A stretch of DNA of 52,967 bases from an uncultured bacterium (GTDB lineage Bacteria; Vulcanimicrobiota; CADAWZ01): positions 1 through 52,967 of the forward strand of contig CASEKF010000047.1 in assembly GCA_949288455.1 (NCBI GenBank). Reading direction: 5' to 3'. The stretch's first letter is position 1; every line of letters begins with the position of its first letter. The notes beneath the pieces were generated by a model. It was given only the letters and a program-made list of their open reading frames with translations, was not told the DNA's origin and ran no database searches. The position numbers and the translations under genes were made by a program. Positions 1 through 52,967 of the stretch are shown here, piece after piece.

Positions 1-124
1 GTTGCATCTATTTTCCATTTAAATATATTCTCCTTCGCTAAATAAAATTATAATACTTACTAAAATGTAAAAATCCCATATATAACCAAGTATAAACTTC
101 TAGAATAAAAAGCTTATTTCCTGC

Positions 125-997
125 TTAGCGAAAGTCAAAGATAGAACTGTTGTCTTCCTCTACTCCTCCTTTAAGAATTAAATCCATGTCAAACTCGCTA
201 TAAGGAGGGACAAGTACTGAAGAAATCCATCTACTAGACGAAACCGCCCACTGTATAACGGCCTGCTGCAAAGGCAAAGAAGATCTTGCGGCTATCCTTC
301 TCGCAAGCTCCTCATTCTTCATGCTGTCTTCAATGGTCCCGGAAACGATTACTCCCATTCCGGATCTAGCGACTCCTTCAAGATAATCCTGAGCTTCGTT
401 AAAATTATCCGTATTGTAATCTAAAACGACAAAATCATAATCGCCTGACTTTATAATATAATAAAGTATTTTAGATATAGGTTCTTTTTCCGTTTTTTTA
501 ACGTAAACTCCAATATACTTCGTCTTATTCTGCTTTTTCAAATTATGAAACGCGCGAAGTATGCTATTTTTTCTCAAATAACGTAATTCTTTGATTTCGT
601 CTATAATAACGCAGTCGATAGTTTCGACCTTCAAATTTTTTAAACTTGCGTTAAAAGATCTGATAAAATCATCTTCGCCGTTATCGTTATCCGTGCGCCA
701 TCTAGTCGCTAAGACGCAATTTTTTCTAGCCGAAGGGCCCAAATTCTCAGCAACGAATTTTTCGCTTCCGTCAACAAAAGGAGAAGTATTTATAAAAACT
801 CCGCCTGCCTTAATGCCGGCTTTAAGGAGCCGTGAAAAAGACGTCCGATCATTAGAGGCATACTCTCCGACGTTTATGCCTATAACCCCGAGTTTCTCTC
901 CCGAATTTCCAAAACGTCTAACCGTAATGTTTTCAGAAAAAATTTCTCCGGCGAATAAAACAAAGCATAAAACACAAATAAATATCCTTAACTTCAT
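125..997 (-). CDS. Secreted aldo/keto reductase-fold protein lacking the catalytic tetrad (pseudoenzyme)
   Basis: A 290-aa protein with an N-terminal signal peptide (hydrophobic residues about 4-20) followed by an aldo/keto reductase (AKR) barrel-like sequence: a GINF-like segment near 66-71, ATRW at 97-100 and TIDCVIID at 126-133. Aligned by eye with AKRs, all four catalytic positions are changed: Asp to Asn70, Tyr to Val75, Lys to Arg99 and His to Asp133. Known AKRs are cytoplasmic NAD(P)H-dependent oxidoreductases, so export plus loss of the tetrad argues against redox catalysis; a binding or structural role is inference. It is 27 nt downstream of the GerMN lipoprotein gene, probably in the same operon. 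A GGAGG lies 11 nt before the ATG. The fold call is fairly secure; the function is unknown. Confidence 0.75.
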   Translation of the reverse strand: MKLRIFICVLCFVLFAGEIFSENITVRRFGNSGEKLGVIGINVGEYASNDRTSFSRLLKAGIKAGGVFINTSPFVDGSEKFVAENLGPSARKNCVLATRWRTDNDNGEDDFIRSFNASLKNLKVETIDCVIIDEIKELRYLRKNSILRAFHNLKKQNKTKYIGVYVKKTEKEPISKILYYIIKSGDYDFVVLDYNTDNFNEAQDYLEGVARSGMGVIVSGTIEDSMKNEELARRIAARSSLPLQQAVIQWAVSSSRWISSVLVPPYSEFDMDLILKGGVEEDNSSIFDFR

Positions 998-1024
998 AAA
1001 ACTAAGAACCTCCGAATAATTAGT

Positions 1025-1621
1025 TTAAGGCTGGAGAGCTTGTTCAGAATTACCCTCTACGGAAATTATAATTTCTTTATCGTCAGGAAATACGCTTCTT
1101 AAAGTATTCTCTATCTGCGATCTTCTCTGCTGCATATCGCAGCTTCCGCCGCCGGAATTAAGACTTTTAGAAAAATCGGCTATAATTTTGCCGTCTTCAA
1201 TCTTAATAAAATTAACTTTAGTATCTTTAGGAATCGTAGTATAAAAACCTTTAGCTTTATTTTCTTCCGAAGGCCCGGAAATAAGAAGTTCTAAAGCTTT
1301 CTTAGCGGCTTCTTCCCTGGTAGTTCCGGCGATTTTAAAAGAAGTAGGATAAGTAACTTCAGGAGCTAAACCGTCCGGATCCTCAGACATGCTGGCATAG
1401 TACACCGACACGGCCAACTCTCCCGTAAAACTGTCTTTGACGGAAGCCAAAGAAGACGTATTGTCAGAAGATTCCGCTTTTTTATCGATTAAGGCAGATT
1501 TACCGTCGTTGTCTTTAGAGACAGAGCTTTTATTTTCGACTCCTTTATCAAGATTAAAAGAGCTGCATGCGGAAGAGAAGAAACATAAGAACAAGGCAAA
1601 CGCGGCTAAAACTTTTCTCAT
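1025..1621 (-). CDS. GerMN-domain lipoprotein
   Basis: A 198-aa lipoprotein. The signal peptide ends in a lipobox (FSSAC, Cys at about residue 19), followed by a Ser/Lys/Asp-rich linker and a GerMN-type domain at about residues 65-190. The domain shows the usual order: VYYAS strand, REEAAKKALELLISGP helix, TTIPKDTKV, then IADFSKSLN. GerMN domains occur in spore-germination protein GerM and in many non-sporulating bacteria as envelope proteins of unsettled function. The start was placed at the ATG at 1621 because a GGAGG lies 7 nt upstream and the lipobox is then at normal distance; an in-frame upstream start would add ten residues ahead of the signal peptide. It sits between a PH-like membrane protein gene (14 nt) and the pseudo-AKR gene. 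Confidence 0.85.
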   Translation of the reverse strand: MRKVLAAFALFLCFFSSACSSFNLDKGVENKSSVSKDNDGKSALIDKKAESSDNTSSLASVKDSFTGELAVSVYYASMSEDPDGLAPEVTYPTSFKIAGTTREEAAKKALELLISGPSEENKAKGFYTTIPKDTKVNFIKIEDGKIIADFSKSLNSGGGSCDMQQRRSQIENTLRSVFPDDKEIIISVEGNSEQALQP

Positions 1622-1635
1622 AGACTTCCTCCAAA

Positions 1636-2151
1636 TTATTTGTGCGACCAATTCAAATTTAGATCCTTGCTTTTTTCAGCGTTCAAATTTTTTCTTATAA
1701 AATTTTCAAGAAAATTCACGTTTTCTAAACTTGAATAAAAAGTAAAACTACCGCCGTTATATTTAACGACATATTCAACCTGAGAAATAATGAAACAAAA
1801 CTTTTTATTATTCTTTTCTAATTTTATCATATCTTGCCATTTAATATTTTCCTTAAGACCGTCGGTCGACGTTTCTAATCCCCAATCATGCGCTACTATC
1901 GAAGCGCCGTTAAATACTTTATTAAAAAATTGCCTAGCCATAAACACGTTAGCGCAAATAATCCCTAAAACAACGCAAAGCAATAAAAATAAAAAACAAG
2001 ACTGCGGCGAAGAAAAAGAAGTGACAAACATAACGAAAAAAATCAAAAAACCTAGGAATGAAAGCCCCAAAGTGACATGAAGGCCGTTCATAAGCTTTTT
2101 ATTATCGGGAATATCATAAGAGTAAAAAGTCTTAACAGCGGTCTTATTCAT
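1636..2151 (-). CDS. Two-TM protein with C-terminal PH-like (YcxB-type) domain
   Basis: A 171-aa protein with two hydrophobic segments at about residues 24-46 and 52-72, then a compact soluble domain of about 85 residues. The pattern (short strands, a KWQDMIKLE segment, a YSSLENVNFLENFI helix at the end) resembles the bacterial PH-like domain of YcxB/DUF-type membrane proteins, in which the W-x-D-I segment is typical. No catalytic motif is visible. It is probably co-transcribed with the GerMN lipoprotein 14 nt downstream. The same two-TM plus PH-like layout forms the N-terminus of the 849-aa protein at 13856-16405, suggesting paralogous membrane-anchoring modules. Function unknown. Confidence 0.7.
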   Translation of the reverse strand: MNKTAVKTFYSYDIPDNKKLMNGLHVTLGLSFLGFLIFFVMFVTSFSSPQSCFLFLLLCVVLGIICANVFMARQFFNKVFNGASIVAHDWGLETSTDGLKENIKWQDMIKLEKNNKKFCFIISQVEYVVKYNGGSFTFYSSLENVNFLENFIRKNLNAEKSKDLNLNWSHK

Positions 2152-2504
2152 TTTAAATTCCTCTTCATAATATATTTTTGCAGATACGTATATTATTAAA
2201 AATTTATATAAAAAAAATAAAATATCCTGCCTTATTATAAAAAACAGAACTCGCGGCTAAAAAGTTCGTTTTTTGGCAAGATAAACCTTTTATTTATCAG
2301 GATTTTCGTCAACATAGACAAAAATACGCGTAATACAAGAATGTCTGGCAAACGATAAGACAAATCGCAGAATATTTCTCTCTATAACATTCGCCACCGA
2401 CATAGCAAAGACAATATCGGGTTCTGCGCTTATATGCCGCTTTCCGTATGCGAAATTTTAATATTATCGAAATTATCAAAACTGAAAAAAAACTTTTAAA
2501 AAGT
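2152..2504. other. 353-nt gene-free spacer
   Basis: Contains the upstream region of the gene at 1636-2151 and the terminator of the gene at 2505-2810. A minus-strand frame without stops over roughly 55 codons (about 2299-2466) has protein-like composition but no credible start or ribosome-binding site. It may be a gene remnant. Nothing else is recognised. Confidence 0.4.
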
Positions 2505-2505
2505 T
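2485..2505 (-). terminator. Short A/T-rich hairpin terminator overlapping a stop codon
   Basis: Read on the minus strand, AACTTTT and AAAAGTT form a 7-bp stem with a 1-nt apparent loop, followed by a run of T. The hairpin starts at the TGA stop of the gene at 2505-2810. The stem has few G/C pairs, so strength is uncertain. Confidence 0.5.
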
Positions 2506-2810
2506 CATTTTATACATAATAAAATATTAGGATATTTTTTTGCCAAATCAGAAAAGAACAAAATATCGGCCTTTCCTACGAACGCCTGTATAAGCCCAAA
2601 TACCCATAAGAACAACGCGACAAGACTTGGAATAATCAAGAATGATAAAATCGACAATACAAACACCCATAATGAAACGTTTGCATGAAATTTAGCAAAC
2701 TCCGATTTAGGACTCATAATAATATAAGGAACAACCGGAACAAGATAACATAAAATAGCGCATAGACGCCCACGTTCAACGTCGTCGAAAGAAGGTTCGA
2801 AATTATTCAT
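2505..2810 (-). CDS. Small DUF4870-like membrane protein
   Basis: A 101-aa protein with an N-terminal acidic stretch, then RGRLCAILCYLVPVVPYII, a short loop containing FAKFHA, and a long hydrophobic region at about residues 46-75. The order (first membrane segment, a KSEFAKFHAN motif, then two closely spaced membrane segments) matches DUF4870-family small integral membrane proteins, whose function is unknown. An AAGGA lies 13 nt ahead of the ATG, a somewhat long spacing. The nearest neighbours are the beta-lactamase-like gene upstream (101 nt) and, after a 353-nt gap, the PH-like membrane protein gene. Confidence 0.7.
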   Translation of the reverse strand: MNNFEPSFDDVERGRLCAILCYLVPVVPYIIMSPKSEFAKFHANVSLWVFVLSILSFLIIPSLVALFLWVFGLIQAFVGKADILFFSDLAKKYPNILLCIK

Positions 2811-2911
2811 AATTATAACGCTATCCTTTCTAAAATTAGTAAATACTCCTAATAATAAGCAAACAGACCAGACTTGTTACCCTAAGCTGCCAAAACAGCG
2901 CAGCTCAGTCT

Positions 2912-3985
2912 TCAAAGATTTGTCGAATAAGACTCGTAAAGCCTGAAGGCGATATCAGAGATAGCGTCAGAAGCTTCCGCCTGGCAGCCTTCGGAAATAT
3001 TGCGGACAAAAACTACCAAGACTCCATGAGATTTAGGCGAGAATTCAATTATCCCCGCGTCGTTCACAGATCCTGTTATAGTTCCGGTTTTATGCCATAC
3101 TTTAACGTTCCTTGGAAGTTTACCCGGAATTCTGGAATTAAACTTCACCTTAGACAAATACCACAAAGCTTTAACAGTCATTTGGTCTGAAAGAAGTTTA
3201 CGGTTATAAAGCAGATCCAAAATAGATACGAAATCTCTTGGAGAACCTAAATTGTCCAAAGCTTCCGCCACGACTACGTCAGACTTATACCCTCCGGCTT
3301 TTTGACGAAAAGCCGAAGAGTCCTCAATCTCCTGAAATTCTCTTATAGTCAAATTTCTATTTTCAAACAAAACTTTTTCTATAGCTTTCATCCGCTCTTC
3401 GTAATTCATAGCCTTCCATACCTTAGCTATTTTAAAGCCGTCAAAATCTTTAAATTCGCCGTACTGCGCCAAAGAAAGCAGCCAGGACGGACGGTTGGCT
3501 ATATAAACGTCGCTATTCAATATGCCGTTATTTTTAAGCAAGGCTCCGCAGGTTCCGTAGCCAATCTCATTCCAAAGCGCGTCAGCAGCCGTATTATCGC
3601 TGACGGCTATCATCTCATAAAGCAAATGCGATACGGAATAAGAGTTTCCCGGAGAGGCATATTGTAAATCGCCGCTGCCTATACAAAAATCAGACGTTTC
3701 CAACGTCACGGAATCCTTAAGAGTCATTTTGCCTTCGTCTACGGATTTAAGAACGGCAATCATAAGAGGAAGTTTAAAAACGCTTGCAAGAGGATACTTC
3801 GCATCAGGATTTATAAAAAATGCGTTCCCGCTTTCAATATGTTTAAAACCAACTCCTATATCCATACGTCCTTTTTTAGAATCGACCAATTTTCGAACAT
3901 AGGATTCAGCTGATTTAAATGAAGCGAAAACAGGAGAATACAGAAGCAAAAACAAACAAATTAAAAATGATACTTTCTTTTTCAT
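2912..3985 (-). CDS. Exported class A beta-lactamase-like serine hydrolase
   Basis: A 357-aa protein with a signal peptide (about 1-22) and the penicillin-recognising motifs in order: SVFK at 68-71, SDN at 129-131 and KTG at 298-300. These support acylation by Ser68 in the periplasm or outside the cell. About 35 residues after SDN, where class A enzymes carry ExxN in the omega loop (Glu166 and Asn170), the sequence reads ANRPSWLLS with no Glu. The SDN-to-KTG distance is longer than usual. Without a general base for deacylation it may be a poor beta-lactamase and rather a carboxypeptidase-like or signalling hydrolase. It is 38 nt downstream of the LolA-like gene, in an apparent envelope operon. 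Confidence 0.8.
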   Translation of the reverse strand: MKKKVSFLICLFLLLYSPVFASFKSAESYVRKLVDSKKGRMDIGVGFKHIESGNAFFINPDAKYPLASVFKLPLMIAVLKSVDEGKMTLKDSVTLETSDFCIGSGDLQYASPGNSYSVSHLLYEMIAVSDNTAADALWNEIGYGTCGALLKNNGILNSDVYIANRPSWLLSLAQYGEFKDFDGFKIAKVWKAMNYEERMKAIEKVLFENRNLTIREFQEIEDSSAFRQKAGGYKSDVVVAEALDNLGSPRDFVSILDLLYNRKLLSDQMTVKALWYLSKVKFNSRIPGKLPRNVKVWHKTGTITGSVNDAGIIEFSPKSHGVLVVFVRNISEGCQAEASDAISDIAFRLYESYSTNL

Positions 3986-4023
3986 AAACTCTCATAAACT
4001 TTCTCAAAGCCCAACTAGCCGAA

Positions 4024-4779
4024 TTACTTTAAAATAGTCTCCATAGGAGAAAATAAATCGTCTTTTAAATCGGTATTAACGACTAGGGCTTTATACACGA
4101 TTAAAGAAGCCAGTTTTCCGTTCACGTATTTTTCCAGCTTCATAGGAAAATAACGCCCGTCCTTAGTCATACCTATATCTTTATAAATAACCGTCTTTTT
4201 TATCTTATCGTCTCCGTCTTTTTGTTCTATTTCCAACTTAAGCGGAACGCATCTCTTAACGTCGACCCAAACCGCGGAATTCTCGTCGACTCCGGTTATG
4301 CCTATCTTAACGGCGGAAACTCCTTCGATATTTTCTTTGCCAAGTATCTTATATGTTTTAGCCGCGTCCTGCGGATAACTGGCAAGGCCGTATAAAAGAT
4401 TTAGAGGCGGACTCGGTTCGTCAACCTTTTTCTTTACGGGATACTGTCCCGTAGATAAATAATGAAAGGCGTTCAAACCGTCTCTTATAATCGTCATTTG
4501 CTTGCCGTCAAGCTGTCCCCCGGGATCTATAATAATTATATCTATCCTTATTTTGCAATTTTTCTTAAAGTAAATTTTATCTTGGCTTGCAAGAGACATT
4601 TTCCCCGAATCATCTTGAGAAGAAATATCTTCAAGCTCTATAACGGCGTCGACTACGGGCATCTGACCGGAAGGACAGTATAGCCTGCTAAGAATAGTTT
4701 TAGCGTCGTCAGAGGCAAAAACCGGACTCAACAAAAAGAGCGATATCGCCGAAAGCAAAAAAAACTTTCTTATTATCAT
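4024..4779 (-). CDS. LolA/outer-membrane lipoprotein-sorting-like periplasmic protein
   Basis: A 251-aa protein with a signal peptide (about 1-22, ending VFA). The body is rich in amphipathic beta-strands typical of the LolA/LppX/YncD fold: KIRIDIIIIDP, IIRDGLNAFHYL, AVWVDVKRCVPLKLEI and a terminal GKLASLIVY strand. Segments such as WVDVKRCVPLKLE followed by YFPMKLEKY are characteristic of outer-membrane lipoprotein-sorting proteins, which carry or bind lipid in the periplasm. Its stop lies 12 nt after... its start lies 12 nt downstream of the htrA stop, so the two are probably co-expressed. The exact cargo is unknown. Confidence 0.65.
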   Translation of the reverse strand: MIIRKFFLLSAISLFLLSPVFASDDAKTILSRLYCPSGQMPVVDAVIELEDISSQDDSGKMSLASQDKIYFKKNCKIRIDIIIIDPGGQLDGKQMTIIRDGLNAFHYLSTGQYPVKKKVDEPSPPLNLLYGLASYPQDAAKTYKILGKENIEGVSAVKIGITGVDENSAVWVDVKRCVPLKLEIEQKDGDDKIKKTVIYKDIGMTKDGRYFPMKLEKYVNGKLASLIVYKALVVNTDLKDDLFSPMETILK

Positions 4780-4791
4780 AAATCCCCCTTC

Positions 4792-5937
4792 CTATCTGCC
4801 GGCCATTTTGACAGAAACTTCCATAATTTGCGAATGTCTCCAAATTTCCAGGCTTATCTGTTCGCCGGGCGCAGATTTTCTTATAATATTTCTCAGCTCG
4901 TCGCCGGAAGTTATCTTTTTCCCTCCGACTTTTAAAATAACATCCTTAGGTTGAAGGCCGGCTTGGTCTCCGGGAGAATTCCTTTCGACGCCTATAATCG
5001 CCACTCCTCCGTTTTCCCGGCATCCAATATAAGCGGCCAGCTGAGGATTCAAATCCATCATGGTAATGCCTATGTAAGATCTGAGAACCTTTCCTTTTTC
5101 GATAAGTTGATTAGCGACATTTTTGACCGTATTTATAGGAATAGCGAATCCGATTCCTTGAGCGTATGGTATTATCGCCGTATTTATACCTATCACTTCG
5201 CCCTTAAGATTTACAAGAGGCCCTCCCGAATTCCCGGGATTAATAGCCGCGTCGGTCTGAAGAAGATCTTGAAAATCTTTAGACTGATCCGATAAATTAC
5301 GTCCGCGTCCGCTTATCACTCCGTAAGTAACCGTTTGTTGAAAATGATAAGGGCTGCCTACGGCTATAACCGGCTGACCTATCTTCAGAAGTTCAGAATC
5401 TCCTAAAACGGCCGGAGTCAAATTTTCGGCCTTCACCTGAAGTACGGCAAGATCAGAAATAGGATCCACTCCCTTGACAACAGCAGGATATGTTTGTTCA
5501 TTTTGAAAAGTTACCATAATTTCGTTAGCGCCATGAATGACATGTTCGTTAGTTAAAATGATTCCATTTTTATCCCAAACTACTCCGGAGCCTCTTCCTT
5601 CTTTAGGAACGATCTGACTTCTGTATCCCGGAATTCCAAAAATGCTAATAACAGGCTGATCGACCTCCATAAAAGTCCTAGTGTCTATATAAACTACTGA
5701 AGGCATAATTTTCTCTGCGGCGGAAGAAATTATATCTATATCGCCAAGCTCGTTATTCAATTTAGCCGCATCATTAAGGTTTCCGCTCGGCAAAGGCTGA
5801 GAAGCCGCGCGAACTGCCGAAGGATTAAACAAAATCGGATTAAATAAAAACAAAATAAATAAAATGATTAAACAACCTATCGCTCCGCCTAAAACAGCGA
5901 AAGAAAAAGACTTTACGTTCATAATTTTAAATAACAA
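4792..5937 (-). CDS. HtrA/DegP-type trypsin-like serine protease with one PDZ domain
   Basis: A protein of about 381 aa. A single N-terminal membrane segment (about residues 12-40) anchors a periplasmic S1C protease domain with the full catalytic triad: His in TNEHVIHG, Asp in PISDLAVL and Ser in PGNSGGPL (about 132, 162 and 237). It is followed by a single PDZ domain containing a GLQPKDVI motif. HtrA proteases degrade or refold damaged envelope proteins. Start choice: AAAGGA at 5943-5948 is 2 nt from a TTG at 5940, 5 nt from a TTG at 5937 and 20 nt from the ATG at 5922; the 5937 TTG fits best, but the ATG cannot be excluded. It has one PDZ, like DegS, HhoB or many Gram-positive HtrA proteins, rather than the two of DegP. 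Confidence 0.92.
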   Translation of the reverse strand: MLFKIMNVKSFSFAVLGGAIGCLIILFILFLFNPILFNPSAVRAASQPLPSGNLNDAAKLNNELGDIDIISSAAEKIMPSVVYIDTRTFMEVDQPVISIFGIPGYRSQIVPKEGRGSGVVWDKNGIILTNEHVIHGANEIMVTFQNEQTYPAVVKGVDPISDLAVLQVKAENLTPAVLGDSELLKIGQPVIAVGSPYHFQQTVTYGVISGRGRNLSDQSKDFQDLLQTDAAINPGNSGGPLVNLKGEVIGINTAIIPYAQGIGFAIPINTVKNVANQLIEKGKVLRSYIGITMMDLNPQLAAYIGCRENGGVAIIGVERNSPGDQAGLQPKDVILKVGGKKITSGDELRNIIRKSAPGEQISLEIWRHSQIMEVSVKMAGR

Positions 5938-5977
5938 CAATATCCTTTCAAAAATTCAAGAGAGACAAAACACGCGA

Positions 5978-7744
5978 TCAAACGATATCCTTATTTTTTT
6001 TAGCGTTAAGCTGACGAGTATATTTCGACTTCAAATCTTTATACGAATCTTCGTTAATTTCTCCCAGTAAATATCTATCCTCTATCGATTCAAGCAACTT
6101 TTCAAGCTTTCTAATTTCGGAATCTCGAACGGAAGAAGCCGCAGGACTTTCCGTAGGCTTATCCGCAGGCAAATCAGATGCGTCAAATTTCTTTTCCGCA
6201 GCCTTAGGCCGATAAGAAGAATCGTCTCCGGTCGCGCCGTCAGAATTTTCTCCGTCCAGCGGAATAGAATTTCCAGAAGCTCTTGTAAACGCCGAAGAAT
6301 TTGAAAAATCAAGAGACAAAACAGGTCTATCCGCAGCCTTAGGCGATTTTTCGGATTCAGTCTCCAAAGACAAGTCTAAATTAAATCTCCCAGGCTTAAT
6401 CTGAATGTCGCTTCCTGACTTAAGAGAGCTTTCCTCCTTAGGAATTTCCGGCAGTTTTAACTCGACCTTCAATACTTTCTGTTTTGAAACGCCGGCTTTT
6501 ATATTTCTAGAAGCGGTCTGAGAAGCTAATGCCGAAAACGCGTTCTGTGAAGTTTCATGCATATGATCTTGTTGTCTCTGCTGAAGCGAGTTGCCGGATA
6601 ATTGCGAATCTCTAACGTCTTCTTCTAATTTTTCCATTTCGTCAAGATTAGGAGCCTCAAAATAATCCATAAAATAAGCAGCTCCATTAGAAAAAGAATT
6701 TCTCTGCGAAGCGTCGGTTTTAAGAAGTATATCGACTCTCCTAAGCTCGGTCAAAAGATTTACTACGTCCGCAGGGTAAGAGTAAAATTTATCTCCCAAA
6801 TAATAAACTAAATTAAGCATATCCTTATCGTTGAACAAAAGTTCAAACTCAATCCCATGCTCTTTGAAAATGTCCATCGAATAGGAAGCGGTAGTAGTTC
6901 CGTTAAACTGCTTTACGGTAAAAACTCTTTCTCCTTTATCTCCGATTGATTCAAGGATAAAAAAACCTCTGCCCAAATAAAAGAATTTTTCAGAGGAGGC
7001 GACGGGAATTTGATAAATATCGGAATTCCTATCCATTATTAAGAAAGCTTCGATTTCTTTTTTTAAAACTCTTATTCCCCATGCCCCGATTTTATGAAGA
7101 GCTACGTCTAGTATTTTAGCGTCTTTAAGAGGTATTTTCCTCATTTTATCGGCAGATACTTTTAAGTTCAAATTATAAATAGACAACTCAATTGAGTTTC
7201 CGGATTGTTTAGGCACGCTTAATATAACCTGTAGAAAATCGGAAGAAATATCCCATATAAAGTAATCTGATAGATTAGTATAAGACGACACTTTATAAAT
7301 CTGCCTTTGTTTTCTGGAAGCTAAATCTTCTATAATAAGTTCGTATTCCACAGGATTTCTTTCAGAGCCGTCAGGAGCTTTAGACGTCGTTAGTTTTGCG
7401 AAGATAGAACGATTCTTTTTTACGTCATATTTTATGTAAGCTATTTTTGAACCGTCCTCCGATAAACGCATACGACGCCCTTTAACGGGAAAAAGCTTAT
7501 CGTAATCGAAATCGCCGAGAGGCGACAGGCGCGATGAGCCAGGAAGCACTAAATAACACATGTTCTCGGCATGTATCAAAACTGCTCCGGAGTTAGCTAT
7601 CTCCGCGTCGGTCATATTTAAACCTGCTACGGAATTTTCCCAAATTAAAGATTCTTCTTTCATTAAAGAAATTTTATCATTTTTCTTTATAAGACAATAT
7701 TTTGTGTTAACGCTTCCAAAAAAACAATATCCCATACATATCAT
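5978..7744 (-). CDS. Hypothetical protein with C-terminal SHOCT-like tail
   Basis: A 588-aa protein of unrecognised function. The first 320 or so residues are rich in beta-strand, with repeats of 'value, then hydrophobic strand' (RLSEDGSKIAYIKYD, DYFIWDISSDFLQVILS) reminiscent of WD40/TolB-type propeller blades. Residues about 340-530 are low-complexity, Ser/Pro/Lys-rich and probably disordered. The last 45 residues read as a SHOCT-like helical pair (KLLESIEDRYLLGEI, EDSYKDLK), a short oligomerisation module. There is no signal peptide. The ATG at 7744 is not preceded by a good ribosome-binding site; an in-frame ATG at 7735 is an alternative. It is about 40 nt upstream of htrA, suggesting a role linked to envelope stress (inference). 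Confidence 0.55.
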   Translation of the reverse strand: MICMGYCFFGSVNTKYCLIKKNDKISLMKEESLIWENSVAGLNMTDAEIANSGAVLIHAENMCYLVLPGSSRLSPLGDFDYDKLFPVKGRRMRLSEDGSKIAYIKYDVKKNRSIFAKLTTSKAPDGSERNPVEYELIIEDLASRKQRQIYKVSSYTNLSDYFIWDISSDFLQVILSVPKQSGNSIELSIYNLNLKVSADKMRKIPLKDAKILDVALHKIGAWGIRVLKKEIEAFLIMDRNSDIYQIPVASSEKFFYLGRGFFILESIGDKGERVFTVKQFNGTTTASYSMDIFKEHGIEFELLFNDKDMLNLVYYLGDKFYSYPADVVNLLTELRRVDILLKTDASQRNSFSNGAAYFMDYFEAPNLDEMEKLEEDVRDSQLSGNSLQQRQQDHMHETSQNAFSALASQTASRNIKAGVSKQKVLKVELKLPEIPKEESSLKSGSDIQIKPGRFNLDLSLETESEKSPKAADRPVLSLDFSNSSAFTRASGNSIPLDGENSDGATGDDSSYRPKAAEKKFDASDLPADKPTESPAASSVRDSEIRKLEKLLESIEDRYLLGEINEDSYKDLKSKYTRQLNAKKNKDIV

Positions 7745-7773
7745 CTCTCAAATATTTATATTTTTCAATATTG

Positions 7774-7779
7774 ATTATA
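7774..7779 (-). promoter_or_regulatory. Possible -10 element (TATAAT)
   Basis: A perfect TATAAT on the minus strand, 30 nt upstream of the 588-aa gene. No convincing -35 box is seen at 16-18 nt, so this is a weak call. Confidence 0.3.
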
Positions 7780-7881
7780 GCCGTTATCAAAAGTAAAAAA
7801 CTAAATAAATTTATAAATTTTACATAAAGTTCCGGAAAAATCTACTCCTAATATATTGACAAAGCGCCGCCATATATAAAT

Positions 7882-8946
7882 TCAAAATTTTCTAAGCGCT
7901 TTCTCAGCCAATTCGCATATTATTCGATCCCTTATTTCCGTTCCGCATGACAAATTGCGTATAGTAAGATAAAACGATTCCGCCAGCAGAAAATCTCCTT
8001 CGGATTCGGCTAATTTGCCTCTCAACAAAATTTCGCTCAAGATGGAATATTCGCTTAAAGATTCAGAATTAAGACTAGCCAGACAAAGTTTCCTGACTAA
8101 ATCTTCCGACATATTGTCGCCGCAAAAATAAAAAGAAAAGAACACCGCGTCTAAATTACATATTTTAGCGGAATCCAGATAATCTTGCAAAATAACGGAA
8201 ACCGGATAGTAATTTTCCTCCCTAATTATTTCATCATACAAATTATCCCATTCGTAAAGATCAAACCCAAAATTTAACGATAATTTTAAAGACTCCAAAG
8301 CGGCTTCCGTTTTCGCCTGCCTAAAAAAGACCAATGCCTGTTCGGCATAATATTCGGCCTTGCCCGAAGGTTGAAGAATTAAAAGTTCCTCGAGAACATC
8401 TTCGCAAAGAGCTAAATCATTGGCGTTCAAAGCTTTCCTATACAAAAAACGAGCATCAATAATCGCCTTAAGTTTATCTTTTCCAAACGAGCGCGTTAAA
8501 TGCGATTCTTTCGATTCGGAAGATATAAAAGCGAAATCAGAAACGGTTTCGGGAATGTCCGGCTTCTCGCCATGATTTAATCCTCCGCAGCAAAAACAAT
8601 ACTCCAATCTATCTCCGGAAACATAATACTCCGAAGAATAGGTATCTTTTAAAGCTTTAGGACAAATCGGAACGGAATCCAGATATGCCGGAACCAAATC
8701 TTTTAAAGACGCCGGATACTTTCCTCCGCGCTCTAAAGCGTAAGAAGCCAATGCTCCCTCTATTTTAGCCATAGAAGCATAACATCCGTTAAACTCTATC
8801 TCTGTCCTGATATCGTTAATATATTCCTTCTGCCCGTCAACCGCCGCAAAACAAATATATCCCGCAAAAAACAAAACGACTACGGCGATAAAAAAACCGT
8901 ATCCTAAAGACAAACGCTTGAAGCTAAACAAAATTAAAACGTCCAC
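7882..8946 (-). CDS. Membrane-anchored pseudopilin-like/TPR-like protein
   Basis: A 354-aa protein with an N-terminal hydrophobic segment (about residues 14-35), then a stretch that resembles the C-terminal part of type II secretion major pseudopilins: CYASMAKIEGALASYALERG, KYPASLKDLVPAYLDSVPICP and a YCFCCGG cysteine cluster. The remaining 200 residues are helical with TPR-like pairs (ALVFFRQAKTEAALESLKLS). Proteins with such 'KYPASLxxL' domains occur in several deep-branching Gram-negative phyla, generally without known function. The GTG start at 8946 lacks a strong ribosome-binding site. It is the first gene of the leftward envelope cluster, 137 nt from the next gene. Confidence 0.55.
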   Translation of the reverse strand: MDVLILFSFKRLSLGYGFFIAVVVLFFAGYICFAAVDGQKEYINDIRTEIEFNGCYASMAKIEGALASYALERGGKYPASLKDLVPAYLDSVPICPKALKDTYSSEYYVSGDRLEYCFCCGGLNHGEKPDIPETVSDFAFISSESKESHLTRSFGKDKLKAIIDARFLYRKALNANDLALCEDVLEELLILQPSGKAEYYAEQALVFFRQAKTEAALESLKLSLNFGFDLYEWDNLYDEIIREENYYPVSVILQDYLDSAKICNLDAVFFSFYFCGDNMSEDLVRKLCLASLNSESLSEYSILSEILLRGKLAESEGDFLLAESFYLTIRNLSCGTEIRDRIICELAEKALRKF

Positions 8947-9324
8947 ACATTTTTTCTTATCAATATAAAGCGAAAAAACGATTCCTTCATTATTTGAATA
9001 TTATAGCGAAACATACGACGCCGGTTAAGCTGTCTAAAAATATATAACTCAACGCGCTTACTTTACGATAGCGGCAGATAGAAGCAGATTATAAACCGCG
9101 TATAAAAAAAATTCTTGACGCTCTCTCAAATTTTCAACAAAAAAAACGACTGAGTACATAAAGACGCAGCCTAAGAATTATCCGGCCGCCACTCAATTAA
9201 GGTATGTAATTTAATTATACAAATAAGCTCCTCTCTCCTTTAAATCCTAATAAAAAAATATTATTTAAAGGATACAAAATTAAAACGATAGAAGTATTAA
9301 TGAAATACTCTCGGAGGTGATAAT
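8947..9324. promoter_or_regulatory. 378-nt divergent intergenic region with an inverted repeat
   Basis: Separates two divergent genes and must hold both promoters, but no clear paired -35/-10 boxes were found. A 10-bp perfect inverted repeat, TCCTTTAAAT at 9236-9245 and ATTTAAAGGA at 9263-9272, lies in the leader of the aminotransferase gene. A TTGACG at about 9115 has no matching -10. Confidence 0.4.
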
Positions 9325-10512
9325 TTGGAGATAACGCCATCAAAAAAAGCTTCTGAAATAACTTATGCGATAAGAAATATTATAGCGGAAGCAAAAAAGT
9401 TAGAAAATCAAGGCAAAAAAATTTTATACTGTAATATCGGAGACCCCTGTAAATATGACTTCAAAACGCCCGAACACATAATCGAAGCGGCGATATCCGC
9501 GTTAAGGACGAAAGAAAACGGCTATGCTCCTTCATATGGCTGTCAAGAGGCAAGAGAAGCTATCTCGGCGTTTTTAAACAAAAAGAACGGTTTAAAAACG
9601 GTTCCTGACGATATCTTCGTCACTACCGGAGCAAGCGAAGGAATCGAGCTTGCGCTCGCCGCGCTCTTAAATCCCGGAGAAAATGCGCTTATTCCGGTTC
9701 CGGGATATCCTCTTTATCAAGCCGCGCTGACTAAACTTGGAGCGCAGGCAAAAACATACGGCTTCGACTCATCATGGTTTCCGTCGTTAAATTCAATCGA
9801 AAACGCTATAGACGAAAAAACAAGGGCTATAATTTTAATCAATCCAAACAACCCGACCGGAGCCGTCTATGACAAACAAATCCTTGAAGATATATTAGCC
9901 TTAGCAAAACGGCGTAATTTAGTCGTTTTTTCCGACGAAATATACGATAAGCTTATCTTTAGAAAAAAGCATTATTCTACCGCTTCTCTTTCCGGCGAAG
10001 TTCCCGTAATAACTTTAAACGGCATGTCAAAAGCTTATCTTGTTCCAGGTTGGAGAATCGGATGGCTTGCCTTATCTAATTTTGAATCGCCAAAATACGC
10101 GTCGGCGCTCAAGAAACTTTTCGATGCCCGACTATGCAGCCCTTCTCCATTCCAATACGCTATATCCGCAGCTCTAAACGGACCTCAGGATCATATTCAA
10201 GAGACTAACGCAAAATTGGAAAAACGCAGAGATTTAGTATACGACAAACTTATTAACACAGGGCTTATTTCCTGCGTCAAACCCGAAGCCGCCTTCTATA
10301 TGACTCCAAAACTAATAAATTCCAAATTTAAAAACGACGAAGAATTTATCCTGACGCTGCTGAAAGAAACCGGAGTGCTTTTCGTCCATGGTTCCGGATT
10401 TATGACTGACCCGACCGATTTATTTTTCCGAATAGTCTATCTTCCGCCGGAAAATATTTTAGAAGAAGCGATGGATAAATTTACGGCCTTCATAAAAAAA
10501 TACGCTCTTTAG
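9325..10512 (+). CDS. Class I/II PLP-dependent aminotransferase (alanine transaminase-like)
   Basis: A 395-aa fold-type I aminotransferase in the cytoplasm. The PLP lysine is Lys236 in GMSKAYLVPGWRIGW. The cofactor-ring Asp is in FSDEIYD (Asp204), the PNNPTG loop is at 174-179, and the carboxylate-binding Arg is in FFRIVYLPP near the C-terminus. The N-terminal GDPCKYDFKTP segment resembles AlaA/AlaT-type enzymes, which interconvert pyruvate plus glutamate and alanine plus 2-oxoglutarate; aspartate or other specificity is possible. The start is TTG, decided by GGAGGTG 5 nt upstream. The gene is monocistronic, with a hairpin terminator about 80 nt downstream. Confidence 0.9.
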   Translation: MEITPSKKASEITYAIRNIIAEAKKLENQGKKILYCNIGDPCKYDFKTPEHIIEAAISALRTKENGYAPSYGCQEAREAISAFLNKKNGLKTVPDDIFVTTGASEGIELALAALLNPGENALIPVPGYPLYQAALTKLGAQAKTYGFDSSWFPSLNSIENAIDEKTRAIILINPNNPTGAVYDKQILEDILALAKRRNLVVFSDEIYDKLIFRKKHYSTASLSGEVPVITLNGMSKAYLVPGWRIGWLALSNFESPKYASALKKLFDARLCSPSPFQYAISAALNGPQDHIQETNAKLEKRRDLVYDKLINTGLISCVKPEAAFYMTPKLINSKFKNDEEFILTLLKETGVLFVHGSGFMTDPTDLFFRIVYLPPENILEEAMDKFTAFIKKYAL

Positions 10513-10592
10513 AAAAATATTGCGATTTATATCTAGAAGCGGCCGTTAATTGAATAAAAAAGCTTAACGGTCAAATCAAAATATTATAATAT

Positions 10593-10630
10593 CAAGCCTT
10601 GGTTCCATTGGATCGCGGGCTTGTTTTATT
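10593..10630 (+). terminator. Intrinsic terminator of the aminotransferase gene
   Basis: CAAGCC at 10593-10598 pairs with GGCTTG at 10618-10623. A small inner TCC/GGA hairpin sits in the loop, and TTTTATT follows. Confidence 0.7.
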
Positions 10631-10748
10631 ATATTAATAATTAATCGGAGATTTTCTTAAGTCTGTATCTAACAGCTAACAGTCATTCTTAATTACTGAC
10701 TATTAACATTTTATTAACAAAATTAATGAAAATAACATATAAATAATA

Positions 10749-10757
10749 TGATATAAT
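10749..10757 (+). promoter_or_regulatory. Extended -10 promoter element
   Basis: TGATATAAT, an extended -10 (TGN plus TATAAT), lies about 55 nt before the 107-aa gene and probably drives the 10812-13594 pair. No good -35 is visible at 17 nt, as is usual for extended -10 promoters. Confidence 0.5.
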
Positions 10758-10811
10758 TCACATAAAGATATAATTAATAATTTTCTCCTTCATTTCAGGA
10801 GGTTATAAAAA

Positions 10812-11135
10812 TTGGCTTGGGAATTTAACGATGAAGTTATTTCTGAAATACTTGAAAGCGCAGGGTTCGATTCGTCCATAGGCGAAACGGTAAACGGCAT
10901 AAAAGACGAACAAGGCGTAAACCATCAAATCTACATAAATTCAAAGGGCCGAATAAGATATCAGTACGCTCGTCTCCTATCAACCGAAGAAAAATCAATC
11001 TCTCTGGCGGGAAAACAATTTGAATACGACAAAGAGAAACGAGATATCGTCAATATAACGGGTAAGCTAGAAGATATCGGAGAGCTCGTTCAATTTTTGA
11101 GAGACGTTTCTGTTATAATCAGGAAAGGAATGTGA
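10812..11135 (+). CDS. Hypothetical 107-aa protein upstream of the PLD-like protein
   Basis: A small acidic, soluble protein without recognised domain. It contains a beta-rich middle (HQIYINSKGRIRYQYARLL, KQFEYDKEKRDIVNITGKL) and a C-terminal helix (DIGELVQFLRDVSVIIRK). There is no signal peptide, membrane segment or metal motif. The TTG start is set by AGGAGG about 9 nt upstream. Its stop overlaps the GTG start of the PLD-like gene by 4 nt (GTGA), implying translational coupling and probably a shared job, such as a chaperone, inhibitor or partner of the PLD-like protein (inference). Confidence 0.7.
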   Translation: MAWEFNDEVISEILESAGFDSSIGETVNGIKDEQGVNHQIYINSKGRIRYQYARLLSTEEKSISLAGKQFEYDKEKRDIVNITGKLEDIGELVQFLRDVSVIIRKGM

Positions 11136-13594
11136 CGGTTGTTTTTATGAATATAAGCGGAATAAATTTTGGAATAACTAATCAAATAGCTCCTATGGGC
11201 AAAACCGCAGCGGTTAACGGCTCTACGCCTATAGTAGAGCCTCAAGCGTCCGATACGGCGGATATACGTTCGTCATATACGACCGAATCGAGAAAAAGCG
11301 GCTCAAGTCCCGAGACAAAAACAACGTCCAAGACTCAAGCTCCGGAAATTGTCGTAATGAGAGAAAAGGGACTCGATTTATTAGTGAACATGATCGATAA
11401 CGCGAAGGAATCGATTGATCTTCATATATATATCGTAACCGCAAATACGCCGGAGTTAACCGCCGCGTTTGAAAGAGCTCTGGAAAGAGGGGTAAAAGTC
11501 AGGCTTATGATCGAGGACGATCCTTTTTACTGGACTCGAACAAAGGATAATCCTAGCAAGCCTTTCGTCGAAAATTTAGTGTCAAAAGGGGCCGAATACA
11601 AGCCTGATAATCCCAAATTTTCAAAAAGCAGAGTAACTCATGAAAAAAGCATGGTGTTCGACGGCGAAAAGGCGCTAATCTTAACGGGTAATTTAGGAAG
11701 TTCTACTTTTGGGAAAAATCTAGACTTAGGAGCGATATTAATAAACGATCAAAAAACGGTAGAACAAATTCAAACTATATTTAATTCCGATTGGGACAGA
11801 GTCGAGCTTCCCGATATGGGAGAAACTAATCTTGTAATAAGTCCTGACAACGCGAGAGGCAAACTCCACAGTTTAATTGACGGCGCCAGCAAAAATATAA
11901 ATATTCTGCAGCAAGCTATAACGGACAAAGAAATGGTAGCCTTGCTTGCCAAGAAAATTGACGAAGGAGTAAAGACTGAACTTACCGTAACAGATCCGGG
12001 AATAGCTCAAAAAAACCTTCAGCCTGCGGCATATCTTCACCTAAAAGGAGCGGACGTCCATTTTTTAGTATCTCCTTATATACATGCGAAAGCCGTTACG
12101 GTAGACTCAAACACAAAAGACAGCAAAACTTACGTAGGCTCTCAAAATTTCAGCATGTCCGCAATCGATAGAAACAGAGAGTTAGGATACATCTTCCATG
12201 ATAAAGAGGAACAACTGGGAGAGATAGTCGACAAATATCAAGAAAAAGGATTTGAAATACCTTCCAAGATGATAATAACCGATCCTACGGCTATAGGCTC
12301 AGCATTTAAATCGGCTATCAGAACGGCGGAAGACAGCATAGTTCTGGAAACATGCCTGTTTAGCGACGGAGGGACAAAAAACGCGTTAAAACAAGCGGCT
12401 AAAAGAGGAGTGGACGTCTCGGTAATTATGCCTGAAAATCCTTTTCCTTGGGATCCTAACTGCACTACGAATATCACCATGGCCGAAGAATTAAAAGAGG
12501 CTGGAGTAAAAGTAAAATGGTCTGATCCTACCTACAAGCCCACCGCGGGAACTTGTATGGCAATAGATGGGAAAGAAGCCATTACATTCCCCGATAACGT
12601 CTCCAAATCGGCTTTCAATTATAATAATTCTTATGGAGTAATAAATATCGCTCCTAATGAAGTAAAAGACATAGAAAATCTCCTGGAAGCAAGATTTAAC
12701 GGAACGGATGAAACTCACTCCTTAAATCCTACCTCAAATATCATATCAAGCCCCGGAAATGCTCGTCAAAAACTTGAAACGCTAATTAAAGAGGCAGACT
12801 CCAGCATAATGATAACTACGCGAGAACTTTCGGACGATAAAATAACAGAACTTATCAAAAACAAAGCTCAACAAGGATTAAAAATTCACATACTACTTCC
12901 AAAGAAGACGTCAAAAGCGGAAAAAACCATAGCTGATCTGGAATCTGCAGGAGTCAAATTTGGATTTATGACAGATGAAAGCTTACATAATAATTATATA
13001 GAAATAGATAAGGAAAAAGCGTATTCCGGCGGTCACTCTTTAAGCTCCAAAGGCTTAGACGATACCGTAGCTTACGGATGTATGATCACTCATCCTGAAA
13101 TGGTAAGAATAGGAAGAGGAACTTTCAGCGATCAATGGCTGAAAGCCGGATTATACGAAGCGAATAAAGAAATTTCTATCGAGCAGGCTAACATAGATTC
13201 AGATAGAGATCTAAAAGAGATAATAGGAGAAGTCTGCAAAAAAGGCGTAAGAATCCATGTAACGTCGGCTAACTATGATTCCGGAACAATAAAAGCGGAA
13301 TTTGAACTGCTAAATCGACAACTTAGAGAAATGGCTTATCTAGACGTCACAACACAGGAGAACAAAGACGTTTTAACTAAATATTTCGGAACTTTCTTCA
13401 ACGTTGAAGAAGCTTTAGAAAAACAGGAGCAATTAAGAAAAGCTCTAGAAGCCCTCAAGCCAGGAGAAGAACTATTATCCGGAACGGAAAACTCAAACAT
13501 CTCTTCCAAAAAGACAAAAATTAAAATAGACGGAGAGCAATTAGAAATTTTACCGTCCAGAGACGAAGAAATAGCCGATATGAACAGAAAGTAA
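11132..13594 (+). CDS. Multi-module phospholipase D-like (HKD) protein
   Basis: An 820-aa protein with four PLD-like modules after a Ser/Thr-rich, probably disordered N-terminus (about 1-70). Module 1 has an intact HxKx4D (His170, Lys172, Asp177) followed by a GNLGSS tail. Module 2 has His318, Lys320, Asp325 and GSQNFS. Module 3 keeps only Asp479; the His and Lys positions are Ala472 and Thr474. Module 4 keeps His619 and Asp626, but the Lys is Asn621. PLD enzymes pair two HKD motifs into one active site, so modules 1+2 could form one active centre and 3+4 a degenerate one. Substrate (lipid, nucleic acid or other) cannot be told. There is no signal peptide or TM segment. The GTG start overlaps the previous stop; an ATG five codons in is an alternative. 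Confidence 0.85.
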   Translation: MTVVFMNISGINFGITNQIAPMGKTAAVNGSTPIVEPQASDTADIRSSYTTESRKSGSSPETKTTSKTQAPEIVVMREKGLDLLVNMIDNAKESIDLHIYIVTANTPELTAAFERALERGVKVRLMIEDDPFYWTRTKDNPSKPFVENLVSKGAEYKPDNPKFSKSRVTHEKSMVFDGEKALILTGNLGSSTFGKNLDLGAILINDQKTVEQIQTIFNSDWDRVELPDMGETNLVISPDNARGKLHSLIDGASKNINILQQAITDKEMVALLAKKIDEGVKTELTVTDPGIAQKNLQPAAYLHLKGADVHFLVSPYIHAKAVTVDSNTKDSKTYVGSQNFSMSAIDRNRELGYIFHDKEEQLGEIVDKYQEKGFEIPSKMIITDPTAIGSAFKSAIRTAEDSIVLETCLFSDGGTKNALKQAAKRGVDVSVIMPENPFPWDPNCTTNITMAEELKEAGVKVKWSDPTYKPTAGTCMAIDGKEAITFPDNVSKSAFNYNNSYGVINIAPNEVKDIENLLEARFNGTDETHSLNPTSNIISSPGNARQKLETLIKEADSSIMITTRELSDDKITELIKNKAQQGLKIHILLPKKTSKAEKTIADLESAGVKFGFMTDESLHNNYIEIDKEKAYSGGHSLSSKGLDDTVAYGCMITHPEMVRIGRGTFSDQWLKAGLYEANKEISIEQANIDSDRDLKEIIGEVCKKGVRIHVTSANYDSGTIKAEFELLNRQLREMAYLDVTTQENKDVLTKYFGTFFNVEEALEKQEQLRKALEALKPGEELLSGTENSNISSKKTKIKIDGEQLEILPSRDEEIADMNRK

Positions 13595-13657
13595 AAAACT
13601 ATTAAACGGGGCTCCTGACAGGAGCCCCGTTTAATAGTTTTTTACTTTCTGTTCATA
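13579..13657 (+). terminator. 79-nt perfect palindrome including the PLD gene stop codon
   Basis: Arms at 13579-13617 and 13619-13657 are perfect reverse complements (39 bp) around a single central A. The left arm includes the last four codons and the TAA stop of the PLD-like gene; the G/C core reads GGGGCTCCTG. The right arm continues into T-rich sequence (TTTTTTAC), so it can act as an intrinsic terminator. The stem is several times longer than a usual terminator and would be a good RNase III substrate. Confidence 0.85.
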
Positions 13658-13830
13658 AGAATCCTCAAAATTTTGCAAACGATATATATTCCCAACTAAA
13701 ACGTATGAAATGTTTTCAAAAATATTTGCTAAAAAAAGCGGAAAAAGAATAACAAAAATAGAAAATATAAAATTGATAAAAGGCAGTTTGTCAACTTCAG
13801 TTTAGACGCGCCGAGTATATAATGAAAGGC

Positions 13831-13843
13831 ATCCTGACAGGAT
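13831..13843 (+). promoter_or_regulatory. Small palindrome covering the ribosome-binding site
   Basis: ATCCTGACAGGAT is a 6-bp perfect hairpin with a 1-nt centre. It contains AGGAT, the only Shine-Dalgarno-like sequence before the ATG at 13856. Its core CCTGACAGG is identical to the centre of the palindrome at 13579-13657. A TATAAT at 13818-13823 just upstream may be the -10 of this gene. Confidence 0.4.
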
Positions 13844-13855
13844 ATCGTTTGAATT

Positions 13856-16405
13856 ATGAATTTCGAATATTCTAACGAAGTAGTAAAAAAAGAACTGACT
13901 AAGGGTATATCTATAACGCTTTTAGGCATTATATTCATAGCCGTCTTTGTAATCTCCAATTTTAATTGGAAAGCTCTAACGGCCGAAACTACGGCTAGCC
14001 TTAAGTATTCCATCACACTAGTAGACTACTGGTACGTAATAATAGGAATTCCTTTAGTGCTTTTCGTAGGAGGACCTATTTTGGCTTCCGCCATGCTTAG
14101 AAAAACGACAAAGTACGTCACTGATCATTCAGGTATATTTGTGGTAAACCAATACGGGGTCAAAGCTCTAATAAGATGGAAAGATATCGTTCAAATCACC
14201 GAAACGCTGAAAACCTTAATTATTATTTCTGAAACTAATAAAGCCGTCATATATAAAGATATGGAATCTTTTGAAAAATTATACGGCATAATTATAAGGC
14301 ATACCTCGTCAAAAGCTACTAAAAATACGAGGAAACCCATTAACGACGATAAAGAAGCCAAAAAAGAAGATATCTCTAAATCTGCGGAAAAAACCGCTAA
14401 TTCTGAAGCCGCGGACAAACAAAAAAACAAAGCCAGAAAACTTCTGGAAGAAATTCTAGCTCAAGACGCCTCGGCTTTAAAGACGAATAAATCTCAGCCT
14501 GATTCTTCAGGATTCTATACTATCGAATCGGTCGAGACAAAAGAAATCGAACAAGGATCCCAAAAGCAAAAACAAAAAGAAACGCCAACGCAAGCATCCG
14601 CGCAAACCGAGATTGACGATAAAAAGCAGGAACGCCCTGAAGAAAAACAAAAAGGCAAACTCCTTAACGCCTTTTTAAGCGGATCTCAAGACGCCGAACC
14701 CGTAAAAATATCAAAAGCTACTATGGTAATGTCCAAATCTGCGTTTAAGGAACTTACAAAAAAGGCTATAGCCAAACGTAATAAGGCAAATACCGAACAT
14801 CTGCAACAAAAAGAGCGCATTACAAGTGAAAAGCCGGACTCTAAGCCTTCGTCAGTAAAAACGGATCGGCAAGAACCTAATAATCCTACAAAAACAGGCA
14901 GATTAAAATCAAGAATCGATACGTCTACTTTGGCGTTAAAAGGCAAATCGTCTATCTTATTAAGCGTTATAAATAAAAAAAGTCAACAAGAAGAAGCGAA
15001 GGCAGAACCGGTAAAATTAAGTCTAGACACTATTTATGCGTCAGAAGCGAATGAAGAAAACGAAAAAATAGAAACTAACGTTAAGAAAAAGAACGAATTG
15101 TTGTCTAAATTTTTAAACGAAGACGAAAATTCTTTAAATTCATCTCAAAATACGTCCATATCTCCCAACGACTCTATTATGCCATCAGAATACTCTACGG
15201 TGATAACCGATAGGGACGAAGAATCAATAAAAACTGAAGACGTTCAAGGAGCGGCAGACTCGACAAAACAACAAATCTCTAAATTTAAAAGACACGCTTA
15301 TAAAACGGTTATTATTGAACAAAGCACATATAGCGAAGACGCCAAAGAACATTCAACAACGGGAAAAGCTCAAGAGCTAAACTCGGTATTAAATTCTACG
15401 CCGTCGGGAAAACTGCCGGATCTAAGCTCGGTATTAAAGCCTACGCCGTCGGGAAAACTGCCGGATCTAAGTTCGGTATTAAAGCCTACGCCGTCGGGAA
15501 AACTGCCGGATCTAAGCTCGGTATTAAAGTCTACGTCGGGAAGATTACCCGATTATTTGAGGACGCTAAAATCTACGAATTCAGAAAGCGTATCGCAAGC
15601 CAAAGCATTTTCCAATGACGGCGAAGCTTTAGAAGAACTTAAAGACAAACCGGAACCAAAAGAAGAACAAAATATAATAACGGAAAAAAGCGTATCGCAA
15701 GCCAAAGCATTTTCCAATGACGGCGAAGTCTTGGAAGAACTTAAAGACAAACTAGAACCAAAAGAAGAAAACGACTTTGACACTATATCTGTACAGCGCA
15801 ACAAAACCCCGGAAATATCTAAAGAACAAGACGTCGTTTCTTCATCTTCAGAAAACCTGCCGGATTTAAGCTCGGTCTTAGAACCCACAGCCTCAGGAAA
15901 ACTGCCGGATTTAAGCTCGGTATTAAAACCTACGGCCTCAGGAAAATTGCCGGATTTGAACGTTCTTCTAAAGACATTGAAAGAAAAAAAAGAGAGTCAA
16001 AGGAATTTAGCGTCGTCTAATTTTTCAGATCGAAAAAGAGAAGCAGAAAACGCAGACATTGATAAAGTTCGCGAAACAAATGACGATTTTAATCCATTGA
16101 AAACATTTGAATCGCACCGCAACATCCAAGAAACGAATGAAACGGAAGAACATCAAAAATTAACTCAAGGCTCCTTGGCAAATTCTACGGAATCGCTGCC
16201 AAGTCAAGAAACGGAAACGACTCGCCCTTCAGAAATAAGCATAAGCAATATACAACAGCATTCCGCCCCAAGGCTCGACGAACTCTTCAACAATTTAATG
16301 GAAAAAACGGGAAGACTTCCTAAACTGCCGCATAATATAAAATCGAAATTAAAAAGTAAAATTATGGATAATATAACGGATACGCCACGAAAAGAGGACG
16401 AATAA
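13856..16405 (+). CDS. Membrane-anchored PH-like protein with a long repeat-rich cytoplasmic region
   Basis: An 849-aa protein. Two membrane segments (about 18-36 and 57-80) are followed by a PH-like domain (about 85-150, with an IRWKDIVQI segment), the same layout as the 171-aa protein at 1636-2151. From about residue 155 onward the chain is highly charged and low-complexity, probably disordered. It holds four copies of a 15-residue unit (core SGKLPDLSSVLKPT), a 34-residue unit present twice (starting SVSQAKAFSNDGE), and a second group of the 15-residue units. The last 40 residues (RLDELFNNLMEKTGRLPKL) look folded. Such repeats often serve as short linear binding sites; the partner is unknown. 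No homologous family is recognised beyond the N-terminal domain. Confidence 0.8.
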   Translation: MNFEYSNEVVKKELTKGISITLLGIIFIAVFVISNFNWKALTAETTASLKYSITLVDYWYVIIGIPLVLFVGGPILASAMLRKTTKYVTDHSGIFVVNQYGVKALIRWKDIVQITETLKTLIIISETNKAVIYKDMESFEKLYGIIIRHTSSKATKNTRKPINDDKEAKKEDISKSAEKTANSEAADKQKNKARKLLEEILAQDASALKTNKSQPDSSGFYTIESVETKEIEQGSQKQKQKETPTQASAQTEIDDKKQERPEEKQKGKLLNAFLSGSQDAEPVKISKATMVMSKSAFKELTKKAIAKRNKANTEHLQQKERITSEKPDSKPSSVKTDRQEPNNPTKTGRLKSRIDTSTLALKGKSSILLSVINKKSQQEEAKAEPVKLSLDTIYASEANEENEKIETNVKKKNELLSKFLNEDENSLNSSQNTSISPNDSIMPSEYSTVITDRDEESIKTEDVQGAADSTKQQISKFKRHAYKTVIIEQSTYSEDAKEHSTTGKAQELNSVLNSTPSGKLPDLSSVLKPTPSGKLPDLSSVLKPTPSGKLPDLSSVLKSTSGRLPDYLRTLKSTNSESVSQAKAFSNDGEALEELKDKPEPKEEQNIITEKSVSQAKAFSNDGEVLEELKDKLEPKEENDFDTISVQRNKTPEISKEQDVVSSSSENLPDLSSVLEPTASGKLPDLSSVLKPTASGKLPDLNVLLKTLKEKKESQRNLASSNFSDRKREAENADIDKVRETNDDFNPLKTFESHRNIQETNETEEHQKLTQGSLANSTESLPSQETETTRPSEISISNIQQHSAPRLDELFNNLMEKTGRLPKLPHNIKSKLKSKIMDNITDTPRKEDE
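15383..15556 (+). repeat. Tandem 45-bp coding repeats (first cluster)
   Basis: Three full units and one partial unit at exact 45-nt spacing (starts 15383, 15428, 15473, 15518), nearly identical at DNA level, encoding the 15-residue SVLKPTPSGKLPDLS unit. DNA-level identity implies recent slippage or unequal exchange. Confidence 0.9.
15587..15772 (+). repeat. 102-bp direct repeat in two copies
   Basis: Copies begin at 15587 and 15689 and encode the SVSQAKAFSNDGE unit. They differ by a few substitutions, for example Ala/Val and Pro/Leu. Confidence 0.9.
15857..15964 (+). repeat. Second cluster of the 45-bp coding repeats
   Basis: Two full units (15857-15901 and 15902-15946) and a partial third encode LPDLSSVL-type units. 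They are more diverged from the first cluster (TASGK instead of TPSGK), suggesting an older duplication. Confidence 0.85.
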
Positions 16406-16443
16406 GCGGACAACGTCTTCCTAAACGTTTCAATACATATAAA

Positions 16444-17118
16444 ATGAGGAAAAATAACAATCAATATGATTCTTCTATAACTTTAGGATATATAATTGAA
16501 ACTAATCTTTATAATATTTTAATTAAAGCGGAAGAAACGTTTTATTTCTGCCGTAATAAAGACTGGTGGATAATCGATTTAGCGACTTGCTTCCTCTATA
16601 TGACAGAATCCCCATATAAAACGCTCAAAAAACTTCGCCCAAACGAGAATAATTTTATATATGGGGAAACTTCCATCATGACTATTTGTAAAATACTAAA
16701 AGATATAGACGCTTCTTCCGAAGACATCTTTATAGACCTCGGCAGCGGAAGAGGCTTAACCGTTTTCGGAGCATATCTTGCAAATCTACGCAAAGCTGTG
16801 GGTATAGAAATCATAGAAAAATTTGCAAATAAATCAAATAAAATCGCGTCATATTTAAATGATAAAAAGATAAAATTTATATGCTGCGACTTGTTATGCG
16901 CCGACTTAAACGAAGGAACCATTATCTTTATAGCGGCTACTACGATGGAAATGCATTTTCTTAGAAAGATAGCGGAACTCATCAAAAATATTCCTCACAG
17001 CGTAAAAATCGTTTCAGTTTCAAAACCGCTGCCGGAAAAGAGTTTTAAACGAATATTTTCTAAAAAATACAGATTTTCCTGGGGAATGTCCACTGTATTT
17101 TTTCAGACTAAAGAATAA
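16444..17118 (+). CDS. Class I SAM-dependent methyltransferase (DOT1-like signature)
   Basis: A 224-aa protein. Motif I is FIDLGSGRGLTVFGAY (about residues 97-112), followed by the acidic motif II VGIEII (about 119-124) and a CCDLLCADL motif near 148-156. The glycine-rich motif and its spacing resemble the bacterial DOT1-like (histone-methylation-like) or protein-methyltransferase groups rather than rRNA enzymes, but the substrate is not identifiable. The N-terminal 70 residues have an aromatic WWIIDLATCFLYM segment. No good ribosome-binding site precedes the ATG, and the gene is only 38 nt after the repeat protein, so coupled translation is likely. Confidence 0.75.
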   Translation: MRKNNNQYDSSITLGYIIETNLYNILIKAEETFYFCRNKDWWIIDLATCFLYMTESPYKTLKKLRPNENNFIYGETSIMTICKILKDIDASSEDIFIDLGSGRGLTVFGAYLANLRKAVGIEIIEKFANKSNKIASYLNDKKIKFICCDLLCADLNEGTIIFIAATTMEMHFLRKIAELIKNIPHSVKIVSVSKPLPEKSFKRIFSKKYRFSWGMSTVFFQTKE

Positions 17119-17317
17119 AAAAAGGAAGGTAAGTAAAAAAATAGAATCTGAATACAACGTCGCGTCTGTATTAATATAAATCGCGTATTAATATATTGAG
17201 ATAATCTGCGTTGAAAATATGGGAAACTTCTACGGAATTCGTCTTTAAACGCATCCAATCATCGAAATAAGACCAGATTAACAAGACGTAAACATGAATG
17301 GCTAATGTGGAGGCAAA

Positions 17318-17548
17318 ATGAATTACTGTGAAACATATCTAAAAAAATATTATGATAATTTTAATTTTTTTGACATAGACTGTCATGATAAAAGAATCAG
17401 AGAAGTCAATATGAGAATAAAAAAATGTTTAAAATGCAAAGGTTTAAATACCTGCATTATGCATCCAAATTTCTGGCTGGAAGGCGAAAGCGTTAGATTT
17501 GCCGAAAATGAAAAATTAAAAGCGTTGGAAGTATCAGAAAACGCATAA
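17318..17548 (+). CDS. Small cysteine-containing hypothetical protein
   Basis: A 76-aa protein with a CLKCKG motif followed by CIMHP (Cys-x2-Cys-x5-Cys-x2-His spacing at about residues 37-50), which could bind one metal ion. A further Cys pair occurs at residues 4 and 22. The rest is charged and helical. GGAGG is 5 nt before the ATG. The gene is followed directly by a long palindrome that includes its stop codon. No family is recognised. Confidence 0.6.
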   Translation: MNYCETYLKKYYDNFNFFDIDCHDKRIREVNMRIKKCLKCKGLNTCIMHPNFWLEGESVRFAENEKLKALEVSENA

Positions 17549-17603
17549 TAATATTTAAGAAGGGCTTTATCAAAGATAAAGCCCTTCTTAAATATTATTA
17601 TGC
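17543..17603. terminator. 61-nt perfect palindrome between convergent genes, including a stop codon
   Basis: Arms at 17543-17571 and 17575-17603 are perfectly complementary (29 bp) with an AAA loop. The left arm includes the last Ala codon and TAA of the upstream gene. The right end is 6 nt from the stop of the convergent lytic transglycosylase gene. Both distal arms are A/T-rich, so it can terminate both directions. Confidence 0.85.
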
Positions 17604-17609
17604 AACGAA

Positions 17610-18293
17610 CTAAACTTCGCCCTTTTTAAGAGCCTTGTAAAATTTTTCTATATATCTTTTGGCGGTATTATTAGGAATTCTCCCTCCTGCCCTGGCAACT
17701 GTCCCGGGACCTTGGTTATAAGCGGCTAAAGCAATATCTAGTTTTTTGAACTTGTTAAGCATCAATCTTAAATACTTAGATCCGGCCTCTATATTTTTTT
17801 CAGGATTCCAATAATCATAAACTCCCATATCTTTAGCCGTCGACGGTTTTAACTGCATAAGTCCGCAGGCTCCCGAAGAAGAAATAGCGTTAGGATTATA
17901 ATTCGATTCAATTTCAATGACAGATTTTATAATATAAGGATTAATTTCATACTTTTTAGCGTATTTCAGTATAATAGGCGTAATATCCAATTTTTGTCTT
18001 TCATGACTAAGACCGCTTCTGGATGACAAAGAACGCCGCTTTCGATAATTTAAATTCGCGGCGTTCAATTTATTTTTTTTAGAAGCATACGAGGTCATAT
18101 AAACGGAAGAAAAATCTTTATAATGAATATCGTCGGTATATTTCCAGTTACCTTGAAGCAGAATTTCCTTACCTGTAAAAGGAACCTCCGTTATAACGCT
18201 CCCTGAAACATAATATTCATCCGCTAAAACCCGGCTAACCGGAAATAATAATAGCAATAATAACAATAATCTACAAATAAAATTAGTCGTCAT
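17610..18293 (-). CDS. Lytic transglycosylase (SLT domain)
   Basis: A 227-aa exported protein. It has a signal peptide with a nine-leucine core (about 1-24), a variable region to about 100, then a Slt-type goose-lysozyme-like domain. Motifs are EIESNYNPNA (catalytic Glu, probably Glu129), GACGLMQL, the NIEAGSKYLR helix, and ALAAYNQGPG followed by TAKRYIEKF near the end. It would cleave peptidoglycan glycan strands in the periplasm, making 1,6-anhydro ends. It is monocistronic, with a strong promoter at 18369-18397. Its length fits short MltE/Slt-like enzymes without extra domains. Confidence 0.92.
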   Translation of the reverse strand: MTTNFICRLLLLLLLLFPVSRVLADEYYVSGSVITEVPFTGKEILLQGNWKYTDDIHYKDFSSVYMTSYASKKNKLNAANLNYRKRRSLSSRSGLSHERQKLDITPIILKYAKKYEINPYIIKSVIEIESNYNPNAISSSGACGLMQLKPSTAKDMGVYDYWNPEKNIEAGSKYLRLMLNKFKKLDIALAAYNQGPGTVARAGGRIPNNTAKRYIEKFYKALKKGEV

Positions 18294-18368
18294 TAATTTA
18301 TACCAGCTTCACATTTAATCAATATAAATAAACGTAACGTTTCGCATATAAAAAATATAACGTTTAAA

Positions 18369-18397
18369 AGTATATCATTTCTCACAAAATGTGTCAA
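18369..18397 (-). promoter_or_regulatory. Sigma70-type promoter of the lytic transglycosylase gene
   Basis: Read on the minus strand: TTGACA (18397-18392), 17-nt spacer, TATACT (18374-18369). The leader would be about 70 nt. Confidence 0.75.
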
Positions 18398-18466
18398 ACT
18401 TACGGGAGTCAGGTAAAAATCCAAATGTCTATTACGCTTTGGCAAAAAATCCTATCAAAATAAAAT

Positions 18467-18495
18467 TTGCACATTATCATTAAATGTTATATAAT
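18467..18495 (+). promoter_or_regulatory. Sigma70-type promoter of oadGAB
   Basis: TTGCAC (18467-18472), 17-nt spacer, TATAAT (18490-18495), giving a leader of about 40 nt before the oadG ATG at 18542. Confidence 0.75.
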
Positions 18496-18541
18496 AACTA
18501 GATTAAGTTATAAACTAAATATTTTAATCCGAGGTAATATC

Positions 18542-18760
18542 ATGGATGCAGGAATCGAGATAACTATTATAGGCATGTTAACAGTCTTTATATTTCTGAC
18601 TATTCTTGTATGCGCCATGCATTTAACGTCTTACGTTATTTGTTTGCTGCCAAAAGAAGAACGCAAGACGACACAAAACCAAACGACTTGCAAAAGCGAA
18701 ATTGAACTTGAGAATGAAGAAATAGCGGTAGCTATAGCCGCGATAAAAGCGTGGAGATAA
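18542..18760 (+). CDS. oadG: Oxaloacetate decarboxylase gamma subunit (OadG family)
   Basis: A 72-aa protein with a single N-terminal membrane segment (about residues 7-32, containing GMLTVFIFLTILV, the typical 'G-M-x-V-F-x-F-L' pattern), then a short charged cytoplasmic tail ending in an AVAIAAIKAW helix characteristic of OadG tails. The gamma subunit is the small membrane anchor that stabilises the complex and, in the Klebsiella enzyme, binds Zn. The start is the ATG at 18542, preceded by GAGGT; upstream in-frame codons lie inside the promoter region. It is the first gene of oadGAB, 18 nt from oadA. Confidence 0.85.
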   Translation: MDAGIEITIIGMLTVFIFLTILVCAMHLTSYVICLLPKEERKTTQNQTTCKSEIELENEEIAVAIAAIKAWR

Positions 18761-18778
18761 AACAACGAGGGTAAACTT

Positions 18779-20572
18779 ATGAGTAAAAAGCAAATTAAAA
18801 TAATGGATACTTCGTTTAGAGACGGATTTCAATCCGTTTACGGAGCCAGAGTCTTTACTAAAGATTTCCTTCCTGCGCTAAGAGCCGCAAAGGAAGCCGG
18901 TTTAAAACATTTTGAAGTCGGCGGCGGAGCCAGATTCCAAGCTCCCATTTTTTACTGCAACGAAAATGCGTTCGACATGATGGATACGATAAGAAAAGAA
19001 GTCGGGCCAGACATAGAGCTGCAAACGTTAGCAAGAGGCGTGAACGTCGTAGGTCTAGAATCGCAGCCTCGCGATATTATAAATCTCCATGCTAAATTAT
19101 TTAAAAAACATGGTATGACTACGATTAGAAATTTCGACGCGTTAAATGACGTCGACAATTTAATCTATTCCGGCCAATGTATAAAAAACAACGGTTTAAA
19201 GCACGAAGTAACTATAACGATGATGGATTTGCCCATAGGCTGTAAAGGAGCGCATGACGCCGCTTTTTACAAAAAAATTCTGGAGAATATACTGGAAGCC
19301 GAAATACCGTTTGATACGCTGTGCTTTAAAGACGCTTCGGGAACTTCGCATCCAAGAAAAGTCTACGAAACGGTAAAAATGGCTAGGGAAATACTTGGAA
19401 AAAAGGCGGTTATAAGATTCCATTCTCATGAAACCGCCGGAACCGGCTTAGCTTCATACCTTTCGGCTTTGGAAGGAGGAGCCAACGCTATTGACCTTGC
19501 GATGAAGCCTGTTTCGGGAGGAACGTCGCAGCCTGATATCGTTTCGATGTGGCATGCTTTAAGAGACACGGAATACGTTCTTGGAATTGATATAGAGAAA
19601 ATTATGATAGCGGAAGAAATCTTTAAAGATTGTATGAAAGATTATTTTCTACCGCCCGAAGCCGCAGACGTCAATCCAATGATTATACAATCCCCTCTTC
19701 CGGGCGGAGCTTTAACCGCTAATACTCAAATGATGAGAGACAACGGAACCATGGACAGATTTCCGGAAGTAGTCAAAGCGATGAAAGAAGTCGTAGAAAA
19801 AGGAGGATTCGCAACTTCGGTGACCCCCGTTTCTCAATTTTATTTCCAGCAAGCATATTCTAACGTAATGTTAGGCCCTTGGAAAAAGATTACCGAAGGA
19901 TACGGCAAAATGGCCCTAGGCTACTTTGGCAAGACTCCCTGCGCTCCTGATCCCGAAGTAGTAAAATTAGCTCAAGAACAACTTAATTTAGAGCCTACTT
20001 CAGAAAAAGTAATAGACTTAAACGATAAAGACGAAACTAAGGGAATAAAAGCCGCCACCGCGACGCTTCAAAAAGCAGGGCTGGAAACTACCGAAGAAAA
20101 TATATTCATCGCGGCCGCTTGCAAAGAAAAAGGCATTGATTTTCTGCTGGGAAAAGGCAAAATAGGAGTTAGAAAAAAAGATAAAAACAAAGCGAATACT
20201 TCCGGCGAACCTTTAAAAACGGATAAGTACGCCGTCACCGTAAACGGGAAAACCTATACGGTTAAATTGGAAGGCGAAAAAGCCGTGATTAACGGAAAAA
20301 CTTACGAAGTTTCCGTAAAGGCGGGAGAATCGCAAACGACTCAAAATCAGGCTAAAGAAGAAAAATCAATATCGGCTAAATTATCCGGATCGTTAAAGCA
20401 GATTTTAGTAAAAGAAGGCGATCACATAAAAGAAAACGAGACGGTAGCTATTATAGAAGCTATGAAAATGGATATGGAAATTCCGTCTCCTTTCGAAGGA
20501 ACAATTGCGTCGATCAAAGCGGCCGTCGGAGATCAAATAACATCCGGTCAAGTTTTAATGACAATAAGGTAG
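18779..20572 (+). CDS. oadA: Oxaloacetate decarboxylase alpha subunit, biotin-dependent
   Basis: A 597-aa protein. An N-terminal carboxyltransferase TIM barrel begins with DTSFRDGFQS and contains FKDASGT and RFHSHETAG metal/substrate motifs. A conserved PYC/OadA helical domain follows (about 310-470), then a linker and a C-terminal biotinyl domain with EAMKM, biotin on Lys563. It transfers CO2 from oxaloacetate to biotin in the cytoplasm for release by the beta subunit. The first motif differs from the more common DTTLRDAHQS, but the barrel is otherwise complete. The gene order G-A-B, with a 16-nt gap to oadB, supports oxaloacetate specificity; a related acyl-CoA decarboxylase is less likely. 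A biotin ligase gene is at 46505. Confidence 0.92.
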   Translation: MSKKQIKIMDTSFRDGFQSVYGARVFTKDFLPALRAAKEAGLKHFEVGGGARFQAPIFYCNENAFDMMDTIRKEVGPDIELQTLARGVNVVGLESQPRDIINLHAKLFKKHGMTTIRNFDALNDVDNLIYSGQCIKNNGLKHEVTITMMDLPIGCKGAHDAAFYKKILENILEAEIPFDTLCFKDASGTSHPRKVYETVKMAREILGKKAVIRFHSHETAGTGLASYLSALEGGANAIDLAMKPVSGGTSQPDIVSMWHALRDTEYVLGIDIEKIMIAEEIFKDCMKDYFLPPEAADVNPMIIQSPLPGGALTANTQMMRDNGTMDRFPEVVKAMKEVVEKGGFATSVTPVSQFYFQQAYSNVMLGPWKKITEGYGKMALGYFGKTPCAPDPEVVKLAQEQLNLEPTSEKVIDLNDKDETKGIKAATATLQKAGLETTEENIFIAAACKEKGIDFLLGKGKIGVRKKDKNKANTSGEPLKTDKYAVTVNGKTYTVKLEGEKAVINGKTYEVSVKAGESQTTQNQAKEEKSISAKLSGSLKQILVKEGDHIKENETVAIIEAMKMDMEIPSPFEGTIASIKAAVGDQITSGQVLMTIR

Positions 20573-20588
20573 AAAATAAGAGGCAACC

Positions 20589-21785
20589 ATGAATTTTGAC
20601 GAATTATTAGTAAAATTGACTGCGTTAAACGAAAGCACAGGATATTTTCATATTATTAAACCGACTCAGCCGGGTTTAAACGGAATAGAGCAATTTCTTA
20701 ATCAGTTCGGCGTTATAATAATGTTTGCCGTCTGTATAGCGCTGCTATATCTTGCGATAAAAAAACAATACGAACCTCTGCTATTGCTTCCGATAGGTTT
20801 TGGAGGGCTATTAGCCAATATTCCTCTTATAGATATGGCTCAAGAAGGAGGCTTTCTCCATCAAATTTATGTTATGGGAATAGAATCTGGCCTTTTTCCG
20901 TTATTTATCTTCATGGGAGTAGGCGCAATGACTGATTTCGGACCGCTAATCGCTAATCCAAAAACGGCTCTTTTAGGAGGAGCGGCTCAATTCGGCATTT
21001 TCGGAGCTCTGCTCGGAGCGCTCGCTTTAGGCACGTACGCAGGATTAGGGTTTGATTTAAAAGACGCGGCGTCTATAGGCATAATAGGAGGCGCAGACGG
21101 TCCTACGTCCATATTCGTCACAAGCAAATTGTCTCCTGACTTACTGGGAGCTATAGCGGTAGCCGCATATTCTTATATGGCCTTAGTTCCTATAATACAG
21201 CCTCCGATAATGAAACTGCTTACGACTGAAAAAGAACGCAAAATAGAAATGGTTCAGCTAAGAGAAGTGTCAAAAACAGAAAAAATCGTATTTCCGCTTT
21301 TAGTCCTCTTTATCTGCGCCATATTCTTACCTGACGCGACTCCTTTGATTGGATCTTTAACCTTCGGAAATCTGGCAAGAGAATGCGGAGTAGTCGATAG
21401 ACTTTCCAAAACGTTGCAAAATGAATTTATCAATATCGTAACTATTCTTTTAGGACTTTCAGTAGGCTCAAAACTGTCCGCGGAACAATTTCTTACCGTA
21501 CAAACGTTAGGAATATTATTTCTAGGACTATTTGCTTTCGTCTTAGCTACGGCTTCCGGAGTTATATTTGCAAAAATAATGAATCTGGTATCAAAGACAA
21601 AAATCAATCCTCTAATCGGCGCGGCCGGAGTATCGGCGGTTCCAATGGCAGCCAGAGTAGTCAATAAGGTCGGACAAGAAAGTAATCCCCAGAATTTCCT
21701 TTTAATGCACGCCATGGGCCCTAACGTATCAGGAGTAATAGGTTCGGCATTAGCGGCAGGAGTATTGATAGCTCTTTGCAAATAA
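20589..21785 (+). CDS. oadB: Na+-translocating decarboxylase beta subunit
   Basis: A 398-aa integral membrane protein with about nine to eleven hydrophobic segments and family motifs: [39 protein letters not shown] and [13 protein letters not shown]. The beta subunit decarboxylates carboxybiotin and couples this to export of Na+. The GADGPT motif holds the Asp implicated in Na+ binding in the Klebsiella enzyme. It directly follows oadA. OadB and GcdB (glutaconyl-CoA) proteins are close relatives; the pairing with this oadA decides the name. Confidence 0.92.
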
Positions 21786-21810
21786 AAATACGCTTATTAA
21801 ATTTTTAATC

Positions 21811-21816
21811 TATAAT
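21811..21816 (+). promoter_or_regulatory. Possible -10 element of pckA
   Basis: TATAAT about 62 nt before the pckA ATG, after the oadB stop. No good -35 at 16-18 nt. pckA could also be read through from oadGAB because no terminator is visible between them. Confidence 0.35.
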
Positions 21817-21877
21817 CAAAAAGCTTGTATTACTCAACGCATCTTTACACTAAATCTAACTAGAAAGGACACTTACA

Positions 21878-23521
21878 ATGAGCGCAATTGAATTTTATAC
21901 AAATCAACAAGAACTAAAAAAAATCATGTCTGCGGCCAGAGCGACTATAACCGCGCCTTTTTTTGGCAACAATGTAGAACATGTAAAATCTGTAGCGGAA
22001 GCTTATAAATTGGCCCTTCGCAGTCCCGGAACCATCGAACTTACCGGAATGCCCGTATATATGCCTGAAAAAATAGGTTTGCCAAAAGGAGCCAATCAGC
22101 TTTTATTCAACGACGGCTCCGTAGTCGGACGCTGCGCGGCGGCCAGAAAAATCGTAGGAGAGCCCGGATGCGATCTAAAAGAATTGCTTCCGATAATAAG
22201 AGAAGCGGCATATGCCTCAAGATATAAACTTCTATATAAAACGGAAGCAATAGTCGGTTTAGAACAAGATTTTATGATAAAAGCTCACCTTCTAATACCG
22301 GCCGGCTTTGAGAATATAATGTATTCGTGGCTTTTAAATTTCCAATATGTCAACGAAGAATATGCCAATATGTATGAAAATTCCAGAGCTATTTCAGAAG
22401 GAGAAATTTTCGTATTTTCCGATCCTGACTGGTCTCACCCTGATTTTCCATATGGATTAACATTCTTTGATCCGGAACATAACGTAGCCGCTATACTTGG
22501 AATGAGATATTTTGGAGAACATAAAAAAGGCACTTTAACTTTAGCATGGGGATGCGCGGCAAGAAACGGATACGCTTCTTGTCATGGAGGAATGAAACGT
22601 TATAACCTTCGCGACGGCAAATCATTCCAAGCGGCAGTATTCGGACTTTCAGGTTCCGGAAAATCAACGATAACTCATGCCAAACATGGAGGAAAATACG
22701 ATATAACGGTTCTGCATGACGACGCGTTTATAATTAATATTCATGATAAATATTCCATCGCCTTAGAACCGGCCTATTTTGATAAAACCGCGGATTATCC
22801 AATGGAATGCGAAGACAATAAATATATTGTGACTCAGCAAAATAACGGAGCGATTCAAAAAGAAGACGGAAAAGTATACTCGGTTACCGAAGATATAAGA
22901 AACGGAAACGGAAGAGCCGTCAAATCAAGATTATGGTCTCCAAACAGAGTAGATAGAATAAACGAACCGATCAACGCAATATTCTGGCTTATGAAAGACC
23001 CTACCATGCCTCCTTGCGTAAAACTCTCAGGAGCCGCTCTGGGGAGCGCAATGGGAGCTACTTTAGCGACGAAAAGAAGCTCTGCGGAAAGACTTGCATG
23101 CGGCGTTGATCCTAACGCCCTGGTAGTTGAGCCTTATGCTAATCCGTTCAGAGTGTATCCTCTTAAAACAGACTACGAAAGATTCAAAAAATTGATAGAA
23201 GACGGCGTAGATTGCTATATTTTAAATACCGGAGAATTTATGGGGAAAAAAGTAGAGCCTAAACATACTCTCGGCATAATAGAATCTATAGTAGAAGGCA
23301 AAGCCGTATTTGAAAAATGGGGCAATTTCAGCGATATGGAAATTATTAAAGTAGAAGGTTTTGACGCTTCGTTTGACAATAAAGAATACGCCGAACAGTT
23401 TTCAAAGAGAATGCAAGACAGAATAGCTTTCGTAAAGTCAAGAGAAACTGAAAAAGGCGGTAAAGACGCTCTTCCGCAAGACGCTTTAGACGCGCTTGAA
23501 GCGGTAATGAGACAAATTTAA
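21878..23521 (+). CDS. pckA: Phosphoenolpyruvate carboxykinase (ATP)
   Basis: A 547-aa cytoplasmic enzyme of the ATP-type PEPCK family. Visible motifs are the kinase P-loop FGLSGSGKSTI (about residues 256-266), the metal-binding LHDDAFIIN just after, and a C-terminal nucleotide-binding part. It interconverts oxaloacetate plus ATP and PEP plus CO2 plus ADP. Next to oadGAB and in a fermenter, the PEP-carboxylating, ATP-forming direction is likely (inference). AAAGGA is 8 nt upstream of the ATG. The gene ends at a strong hairpin terminator. Confidence 0.93.
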   Translation: MSAIEFYTNQQELKKIMSAARATITAPFFGNNVEHVKSVAEAYKLALRSPGTIELTGMPVYMPEKIGLPKGANQLLFNDGSVVGRCAAARKIVGEPGCDLKELLPIIREAAYASRYKLLYKTEAIVGLEQDFMIKAHLLIPAGFENIMYSWLLNFQYVNEEYANMYENSRAISEGEIFVFSDPDWSHPDFPYGLTFFDPEHNVAAILGMRYFGEHKKGTLTLAWGCAARNGYASCHGGMKRYNLRDGKSFQAAVFGLSGSGKSTITHAKHGGKYDITVLHDDAFIINIHDKYSIALEPAYFDKTADYPMECEDNKYIVTQQNNGAIQKEDGKVYSVTEDIRNGNGRAVKSRLWSPNRVDRINEPINAIFWLMKDPTMPPCVKLSGAALGSAMGATLATKRSSAERLACGVDPNALVVEPYANPFRVYPLKTDYERFKKLIEDGVDCYILNTGEFMGKKVEPKHTLGIIESIVEGKAVFEKWGNFSDMEIIKVEGFDASFDNKEYAEQFSKRMQDRIAFVKSRETEKGGKDALPQDALDALEAVMRQI

Positions 23522-23563
23522 AAAAAACACGATCGTTCAATAAAAGCTAACGGCAGCTTGCTG

Positions 23564-23604
23564 AAAGCGGGTAAGATTTCCAAACTTCTTGCCCGCTTTT
23601 TTCT
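23564..23604 (+). terminator. Intrinsic terminator of pckA
   Basis: AAAGCGGG(T)AAG at 23564-23575 pairs with CTT(G)CCCGCTTT at 23588-23599, followed by TTTTC. Confidence 0.8.
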
Positions 23605-23806
23605 ATGCCTCGCGAAATAATGAAACGGCATTCGCCTCTATCAAATCGAAATTAGGACGACTCCAAGGCATAAATATTGCGAATACGTTAATTTTTTTTT
23701 ATGAACGCGTATTCGCCGCTTCTTCATCATATCTCAGTTCACAACGTTTGCATTAAATCCGGCGAATGCTGACGCTAGCTGTCAAATCTTAATACTTTTC
23801 ACAAAT

Positions 23807-23868
23807 AAAAAAACTACGAAATATAAGCTAAAATATAATATTTAACTTCAGATTTTCGCAGTTTTTTT
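23807..23868. terminator. Long imperfect hairpin terminator of adhE (bidirectional)
   Basis: AAAAAAACTACGAAA (23807-23821) pairs with TTTCGCAGTTTTTTT (23854-23868), one mismatch, with partial pairing of the A/T-rich interior. T runs occur on both strands, so it can stop the adhE transcript and readthrough from pckA. Confidence 0.7.
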
Positions 23869-23888
23869 ATTGTTTTATTTTATTAAAA

Positions 23889-26504
23889 CTAAACGACTCC
23901 GTTAAAAGCGTCTATATATATTTTTCTTATTTCCGACATCAAAGGATAAGAAGGATTAGTTCCGGTGCATTGATCGTCGAACGCAAGTTCCGTAAGTTCG
24001 TCCAGCTTAGCATAGAAAGCCTGCTCGCTTACTCCTGCGTCTTTTATCGACATAGGAAGATTAAGGACTTTTTTCAGTTTGTTAATTTCTTCAAGCAAAA
24101 GCTCTATCTTCTCGTCGTCAGTATGTTCTTTATCGGTTATCTTCAGCTCGTCTATAATCTGACCCAATTTTTCCTTAACGTTAGGATATCTGTACTGCGG
24201 AAAAGCGCATTGTTTTACCGGTCTTTCGGTAGCGTTGTATTTAATAACCTGGCTAAACAGAAGCGCATTCGCAATTCCATGAGGAATATTGAAAGCGGCT
24301 CCCAATTTATGCGCCATAGAATGACAAACGCCGAGAAAAGCGTTGGCGAAAGCCATTCCCGCAATAGTCGAAGCGTAGTGCATTTTTTCCCTGGCTACCG
24401 GATCGTCTTTCCCCTTCTCGTAAGATCTGGGCAGGTATCTAAAAATAAGCTTTATGGCTTCAAGGGAATTCGAATTTGTAAAATTCGTAGCCATAGAAGA
24501 GATATAAGCTTCTACGGCATGCACTAGAGCGTCAAATCCGCTCGCAGCGCAAAGTCCTTTAGGCATGGAATCCACAAAATTAGGATCTATAATAGCCATA
24601 TTGGGAGTCAACGCATAATCGGCAATAGCATATTTAACATGAGTCTCGTCTTCCGTAATAATAGAGAACGGAGTTACTTCGGAACCTGTTCCCGAAGTCG
24701 TAGGAATAGCGACCAGCTGAGCTTTTTTACCTAATTCGGGAAGCGAACAAATTCTTTTTCTGATATCCATAAAGCGCATGGATATATCTTCAAAATTAGT
24801 TTCGGGATGCTCATACATTAACCAAATAATTTTAGCCGCGTCAATCGGAGAACCGCCTCCGAGAGCGATTAAAACGTCCGGCTCATAAGGTCTCACTACA
24901 TTGAGAGCGTCTCTAATAGTAGAAAGAGTGGGATCAGGTTTAACGTCGAAAAATATCTGGAAATCCACGTTTATTTCCTCAAGCACGTTAGTCACGTTAT
25001 AAACCGTTCCGGAATTGAAAAGATATCTGTCGGTTATAATAAAAGCGCGCTTTTTCCCTTTTAATTCTCTAAGAGCCAAATCAACCGATCCTCTCTTAAA
25101 ATAAACTTTGGGCGGAATTCTAAACCACAGCATATTTTCTCTCCTCTCGGCTACGGTCTTATAATTAAGCAGATGTTTTACGCCGACATTTTCGCTAACC
25201 GAATTGCCTCCCCAAGAACCGCAGCCCAAAGTAAGCGAAGGTTCCAGCCTAAAATTATACAAATCGCCAATACCGCCGTGAGAAGACGGAGAATTAACGA
25301 GAATTCGTCCCGTATGGAGTTTATTTCCAAAATATTCTATTCTATCTTGTTTTGTAGGTTCGGTATAAAGAACGGAGGAATGCCCGGCGCCTCCAAGCTC
25401 GACGAGATGATAAGCGATATCTACGGCCTGATAAAAATCATCAGCTTTGTAAAGAGCCAAAACAGGAGACAATTTTTCATGCGCAAATTCTTCTTCGATC
25501 GATACGTCGGTAACTTCGCCTATAAGAATTTTAGTGTTCTCCGGAACTTCTATGCCTGCCATAGAAGCGATAAAACAAGCGCTCTGACCGACTATTTTAG
25601 GATTGACGCTCCCGTTTATAATAACCGTTTTCCCTACTTTTTCCTTTTCTTCGGGACTAAGTATATAAGCTCCGCGATAAGCGAATTCTTTTCGTACTGC
25701 GTCATATACGTCTTTTACCGCTATAACCGCCTGTTCGGAAGCGCATATCATACCGTTGTCAAAAGTCTTTGAAAGAATAACGGAAGATACTGCCGTCTTT
25801 ATATCCGCAGTCTCGTCTATAACGGCCGGAACGTTTCCGGATCCTACGCCAAGAGCGGGCTTCCCGGAAGAATACGCCGCCTTAACCATTCCCGGACCTC
25901 CGGTGGCAAGAATAGCGTCTACAAGAGGATGCTTCATAAGCATATTGGACAATTCAATGGAAGGCTCGTCTATCCAACCTATAATATTTTTAGGAGCCCC
26001 GGCTTTAACTGCGGCTTCCAATACGACTCTGGCTGCGGCAATAGTAGAATTTTTAGCTCTGGGATGAGGCGAAAAAATTATGGCGTTCCTTGTTTTAAGA
26101 GCGATAAGCGATTTAAAAATCGCCGTAGACGTAGGATTAGTAGTAGGAACAATTCCGGCTATAACGCCAAGAGGCTCCGCTATTATCTTAGTGCCGTTCG
26201 TTTTATCTTCCGATATTACCCCGCAAGTCTTAGCGTTTTTATGCTTATTGTAGATATATTCGGAAGCGAAATGATTTTTAATCACCTTATCCTCAACTAC
26301 GCCCATTCCGGTATCTTCTACGGCCATTTTAGCAAGAGGAATACGAGCTTTATTTGCCGCTATGCTGGCCGCCTTAAAAATAGCGTCGACTTTTTCCTGA
26401 GAGAAACCGGCATATATCTGCTGGGCTTTTTTTACGCTTATTATCAATTCTTCCAAATGTTCCGTAGTAAGAACAACGTCAGATTTTCTTTCTATTTCGT
26501 TCAT
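23889..26504 (-). CDS. adhE: Bifunctional acetaldehyde/alcohol dehydrogenase
   Basis: An 871-aa protein, the usual AdhE length. The N-terminal CoA-acylating aldehyde dehydrogenase (about 1-440) shows IVPTTNPTSTAIF, the GVGSGNVPAVID loop and the catalytic Cys in NGMICASEQ. The C-terminal iron-dependent alcohol dehydrogenase shows GGGSPIDAAK, FDALVHAVEAY and the metal-binding GVCHSMAHKLG and IPHGIANA histidines. It reduces acetyl-CoA through acetaldehyde to ethanol with two NADH and commonly forms cytoplasmic filaments (spirosomes). Its ATG is preceded by AAGGGG and lies only 13 nt after the hydrogenase stop, placing it as the last gene of the hydrogenase operon. Confidence 0.97.
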   Translation of the reverse strand: MNEIERKSDVVLTTEHLEELIISVKKAQQIYAGFSQEKVDAIFKAASIAANKARIPLAKMAVEDTGMGVVEDKVIKNHFASEYIYNKHKNAKTCGVISEDKTNGTKIIAEPLGVIAGIVPTTNPTSTAIFKSLIALKTRNAIIFSPHPRAKNSTIAAARVVLEAAVKAGAPKNIIGWIDEPSIELSNMLMKHPLVDAILATGGPGMVKAAYSSGKPALGVGSGNVPAVIDETADIKTAVSSVILSKTFDNGMICASEQAVIAVKDVYDAVRKEFAYRGAYILSPEEKEKVGKTVIINGSVNPKIVGQSACFIASMAGIEVPENTKILIGEVTDVSIEEEFAHEKLSPVLALYKADDFYQAVDIAYHLVELGGAGHSSVLYTEPTKQDRIEYFGNKLHTGRILVNSPSSHGGIGDLYNFRLEPSLTLGCGSWGGNSVSENVGVKHLLNYKTVAERRENMLWFRIPPKVYFKRGSVDLALRELKGKKRAFIITDRYLFNSGTVYNVTNVLEEINVDFQIFFDVKPDPTLSTIRDALNVVRPYEPDVLIALGGGSPIDAAKIIWLMYEHPETNFEDISMRFMDIRKRICSLPELGKKAQLVAIPTTSGTGSEVTPFSIITEDETHVKYAIADYALTPNMAIIDPNFVDSMPKGLCAASGFDALVHAVEAYISSMATNFTNSNSLEAIKLIFRYLPRSYEKGKDDPVAREKMHYASTIAGMAFANAFLGVCHSMAHKLGAAFNIPHGIANALLFSQVIKYNATERPVKQCAFPQYRYPNVKEKLGQIIDELKITDKEHTDDEKIELLLEEINKLKKVLNLPMSIKDAGVSEQAFYAKLDELTELAFDDQCTGTNPSYPLMSEIRKIYIDAFNGVV

Positions 26505-26517
26505 AACAATACCCCTT

Positions 26518-27981
26518 CTATTCTATTTCCAAAATATCTCTTCCGGCATCCGCGTAAGAACCTACTTCCTTAAACGACGTTTTAACCGAATTTATAACGG
26601 CATTTCCCGATATGCATCCTCCGTTGCAGGACATAACCTCAATCAAATTGCCGGAAGGACAGACGCCGTCTTTTGCGTATCGTCTCAATTCTCTAATACT
26701 TTGTTTATTAAGCCCTTCTATCAGAACGGGTTTCAGATCTTTAGCTTTATCTCCCAGAACCGCTTTAACCGCGTCGGCTACGCCCCCTAAAACCGGAAAT
26801 TTTCTACCCTGTTTCGAAGACTCCAAAGCGAATTCAGTTTCGGCGCATTTCCCTACCTGAATATTAAAAGCGATAAATAAAGCCCCCATTTCCTCAAACG
26901 TCAAAACGTAATCCACGTTATCGTTGTCCGAAGCTTCTTTTCTTTTCGATACGCAAGGGCTAAAAAATACCGTGACCGCGTCGGGATATTGGCGTTTTAC
27001 CATCTCGGCGGTATAGTAAAGAGGAGTTTTAGTTTCCGAAACGTGAGACGACATTTCAGGCATATGCAATTTTACAAGCTGATTATAAGCCGAACAACAG
27101 GAAGTCGTCATAAATTTATCTCCTCGTTCCATACGTTCGAGGTAATCCTTGGCTTCGTTTTTCGAAGTGACGTCGGCTCCAAGAGCGACTTCCCAAACGT
27201 CAAAAAATCCTATTTTTCTGAGAGCCGTGTTAAGCTGCTTCAAAGAACAAGGAAATTGCCCGGCCGCTGCGGGCGCGAGCATAGCTATCACTTTAAATCC
27301 GAGTTTCATTTTAGTAAGAACGTCTATAATCTGACTTTTTTCATGAACTGCCCCAAAAGGACATGCCGCGACGCATTTGCCGCATGTTATGCATTTGTCA
27401 AAATCAATTTTTGCATGGCCTGAAGGAGCTTTAGTTATAGCGTCTACCGGGCAGGCGTTCTCGCAAGGGACTATTCTTTTTACGATAGCTTGATAAGGAC
27501 AGGCTTTTATACACATTCCGCATTGTTTGCATTTTTCGGGATCGATAAACGATTTGCCGTTGACAAACTTAATCGCCGAAAATTTGCATGTATTCAAACA
27601 TGGCCTGGCTACGCATCCCTGACATAATTCCGTAACGTAAACGGCGTTAGGAAGACATCCCTGACAAGCCGATTCCAAAACGGTCAGCACCTCTTTATCG
27701 GGTTTATCCCGTTTTTGAGCCACTCTAACATAAGCTTCAATAGGAGTCCTCTCGTTATCGTTCTCAAGAGCTACGCCAAGTCCGGCCATAACTCTATTTC
27801 TTATAGCCGCCCTTTCTTTATATACGCAGCACCGATAGGTGACTTCACATCCTTTAGGGCGCATATCAAAAGGGATTAATCGCGCGTTCTCCTCAAAATC
27901 GTCGGTATAAAAAGCCGTTATAAGACGAGCTAAAATTTCTCGTTTCAATCTAAGAGCGTCGTTAGAGATATGCATATTCAT
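26518..27981 (-). CDS. Monomeric [FeFe]-hydrogenase, group B-like
   Basis: A 487-aa protein. A Cys-rich N-terminus (CQGC, CVARPC, CKFSAI) leads into 4Fe-4S ferredoxin motifs CKQCGMCIKACP (about 151-161) and CITCGKCVAACP (about 197-208). The H-cluster domain follows with all three loops: TTSCCSAY (proton-transfer Cys295 and ligand Cys296), SPCVSKRKE (Cys343) and VMSCNGGCISG (Cys452, Cys456). The intact proton-transfer Cys predicts a catalytic enzyme that evolves or takes up H2 with reduced ferredoxin. The extra Cys clusters and short length fit group B monomeric enzymes, which remain poorly characterised. Its ATG overlaps the upstream ferredoxin-like stop by 4 nt. Confidence 0.9.
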   Translation of the reverse strand: MNMHISNDALRLKREILARLITAFYTDDFEENARLIPFDMRPKGCEVTYRCCVYKERAAIRNRVMAGLGVALENDNERTPIEAYVRVAQKRDKPDKEVLTVLESACQGCLPNAVYVTELCQGCVARPCLNTCKFSAIKFVNGKSFIDPEKCKQCGMCIKACPYQAIVKRIVPCENACPVDAITKAPSGHAKIDFDKCITCGKCVAACPFGAVHEKSQIIDVLTKMKLGFKVIAMLAPAAAGQFPCSLKQLNTALRKIGFFDVWEVALGADVTSKNEAKDYLERMERGDKFMTTSCCSAYNQLVKLHMPEMSSHVSETKTPLYYTAEMVKRQYPDAVTVFFSPCVSKRKEASDNDNVDYVLTFEEMGALFIAFNIQVGKCAETEFALESSKQGRKFPVLGGVADAVKAVLGDKAKDLKPVLIEGLNKQSIRELRRYAKDGVCPSGNLIEVMSCNGGCISGNAVINSVKTSFKEVGSYADAGRDILEIE

Positions 27982-28244
27982 TCCGCAAGCTTTCTTTCTA
28001 TCATCTTTAAAACTTTGTCGATGGTAGCCTCTTTGATAACTTCGTCGTTAACCTTGACATAAGGAGCTTTTGAGAACTTCCAATCGATTGAACAAAGCCC
28101 CAGGCATGGAACTCCCGACACTTCGACGTCATCGCCATAACGCTTTGGAACCGTGTCTATCAATTCTTGAAGATTAGAAGATCCCATTACGAAACAAGTC
28201 GTTCCGAGACATACCTGAACATTTACTTTTTTTAAGCCTTCCAT
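27978..28244 (-). CDS. Thioredoxin-like [2Fe-2S] ferredoxin
   Basis: An 88-aa protein with the four-cysteine pattern of NuoE/HndA-type thioredoxin-fold [2Fe-2S] proteins: CLGTTC near the N-terminus and CLGLC about 34 residues later. It probably passes electrons to or from the adjacent hydrogenase, or relays the HydS signal; both are inferences. AAAGGA is 7 nt before the ATG. It overlaps the group B-like hydrogenase gene by 4 nt. It resembles the 81-aa protein at 31150-31395 in the same operon, so the operon holds two such ferredoxins. Confidence 0.85.
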   Translation of the reverse strand: MEGLKKVNVQVCLGTTCFVMGSSNLQELIDTVPKRYGDDVEVSGVPCLGLCSIDWKFSKAPYVKVNDEVIKEATIDKVLKMIERKLAE

Positions 28245-28285
28245 GAATATTTCCTTTCTTACGCTTAAGAATTATAAAGCGGCGC

Positions 28286-29446
28286 TTACATATACTGCAA
28301 ATTCGCCTTTTTAAAATATTTTTTTTCTAAAATAACGGCTATCTTTTTTACTACGTTTTTACGTATTTCGATTTCCACGGGCAAAGTAGGATCATAATGA
28401 GCCTGATTCAGCTTAGCTCCTATCATAAAGTCTATCACGTCGCTCTCCAACAGAAAATTTGCCAGTTTTGCGGCGGCGTTATCGGAATCGGGAATACCCG
28501 ACTCAAGATACTCTAAAACTCTGGTTAAAGTTAAAATGCCTTCCGTGACTAAATCTACTCCTTCCATATAGGAACAAGCCGGCAAAGCGTCGATACTGAT
28601 AAGTCTGCCCGTCTTTACGGGGATGCCAAGCTCTCTCGACAATATATTAGCCGTAGTGCCTCCGCATATAGCTCGTTTGCCTTTGAAATTTTTAAAGATG
28701 GCGGCGTATTCTCCGTCGGTTTCCTGGCGATACGGAGGACCGGTAAACACAAGGGCTTTTCTGGGATCTCTAAAATAGAGAACGCATGCCGACATATCGT
28801 CCTTGGGTTTTCTGTCGGGCTCGGCTAATTTTGCCTGAGTCAATATATATTTTGCCAATTCATAACTGGAAACGGAGATATCGTCTCTTAATTTAGATTT
28901 AATAATCTCTATAAGTCCGTCTCTTCTCAATCCTAATTTAAGAATCCCGCCTCCTAAACCGGACTGCGTTATCCCGTCGGAACAAAAAATCAACCTGTCT
29001 CCGATTTTAGGATCTATTTTATAAACCTTCATATGTCTATTCTTAAAAGTAACAGAATCTATCACGGTATATTCAGGCTTCAGAACATCCATCCCCCTGA
29101 TCCATACAAATTCGGGATTGCCTTCTTCAACTATTTTCACAAGGCCTTCTTCATTGGCGTCTATAGCGGAAAAAGTCGAATAACTTATATTTCTGACTCT
29201 GCATACCGGAAGGGAATTCATTATAATTTCAGCGGCTTCTTTTATCTTTATATCATCTTCTATAAACCTTAAAAGCATAACAGCCGTCATACACGATAAA
29301 ATGTTAGCCTTAATTCCGCTTCCAAGTCCGTCCGATAAAACGGCAATCAACCTTCCTTCGGCAGGATAACGTCTGGATATGAAATAATCGCCGTAAGCGT
29401 TTTGATTATATTTCTTTTCCTGTCTGCAGTCTATGTCGATAAACAC
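28286..29446 (-). CDS. SpoIIE-type PP2C serine/threonine phosphatase
   Basis: A 386-aa protein. The N-terminal 230 residues have the PP2C/SpoIIE motifs: LSDGLGSG (metal-binding Asp), FCSDGITQSG and PKDDMSACVL. The C-terminal 150 residues form a second domain (GTTANILSRELG, IEIRKNVVKKIA). Phosphatases of this exact two-part type are found beside sensory group C [FeFe]-hydrogenases and are thought to relay the H2 signal. The GTG start is supported by AAGGAGG 4 nt upstream. It is 9 nt downstream of hydS. The target phosphoprotein is not in the window. Confidence 0.85.
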   Translation of the reverse strand: MFIDIDCRQEKKYNQNAYGDYFISRRYPAEGRLIAVLSDGLGSGIKANILSCMTAVMLLRFIEDDIKIKEAAEIIMNSLPVCRVRNISYSTFSAIDANEEGLVKIVEEGNPEFVWIRGMDVLKPEYTVIDSVTFKNRHMKVYKIDPKIGDRLIFCSDGITQSGLGGGILKLGLRRDGLIEIIKSKLRDDISVSSYELAKYILTQAKLAEPDRKPKDDMSACVLYFRDPRKALVFTGPPYRQETDGEYAAIFKNFKGKRAICGGTTANILSRELGIPVKTGRLISIDALPACSYMEGVDLVTEGILTLTRVLEYLESGIPDSDNAAAKLANFLLESDVIDFMIGAKLNQAHYDPTLPVEIEIRKNVVKKIAVILEKKYFKKANLQYM

Positions 29447-29455
29447 GCAGCCTCC

Positions 29456-31153
29456 TTATTTATCGTAGCCGTCGGCAATAGAGCTAAGAAGAGTCTCGGT
29501 TTCAACCATATGCTCTCCCAATAGACATGCTATCTCCTGGACTATCGATATATTTTTAGATATTACTTCATGCGCTTTGCGAGCAATTTTTTCACGATTC
29601 ATTTCAATTTTTGTTACGTCCGTAATAATAGCCCCGGCAGCCTTATCTTTTTCCAAAAGAAAAGCCGTAATATCATATAAACGATCTCCTATCGCGTAGT
29701 GCTCTTTATGAGTCTCTCGTCCGGATTTAAAAACTGTTCTAAAAATATCCGTAAAATCTACTATCCTATCTAAAGAAGCGCCTGAAATGCCTTCTGATTC
29801 AAAAATCTCGGACATTTCTCCGGCAAACATTCTTATAAACGCGTTATTAGCTTCCAATATTCTAAAATCAGCGTCTATCATGACGACGGCGGAAGGCATG
29901 CATCTTATCATTACCGAAGCTTTCTGAAGAGCCGTTTTGCGCATATAAGAAACGCACATGGAGATTTCCGCCTCTCCGTCTATAATAGCTTTGGCAAGTC
30001 CTCTGCAAGTATTATATCCGCATCCTCCGCAATTTAATTCGTCCTCTGGAGTATATTTTCCAAGTTTTTTCAAAGTCTCAGACAACATATCGAAAGAATA
30101 AGTCTTAATCTCTTTTTTTATCGGCGAATAAGTCATATCGACGACAACCGAAGGAATTTTTGGAATTTCGTTTCTCTTTTTTTCGTTAACGATAACTTCA
30201 GCCGCCAAACTTATAGCCGATTTTGCGGAAGAGACGCACGGTCCCGCGATACAACCCCCTTCGCAAGCTAAAGCTTCCACGAAAAGAATCTGCTCGCAAT
30301 CGTCGGGACGCATCGTTGAAAGCGCATGCTCGAAAGCTTTCAAGGAAGCTATTTCAATAAGAGTAACGTTATCCTTCACCCCTATCCTGTTTATAGTTCT
30401 ATTCATTCCTCCGTCGATAGGGTAAAGAGAACCTTCGTTAGCCACGCAAGGCTCGAAAAAGTAATCTGCAGGATCTCTTACTGGCTGAATCTCCACAAAC
30501 TCGTCTTCCATCCATAACTTTAATTCTTCAAACGTTAACGAAGCGTCTATCAAGTCTTTATTATCGTCAGATTCGTTCTTTTTCCCAACGCATGGACCTA
30601 TAAAAACAACCGCTATATTTTCTCCAAACATCTTTTTTAACATCTTAGCATGAGTTAAAGCCGGAGAAGCTATAGGAGTTATATTTTCCGCAAATTCAGG
30701 TTTATACTGCCTGATATAATTAACGATAACTGGACAGGCGCTGGAAATAAACAACCCCCTTTCGGCTCCGTTCAAAATTTCAGCCGTCTTAATAGACACT
30801 TCCTGAGCTCCTAAAGCCGTCTCGCTCACATGTCCAAAACCAAGTTTTTTCAAAGCCGCGATAATTTCCGAATCCGAACAGCTAAAAGCCGCATGCCAAC
30901 TGGGAGCTAAAGAAACGTAAATATCCTTTTTTGCAATAATTAAATTTTTAGCTATGTCTATATCGGAGCGAACCCTTTTGGCGTTGCATGGGCAAACTTT
31001 AACGCAATTTCCGCAAGAAATACACTTTTCCCGGATAACCGAAGCATGTCCATTTTCCACCTTAATAGCCTTAACCGGACATTCCCTAATGCACTTATAG
31101 CAATCATGGCATTCGTTTATAAGCGTATAGACAGGCTGTGAGGTCGTACTCAT
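29456..31153 (-). CDS. hydS: Sensory [FeFe]-hydrogenase, group C (HydS), with PAS domain
   Basis: A 565-aa protein. Two 4Fe-4S motifs are at about residues 15-25 and 44-54. The H-cluster domain has loops SSACPVIV (about 137-144), GPCVGKKNE (Cys188) and LACEGGCIAG (Cys297, Cys301). The Cys that shuttles protons in catalytic enzymes is Ala139, a hallmark of HydS proteins, so it senses rather than turns over H2 efficiently. Then come a four-Cys NCGGCGYNTC cluster domain (375-400), a PAS domain (about 415-510) and a short coiled C-terminus. Its start overlaps the ferredoxin stop by 4 nt. It resembles hydrogen-sensing hydrogenases of Ruminococcus albus and the hfs locus of Thermoanaerobacterium. 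Confidence 0.92.
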   Translation of the reverse strand: MSTTSQPVYTLINECHDCYKCIRECPVKAIKVENGHASVIREKCISCGNCVKVCPCNAKRVRSDIDIAKNLIIAKKDIYVSLAPSWHAAFSCSDSEIIAALKKLGFGHVSETALGAQEVSIKTAEILNGAERGLFISSACPVIVNYIRQYKPEFAENITPIASPALTHAKMLKKMFGENIAVVFIGPCVGKKNESDDNKDLIDASLTFEELKLWMEDEFVEIQPVRDPADYFFEPCVANEGSLYPIDGGMNRTINRIGVKDNVTLIEIASLKAFEHALSTMRPDDCEQILFVEALACEGGCIAGPCVSSAKSAISLAAEVIVNEKKRNEIPKIPSVVVDMTYSPIKKEIKTYSFDMLSETLKKLGKYTPEDELNCGGCGYNTCRGLAKAIIDGEAEISMCVSYMRKTALQKASVMIRCMPSAVVMIDADFRILEANNAFIRMFAGEMSEIFESEGISGASLDRIVDFTDIFRTVFKSGRETHKEHYAIGDRLYDITAFLLEKDKAAGAIITDVTKIEMNREKIARKAHEVISKNISIVQEIACLLGEHMVETETLLSSIADGYDK

Positions 31154-31395
31154 TTTACGTCTATCCCTTCAAGTATTTTTTTTAATTTGAATATATCGAC
31201 ATTATCATACGCCTTTCCGTCTATGATAACGTTAGGCCCTGAAGCGCATTTATTTGAACATCTGTCTCCAACGAGTTCAATATCTATGTCAGGATTGTTG
31301 TCCTTTATATAAGTCTCAAGAAATTCTAAATTTTCAGCGTTGCCCCTGGCAAAACAAGCGCTTCCCATACATAAAGTTATAGTAATCTTCTTCAT
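31150..31395 (-). CDS. Thioredoxin-like [2Fe-2S] ferredoxin, first gene of the hydrogenase operon
   Basis: An 81-aa protein with CMGSAC near the N-terminus and CSNKC about 36 residues later, the four ligands of the NuoE/HndA C-terminal-like [2Fe-2S] fold. It probably works with HydS, whose gene it overlaps by 4 nt (ATGA). It is the first gene after the promoter and operator elements at 31414-31497. An AAAGG about 12 nt upstream of the ATG is the likely ribosome-binding site. Confidence 0.87.
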   Translation of the reverse strand: MKKITITLCMGSACFARGNAENLEFLETYIKDNNPDIDIELVGDRCSNKCASGPNVIIDGKAYDNVDIFKLKKILEGIDVK

Positions 31396-31413
31396 AAATT
31401 TATAACTGCCTTT

Positions 31414-31427
31414 ATTGTATATACAAT
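31414..31427. promoter_or_regulatory. Perfect 14-bp palindrome in the hydrogenase operon leader
   Basis: ATTGTATATACAAT is fully self-complementary and lies between the Rex-like site and the first start codon. It is a candidate operator for a dimeric regulator, identity unknown. Confidence 0.5.
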
Positions 31428-31438
31428 TGTCTTATATT

Positions 31439-31456
31439 TTGTGATTGTTATCACGA
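31439..31456. promoter_or_regulatory. Rex-like operator
   Basis: TTGTGA-N6-TCACGA, one mismatch from the TTGTGA-N6-TCACAA pattern of Rex, the NADH/NAD+-sensing repressor of fermentative genes. It sits just downstream of the predicted transcription start, the right place for repression. A CRP/FNR-family protein could also fit the TGTGA-N6-TCACG core. Confidence 0.6.
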
Positions 31457-31468
31457 TTAATTTACTTT

Positions 31469-31497
31469 ATTTTATACTATAAAAATTAAAATGTCAA
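31469..31497 (-). promoter_or_regulatory. Sigma70-type promoter of the hydrogenase/adhE operon
   Basis: Minus strand: TTGACA (31497-31492), 17-nt spacer, TAAAAT (31474-31469). The -35 is perfect and the -10 is four to five of six. A TATAAA at 15-nt spacing overlaps it. Confidence 0.7.
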
Positions 31498-32811
31498 TAT
31501 AAAATCCATCTTGTCGACAGAAGGAAATAAAGCTCAACTCACCTTTATTTAAGCGGTATAGCATATAAAGCGGAACAATCGGCTTCGACCTCAAACAAGC
31601 AAAAAAACTTACTTCCGCGCTTATTGGCAAGCATAAAAACCATACGACACAAGCGATATAATTTTCACGAATTAAGCGCTATCTATAAAAATTAAAATCA
31701 CATAAGGCAGAATTAGCGTTTTGCCAAACAATATCGCAAAGAAAACTCAAGTTAACGACTAACCGCTTTAACTATAAACTATGGGAACAGCGTAATCAAC
31801 TTCGTTTTTACTCGATAAGAGGCGACATCCGGCCCATTATCGAAACAATGCATCTCGAAGGAGAGAACGCCTGCTTCCCCAATACAATATATATACGTCA
31901 AAGTTGCAAAAACGGCTGCGCTCATCGGCGTAAAGAAAGCAACCGGTTTCTTAAATCGTCCTGAGTTACGTCCTTCTTTTCAATCGCCAAGCATAATTCC
32001 GACAGAAATAAGCCATAAACCGATGATTTTAGGCAAATTCATTGCTTAGCGAAAAAATAAACGCTAAAAGAATCGTTAACGCTATGTCGGTTAAACAGCT
32101 AGAAAAGACGTTATCGAGACCGCCGATCGTATATGTCAAGGCTACAATGCCCGTCCTGCCGCCAAGCCTGACAAAATTAACAACAAGATTGTTTTGCCAA
32201 CCAGAGCGATTCTGCGCATCGACGATAAAAAGACCAAAAGCAAAAACAGAGAGAAGCTAAAACCGTAAGAAACAGCCCCGCCCACAGCGGGATGCGTTTA
32301 CCTGAGACCGGATCGCGCTACAATAGAAGTTATGCCGACAAAAACAAATAAGCGCAGCTAATGCAATCTACATAACAATCTGCCTAAAAAAACGTTTATA
32401 ACTTTGTCAGAGAAACTGCAAAATCGCATAAATTACAAAACAATACAAAAATAATTAAGCACGCGAAAACATGAAAAAAAATATCTTATGCGTATCCCAA
32501 AAAGGCGGGAACTCAGCTCTTCTTCGCGTCAAATTTATAAACGCGGCAAAGCTGAACGGACAGGAACTTGAAAAAAATTTGCGTTAAATGCAGTCAGGAC
32601 GCGCGTAGTAATCGCAATGGAAAAACCGGCGCGCTTCTATTCTATCAACCTCTCCCAGATTAAAGCGATCGCTGCCAGTTCGGCGAATCGTCCGGCATAT
32701 AACGCTTAAAAGAAACTAAGTTCCTTGGAGGGCTACCTAAACTATATTGAAATCCGAAGTTCTTGGCGTCTCTAAATATCAGTATCAACAAATGAAAACC
32801 GAAGCTTATTT
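31498..32811. other. 1.3-kb gene-poor, probably decayed region
   Basis: Lies between the hydrogenase promoter and the cytidylate-kinase-like gene. Short hydrophobic protein-like stretches appear on the minus strand in shifting frames (about 31780-32330 and about 32520-32760), each broken by stops, suggesting remnants of one or more membrane-protein genes. No RNA gene, mobile element or repeat was recognised. Confidence 0.5.
31779..32042 (-). pseudogene. Fragment of a membrane-protein gene, interrupted by TGA
   Basis: One frame of 88 codons starts with ATG at 32042 and ends with TAG at 31779, with an in-frame TGA at 31980-31982. It encodes two hydrophobic stretches (IIGLWLISVGIML and AAVFATLTYIYCIGEAG). 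A second hydrophobic frame (containing DIALTILLAFIF) overlaps its start from upstream, as expected after a frameshift. No ribosome-binding site is seen. The family is not identified. Confidence 0.4.
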
Positions 32812-33414
32812 TTAATCTTTACGAAAATGAGTCACATAAGTTAAAATTGTTTCCGCCGAGCCTTCCGAATCGATATAAGAAGTATCTAAAGCAAGATGAT
32901 AATTTTCCGCCGAGCCCCATTTATGTCCGGTGTAATATTCATAATATTTTCTTCTGCTTTTATCTGCGGATAAAATAGAATTTTTAACCGCTTCATACGA
33001 AGACGAAGGGTCCGCCTTAAGTCGCCGATTTATTCTGTATTGCAAATCCGCTTTTATAAAAATATGCGCCGCTTCGTCCTTTAAAATGTAATCCGAACAT
33101 CTTCCTACGATAACGCAAGGCCCCATAGCCGCAAGTTCTAAAATCGTTTTTCTTTGCGCAAAATAAATCTTGTCAGTGATTGGTTGATAGTAATAATTAG
33201 AAAAAATACTTGCTTCAGCCGAAAAACGATAAAAATCGGAAAAGACCTTTTCTTCATATTCGCTTAAAACAGTCGGAGAAAGACCTCCCTTTTCCGCAGC
33301 GGAAGTTATCAGTTCTCTATCATAAAAAGGAATTTTCATTTTTTTAGCCAAAAGCAAGCCGATCTCTCTTCCGCCGCTTCCAAATTCTCTGCTTATGGTA
33401 ACGATTACGCTCAT
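32812..33414 (-). CDS. Cytidylate kinase-like P-loop protein
   Basis: A 200-aa protein of the 'cytidylate kinase-like' family (distinct from housekeeping Cmk). It has the N-terminal phosphate loop SREFGSGGREIG (residues 8-19), PFYDRELI, GPCVIVGRCSDYIL and a lid-like RRKYYEYYTGHKWG segment. Proteins of this family are widespread in anaerobes; the natural substrate is not well established. AAGGA precedes the ATG by 9 nt. It appears monocistronic, flanked by gene-poor DNA on its 3' side and a 301-nt gap on its 5' side. Confidence 0.85.
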   Translation of the reverse strand: MSVIVTISREFGSGGREIGLLLAKKMKIPFYDRELITSAAEKGGLSPTVLSEYEEKVFSDFYRFSAEASIFSNYYYQPITDKIYFAQRKTILELAAMGPCVIVGRCSDYILKDEAAHIFIKADLQYRINRRLKADPSSSYEAVKNSILSADKSRRKYYEYYTGHKWGSAENYHLALDTSYIDSEGSAETILTYVTHFRKD

Positions 33415-33715
33415 TTTGCTAAATCCTTTTTTTTATTCTTGTTTTACAATTTAACGAAAAAACCTTTTTCTTTTGTTATATTTCGCGCTTCAATTTACCG
33501 ATTGTAAATTTTGCCGCCGACTAACGCCGGGTTGAAGCGTCGTTTTTGACATCTAATTTTCGGCAACAAACGAATAAACGACCTAAAACGTTTAATTAAA
33601 TAAAAACATAGGCATTCGCTAAAATATCAAGACAAATTAAAGCGAACGCCTGAAAAACGTCAAAACCAACAAAATAACTTCTTACGCGTAAAAATATTGT
33701 CAAATAAAATCTAAA
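33415..33715. other. 301-nt intergenic region
   Basis: Holds the terminator of the radical SAM gene (33601-33651) and the leader of the cytidylate-kinase-like gene, with an imperfect dyad near 33495-33510 (TTTAC and GTAAA). No gene is seen. Confidence 0.5.
33601..33651 (-). terminator. Intrinsic terminator of the radical SAM gene
   Basis: On the minus strand, AGGCGTTCGCT (33651-33641) pairs with AGCGAATGCCT (33620-33610) with one G-T pair, followed by TTTTTATTT. Confidence 0.8.
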
Positions 33716-34897
33716 TTACCATCCCATCAAACCGCAACATCTCGAACAAATGGGGAAAGTGCCTCCGCATTCCTTAAGCGCCTTTCTAAACCGCTGATAT
33801 TTTTCATTGTTGAAAAGCTCAAGAACAGGAGTTTCTTGTATGTTTCCGCATATGTAGTCAGGAAAATCACGACATGGAGAAACGTCGCCGTTAGGCATAA
33901 TTTCCATCGTTAGCCAAGGAGTTATACATTTTCCATAACCCATAAAATTTTCCGGCTCTTGATAATAAGTTTTTATCTGGTCTTCTTTTAAATCGGGAAT
34001 AAAAAGATAAGGGAAAGGATATTTACAGGATTTAATTTTTCTTATCGATTCTATCAAAGCGTCGGTATCTATTTTATCTACCGGCTGAACGTAACTTTTC
34101 CAAGCGGTAGGAGTACACCCAAAATATTTCTGGAAAATCTCGGTATGTTTCTCGCCCGCTTTTTGACTTGTAAACCAAGCGTAATAAACGACCATACAGT
34201 CGGCTCCAAGCTCTTTTCCTATATCGAAAATCTTATCCAAAATATGAGCGTTATCCCTTGAAATCGTGACAAGCAGCATAACGTAAGGAAGCATGCTTTT
34301 CTTGTCTTTCTTGACTTTCTGAATAGTTTCTATACCTTTTGCCAAAGTATCGAAACATTTTTGCGAGCCTCTTATCTCATTATGAATTTCTTTAGGGCCG
34401 TCTAAAGAAAGCATAAGAGCGTCCCATTGATTTTCCACTATTTCTTCTGCGCTTTCCTGGAGCTTAATGCCGTTAGTAACTAAAGAAAGAACGCAGCCTT
34501 TTTTCTTCATGTACGAAGTTAAAGGCATTAAATCGGGATAAAGAAAAGGTTCTCCTCCCCATATATAAATAATAGGCTTAAGATGAGCGACGTCGTCTAT
34601 CATTTTTTTGTAAACTTCTACCGGAACGACCTTTTGAAGCTCCTGATTGGATTTTTCTAAATTATACCCCTTTTCTCCCCATTGACCGCACATTTTACAA
34701 CGAAGATTACATAAATTAGTTATTTTCAAACTAATCTGAGTGAGAGGTTTGCTTATACCGTCTAACCGATTATAATCGCTTTTTATATCAACATGTTTTC
34801 TGTAAAGTCCGCCGAGAGTCTTCGTTAAAATATGAGGGGTCTTTAAAAGTCCCATAAGAAAAGATAAAGGCAAATAACTGTGTCTTGGTCTAGTCAT
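33716..34897 (-). CDS. Radical SAM protein with SPASM-type C-terminus
   Basis: A 393-aa protein. The radical SAM cluster motif is CNLRCKMC (Cys63, Cys67, Cys70), followed by the GGEPFLYPDL motif and LSLDGPKEIHNEIRG typical of SAM binding. The C-terminal part carries SPASM-like cysteines: a Cys in GKCITPW, SPCRDFPDYICGN and CGGTFPICSRCCG. Members modify peptides or enzymes or have roles in lipid or nucleoside chemistry; no precursor peptide or partner is visible next to it, so the substrate is open. AAAGG is 8 nt before the ATG. The TPR gene is 130 nt upstream with its own terminator between. Confidence 0.88.
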   Translation of the reverse strand: MTRPRHSYLPLSFLMGLLKTPHILTKTLGGLYRKHVDIKSDYNRLDGISKPLTQISLKITNLCNLRCKMCGQWGEKGYNLEKSNQELQKVVPVEVYKKMIDDVAHLKPIIYIWGGEPFLYPDLMPLTSYMKKKGCVLSLVTNGIKLQESAEEIVENQWDALMLSLDGPKEIHNEIRGSQKCFDTLAKGIETIQKVKKDKKSMLPYVMLLVTISRDNAHILDKIFDIGKELGADCMVVYYAWFTSQKAGEKHTEIFQKYFGCTPTAWKSYVQPVDKIDTDALIESIRKIKSCKYPFPYLFIPDLKEDQIKTYYQEPENFMGYGKCITPWLTMEIMPNGDVSPCRDFPDYICGNIQETPVLELFNNEKYQRFRKALKECGGTFPICSRCCGLMGW

Positions 34898-34949
34898 AAG
34901 TAAAACCTTTCTAAAAATATAAAATATACAAAAAGCAACATAAAAAACT

Positions 34950-34978
34950 TTATAAAAAATAAAACCCTTAAAAGGGTT
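34950..34978 (-). terminator. Intrinsic terminator of the TPR gene
   Basis: On the minus strand, AACCCTT and AAGGGTT (34978-34963) form a 7-bp stem with a 2-nt loop, followed by TTATTTTTT. Confidence 0.8.
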
Positions 34979-35027
34979 AAACTGATTTATTATTATCTAA
35001 AAAAACTAAAATTCCTTTATTTATAAC

Positions 35028-36512
35028 TTATACTTTTAAAAATTCCGAAGGCAATAAAGACAAGAACGATAAAGCGAGAAACTCTTTTTCATCAGCCGAA
35101 AGATCATATCCGACAGACAATCCGGACGGGAATTCGAAAGAAGAAGATATTCTGCGTTTGAGGACTTCCAGACTCGAAAAGTCATTTGAAAGAATCTTGC
35201 CTAACAAAAGCGAATATGGAGAAGATATTCCTGCGTCGGCGGCTTGTTTCAATACCAAACAAGCCCGATCCTTATCCCCAAGGCGCAAATATAATAACGC
35301 AAGGCGCAAATATAATAATTTAAAAGACTCAGGACGCTCTTCAAGGTGCTTTTCCATTATTGCCGCAGACTCGGCAAATAATTCGGCTTTTTCCAGAAAA
35401 ACGGACAAATCCCTGACGTCGTCAGGTATAACGTTCGAAGAAAGGTTAATAAACACAAGTCTCTGATAAGCGGCTTCTTCATATTCCCCTATTTCATAAA
35501 GAGAATCTGATAACAATCTGTGAACTTCAGGATCGATGAGTCCCAAATCAAGAGACGCATAATAATAATATACCGCTTCTCTGAAACTTCCCCATTCCTG
35601 AAAAATCCTACCTTTATAAAAAGCCGCATAAGGAGAAGAAGAATTAATATCGGAAAGCTTTTTCATAAATAAAAAAGAAGAAAGAAAATCGCCCTGTAAA
35701 AAAGCTACCTTTCCTAACTCGGCATAAATTTCTTCATTATTCTCATCAAGAAATAAAGCCCCTTCAAGAAACTCTAAAGCTAACTCGTTACGCCCGCTTG
35801 CGATAAAAGCTCGAGCGGCCAACAACAGAGATTGAGCATTTTCTTTAAGACCAAAAGCTTTTAAAGCGAAAACGGCAGAGTTCGCATAATCATTTTTTTT
35901 ATCATAAAGATACGCCAATTTCAAAGGAACCGGCATAAAATCAGGATGTTTTGCCCAAAGAAGAGACAAAATCCTTATCGCGTTGTCTACGTCGCCGCGT
36001 CTTGAATAAATTTCCGACAGCAGCATATAGTATGTCTTGAAAGGAGGCTCCTTATCAAGCATGGATTCCAATAAACTTAGCGCCTGCTCGACATCGCCGG
36101 CGAAAAGATGAGTTAAAGCGGATAAATACACCGGAGGAAGATCATTAGGAAGCAAATTTCTACGATTTTTGCATAAAGAAAAGGATTTTCTTTTTAATTT
36201 CTCAAAATCAAATTTAAAAGGCAAGCGCATTCTTGCATGAAAATCGAAAGGACATTTTTCCGTTTTCATAAAAAGATCCCATATATCTGCGGCTCGTTCA
36301 TATCTGTCCAGACATATGTTGGCAAAAGCGGAAAAATAATAAGCGACAGAATAAGAGGGATCCAAAGAATACGATTTTGAAAACCAATCTTCCGCGTCGG
36401 CGTAATCAGCGTCGTCCATATATAGAAGTCCGATAGTAAACGCAATGTCAGCTCGACTTGGCTCTCTTGAAAAATCCTTCACAAATTTATTTATCGCAGC
36501 CGTATTATTCAA
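35028..36512 (-). CDS. Tetratricopeptide-repeat protein
   Basis: A protein of about 494 aa made almost wholly of TPR helix pairs, at least eight (for example ADAEDWFSKSYSLDPSYSVAYYF and LALEFLEGALFLDENNEEIYAELG). There is no signal peptide or membrane segment, so probably a cytoplasmic scaffold. Start choice: AAGGTG lies 6 nt before a TTG at 36512. A GTG at 36521 overlaps that Shine-Dalgarno sequence and would add three residues but has none of its own. A 21-bp tandem duplication near the 3' end adds one LRLALLY unit. Partners unknown. Confidence 0.85.
   Translation of the reverse strand: MNNTAAINKFVKDFSREPSRADIAFTIGLLYMDDADYADAEDWFSKSYSLDPSYSVAYYFSAFANICLDRYERAADIWDLFMKTEKCPFDFHARMRLPFKFDFEKLKRKSFSLCKNRRNLLPNDLPPVYLSALTHLFAGDVEQALSLLESMLDKEPPFKTYYMLLSEIYSRRGDVDNAIRILSLLWAKHPDFMPVPLKLAYLYDKKNDYANSAVFALKAFGLKENAQSLLLAARAFIASGRNELALEFLEGALFLDENNEEIYAELGKVAFLQGDFLSSFLFMKKLSDINSSSPYAAFYKGRIFQEWGSFREAVYYYYASLDLGLIDPEVHRLLSDSLYEIGEYEEAAYQRLVFINLSSNVIPDDVRDLSVFLEKAELFAESAAIMEKHLEERPESFKLLYLRLALLYLRLGDKDRACLVLKQAADAGISSPYSLLLGKILSNDFSSLEVLKRRISSSFEFPSGLSVGYDLSADEKEFLALSFLSLLPSEFLKV
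35280..35321. repeat. 21-bp tandem duplication inside the TPR gene
   Basis: Two adjacent copies (35280-35300 and 35301-35321) are identical over the first 18 nt and add seven residues to a TPR helix without breaking the frame. Confidence 0.8.
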
Positions 36513-36559
36513 GTCGTTCACCTTGTTAATATAAACTATTAGTTACAGCAAATATTGTG

Positions 36560-36579
36560 AGCGTTAATATAATAACGCT
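36560..36579. promoter_or_regulatory. Inverted repeat in the divergent TPR/phosphorylase region
   Basis: AGCGTTA at 36560-36566 and TAACGCT at 36573-36579 are perfect 7-bp arms around an A/T centre. Position between divergent genes fits an operator. Confidence 0.45.
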
Positions 36580-36597
36580 ATATTGCCTTTTGTATCT

Positions 36598-36626
36598 TTG
36601 TCATTTAAAATCAAAATTCCTTTAAT
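36598..36626 (+). promoter_or_regulatory. Sigma70-type promoter of the 36662-40913 cluster
   Basis: TTGTCA (36598-36603), 17-nt spacer, TTTAAT (36621-36626), with the start codon about 35 nt downstream. Confidence 0.6.
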
Positions 36627-36661
36627 ATCGGCTATTTAAAATTTTTATTAAGGAGGGTATA

Positions 36662-37354
36662 GTGATTGGAATAATAGGCGGCACTCTATTCCGCAATTCA
36701 TCTTTCTTAGCTTCGGCAAAGTCGATATGCATAACGACGGAATACGGAAAAGCGGAAGTAATTAAAACGGACGAAGCGGCTTTCATCAACAGACACGGAT
36801 TGACCGGAAACATACCGCCTCACAAAATATGTCATGCAGCAAATATAAAAGCTCTTCAAATCTTGGGAATAAAATACGTTATAGGAGCATGTTCCGCTGG
36901 AAGCATGAAAAAACATATACGTCCCGGATCCGTAATCATTCCAAGCGATTATATAAATCTATGGAATATATCTACTGTCTTCAACGATAAAATACGCCAT
37001 ATCGCTCCGGGGTTATCATTAGCTCTAAGGGAAAAACTTATTAAGGCAAGCAAAGAAGTCGCTCCTAATATAATAGAAGAAGGGATTTATTTCCAATCTA
37101 CCGGACCGAGATTTGAAACTAAAGCCGAAATAAGCATGATGTCGCATTTCGCCGATATAGTCGGAATGACTATGGGACAGGAAGCCGACGCGGCAGCCGA
37201 GCTGGGAATGGAATACGCCGGGATATGCAGCGTCGACAATTACGCTAACGGAGTAGCGAAGGAAAACATATCTGAAAATAACATTAGAGAGCTGGCCAAA
37301 GAAAACGGAGAAAAAATTAAGCGAATCATATTGAATGTGATAACTTCAAGCTAA
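36662..37354 (+). CDS. MTAP/purine nucleoside phosphorylase family protein
   Basis: A 230-aa cytoplasmic protein of the PNP/MTAP family. The N-terminal phosphate loop is IGIIGGTLF, then NRHGLTGNIPPHKICHAANI and YVIGACSAGSMKK match the RHG...PH and AVGSL motifs of 5'-methylthioadenosine phosphorylases; GPRFETKAEISMM and MTMGQEADAAAELG are the classic base-binding motifs. It would split methylthioadenosine or a purine nucleoside with phosphate in nucleoside/methionine salvage. It is shorter than typical MTAP (about 260-280 aa), mainly by tight loops. The GTG start follows AAGGAGG. First gene of a rightward cluster. Confidence 0.85.
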   Translation: MIGIIGGTLFRNSSFLASAKSICITTEYGKAEVIKTDEAAFINRHGLTGNIPPHKICHAANIKALQILGIKYVIGACSAGSMKKHIRPGSVIIPSDYINLWNISTVFNDKIRHIAPGLSLALREKLIKASKEVAPNIIEEGIYFQSTGPRFETKAEISMMSHFADIVGMTMGQEADAAAELGMEYAGICSVDNYANGVAKENISENNIRELAKENGEKIKRIILNVITSS

Positions 37355-37400
37355 TAATGTAGAGAACTTCCCAACTAAGACTACTATTGGAGAGAAACAT

Positions 37401-38672
37401 ATGAATCCCATTGCTTTTACGCCTATGACCGTATATCAAACTCAAATATCGGAGTCTGACGGAGATATAGCAAAATTGCCGGAAGAATTTCTTAACGAAG
37501 GCGAATATATGTTTTACGACGTGCTTGACGACGACGAAAATCAAGAGCAAAAAACGCATAAAGGCTTCAGCCGGCGCGAAATTATAGAATCAGACTTAAA
37601 ACGACTGCCTTTTAAAAAATATTCCTCTCCTAACTTCGACTTTATGTATCTTTCCGGAAGCGACGCTGAGCAGAACCTGGAAGATATAGCAAACAAACGA
37701 GAATACGCTCGAACGGCTATCTGCGATTTTTTCCTAGTTCATCCAAAAGAAAGACATACTCTATATATATTTTCCGACGATATAGAAAGCTATTGTCCAA
37801 CCTGGGGGAAAACGTTCGCGTCCAGAGCTTTGCCGGAAGATATGATAGCCGGAATAATTTTTTCGGAAGATAAGGCGTCTTACGAACAAAATAATTATGG
37901 ACACGAACTCACTCACCTGTTAGAATTCTTTTTCCTGCCTTATATGATGAGAGTGCCTCCTTATCTAAGAGAAGGAATGGCTGATTATATGTCTATGTCT
38001 CAAACTAATAAGCATTTAAGATATATCAAATTTCTGAAAGCGGGATTAGCTGAAAATCCATTCGCGCTTAACGATAAAAAATTAAATAATCCGGAATACA
38101 TGGAAAGCGCTTCGTTTATAGAATATATCGGCGAAGTATTCGGCGCGGGGAAACTTTTAGATCTATACGCATCGTCCGCAGTTATTCAAAAAGGAGAACA
38201 AATAACCTTAGAAAGATTTTCAGAAATTATAAACAAAATTCTTGAAACTCCGTTAAATACCATAATGAGCGGTTATTATTCATATATATGCAGCCTATGG
38301 AATTGCGAAAACCCTTCGGTAAACGCGACGACTCAAAACGAAATCAAAGAAATTTTTAGAAGAAGCGAAGAATATACGAAAAATGAAGATATGAAAAAAA
38401 TTTCCGAACTTTACAGCGAAGATTTTTATTTCAGAAATCCTAAGCAAGCGGAAGATTTATATATTTTCCATATGATCGCGATGGAAGATATGAAAGCTGA
38501 GGATTTTACGTTTTACCCTCTGGATAGCTGGTTATACGGAGAAAGCTGCGCAGTTAAAATTAATTTTAACAAAAGAGGCTTAAAGCAGTCTAGAATATTT
38601 ACGGCCGAAAAACTCAAGGGAACTTGGCGGCTAAGTCCAAAATATCCAGGAGGCATAGCCGCTCAAAATTAA
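37401..38672 (+). CDS. Gluzincin-type metallopeptidase-like protein with NTF2-like tail
   Basis: A 423-aa protein. HELTH at 168-172 gives two zinc ligands and the active-site Glu; Glu191 in LREGMADY is the third ligand expected for gluzincins (peptidase MA-like). The C-terminal 110 residues (EIFRRSEEYTKNEDMKKI, LYSEDFYF, GTWRLSPKY) look like an NTF2/SnoaL-type small domain. There is no signal peptide or lipobox, so it is probably cytoplasmic, unusual for such peptidases. GGAGAG precedes the ATG. It sits 46 nt after the phosphorylase gene and 25 nt before a hydrolase gene, apparently one operon. Substrate unknown. Confidence 0.75.
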   Translation: MNPIAFTPMTVYQTQISESDGDIAKLPEEFLNEGEYMFYDVLDDDENQEQKTHKGFSRREIIESDLKRLPFKKYSSPNFDFMYLSGSDAEQNLEDIANKREYARTAICDFFLVHPKERHTLYIFSDDIESYCPTWGKTFASRALPEDMIAGIIFSEDKASYEQNNYGHELTHLLEFFFLPYMMRVPPYLREGMADYMSMSQTNKHLRYIKFLKAGLAENPFALNDKKLNNPEYMESASFIEYIGEVFGAGKLLDLYASSAVIQKGEQITLERFSEIINKILETPLNTIMSGYYSYICSLWNCENPSVNATTQNEIKEIFRRSEEYTKNEDMKKISELYSEDFYFRNPKQAEDLYIFHMIAMEDMKAEDFTFYPLDSWLYGESCAVKINFNKRGLKQSRIFTAEKLKGTWRLSPKYPGGIAAQN

Positions 38673-38697
38673 AGAAAAAGAAAGGAACAGTCGTTAT

Positions 38698-39417
38698 ATG
38701 ACTCTTAATTTTAGAGGCGATTTTATAGGAAGTACGCCGGTGATGTTAGTCTACAAAGATTCCATGCGGCAAGCCGCAGAAAAAGGCACCGTCCTTTTCT
38801 TTCATGGACTGCTCTCAGATAAAATGGGGTCCGAAAAAGAACTCAGAAGCCTTGCCGACAACGGCTACCTTGCCGTATCCGTAGATAACTACGGCCATGG
38901 AGACAGAAAAGCCGAGGATTTTAATATAAGATTTAACTTTCACAATCCGGATTTCGAAAAGAATTTTATCGACGCGGTCAATAAAACAGCATATGACGCG
39001 TCGATATTGACGGATAAACTTTTTGAATACGGCCTTGCTAACAAAGGCAGGCTAGGCGTTACGGGGATCTCTATGGGAGGATTCATAACTTATAAAATAA
39101 TGTCTCAAGACAACAGATTCAACGCCGGCTGCCCGATTTCAGGCTCTCCTATATGGGAAGGTTTTCCCGAAAGCCCTCATCTAAAAGCCCAAAACTTTTA
39201 TCCTGCGGCTCTTCTGGCTCAACATGGCGAAAAAGATACTAAAGTTCCGGCTGAAGGCGACAGACTTTTTAATAAAATCTTAAAGCATTATTATAAAAAT
39301 ACTCCTGAAAATCTGGCATATATAGAATTTAAAGGCGAAGGACATATTTTATCCGGAAACGACTGGTATTATCTTTGGGAAAACGTGCTAATTTGGTTCA
39401 GGCATTTTCTAAAATAA
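38698..39417 (+). CDS. Alpha/beta hydrolase (esterase/dienelactone hydrolase-like)
   Basis: A 239-aa cytoplasmic hydrolase. The oxyanion motif is FFHGLLSD; the nucleophile is Ser125 in GISMGG, the acid Asp180 in HGEKDTKVP and the base His216 in EGHILS. Triad and length fit small esterases or peptidase-like hydrolases such as the YitV/BD-FAE group. AAAGGA lies about 12 nt before the ATG. It is 4 nt before the P-loop protein gene, in the same cluster as the metallopeptidase. Substrate unknown. Confidence 0.85.
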   Translation: MTLNFRGDFIGSTPVMLVYKDSMRQAAEKGTVLFFHGLLSDKMGSEKELRSLADNGYLAVSVDNYGHGDRKAEDFNIRFNFHNPDFEKNFIDAVNKTAYDASILTDKLFEYGLANKGRLGVTGISMGGFITYKIMSQDNRFNAGCPISGSPIWEGFPESPHLKAQNFYPAALLAQHGEKDTKVPAEGDRLFNKILKHYYKNTPENLAYIEFKGEGHILSGNDWYYLWENVLIWFRHFLK

Positions 39418-39421
39418 AAAC

Positions 39422-40414
39422 ATGACAGAAATAACGATATTTGACCAAGAATTAAACATTAATCCTTATGCCATATCGATAATCGGCCTTGCCAAAAACG
39501 TCGGTAAAACGACGGCTATGAACCATCTTTTAAAAAGACTTTCCGAAAAACTGCGAATAGGAGTCACTTCAACGGGATGGGACGGCGAACGCTTCGATTC
39601 CATAACGGGACTTCCAAAACCGTCGATATCATTGAAAAAGGGAACTTACGTAGCGACGACGACAGAATGTCTTAAAAGATCTTCGGAGCATATAACGATA
39701 ATCGAAGCTACGGATATGAGCACGGCTCTTGGCAAAGTAGTAATAGCTAAAGCCGAGGAAGACGGAAAATTTGAATTGGCAGGCCCGTCCACTATCGCCG
39801 ACTTATACGCCTTAAAAAAAAAGTTAATCGAATATGGATGCGAGCTGATAATTTTCGACGGATCGATAAACAGAAAGGCTTCGTCCTCCGTAAAAATATC
39901 AGACGGAATAATTCTATCTACAGGCTTAAACGCCGGATACGGACTTAACCAAGTTAAAACGACTACAATTTTTTGGAAAAATATTTACTCGTTAAGCGTT
40001 TACTCTAAATTTTCAATAAAGAATAACGGCTATAAATATTGTACTTACGACTATAACGGCGAGATAACTTCTTCGTCTAACTACATTGAGAACACGCGTA
40101 GCAACGAAGAGGCTATCGCTATCAACGGAGCTTTTACGGAATCGATAGCTCAATATATATTACAAAACGCGGCCGATTCAGACGTCATCATAGAAGAGCC
40201 TTCGTCATGTTTTATAACGCCAAAACAATTATCAAAACTTAATTCCAAGCATAAATTATACGTAAAGAATAAACCTTATTTACATGCCGTAACTATAAAT
40301 CCTACGTCGACGTCTTATAAAGCAAATCCTCTAGATTTTTTTAAATTAATGTCAGAAATATGCTCTCCGTATTCTGTGTACGACGTAAAAGCAGGATTAA
40401 AGGCGGTAAGGTAA
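39422..40414 (+). CDS. P-loop NTPase-fold protein of unknown function
   Basis: A 330-aa protein with an N-terminal Walker A IIGLAKNVGKTTAMN (about residues 20-34), a TSTGWDGE switch-like segment just after, and an ELIIFDGSINR strand that could be Walker B. The 'G-x-x-K-N-x-G-K-T' loop resembles the nucleotide-binding proteins found beside lysine 5,6-aminomutase genes (KamB-like), but no aminomutase genes are in this window, so that link is weak. Its start is 4 nt after the hydrolase stop and has no good Shine-Dalgarno, implying coupled translation. Confidence 0.7.
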   Translation: MTEITIFDQELNINPYAISIIGLAKNVGKTTAMNHLLKRLSEKLRIGVTSTGWDGERFDSITGLPKPSISLKKGTYVATTTECLKRSSEHITIIEATDMSTALGKVVIAKAEEDGKFELAGPSTIADLYALKKKLIEYGCELIIFDGSINRKASSSVKISDGIILSTGLNAGYGLNQVKTTTIFWKNIYSLSVYSKFSIKNNGYKYCTYDYNGEITSSSNYIENTRSNEEAIAINGAFTESIAQYILQNAADSDVIIEEPSSCFITPKQLSKLNSKHKLYVKNKPYLHAVTINPTSTSYKANPLDFFKLMSEICSPYSVYDVKAGLKAVR

Positions 40415-40541
40415 AACGGACAAAAACTGGCGGCTAAAGGAATATTAAAAATTAATATAGAAATTTCCAAGGGGTATTTTACAAAATTGGTTCTTTAGTT
40501 AAATTTTTAAATATAAAGATTACAAAAAGGGGCTAAAAACA

Positions 40542-40913
40542 ATGAGAAAAAAACAATCGAAAAAAGAACCTGTCACGCAGCAGCAACCTGGAGATTCTAC
40601 TGACAGCATAATATCGCAAAGCAAAAGAAAACTTACGGCGGAAGATAAATATTTTGCGGAACAAGATAAACAATTAATAAAAAGAAAACAAATAGAAAAA
40701 AAGAAAATAGAAAAAGAAAAAAAGAAACAAAAGACTCTTCTATGTCCTGAATGCGGCGACAAAGAACTCGCCCGCGAAACAATTCATGAAATACCCGTAG
40801 CTATATGTCCGGAATGCGAAGGGTTATGGATGGAAAAAGGCATCTTTCAAAGCGTACTTCGTAAAGAGGCCAACATCCTATCCAAATTTTTTCAAATGTT
40901 CCAGAAAAAATAA
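40542..40913 (+). CDS. Zinc-ribbon (zf-TFIIB type) protein
   Basis: A 123-aa protein. The first 65 residues are very rich in Lys/Glu/Gln (a charged, probably coiled or disordered segment), followed by a zf-TFIIB ribbon: CPECGDKELA, CPECEGLWMEKG with the characteristic G-x-W-x3-G ending. The family is widespread and uncharacterised. AAGGGG is 10 nt upstream of the ATG. It is separated by 127 nt from the P-loop gene and followed by a long palindromic terminator. Confidence 0.8.
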   Translation: MRKKQSKKEPVTQQQPGDSTDSIISQSKRKLTAEDKYFAEQDKQLIKRKQIEKKKIEKEKKKQKTLLCPECGDKELARETIHEIPVAICPECEGLWMEKGIFQSVLRKEANILSKFFQMFQKK

Positions 40914-40934
40914 AGAATTTTATACTTTATATAA

Positions 40935-40985
40935 ATAAAAATTAAAATATCTTCAAACTACGTTTGAAGATATTTTAATTTTTAT
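40935..40985. terminator. 51-nt perfect palindrome between convergent transcripts
   Basis: Arms at 40935-40958 and 40962-40985 are perfectly complementary (24 bp) with a TAC loop. It has T-rich distal arms on both strands and lies between the zinc-ribbon gene (plus) and tRNA-Sec (minus), so it probably terminates both. Confidence 0.85.
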
Positions 40986-41033
40986 GCGCCGGTTCGATTA
41001 TATATCGTCAAATCGTCAATGCGGCGCAAAATA

Positions 41034-41127
41034 TGGCGGAAGTAAAAAGGAGTCGAACCTTCCGAAGCGCTGAACGCTCCCAAGCCGATTTGAAGTCGGA
41101 GGAAAACGCCGGTTTTCTTTTACTTCC
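41034..41127 (-). tRNA. selC: tRNA-Sec (anticodon UCA)
   Basis: A 94-nt tRNA on the minus strand. The acceptor begins GGAAGTAAA and pairs with TTTACTTCC, followed by G and an encoded CCA. The D-arm is a 6-bp stem (GAAAAC, CGGC loop, GTTTTC), diagnostic of tRNA-Sec. The anticodon loop CTTCAAA sits on a CCGA/TCGG stem, giving UCA. A long variable arm and a TTCGACT T-loop follow. It predicts that the organism reads UGA as selenocysteine; selA, selB and selD are not in this window. The 5' end overlaps the stop of the upstream coding sequence by 8 nt. Confidence 0.93.
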
Positions 41128-41908
41128 TTGAACCGCTTAATTCATGAGGCATACAGGGACGAAAAGCTACTGAATAATAATTACGTTTTTGACGTACGAA
41201 AACCGGCAAGTCTGCAGTCATGTAAGGAGTGCAAAATTTCAGCAGTTTCAACGTTCTCTTTGCGTTTTTACCGTCAAGTTTAGCTACCGCTACTCCGGAA
41301 AGGCCGGCGTCTAGAGATAAAGAAGCCAAATCGACGTTAACTCTCCATCCTATTATTCTGTTTAAAGAATCATCCGCTGGTTTTTCAACGGGCTTAACAT
41401 ATAAATAAATTTCATCCGACTCATATTCTTTAGCTTCAGGATCGGAAAAATAAGCCGCATATTTATAGAAATCGGCCAAGTCTTTAGGAATTATTCTCTG
41501 CTTCAAAGCGTAATCTATTCCTCTAACTGAAAATGTTTTAACATTGCCGTCTAAATTTACGGTAACTTTAACGACAGGCATATCCGGAGCCGGAGATTCG
41601 TCGTATATATCGTTCCATTCGTCTGAAGACGCAAAAAACTTCTTAACTTCAGCTATTTTAACTTCGTCGAGTTTCGTTTCCATCAAAAAAATTAAACCGT
41701 CTTGACCGACGGTAGAATATAGAAGTCTGCCGTCCTTATATAAACAAAAGATAGGGGTTCTGGATAGATTGGAAATTTCTTTCCTTATCCCTCCTTCTTC
41801 GTCGACGAAAACTATAATATCGGAAGAAGGAGGCTGATATGCGGCGAAAGAAGGAAGAGCCGCAAAGAATAAGAAAACGACAATGACTAAGCTTAAAATA
41901 TTTTTCAT
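41120..41908 (-). CDS. Exported hypothetical protein ending inside tRNA-Sec
   Basis: A 262-aa protein with a signal peptide (about 1-22, ending SFA). The mature part is beta-rich with repeated hydrophobic strands (VVKVTVNLDGNVKTFSV, EIYLYVKP, RIIGWRVNVDLASLSL) but no recognised motif. GGAGG is 5 nt before the ATG. It lies 11 nt downstream of the MoxR gene. Its last codons and stop (AAGTAA) are the first bases of the tRNA-Sec acceptor stem, so both are likely on one transcript. Function unknown. Confidence 0.7.
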   Translation of the reverse strand: MKNILSLVIVVFLFFAALPSFAAYQPPSSDIIVFVDEEGGIRKEISNLSRTPIFCLYKDGRLLYSTVGQDGLIFLMETKLDEVKIAEVKKFFASSDEWNDIYDESPAPDMPVVKVTVNLDGNVKTFSVRGIDYALKQRIIPKDLADFYKYAAYFSDPEAKEYESDEIYLYVKPVEKPADDSLNRIIGWRVNVDLASLSLDAGLSGVAVAKLDGKNAKRTLKLLKFCTPYMTADLPVFVRQKRNYYSVAFRPCMPHELSGSRK

Positions 41909-41919
41909 AAATCCTCCAA

Positions 41920-42861
41920 TTAAACGGGAACGGCGATACTACGCATAACTTTATCAATAAAGTCTGCGGAAGAAGATACTGAAGAATCCGAATACGCCAG
42001 GCGAAGTCTGTGATCTAGCACAGGATGAGCAGCTAATTTTACGTCGTCAGGTATAACGTAATCTCTTCCGTCAATGGCGGCTAGAGCTTTAGACGCTTTC
42101 TGCAGAGCTATCGAACCTCTTGGGCTAACTCCAAGAAACACCGAAGGATCGTTCCTCGTGTAACGAACTATAGATAAAATGTAATTTTTTACCGAATCTT
42201 CGACAAATACTTTTTCTATGTACTCCTGTATAGCAAGCAAATCCGGCAAAGGGTCAAGAGCATAAACCAAATGCTCGTTTTCAGAACCTCGTTGTTCCAG
42301 AATAATCATTTCAGAATCAAAATCAGGATAACCTATAGACGCCTTAATGAAAAAACGATCTAACTGGGCTTCCGGCAAAGAGAAAGTGCCTTCGTATTCG
42401 ATTGGGTTTTGAGTGGCGATGATCATAAAAGGCCTCGGAAGACTCACGGCTTCTCCGTCCGAAGTTACCTGACGTTCTTCCATAGCCTCAAGAAGAGCGG
42501 ACTGAGTCTTAGGATTAGCCCTATTTATTTCGTCTATAAGAACAATATTGTTGCTAATCGGACCGGGACGAAATTTAAATTCTCCAGACGCCTGATTGTA
42601 GATATTAACTCCTAAAATATCCGACGGCAATAGATCGGAAGTACACTGAACTCTTCCGAAAGATAACCCCAAAGAACGACCTAAAGCTTTAGCTAACAGA
42701 GTTTTTCCAACTCCCGGAATATCTTCCAGAAGCAAATGACCTTCGCAAAAAAGAGAACATAAGGCTAATTTTATTACGGAGCTTTTACCTATTATCAAGC
42801 GCTCGATATTTTCCGTAAGCCTATCGGCAACATTTTTCACATAAAAGGCATCGACAAGCAT
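41920..42861 (-). CDS. MoxR-family AAA+ ATPase
   Basis: A 313-aa protein. The Walker A is GVGKTLLAKAL (about residues 48-58), the Walker B is IVLIDEINRANP and a sensor 1 IATQNP follows, then the lid helices with SPRGSIALQKASKA, all diagnostic of MoxR. MoxR ATPases act as chaperones for metal insertion or complex assembly, often with VWA proteins, which are not seen here. The ATG at 42861 is 8 nt after GGAG; a TTG just before it overlaps the previous stop. It abuts the metallophosphatase gene. Confidence 0.93.
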   Translation of the reverse strand: MLVDAFYVKNVADRLTENIERLIIGKSSVIKLALCSLFCEGHLLLEDIPGVGKTLLAKALGRSLGLSFGRVQCTSDLLPSDILGVNIYNQASGEFKFRPGPISNNIVLIDEINRANPKTQSALLEAMEERQVTSDGEAVSLPRPFMIIATQNPIEYEGTFSLPEAQLDRFFIKASIGYPDFDSEMIILEQRGSENEHLVYALDPLPDLLAIQEYIEKVFVEDSVKNYILSIVRYTRNDPSVFLGVSPRGSIALQKASKALAAIDGRDYVIPDDVKLAAHPVLDHRLRLAYSDSSVSSSADFIDKVMRSIAVPV

Positions 42862-42864
42862 CAA

Positions 42865-43842
42865 CTATTCTCCATCGCTTGAATAATATATTTCAACGTA
42901 AGGCTGACTGCCGGGAACTCCATGTAGATCTATATTGACAATCCTGCCGTTAAACGCTAAAACAGGATAGTCTTTTCGCATTGGAGTATGCCCTACCACA
43001 AAACCCTTAATTCCAATTTTTCTAAGCATATCGTCCATTTCGGAAGAAGAATGAGGTTTCGTCCTCTGACCTGTAGTAAAATCATAACCCCAAACTTTAC
43101 GTCCCCATAAAAAAGCTTCTTTTAACCTGTCTCTTACTCCGCATTTAATTTTACCGGCATTTTCAATAGGAACCCAAAATTCTTTTTTATCCGGAACAGA
43201 ATGAGCATAAAGCCTATTGTTTATAACGACTCCAAGAAGCAACCGCTTATCTAAAAACTTGCCCATTTCTCCTTCTAAAGAATTTTTCCACTCGTAAAGT
43301 CCGCCAAAACTATCTATTGTCTGCTGCCCTCCCTGAACGAACCAATTAAGAAAACGCATTACGATATCCACAATTTTAGCGCCGTCTGAACCGGCATCCA
43401 TATACTTTTGAGCTATAACGGCATACCCGGTAGGATTATTGATAATTTCCTCAAGCTCGTCGTTAGCAAGATATTTAAAAATGTTGAGAGATTCCAACAT
43501 CATATCGTCATGGTTACCCATTAGCATATATATGCGAGAAGAAAAATTTTTATACTTTTTTCTCAATTTGTCTACGGTTTCAAAAAGAAATTTAATAAGC
43601 CACAAAACCTTATAACTTCCTTTAGGCCACTCGTCCTCGTATCCCTCCAGCTGTTCGCCTCTCCAGTCTACGTAATCTCCGATAAAAACCAAATCGACGT
43701 TATCGCTGAAAGGATCCCAAACAAGAGTTCCGGGAATCAGTATCTGCTGTTCTTCCAGAATTCTCAAAACTCTGTAGTAATCGCCATGTACGTCTCCTAT
43801 AGCGACCACTTTTCTAAGTTTGCCCGTTGCGCTTAAAGACAT
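42865..43842 (-). CDS. Calcineurin-like metallophosphatase
   Basis: A 325-aa cytoplasmic enzyme with the dimetal signature in order: GDVHGD (residues 16-21), GDYVDWRG, GNHDDM and GHTPM. The residues in these motifs bind two metals and hydrolyse phosphoesters. The GDYVDWRG/GNHDDM spacing is closest to PPP-type protein phosphatases (Ser/Thr or ApaH-like), so a protein phosphatase or dinucleotide hydrolase is likely. It is the first gene of the operon with moxR, the exported protein and selC. Confidence 0.9.
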   Translation of the reverse strand: MSLSATGKLRKVVAIGDVHGDYYRVLRILEEQQILIPGTLVWDPFSDNVDLVFIGDYVDWRGEQLEGYEDEWPKGSYKVLWLIKFLFETVDKLRKKYKNFSSRIYMLMGNHDDMMLESLNIFKYLANDELEEIINNPTGYAVIAQKYMDAGSDGAKIVDIVMRFLNWFVQGGQQTIDSFGGLYEWKNSLEGEMGKFLDKRLLLGVVINNRLYAHSVPDKKEFWVPIENAGKIKCGVRDRLKEAFLWGRKVWGYDFTTGQRTKPHSSSEMDDMLRKIGIKGFVVGHTPMRKDYPVLAFNGRIVNIDLHGVPGSQPYVEIYYSSDGE

Positions 43843-43918
43843 AATATTTTCTTCCCAGTTTCCTCTTATTTAATCGATGTCCATTAAATACTCTCGCAAG
43901 TCATACAAAAACGATTAG

Positions 43919-43938
43919 AAGCAAAAAATTTTTTGCTT
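43919..43938. repeat. 20-bp perfect A/T-rich palindrome
   Basis: A 10-bp arm (AAGCAAAAAA) and its complement without loop, about 80 nt upstream of the metallophosphatase start. It may belong to the terminator of the gene at 44011 or be an operator. Confidence 0.4.
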
Positions 43939-43949
43939 GAACTTTATAA

Positions 43950-43978
43950 TTATGACAAACAAAAGGTAAAAACCTTTT
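43950..43978 (-). terminator. Possible terminator of the TPR/GGDEF gene
   Basis: On the minus strand, AAAAGGT and ACCTTTT (7 bp) with a TTTT loop, followed by GTTTG. The T tract is weak. Confidence 0.45.
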
Positions 43979-44010
43979 ATATTATGACTTAAAGAATAAT
44001 ATTTTCTATA

Positions 44011-46044
44011 TTATTTCCTATATTTTTTTCTGCGTTCTTGCTTTTTATGAGCGTCATATAATTTTTTCCGTTTTGCTTCCGGAACATCTTTTGCGGATTT
44101 TGACGAAGAAAAAGCATCCGAGGCAGAAACGGGAACCGCCGAAGAAGACTTAAACGCTCCGGAATCAGCTGCTTTCGGCGAAGTTTCTCCGGTTAAGAGA
44201 GGCTCTACCGTAATTATCTGATTCACCCCTACGGAGCTTGCGGAATTTAAAGATTCGTCAATTAAATTTCTAAACTCTTTCCCGTCGGAAGCAAGATATG
44301 GCCAAATAGCTATAGCTATTGAAGCCGTCATAGAATCCGCCTGATACGTAAGCTTAACGGCGGACATCTTTTTTTGAATTTCCAAAGCGAAATTATATGC
44401 GTCGCTAAAATCATAGTCGACCATAATGAAAGAAAAATCGACTTTTGACATTATAAACAGCGTCACTAAATCCGAGCTGAATTCGTTTAAGAGATCAATA
44501 ATCATATCTCTCATACGTATTGCGTGTTCTTCTCCAAGAATCTTTTCCCACTTAATATATTGATCGAGATGCAGCTTAACGACTGCAAAAACTCTATCTG
44601 AAGAAGAAAATTTATTAATAAGATTGTTCATAACGCTTTCATAGTGGAATTCGTTATACAGTCCTGTTTCTGCGTCTATTATCGCGGCTTCTTTTTCCAA
44701 TATAGCATAAATAAGAGAAGACATTCTGGAAGCGAACATTTTTATTATATCTAAATTAGCTTTATATTTCTTATGAAGTTTACTTAAATTATTATCGACG
44801 CCCTCGTATGACAGATAAATCATACCGATAAAGAAAGCGTTATGATAAATAGGAACGCCTATTTTAACGCTTAACTTTTCAAGTTCGTATATAGCGTCGG
44901 GAAAAGCTTTTATATAAGAAGTTTCCTTTAATTCCCGTTTTTCCAAAAACGGAGACGAGCCGCGTCTATCAAACCAGAGCTTAGCATATTCTTCCGAATA
45001 GGCAAAACTTAGCTCTACGTCCTTCATATTGCCGCTATGCACTCCCTCTAAAGTAATTAATCTATTTCTATCTCGATTAGGGACTAGAACATACGAGTGA
45101 GTCATTCCCGTTAATTCGCATAGGATCTTAGCCATAAAATTAGCGGCGGATTTAAATGTATCAAGAGGTTGCCCGTCGTATTCCCAAACTCCGTCAGCCG
45201 ATTCTTTAAAACCGGTAATTGAAAATGATTCAAATTTCTTTTTAGAAACTAAACGCCTTATAAACGAGAAGGACAGAACCAACAAAATTATTGACAATAT
45301 CGATAAAAGCGCAAAGAAAACGAAGTTTCGCCGATTAATTTCCGATATCTGCCGTAAGCAAATTTCAGCCTTGTTATAAATAATAGGATCGCTCTCCAAA
45401 ATAGATTTGAAACTTTTCTCAGCGTCTTTATATTTTCCGAGTCGCATATTCAAAATCCCGTCTGCAAGCCAATATTCCGGCAAATATGGAGAGATTCCCG
45501 GGTCTACGTTTTCCAAGTATTCCGAAGCCATTTTCGTATCTTTTAGCTTAAGACTGATATCGGCAAGAGCAATAAGAACAAGAGAACGATTTTTTGCCTC
45601 GTTCTCATAAAACGATAAAGCTAAAGCTTCTTTATACGCCTTTTCAGCCTTTAACAACCAAGTGCGTTGCGTTTCCCTGTCGTTAATAAAAGTTTCTTCC
45701 ATCGCTATGGATGCGTCGCCTATTCTCTTATAAGCAAAAGCGTCATATACCGCCGTATCTCCGTCGCTCCTTTTTATAAAAGCTTCGTAGCATTTTATAG
45801 CTTCTTCATAATCAAGCAAAACGGGATCGGAAGAATAAATATCTCCTAAAACGAAATAAGGCATAGAGAACGAAGGATCTTTCGAAATAGCGGTTTTCAA
45901 AGCGCTTTCGGCAAGAGTAAGCTTCCCGCTTTTTATTAAATCGGAACTTTTTTGATAGAAAAAAATAGCCTCATCTTTCTCCGAGGCGAATATGACAGAA
46001 TTAATAGAAAAACAAAACAAAAACAAAATACATCTGAAATTCAT
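44011..46044 (-). CDS. Membrane protein with TPR, GAF-like and degenerate GGDEF domains
   Basis: A 677-aa protein: signal peptide (about 1-20), a periplasmic TPR region (about 25-235), one membrane segment (about 242-263), a cytoplasmic GAF-like domain (about 290-440) and a C-terminal GGDEF-like domain beginning DAETGLYNEFHYESV. The GGDEF signature itself is replaced by SKVDFSFIM, losing the residues that bind metal and GTP, so diguanylate cyclase activity is unlikely; a receptor or protein-interaction role is inferred. The last 50 residues are a Lys/Arg-rich tail. Apparently monocistronic. Confidence 0.8.
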   Translation of the reverse strand: MNFRCILFLFCFSINSVIFASEKDEAIFFYQKSSDLIKSGKLTLAESALKTAISKDPSFSMPYFVLGDIYSSDPVLLDYEEAIKCYEAFIKRSDGDTAVYDAFAYKRIGDASIAMEETFINDRETQRTWLLKAEKAYKEALALSFYENEAKNRSLVLIALADISLKLKDTKMASEYLENVDPGISPYLPEYWLADGILNMRLGKYKDAEKSFKSILESDPIIYNKAEICLRQISEINRRNFVFFALLSILSIILLVLSFSFIRRLVSKKKFESFSITGFKESADGVWEYDGQPLDTFKSAANFMAKILCELTGMTHSYVLVPNRDRNRLITLEGVHSGNMKDVELSFAYSEEYAKLWFDRRGSSPFLEKRELKETSYIKAFPDAIYELEKLSVKIGVPIYHNAFFIGMIYLSYEGVDNNLSKLHKKYKANLDIIKMFASRMSSLIYAILEKEAAIIDAETGLYNEFHYESVMNNLINKFSSSDRVFAVVKLHLDQYIKWEKILGEEHAIRMRDMIIDLLNEFSSDLVTLFIMSKVDFSFIMVDYDFSDAYNFALEIQKKMSAVKLTYQADSMTASIAIAIWPYLASDGKEFRNLIDESLNSASSVGVNQIITVEPLLTGETSPKAADSGAFKSSSAVPVSASDAFSSSKSAKDVPEAKRKKLYDAHKKQERRKKYRK

Positions 46045-46454
46045 AAAATAAATACCTAATTTAATAAATCAACGCGATAAATATCAAATATATTTAAGGT
46101 TTATCAAGCGCTATTCGACAAATTCAACCTTTTTCCCTTTGCAAAATATAGAACGTCTATTCTAGAAACATAAACTTCCGATTTAAATAAAGCTATAAAA
46201 CTTATGGGAAAATAAATAAATTCTTTAATAAAAAAGGAAGGCGATTAAGATAAATTTTTATCAAAAATTTAGAAAAGAAAATGAAATCCATATTTCAACA
46301 AAATATATCATCACGATTTTAACAAAACGGTTATACCTTTATCTCAACGCAAATATTAACTAAAATGCAACTACCTCAGAAATCGTCAAGATTTAAAAAA
46401 TATTATAAGGTAAAATTCGATAATTATGAGGTCAAGAAGGATTAATAATAATTA
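46045..46454. other. Divergent intergenic region upstream of birA
   Basis: A 410-nt A/T-rich stretch between the TPR/GGDEF gene and the birA leader. It must hold both promoters, but no paired -35/-10 boxes stand out. No gene or RNA family is recognised. Confidence 0.4.
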
Positions 46455-46487
46455 ATGATGAAAATTAGGCCTAATATTATCGCATGA
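46455..46487 (+). CDS. Possible 10-codon leader peptide ahead of birA
   Basis: ATGATGAAA... to a TGA at 46485-46487 encodes a decapeptide (MMKIRPNIIA). The stop falls in the loop of the hairpin at 46470-46497. An AGGA lies about 15 nt upstream, a long spacing. Coding status is uncertain. Confidence 0.3.
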   Translation: MMKIRPNIIA

Positions 46488-46497
46488 TAATATTAGG
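46470..46497 (+). promoter_or_regulatory. Hairpin sequestering the birA ribosome-binding site
   Basis: CCTAATATTATC (46470-46481) and GATAATATTAGG (46486-46497) are perfect 12-bp arms with a GCAT loop. The right arm holds the first three bases of AGGAGG (46495-46500), the Shine-Dalgarno of birA. It could act as a translational switch or as an operator palindrome. Confidence 0.65.
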
Positions 46498-46504
46498 AGG
46501 TTCA

Positions 46505-47263
46505 ATGTCTGCAGAAGCGTTCAAAGATACAAAAAACTGGTATACGGATATAATAAAAACGCCTTCCGTCGATTCCACGCTTAATATGATAAAAGAATTA
46601 GCCGCAGGACACGCCGAACATGGAACGGTAGCTGCGGCCGATATCCAGACAGGAGGTTACGGACGCCGCAATAGAGTTTGGCTGTCGCCTAAAGGAGGAC
46701 TATACATATCCATTCTGCTCAGGCCCCAAAAACCTCTAGCCGGTCTGTCTCTTATGTTTGGACTATGGATATGCGACTTTTTAGAATCCGAAACCGGAGT
46801 CTCATGCTCTATAGTATGGCCTAACGACATCTATTGCAAAAAAAGAAAACTAGGGGGCATATTAATTGAAGGCAAATTAGGAAAAGACAATCAAATTTTT
46901 GTAGGAATAGGCCTGAATATAAATGCAAAAGTTGAAAATAACGAAACAGATATCAAGAAACGCGAACCCGTATCTCTATGTGAGCTAACCGATAGACAGT
47001 ACAATCTCGATCATCTTTTAGAAGACTTGCTTATGCATCTGCAATTCAATTATGAGCTATTTGAAAAATCGTCTTTTAAAAATTACAAAAATCTTATCTT
47101 AGACAGATGTCTAGCGGCAGGCACAAAAGTGGAAATAACCGACGAAAAAGAAACTTTCAAGGCGGAAATTAAAGATATAGGAGACGAAGGAGAGCTGATC
47201 GCGCAAGATGAGAACGGCACAACGCGCAATATCTGGACATGCGAAAGATTAACCGTTCTATAA
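46505..47263 (+). CDS. birA: Biotin--protein ligase
   Basis: A 252-aa protein. The catalytic domain shows PSVDSTLNM, the biotin-binding loop TGGYGRRNRVWLSP (the GRGRR-like element), GLYISILLRP, WPNDIYCKKRKLGGILIE and a C-terminal SH3-like domain. It activates biotin as biotinyl-AMP and attaches it to the Lys of biotinyl domains, here presumably Lys563 of OadA. It lacks the N-terminal winged helix of bifunctional BirA repressors. The start is the ATG at 46505, directly after AGGAGG; an in-frame ATG at 46484 lies inside the hairpin and has no ribosome-binding site. Confidence 0.93.
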   Translation: MSAEAFKDTKNWYTDIIKTPSVDSTLNMIKELAAGHAEHGTVAAADIQTGGYGRRNRVWLSPKGGLYISILLRPQKPLAGLSLMFGLWICDFLESETGVSCSIVWPNDIYCKKRKLGGILIEGKLGKDNQIFVGIGLNINAKVENNETDIKKREPVSLCELTDRQYNLDHLLEDLLMHLQFNYELFEKSSFKNYKNLILDRCLAAGTKVEITDEKETFKAEIKDIGDEGELIAQDENGTTRNIWTCERLTVL

Positions 47264-47313
47264 TTTTTACAATCGAAAATTTTGCAAAAAGCTGAGTTCT
47301 TCCGTTAAAACGT

Positions 47314-48657
47314 TTACCCTATAGGTCTTTTCCATCTTTCGGTCTTATAATATATAACGCATAAAACTACTGACAGCAAAGTCGCTGCCGGAGCGGCAAA
47401 GCCGACTTCATAAAGAGTAGCATCCGGATATCTGCTTATAACGTAAGGAATGGGTATTCTCAATAAAAAAGTAGAAGCCACGCTGTGTACGAAAGGGAAA
47501 AGCGTATGGCCGCATCCGCTGAAAAAAGCGTTTATATTAAAAACATAAGAAACCAATACGCAATCCAGCGAGAACGATCTGAGATAATCCGCCGAAGATT
47601 TTATAACGGCTAAATCGGACGTAAATAAAGAGGTGAGAGACTCCGGCGAAAATTGCACGTAAATAAAAAATAACATGCTGAAAAAAAAGGAAATTTTAAC
47701 TCCGGTAAAACAGCATAGTTTAGCTCTGTCAATTATTCCCGCTCCCATATTTTGAGCTGTCATAGCGGCTACCGCGGCGGCAAAAGAAGCCGAAGGCAGC
47801 ATCGCGAAACCTATTATTCTTTCCGATACGCCCAGAGAAGCCGAAGCTATCACCCCCATAGAGTTAATAATAACGGTAATAATCAAAAAAGAAAAATCTA
47901 CAAGACTATTTTGAGCCGCTATAGGCAACCCCATCTTCAAGATTCTAATAGAAAACGAAGAAGAAAAATTGACGTCGCTTAATTTGCAATTAGCCGGAGT
48001 TCCATTTTTTACAAAATACAAAAAAACGTATAAAACCGCGCTTGCCTGAGCCAGTACCGTAGCGACCGCGGCTCCTAAAGGTCCCATCTTAAAATAACCT
48101 ACGAAAAGAAAATCGGCGCAAATATTTACTAAACAAGCGACAAAAATAAATTTTAAAGGCGTCTTTGAATCCCCCAAACCTCTTAAAACGCCTGAAATCA
48201 CGTTATACGCTACTATAAACAATATACCGTAAGAACAAACTACGACGTATTGTTCGGTATACTCGACAGCCTCTTTGGGAGTGTTCATCAGGCGTATGAA
48301 AATCTCGGCAAAAGAAAGCATTATCACGGTCATAACGACGCTAACTAACGCGAAAAGCGCTACCATATTGCCGATAGTCTTTCTTGTGTCCTTTTCGTTT
48401 CCGGCTCCCCAATACTGCCCTATAATTACGGTTCCTCCGGCGGTAAAGCCAAAAACGATGCCGGTAAGAACAAACATTATTTGACTGCCTATTCCTACTG
48501 CCGAAACGCTTGCGGCGTCACAAAATTTTCCAACTACAAAAAGATCCGCCGCCCCGTACAATGCCTGCAGCAGATTAGCTAAAACAAAAGGAACGGCAAA
48601 TTTTACCAAAATGCTAAATACGTCTCCTTTAGTAAGACGCGAGCTGTCGTTATTCAT
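47314..48657 (-). CDS. MATE-family multidrug/drug:cation antiporter
   Basis: A 447-aa integral membrane protein with about twelve hydrophobic segments in the two-fold MATE pattern. Family features include FAVPFVLANLLQALYGAADLF, the VSAVGIGSQIMF segment and, in the second half, MGLPIAAQNSLVDFSFLI with MTAQNMGAG. MATE transporters export cationic drugs or metabolites using Na+ or H+ gradients. GGGG is 8 nt before the ATG. It is 16 nt downstream of an alpha/beta hydrolase gene, in the same leftward operon as the ABC-F gene. Confidence 0.92.
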   Translation of the reverse strand: MNNDSSRLTKGDVFSILVKFAVPFVLANLLQALYGAADLFVVGKFCDAASVSAVGIGSQIMFVLTGIVFGFTAGGTVIIGQYWGAGNEKDTRKTIGNMVALFALVSVVMTVIMLSFAEIFIRLMNTPKEAVEYTEQYVVVCSYGILFIVAYNVISGVLRGLGDSKTPLKFIFVACLVNICADFLFVGYFKMGPLGAAVATVLAQASAVLYVFLYFVKNGTPANCKLSDVNFSSSFSIRILKMGLPIAAQNSLVDFSFLIITVIINSMGVIASASLGVSERIIGFAMLPSASFAAAVAAMTAQNMGAGIIDRAKLCCFTGVKISFFFSMLFFIYVQFSPESLTSLFTSDLAVIKSSADYLRSFSLDCVLVSYVFNINAFFSGCGHTLFPFVHSVASTFLLRIPIPYVISRYPDATLYEVGFAAPAATLLSVVLCVIYYKTERWKRPIG

Positions 48658-48673
48658 AACTTACCCCAAAAAA

Positions 48674-49420
48674 TTAAGTTTCAAAAAAATGAACGGCGGC
48701 ATCTATAATCAAACGAGTATTTTCCGGCAAAAGAAAACGATGATCAGCTCCTTCTACCGCCGTAAAATCAAGATTGAACTTCGAAGCGAATTCCAACGCG
48801 TCCTCAAAAGGAGCTATTTCGTCTTTTGTGCCATGCATAATTTTTATATTTACTCCATAGGCATTAAAAACGTCGAATAAATTATTTTTCTCTAAGTCTC
48901 CGTAAAAATCTAAAGTCACTCGTACGGGGCGAGAAGTAAAATTAGCCGTGAAAAAGCCTTGTTCCAGCAAATTATCAGCGTCTATATTACTCATATTTTT
49001 TCTTAAAATATCGAACATATTTATAGCGGGACAGCGTAAAAAAGCTTTTTTCAGTAAAGATTTCCCGGAAGAGATATGCAGAAGAGCGGCATAAGCTCCA
49101 AAACTCGACGCAAAACAATAAATTTCAGAGTCATGATTCTTAAAATTAACATAATACTCAATTTCTTTGATAGAGTCAATATAATCTTGCAGCCTAGGTC
49201 CAATATCTGAAGCCTCGTTTTCGCCATGAGCCGGGAAATCGAAAGCGACGGCTCTAACGCCTATTTTCGGAAGCTCGTCAAAAAGTTTTAAAGCCGTAAA
49301 GCTCTCTTTTGAACTACCGAAACCATGTATTATCAATACCGTTTTATTAGAAGTCTCCTTACCTGACGACAATACGGGCATAGAACCCCCGGAATTTCTC
49401 CGTAAAAAAAATTTATTCAC
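48674..49420 (-). CDS. Alpha/beta hydrolase
   Basis: A 248-aa cytoplasmic hydrolase of the serine aminopeptidase/lysophospholipase-like group. The oxyanion motif is IIHGFGSSKES; the nucleophile elbow is FASSFGAY (Ser106, with Ala in place of the first Gly); the acid is in HGTKDEIAP and the His in EGADHRF. The GTG start is supported by AGGAG 7 nt upstream. It sits 29 nt after the ABC-F gene. Substrate unknown; it differs clearly from the second alpha/beta hydrolase at 38698-39417. Confidence 0.82.
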   Translation of the reverse strand: MNKFFLRRNSGGSMPVLSSGKETSNKTVLIIHGFGSSKESFTALKLFDELPKIGVRAVAFDFPAHGENEASDIGPRLQDYIDSIKEIEYYVNFKNHDSEIYCFASSFGAYAALLHISSGKSLLKKAFLRCPAINMFDILRKNMSNIDADNLLEQGFFTANFTSRPVRVTLDFYGDLEKNNLFDVFNAYGVNIKIMHGTKDEIAPFEDALEFASKFNLDFTAVEGADHRFLLPENTRLIIDAAVHFFET

Positions 49421-49449
49421 AAATTTGCTCCTTAATCCATACCAAACAC

Positions 49450-51348
49450 TTAAGAAATAAGCTTATCATATTCTTCGAAAAGTTTTTCCAATAAGGCCGA
49501 AATTTCCCCATATTCTTCAGAAAGCTTATAAATTTTATTAGAATCTGAAGAAATAGTTTCGTCTGCCATCAATGCTTCTATAGTTTTAATCCGTTCTTCA
49601 GCCCTCTCTATTTCAAGTTCTTTTTGCTCTATAATACGCTTTAAAGCTTTTGAAGAATCCTGTTTTACGATTGGATTAGAAAGAATTCTTTTTTTATGTT
49701 CCTCTGTCTTTTCCAAAAGCTCGGCTTTTTGCGACTGTTTTTTACGTTCGGCCAAATAAGCGGAATAATTGCCTTTGTATGAGCTCAACCGTCCGTTTTC
49801 AATTTCAACTGTACGCCCGCAAACTTGATCTATAAAGTATCTATCGTGAGAAACTAATAAAACCGTGCCGTCGAAATCATTCAAAGCGACCGCCAAAGCC
49901 TCTCTTGAATCTATATCGAGATGATTAGTCGGCTCGTCGAGAATCAAAACGTTTGCCGAAGAACACAGCTTTTTGGCGATAGAAAGCCTGGCCCGCTCTC
50001 CTCCCGAAAGGACGGCAACTTTCTTAAAAACGTCGTCGCCAAAAAAAAGAAAAGCGGCTAGTCTGTTCCTTATTTCAGAGATCGTCATATCAAAAGGAGC
50101 CGTTCTCTCAATTTCTTGGTAGACGGTATTAGATTCGACTAATTCCATAACCTGATTTTGGCAATAATATTTTATCGTAGCCGCAGGATGAACTTTAAGT
50201 TTTCCGGAATAATCTTTATCCTTACCTGAAAGAATATTTAAAAGCGTAGTCTTTCCGCACCCGTTTTTACCTACGAAAGATACCCTTTCTCCGGCTTCGA
50301 TTTCAATTTCCCCATTAAAAGAAACTGTCAAAGAGGGAAAAGATTTTTCAAGATTAGTAAATTTAAAAACCCGACTCATCCGGCTTTCTTCCAGTGCGAA
50401 GGCGAAATGAATAGTTTTTTCCTTTTTCTGAGGAGGAGCCAATATTTTCTTTTTCTCAAGCATCTTCTCTCTACTCTTGACTCTGGATGCCAAAGTCGCC
50501 TTATACCGGAATCTTTCGATAAAACGCAAGTCATGTTCAATCGAGCTCTGTTGCTGCTTATAACGCTTATACAACAATTCTTCGTCAATCTCTTTCTGTT
50601 TCAAAAACGAATCGTAATTTCCCGAATACATTTTTGCATGCGCTCCGGAAAGATAAATAGTTTTCGAAGTCAGCCTATTTAAAAAATATCTGTCATGAGA
50701 AACGATAACCAAAGCTCCGACATAACTCGCAAGATATTCTTCAAGCCATTCCACAGCCTGAACGTCCAAATGATTCGTAGGTTCGTCCAGCATAAGAACG
50801 TCGCTTTTCAGAAGAAGGAGTTTTGCAAATTCAAGACGCATTTGCCAACCTCCGCTAAATTCGTTTACATATCTGTTTTTATCTTTCAAAGAAAATCCCA
50901 GGCCCTGGAGAATTCTATCTATCTCCCAATCGATATCCTTGCCTCTGATATGATCATAATACTCTGTTAAAAGACCGTACTTTTTTACTATATCGTCCAG
51001 AAGCTCCGGTTCTCCGCTAAAAGCGCTCATCTCGTCTTCTAAAAGTCTCAGGCGAGCCTCAATTTGAGTTATCTCCCCCGCAGAAGATCTCATTTCGTCT
51101 ATTACTTTATGATCTGGCTTCAGAATCGACAGTTGGGAAAGAAGAGAAATTTTTATGCCGGGATCTTCCAAGATAATATTTCCGGCGTCATAGTCTTCCC
51201 GGCCGGCAATTAATTTTAATAAAGTAGTTTTCCCCGAACCGTTTGAACCGGCCAAACCTATTCTATCTTTCGGAAGAATTCTAAAAGATACGTTTTCCAA
51301 AATATTTCTACCGCCGAAAGACTTGGTTAAATTAACTATGGTAATCAT
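49450..51348 (-). CDS. ABC-F family ATPase (Uup/YdiF-like)
   Basis: A 632-aa protein with two tandem ABC domains and no membrane segment. Domain 1: Walker A GSNGSGKTTLL, signature FSGGWQMRLEFAKLL, Walker B LMLDEPTNHLD. Domain 2: Walker A GKNGCGKTTLL, signature LSGGERARLSIAKKL, Walker B LILDEPTNHLD. A charged linker lies between, and a C-terminal coiled-coil extension (about 545-630) resembles Uup. ABC-F proteins act on ribosomes in translation quality control or antibiotic protection. First gene of an operon with the hydrolase and MATE genes; the promoter is at 51448-51476. Confidence 0.94.
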   Translation of the reverse strand: MITIVNLTKSFGGRNILENVSFRILPKDRIGLAGSNGSGKTTLLKLIAGREDYDAGNIILEDPGIKISLLSQLSILKPDHKVIDEMRSSAGEITQIEARLRLLEDEMSAFSGEPELLDDIVKKYGLLTEYYDHIRGKDIDWEIDRILQGLGFSLKDKNRYVNEFSGGWQMRLEFAKLLLLKSDVLMLDEPTNHLDVQAVEWLEEYLASYVGALVIVSHDRYFLNRLTSKTIYLSGAHAKMYSGNYDSFLKQKEIDEELLYKRYKQQQSSIEHDLRFIERFRYKATLASRVKSREKMLEKKKILAPPQKKEKTIHFAFALEESRMSRVFKFTNLEKSFPSLTVSFNGEIEIEAGERVSFVGKNGCGKTTLLNILSGKDKDYSGKLKVHPAATIKYYCQNQVMELVESNTVYQEIERTAPFDMTISEIRNRLAAFLFFGDDVFKKVAVLSGGERARLSIAKKLCSSANVLILDEPTNHLDIDSREALAVALNDFDGTVLLVSHDRYFIDQVCGRTVEIENGRLSSYKGNYSAYLAERKKQSQKAELLEKTEEHKKRILSNPIVKQDSSKALKRIIEQKELEIERAEERIKTIEALMADETISSDSNKIYKLSEEYGEISALLEKLFEEYDKLIS

Positions 51349-51443
51349 TCTAACCTCATGTTAACTCCAATAGTTCTATTTCAAAAATTAGTCGAGTTAA
51401 TCAAAGTAAATCTGTGAAAAATTAATTAAATAATATTAATAAC

Positions 51444-51465
51444 ATAGATATTATGAAATATCTAT
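51444..51465. promoter_or_regulatory. Inverted repeat overlapping the ABC-F promoter
   Basis: ATAGATATT (51444-51452) and AATATCTAT (51457-51465) are perfect 9-bp arms with a 4-nt centre, covering the -10 and part of the spacer. A candidate operator. Confidence 0.5.
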
Positions 51466-51476
51466 ATAAATGTCAA
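51448..51476 (-). promoter_or_regulatory. Sigma70-type promoter of the ABC-F operon
   Basis: Minus strand: TTGACA (51476-51471), 17-nt spacer, TAATAT (51453-51448). A second TTGACA occurs 12 nt further upstream because of a 12-nt tandem repeat (ATTTTGACATTT twice). Confidence 0.7.
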
Positions 51477-51492
51477 AATAAATGTCAAAATG

Positions 51493-52806
51493 CTATTTAG
51501 AACACATATGCGCAAAGAAAAGCCAAAAAATAATCGAGGTAACTATAAGCGACGCAAAAGTTACCAAACCACCGGATTTAAACCACAGAGCCGCGGTAAC
51601 GGGAGTATCGGTTTTCTCCGAAAACCTAATCACTATAATATTAACAGTCGCCCCAATAGAAGTCGCGTTGCCTCCTAAACCTACTCCTAAAGCTACGGCC
51701 CACCATAACGGATAGAGCTGAACGGGATCTCCAAGATACGTCCCCAAAGACTGTAAAACAGGCACTGCGGCTATCGTAAGAGGTATGTTTTCAATTATCG
51801 CCGAAGCTAAAGCGATAACCCAAATTACGATCACGCAGCATAAACGCATATCATATTCGGCAAGAGAAGCCAAATGTTTGGAAATCTCTCCTAGCAGACC
51901 GGAATGCGCCAAACCGCCTACTACGACAAACAAGCCGGAGAAAAAAATCAAAGTTCCCCATTCTACTTTCAAAAAGACTTCCTCAACGTCGGCTTTCACT
52001 GATATAAGAGCAATACATAATCCGAGAGTCACGATTATAAAGGTTTTTATATGGACAAACTCTGCGACGAAAAACATAATTACTACGAACAAAAAAATCC
52101 AAAAAAGTTTTAAAGCATTTTCTTTATCGTTAATAAAAGAAACGGGATCTAACTCGCTCAGTCGTTCAAGTCCCTCCGGCTTCTCAGACAATTCTTTCCG
52201 GTAAAGCGTTTTTATTAAGAAAAAGGACGTTGCCCAAACGATAAACGCGTAGGGAGCAAGATGAGTTATAAAAGATATAAACGTAAACTCTTTAACTACT
52301 GAAGCGATAATTAAATTTGGGGGATCTCCTACTAAAGTCGCAATTCCTCCTATATTAGACAGAAGACCCAGACTTATAAGATATGGAATAGGCGAAAGTC
52401 GAAGAGTCTTAGTTATTTTCAATATTATAGGAGCTATTAAAATTACGGCGGTAATATTGTCCAAAAACATAGATAAAACAGAAGAAGCTCCGCCAATATA
52501 AAGAAGCAGCTTAACAGGCTCTCCTCCGCTCAATTTAGCGGCTAGAGCTCCGACATATTGAAACGCTCCGGTTTTTTCAAGCATGCCTAAAAGAGCCATC
52601 ATTCCGATAAGAAGTATTATCATATCCAGCTCTATCATATTAAGAGCGGCTTTATAATCGTAAAAATCCATTAACGTTCCGGCAATCACCATAACCACGG
52701 CTCCGGACAAAGCCGCTACGGTTCTATTAATTTTTTCAGATAAAATAAAAATAAAAGTAATCGCAAAAATAATTACCGAAACAGTCATATTTAAATCCAT
52801 AGTCAT
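51493..52806 (-). CDS. ArsB/NhaD-type (ion transporter superfamily) permease
   Basis: A 437-aa integral membrane protein with about eleven or twelve hydrophobic segments. Motifs such as LSMFLDNITAVILIAPI, IGGIATLVGDPPNLI, then in the second half AIIENIPLTIAAVPV and GVGLGGNATSIGATVN give the duplicated 'D-N-x-T / G-N-x-T-x-I-G' pattern of ArsB, NhaD and P-protein transporters. Substrates range from Na+/H+ to arsenite or anions; no ars genes are adjacent, so Na+/H+ antiport would fit the Na+ pump elsewhere (inference). Two ATGs (52806 and 52800) are both usable with AAAGGA. Confidence 0.85.
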   Translation of the reverse strand: MTMDLNMTVSVIIFAITFIFILSEKINRTVAALSGAVVMVIAGTLMDFYDYKAALNMIELDMIILLIGMMALLGMLEKTGAFQYVGALAAKLSGGEPVKLLLYIGGASSVLSMFLDNITAVILIAPIILKITKTLRLSPIPYLISLGLLSNIGGIATLVGDPPNLIIASVVKEFTFISFITHLAPYAFIVWATSFFLIKTLYRKELSEKPEGLERLSELDPVSFINDKENALKLFWIFLFVVIMFFVAEFVHIKTFIIVTLGLCIALISVKADVEEVFLKVEWGTLIFFSGLFVVVGGLAHSGLLGEISKHLASLAEYDMRLCCVIVIWVIALASAIIENIPLTIAAVPVLQSLGTYLGDPVQLYPLWWAVALGVGLGGNATSIGATVNIIVIRFSEKTDTPVTAALWFKSGGLVTFASLIVTSIIFWLFFAHMCSK

Positions 52807-52836
52807 TAATCCTTTGTATAGTAATTAGTTCTTGTT

Positions 52837-52879
52837 AAAAAAATACAGCCGCAAAAATGAACGGCGTCACTTTGCGGCT
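52837..52879 (-). terminator. Terminator of a minus-strand gene beyond the right edge
   Basis: On the minus strand, AGCCGCAAA (52879-52871) pairs with TTTGCGGCT (52855-52847), followed by GTA and a run of seven T. It shows that a leftward gene ends just outside the window. Confidence 0.8.
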
Positions 52880-52967
52880 ATAACTATCGGCAACTAACGA
52901 AAAATTTACTCTAAATACGTAGCCAGGATCTGCTCCGACTTAAAAATTAACATAACTTATAAAGACT

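Follow-up and report, generated by a model that had tools for sequence, protein, structure and literature searches.

A predicted H2-sensing module, a group B hydrogenase and adhE in one apparent operon with a Rex-type operator at its head

Introduction

The choice of gut fermenters between acetate plus H2 and ethanol as H2 accumulates is the old question of interspecies hydrogen transfer. For bifurcating hydrogenases, it is established that a rise in H2 stalls HydABC and raises NADH. To our knowledge, work on this question has so far covered only a small number of cultured Bacillota. The cluster on pRUMAL01 of Ruminococcus albus 7, in the order rex-adhE-kinase-2Fe2S-2Fe2S-hydS-spoIIE-hydA2, is reported to be 111-fold down at low H2 (PMC6776011). 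In Thermoanaerobacterium saccharolyticum, adhE expression rises when hfsB, a homologue of HydS, is deleted (PMC5707799). As for Rex, the site in Staphylococcus aureus is TTGTGAAW4TTCACAA (PMC2883068), and the hydG and hydrogenase operons of Caldicellulosiruptor are under Rex (PMC6391272).

Here we describe a locus in a 52,967-nt stretch of DNA from an uncultured bacterium, referred to as the window, for which we computed the gene set, its order and conservation, the protein families, candidates for the operator and the terminator, and the recurrence of the adhE link. A previous sequence-only reading of this DNA had put forward the link of adhE to the sensor module as its new point. The pairing was already known from R. 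albus 7, an organism cited in that reading, in which adhE is part of the cluster; what is added here is another gene order, another lineage, and recurrence.

Results

The features of the locus are as follows, in the direction of transcription.

31469..31497, minus strand: promoter-like site TTGACA-17-TAAAAT at the operon head, 11/12 consensus matches
31439..31456, no strand assigned: Rex-type operator TCGTGATAACAATCACAA (reverse complement TTGTGATTGTTATCACGA), 11/12 against TTGTGA-N6-TCACAA
31150..31395, minus strand: small thioredoxin-like [2Fe-2S] protein of the NuoE type, 81 aa (PF01257, 2.6e-09)
29456..31153, minus strand: HydS, predicted sensory-type [FeFe] hydrogenase, 565 aa (PF02906, 1e-41; PF04060; PF13188)
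28286..29446, minus strand: SpoIIE/PP2C-type serine phosphatase, 386 aa, GTG start (PF07228, 4.9e-10)
27978..28244, minus strand: second thioredoxin-like [2Fe-2S] protein, 88 aa (PF01257, 7e-09)
26518..27981, minus strand: group B monomeric [FeFe] hydrogenase, 487 aa (TIGR04105)
23889..26504, minus strand: adhE, bifunctional acetaldehyde-CoA/alcohol dehydrogenase, 871 aa (NF010378)
23804..23871, minus strand: terminator-like hairpin with a terminal T run, directly 3' of adhE

The six closely spaced minus-strand ORFs (23889-31395) were all recovered in an ORF check of the window. In transcription order, the first and fourth junctions are overlaps of 4 nt, and the second, third, and fifth are gaps of 9, 41, and 13 nt, in agreement with the sequence-only reading, which had described six genes in the same direction with overlaps or short gaps and adhE 13 nt behind the hydrogenase gene. 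The Shine-Dalgarno sequence of adhE (AGAAGGGG) overlaps the stop codon of the hydrogenase gene. That reading had regarded a promoter or terminator between these two genes, with independent expression, as evidence against the link; a sequence scan found neither there, and no terminator inside the six-gene unit. The sole notable internal promoter candidate, located in the hydrogenase gene (27111-27082, 10/12), was rejected, as shuffled sequences give equally good ones. Folding of the hairpin downstream of adhE gave -26.6 kcal/mol (z = -4.98), and none of 200 shuffles was as good. The gaps of at most 41 nt, the overlaps, and the presence of a terminator-like hairpin only after adhE indicate that the six genes form one apparent transcription unit. 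The site at the operon head was the top-scoring of 30 promoter matches in the 13 kb scanned, and is regarded as a candidate only, because the total number of matches equals that in shuffles. Position 31497, where the feature ended in the earlier reading, is the first base of this promoter-like site.

HydS comprises a 2x4Fe-4S part, an H-cluster domain (Fe_hyd_lg_C), an FeS domain, and a PAS domain (PAS_8, PF13188; residues 415-444), the last of which is weak yet above the cut-off (23.1 versus 21.8 bits). The H-cluster Fe-ligating cysteine is retained, and the four ligand cysteines are invariant across 49 HydS sequences. The residues corresponding to C299, M353, and M497 of CpI are alanine, glycine, and leucine, respectively; in sensory [FeFe] hydrogenases, all three positions are described as altered (PMC10055695). 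With the H-cluster cysteines, the PAS domain, and the changed second-sphere residues, the sequence of HydS has the marks of a sensory hydrogenase of the group C type, and its predicted role is H2 sensing. In the phosphatase, the metal-binding aspartates expected of a PP2C enzyme are present (D39, D157, D216, and D217, all invariant), and the fold matches RsbX/SpoIIE/RsbU across approximately residues 1-230. The fold matches cover the PP2C part only; the C-terminal domain had no match among solved structures. Anti-sigma-type ATPases (HATPase_c_2) are encoded elsewhere in the genome, and nothing ties them to the phosphatase.

The hydrogenase scored 522.8 bits against TIGR04105 (cut-off 450), which places it in group B. 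AdhE, with fused Aldedh and Fe-ADH domains, scored 1382 bits against NF010378 (cut-off 951). Its gene is the one full-length copy of adhE in the genome and the only ethanol-making gene detected. The domains of HydS, the PF07228 and fold matches of the phosphatase, and these two scores bear out the names HydS, SpoIIE-type phosphatase, group-B-like hydrogenase, and adhE given in the sequence-only reading. The two proteins that it called ferredoxins are not classical ferredoxins; both are thioredoxin-like [2Fe-2S] proteins of the PF01257 family, NuoE type.

The Rex-type operator begins 12 nt past the -10 element and ends 43 nt ahead of the first start codon. The 2.1-Mb genome contains only two TTGTGA-N6-TCACAA-type sites at this level, one of which is that at 31439..31456. 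A matrix trained solely on operators upstream of Gastranaerophilales adhE genes gave 17.1 bits at 31439, and the next best score in the 53-kb window was 7.0 with no other match above 7; approximately 4 such matches are expected per 10 Mb of random sequence. With the same matrix, none of 80 Gastranaerophilales modules lacking adhE reached 14 bits. Among 36 loci, 26 had a best TTGTGA-N6-TCACAA match of 10-12/12 upstream of adhE (about one expected from shuffles). The gene for Rex is encoded outside the six-gene operon, at C42, where it adjoins hydA in a hydCBA-rex operon that has one site of 18.8 bits, 42 nt ahead of its first gene. Both the operator type at the promoter and a rex gene in the genome, as expected for a Rex regulon, were found. 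Rex is the predicted protein binding 31439..31456 and would be released by NADH. The presence of a Rex-type operator at the operon head makes NADH the best-supported direct control.

The sequence-only reading had called for a comparison of gene order in related genomes. Two sister-genus genomes carry these six genes in an identical order (AdhE 85% and HydS 69% identical to those of the window), which indicates that the arrangement is more than chance. The sister-genus operon has two operator sites (17.2 and 16.6 bits), and the operator in the second sister-genus genome is weaker (10/12, 9.9 bits). A third genus of the window's family (G001) carries an R. albus-type cluster, and a partial one is present in G024. 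No TTGTGA-type operator was found upstream of the clusters of R. albus, G001, and G024, so these three are left outside the Rex argument. A guess from composition that the host belongs to Elusimicrobiota was dropped; a paper on that group (PMC11257099) describes no cluster of this kind.

The sensor module is common in Gastranaerophilales and mostly not linked to adhE. Among 98 HydS-bearing genomes of this order, adhE-rex lies directly ahead of the module in seven (L162-L168), and the other 91 show no adhE adjacency. In the adhE-rex-hydS clade, the operator is partly degenerate. Mapping linkage to adhE onto the HydS tree requires at least four changes of state, from which we conclude that the link recurs; the package of sensor, hydrogenase, and adhE was apparently assembled more than once.

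Discussion

The genome encodes an electron-bifurcating HydABC hydrogenase elsewhere, and the H-cluster maturase HydG. We consider it probable that the locus is a fermentation operon for high H2 and high NADH, in which Rex switches adhE and the hydrogenase according to NADH, and HydS and the phosphatase supply a direct H2 input. At low H2, kept so by partners, HydABC would reoxidise NADH, and NAD+-bound Rex, seated on the operator that directly follows the promoter, would keep the operon off; we propose that acetate and H2 are consequently the products of the cell. With rising H2, HydABC would stall, NADH would build up, and Rex would depart. The operon, once on, would provide AdhE, consuming NADH and yielding ethanol, a group B hydrogenase still able to discharge reduced ferredoxin, and HydS with the PP2C-type phosphatase for a direct reading of H2. 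The phosphatase presumably relays the signal of HydS, although no target for it was found within the operon. HydS itself may exert control, and the sign of its action may be negative, given the effect of hfsB deletion in T. saccharolyticum (PMC5707799).

The weight given here to Rex could be misplaced if HydS and the phosphatase were the main controllers and Rex were secondary or irrelevant. In that case, H2 binding at HydS would alter the phosphorylation state of whichever transcription factor or anti-sigma system drives the hydrogenase and adhE. Control by HydS has been proposed for R. albus with its H2-responsive cluster (PMC6776011), HydS and the phosphatase (64-74% identical) vary least within the module, and HATPase_c_2 anti-sigma-type kinases are encoded in the genome. 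We nevertheless judge this unlikely: neither a DNA-binding protein nor a phosphatase substrate is encoded in or adjoining the operon, no homologue of the R. albus APH-type kinase was found in this genome or in any tested genome with a window-type module, and it is a Rex-type operator that stands at the operon head. That operator might instead be the site of a CRP/FNR-type regulator, since its palindrome fits the CRP/FNR half-site, its GTGA-N6-TCAC core is common to CRP sites, and the genome encodes two CRP-type proteins. The same motif, however, also precedes Gastranaerophilales adhE genes, some with rex next to them, and the hydCBA-rex operon of this genome, a pattern of Rex autoregulation that leaves the CRP/FNR assignment improbable.

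The position of adhE could also be that of a chance neighbour inserted behind the hydrogenase gene with no functional tie to H2 sensing, as may be supposed from the 91 Gastranaerophilales genomes that have adhE elsewhere. We find this very hard to credit, because the link recurs on several branches in different orders, is kept across two genera in the window's family, and, in this module family, is accompanied by an adhE-type operator at the head only where adhE joins the operon. Of the earlier claim that adhE is tied to H2 sensing, the functional link is thus backed by recurrence in R. albus, the Gastranaerophilales clade, and the window's family; control of adhE by the sensor is not supported as stated, since sharing an operon means that the sensor is co-expressed with adhE, not that it controls adhE.

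Together with the preferred reading of Rex switching and direct H2 input, we tentatively raise a further possibility, to which we lean less than evenly, that of a two-input switch made by operator capture. The lineage would have moved adhE behind the H2-sensing module and put an adhE-type Rex operator ahead of the entire module. A single transcript would then respond to NADH, by way of Rex, and to H2, by way of HydS and the phosphatase, and unrelated fermenters may have arrived at this design more than once. That further bacterial groups have the same package in rearranged form, apparently put together more than once and with a Rex-type operator appearing where adhE joins, offers a natural comparison by which the link can be tested. 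NADH control and H2 control, formerly merged, become two separate questions.

Among the described systems, the sensory [FeFe] hydrogenase TmHydS of Thermotoga maritima resembles the HydS of the window in keeping the Fe ligand cysteine and in its changed catalytic second-sphere residues, with alanine in place of C299, the one position at which the two were compared by name; the parts of the literature on TmHydS drawn on here report no adhE neighbour, whereas the HydS of the window has adhE in its operon. The hfsABCD genes of T. saccharolyticum likewise tie a PAS-bearing sensor homologue (hfsB) to ethanol formation (PMC5707799), a likeness of principle drawn from the published description, and the adhE studied there lies outside the four hfs genes. 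The R. albus 7 cluster and the window share two small 2Fe-2S proteins, a PAS-bearing HydS, a SpoIIE phosphatase, a group B hydrogenase (both pass TIGR04105), and adhE. They differ in that adhE is at the 5' side in R. albus 7 and at the 3' end in the window, and in that R. albus 7 has rex and the APH-type kinase within the cluster. Thus, the clustering of adhE, hydS, phosphatase, and hydrogenase is found in the window, but an internal rex and APH-type kinase are not. AdhE is 60% identical between the two and the remaining proteins at most 38%, and the C299 position of HydS is cysteine in R. albus and alanine in the window. The Gastranaerophilales module (L162-L168; adhE-rex-2Fe2S-hydS-spoIIE-2Fe2S-hydrogenase) consists of the same protein subfamilies and has the five module genes in the same order as the window, with HydS 56-61% and AdhE 69-78% identical; adhE and rex stand ahead of the module there, whereas in the window adhE stands behind it and rex belongs to the hydCBA operon.

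Operon structure and encoded proteins

All six genes described in the sequence-only reading are present and tightly packed on the minus strand (31395-23889), in the order 2Fe-2S protein, HydS, SpoIIE-type phosphatase, 2Fe-2S protein, hydrogenase, and adhE, with successive junctions of -4, +9, +41, -4, and +13 nt. The adhE Shine-Dalgarno sequence and the stop codon of the hydrogenase gene overlap. A terminator between these two genes, which that reading had named as a finding against their linkage, is not possible because the gap is only 13 nt. The top promoter-like site in the 13 kb scanned is TTGACA-17-TAAAAT, and its first base, 31497, is the upper coordinate given in the sequence-only reading. 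The following feature lies 3' of adhE:

23804-23871: hairpin and T run (z = -4.98)

The membership of the six genes in one operon is well supported. In the unexplained 1.3-kb intergenic stretch upstream (31498-32811), all open frames are of 91 codons or fewer, and RNA family matches and notable repeats are absent. Elsewhere in the window, genes of the oxaloacetate/PEP node adjoin this fermentation operon and are convergent with it (18779-23521: an oadA-like carboxyltransferase/biotin protein, a likely oadB-type decarboxylase subunit, and a PEP carboxykinase-like gene), and a selenocysteine tRNA gene lies at 41034-41127 (minus strand).

The encoded families are 2Fe-2S thioredoxin-like (two proteins), a PAS-bearing [FeFe] hydrogenase, a SpoIIE phosphatase, a group B hydrogenase, and AdhE. 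Both small proteins, earlier labelled ferredoxins, are of the NuoE type and not classical ferredoxins. Alignment of HydS with the reference [FeFe] hydrogenase CpI showed that the iron-ligating cysteines are retained, whereas the proton-relay cysteine is replaced with alanine and the two methionines beside the H-cluster with glycine and leucine. Changes at these three positions are described as typical of sensory enzymes (PMC10055695). The R. albus HydS, in contrast, retains cysteine at the proton-relay position. HydG, required for H-cluster assembly, is encoded in the window's genome.

Gene order and phylogeny

A comparison with related genomes, proposed in the sequence-only reading, found the exact gene order in two sister-genus genomes (AdhE 85% and HydS 69% identical). 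G001, which represents a third genus in the family, differs from these: its cluster is of the R. albus type, adhE and the kinase come first, and the kinase shares 64% identity with the R. albus one, which suggests transfer between phyla. In the more distant genome G024, a short contig carries rex-adhE-kinase and then the hydrogenase.

The closest outside relatives of the five-gene module (without adhE) are in Gastranaerophilales, where the module is conserved and HydS is 60–65% identical. No true adhE was found in the available flanks of 80 module loci of this order. Among 146 Gastranaerophilales genomes, HydS occurs in 98 and AdhE in 128; the two genes adjoin in seven, in the order adhE-rex-2Fe2S-hydS-spoIIE-2Fe2S-hydrogenase, although in one (L166) the hydrogenase had no match within the stretch read. 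The window AdhE shares 67–79% identity with the Gastranaerophilales proteins but only about 60% with those of the R. albus type.

In the HydS tree, the seven adhE-linked Gastranaerophilales sequences group in a single clade (100/98). The window and the sister genus make up another, moderately supported one (88/74), and a third contains R. albus and G001 (100/99); the adhE-linked state requires at least four changes. The AdhE tree places the window group, as a clade (100/100), within a set to which Gastranaerophilales belong; the R. albus type branches separately (100/100). Because the seven linked AdhE sequences are scattered over several places and form no single clade, repeated exchange is suggested.

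A predicted Rex operator

A TTGTGA-N6-TCACAA palindrome, of the same type as the S. aureus Rex operator TTGTGAAW4TTCACAA (PMC2883068), was found upstream of adhE with 10–12 of 12 positions matched in 26 of 36 loci, almost all from Gastranaerophilales and a few represented twice, versus about one expected from shuffles. A matrix trained on adhE-upstream sites only, with the window sequence excluded, gave a single site in the 52,967-base window:

31439-31456: predicted operator, 17.1 bits (runner-up, 7.0)

Random sequence yields about four matches of that strength per 10 Mb. The site lies between the promoter-like site and the first gene, a position suited to blocking by a repressor. One sister-genus genome has two sites (17.2 and 16.6 bits) and the other a weaker one (9.9 bits). 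None of 80 adhE-less modules reached 14 bits (best, 8.2). The window's own genome (G000) also encodes the following operon, with an 18.8-bit Rex-type site located 42 nt upstream of the first gene:

Locus L107 (contig C42), 7790-12762: electron-bifurcating hydCBA-rex operon, rex last

Since related genomes are not independent samples, one or two events are the best interpretation of the operator-adhE association. Control of the window operon by Rex is strongly suggested.

Phosphatase and sensor output

The phosphatase retains the PP2C metal ligands, and its first 230 residues resemble RsbX, SpoIIE, and RsbU in fold. The highly conserved C-terminal 150 residues (about 230–386; window 28286-28760) had no match among solved folds; they contain a GGTTAN motif, whose R. 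albus counterpart reads GGTTS. The R. albus cluster includes an APH-type kinase, of which no homolog was found in the window's genome, in the sister genomes, or in those Gastranaerophilales that were tested, and therefore the kinase-based relay proposed for R. albus cannot be transferred to the window's lineage. From homology, we infer possible control by HydS.

Comparison with known systems

The tie between adhE and H2 sensing had been put forward as a new point, but it is prior art, because the R. albus cluster is less expressed at low H2 and deletion of hfsB, the hydS homolog of T. saccharolyticum, increases adhE expression and ethanol (PMC5707799). The R. albus 7 plasmid pRUMAL01 carries rex-adhE-kinase-2Fe2S-2Fe2S-hydS-spoIIE-hydA2, and the HydA2 encoded there is recognized by the group B model that the window hydrogenase also passes. 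Expression of this eight-gene cluster is 111-fold lower when a partner holds H2 low, and Greening and colleagues propose H2 sensing for it (PMC6776011). The sign of the tie differs among the known systems, and the window operon is a novel version of an already known gene package.
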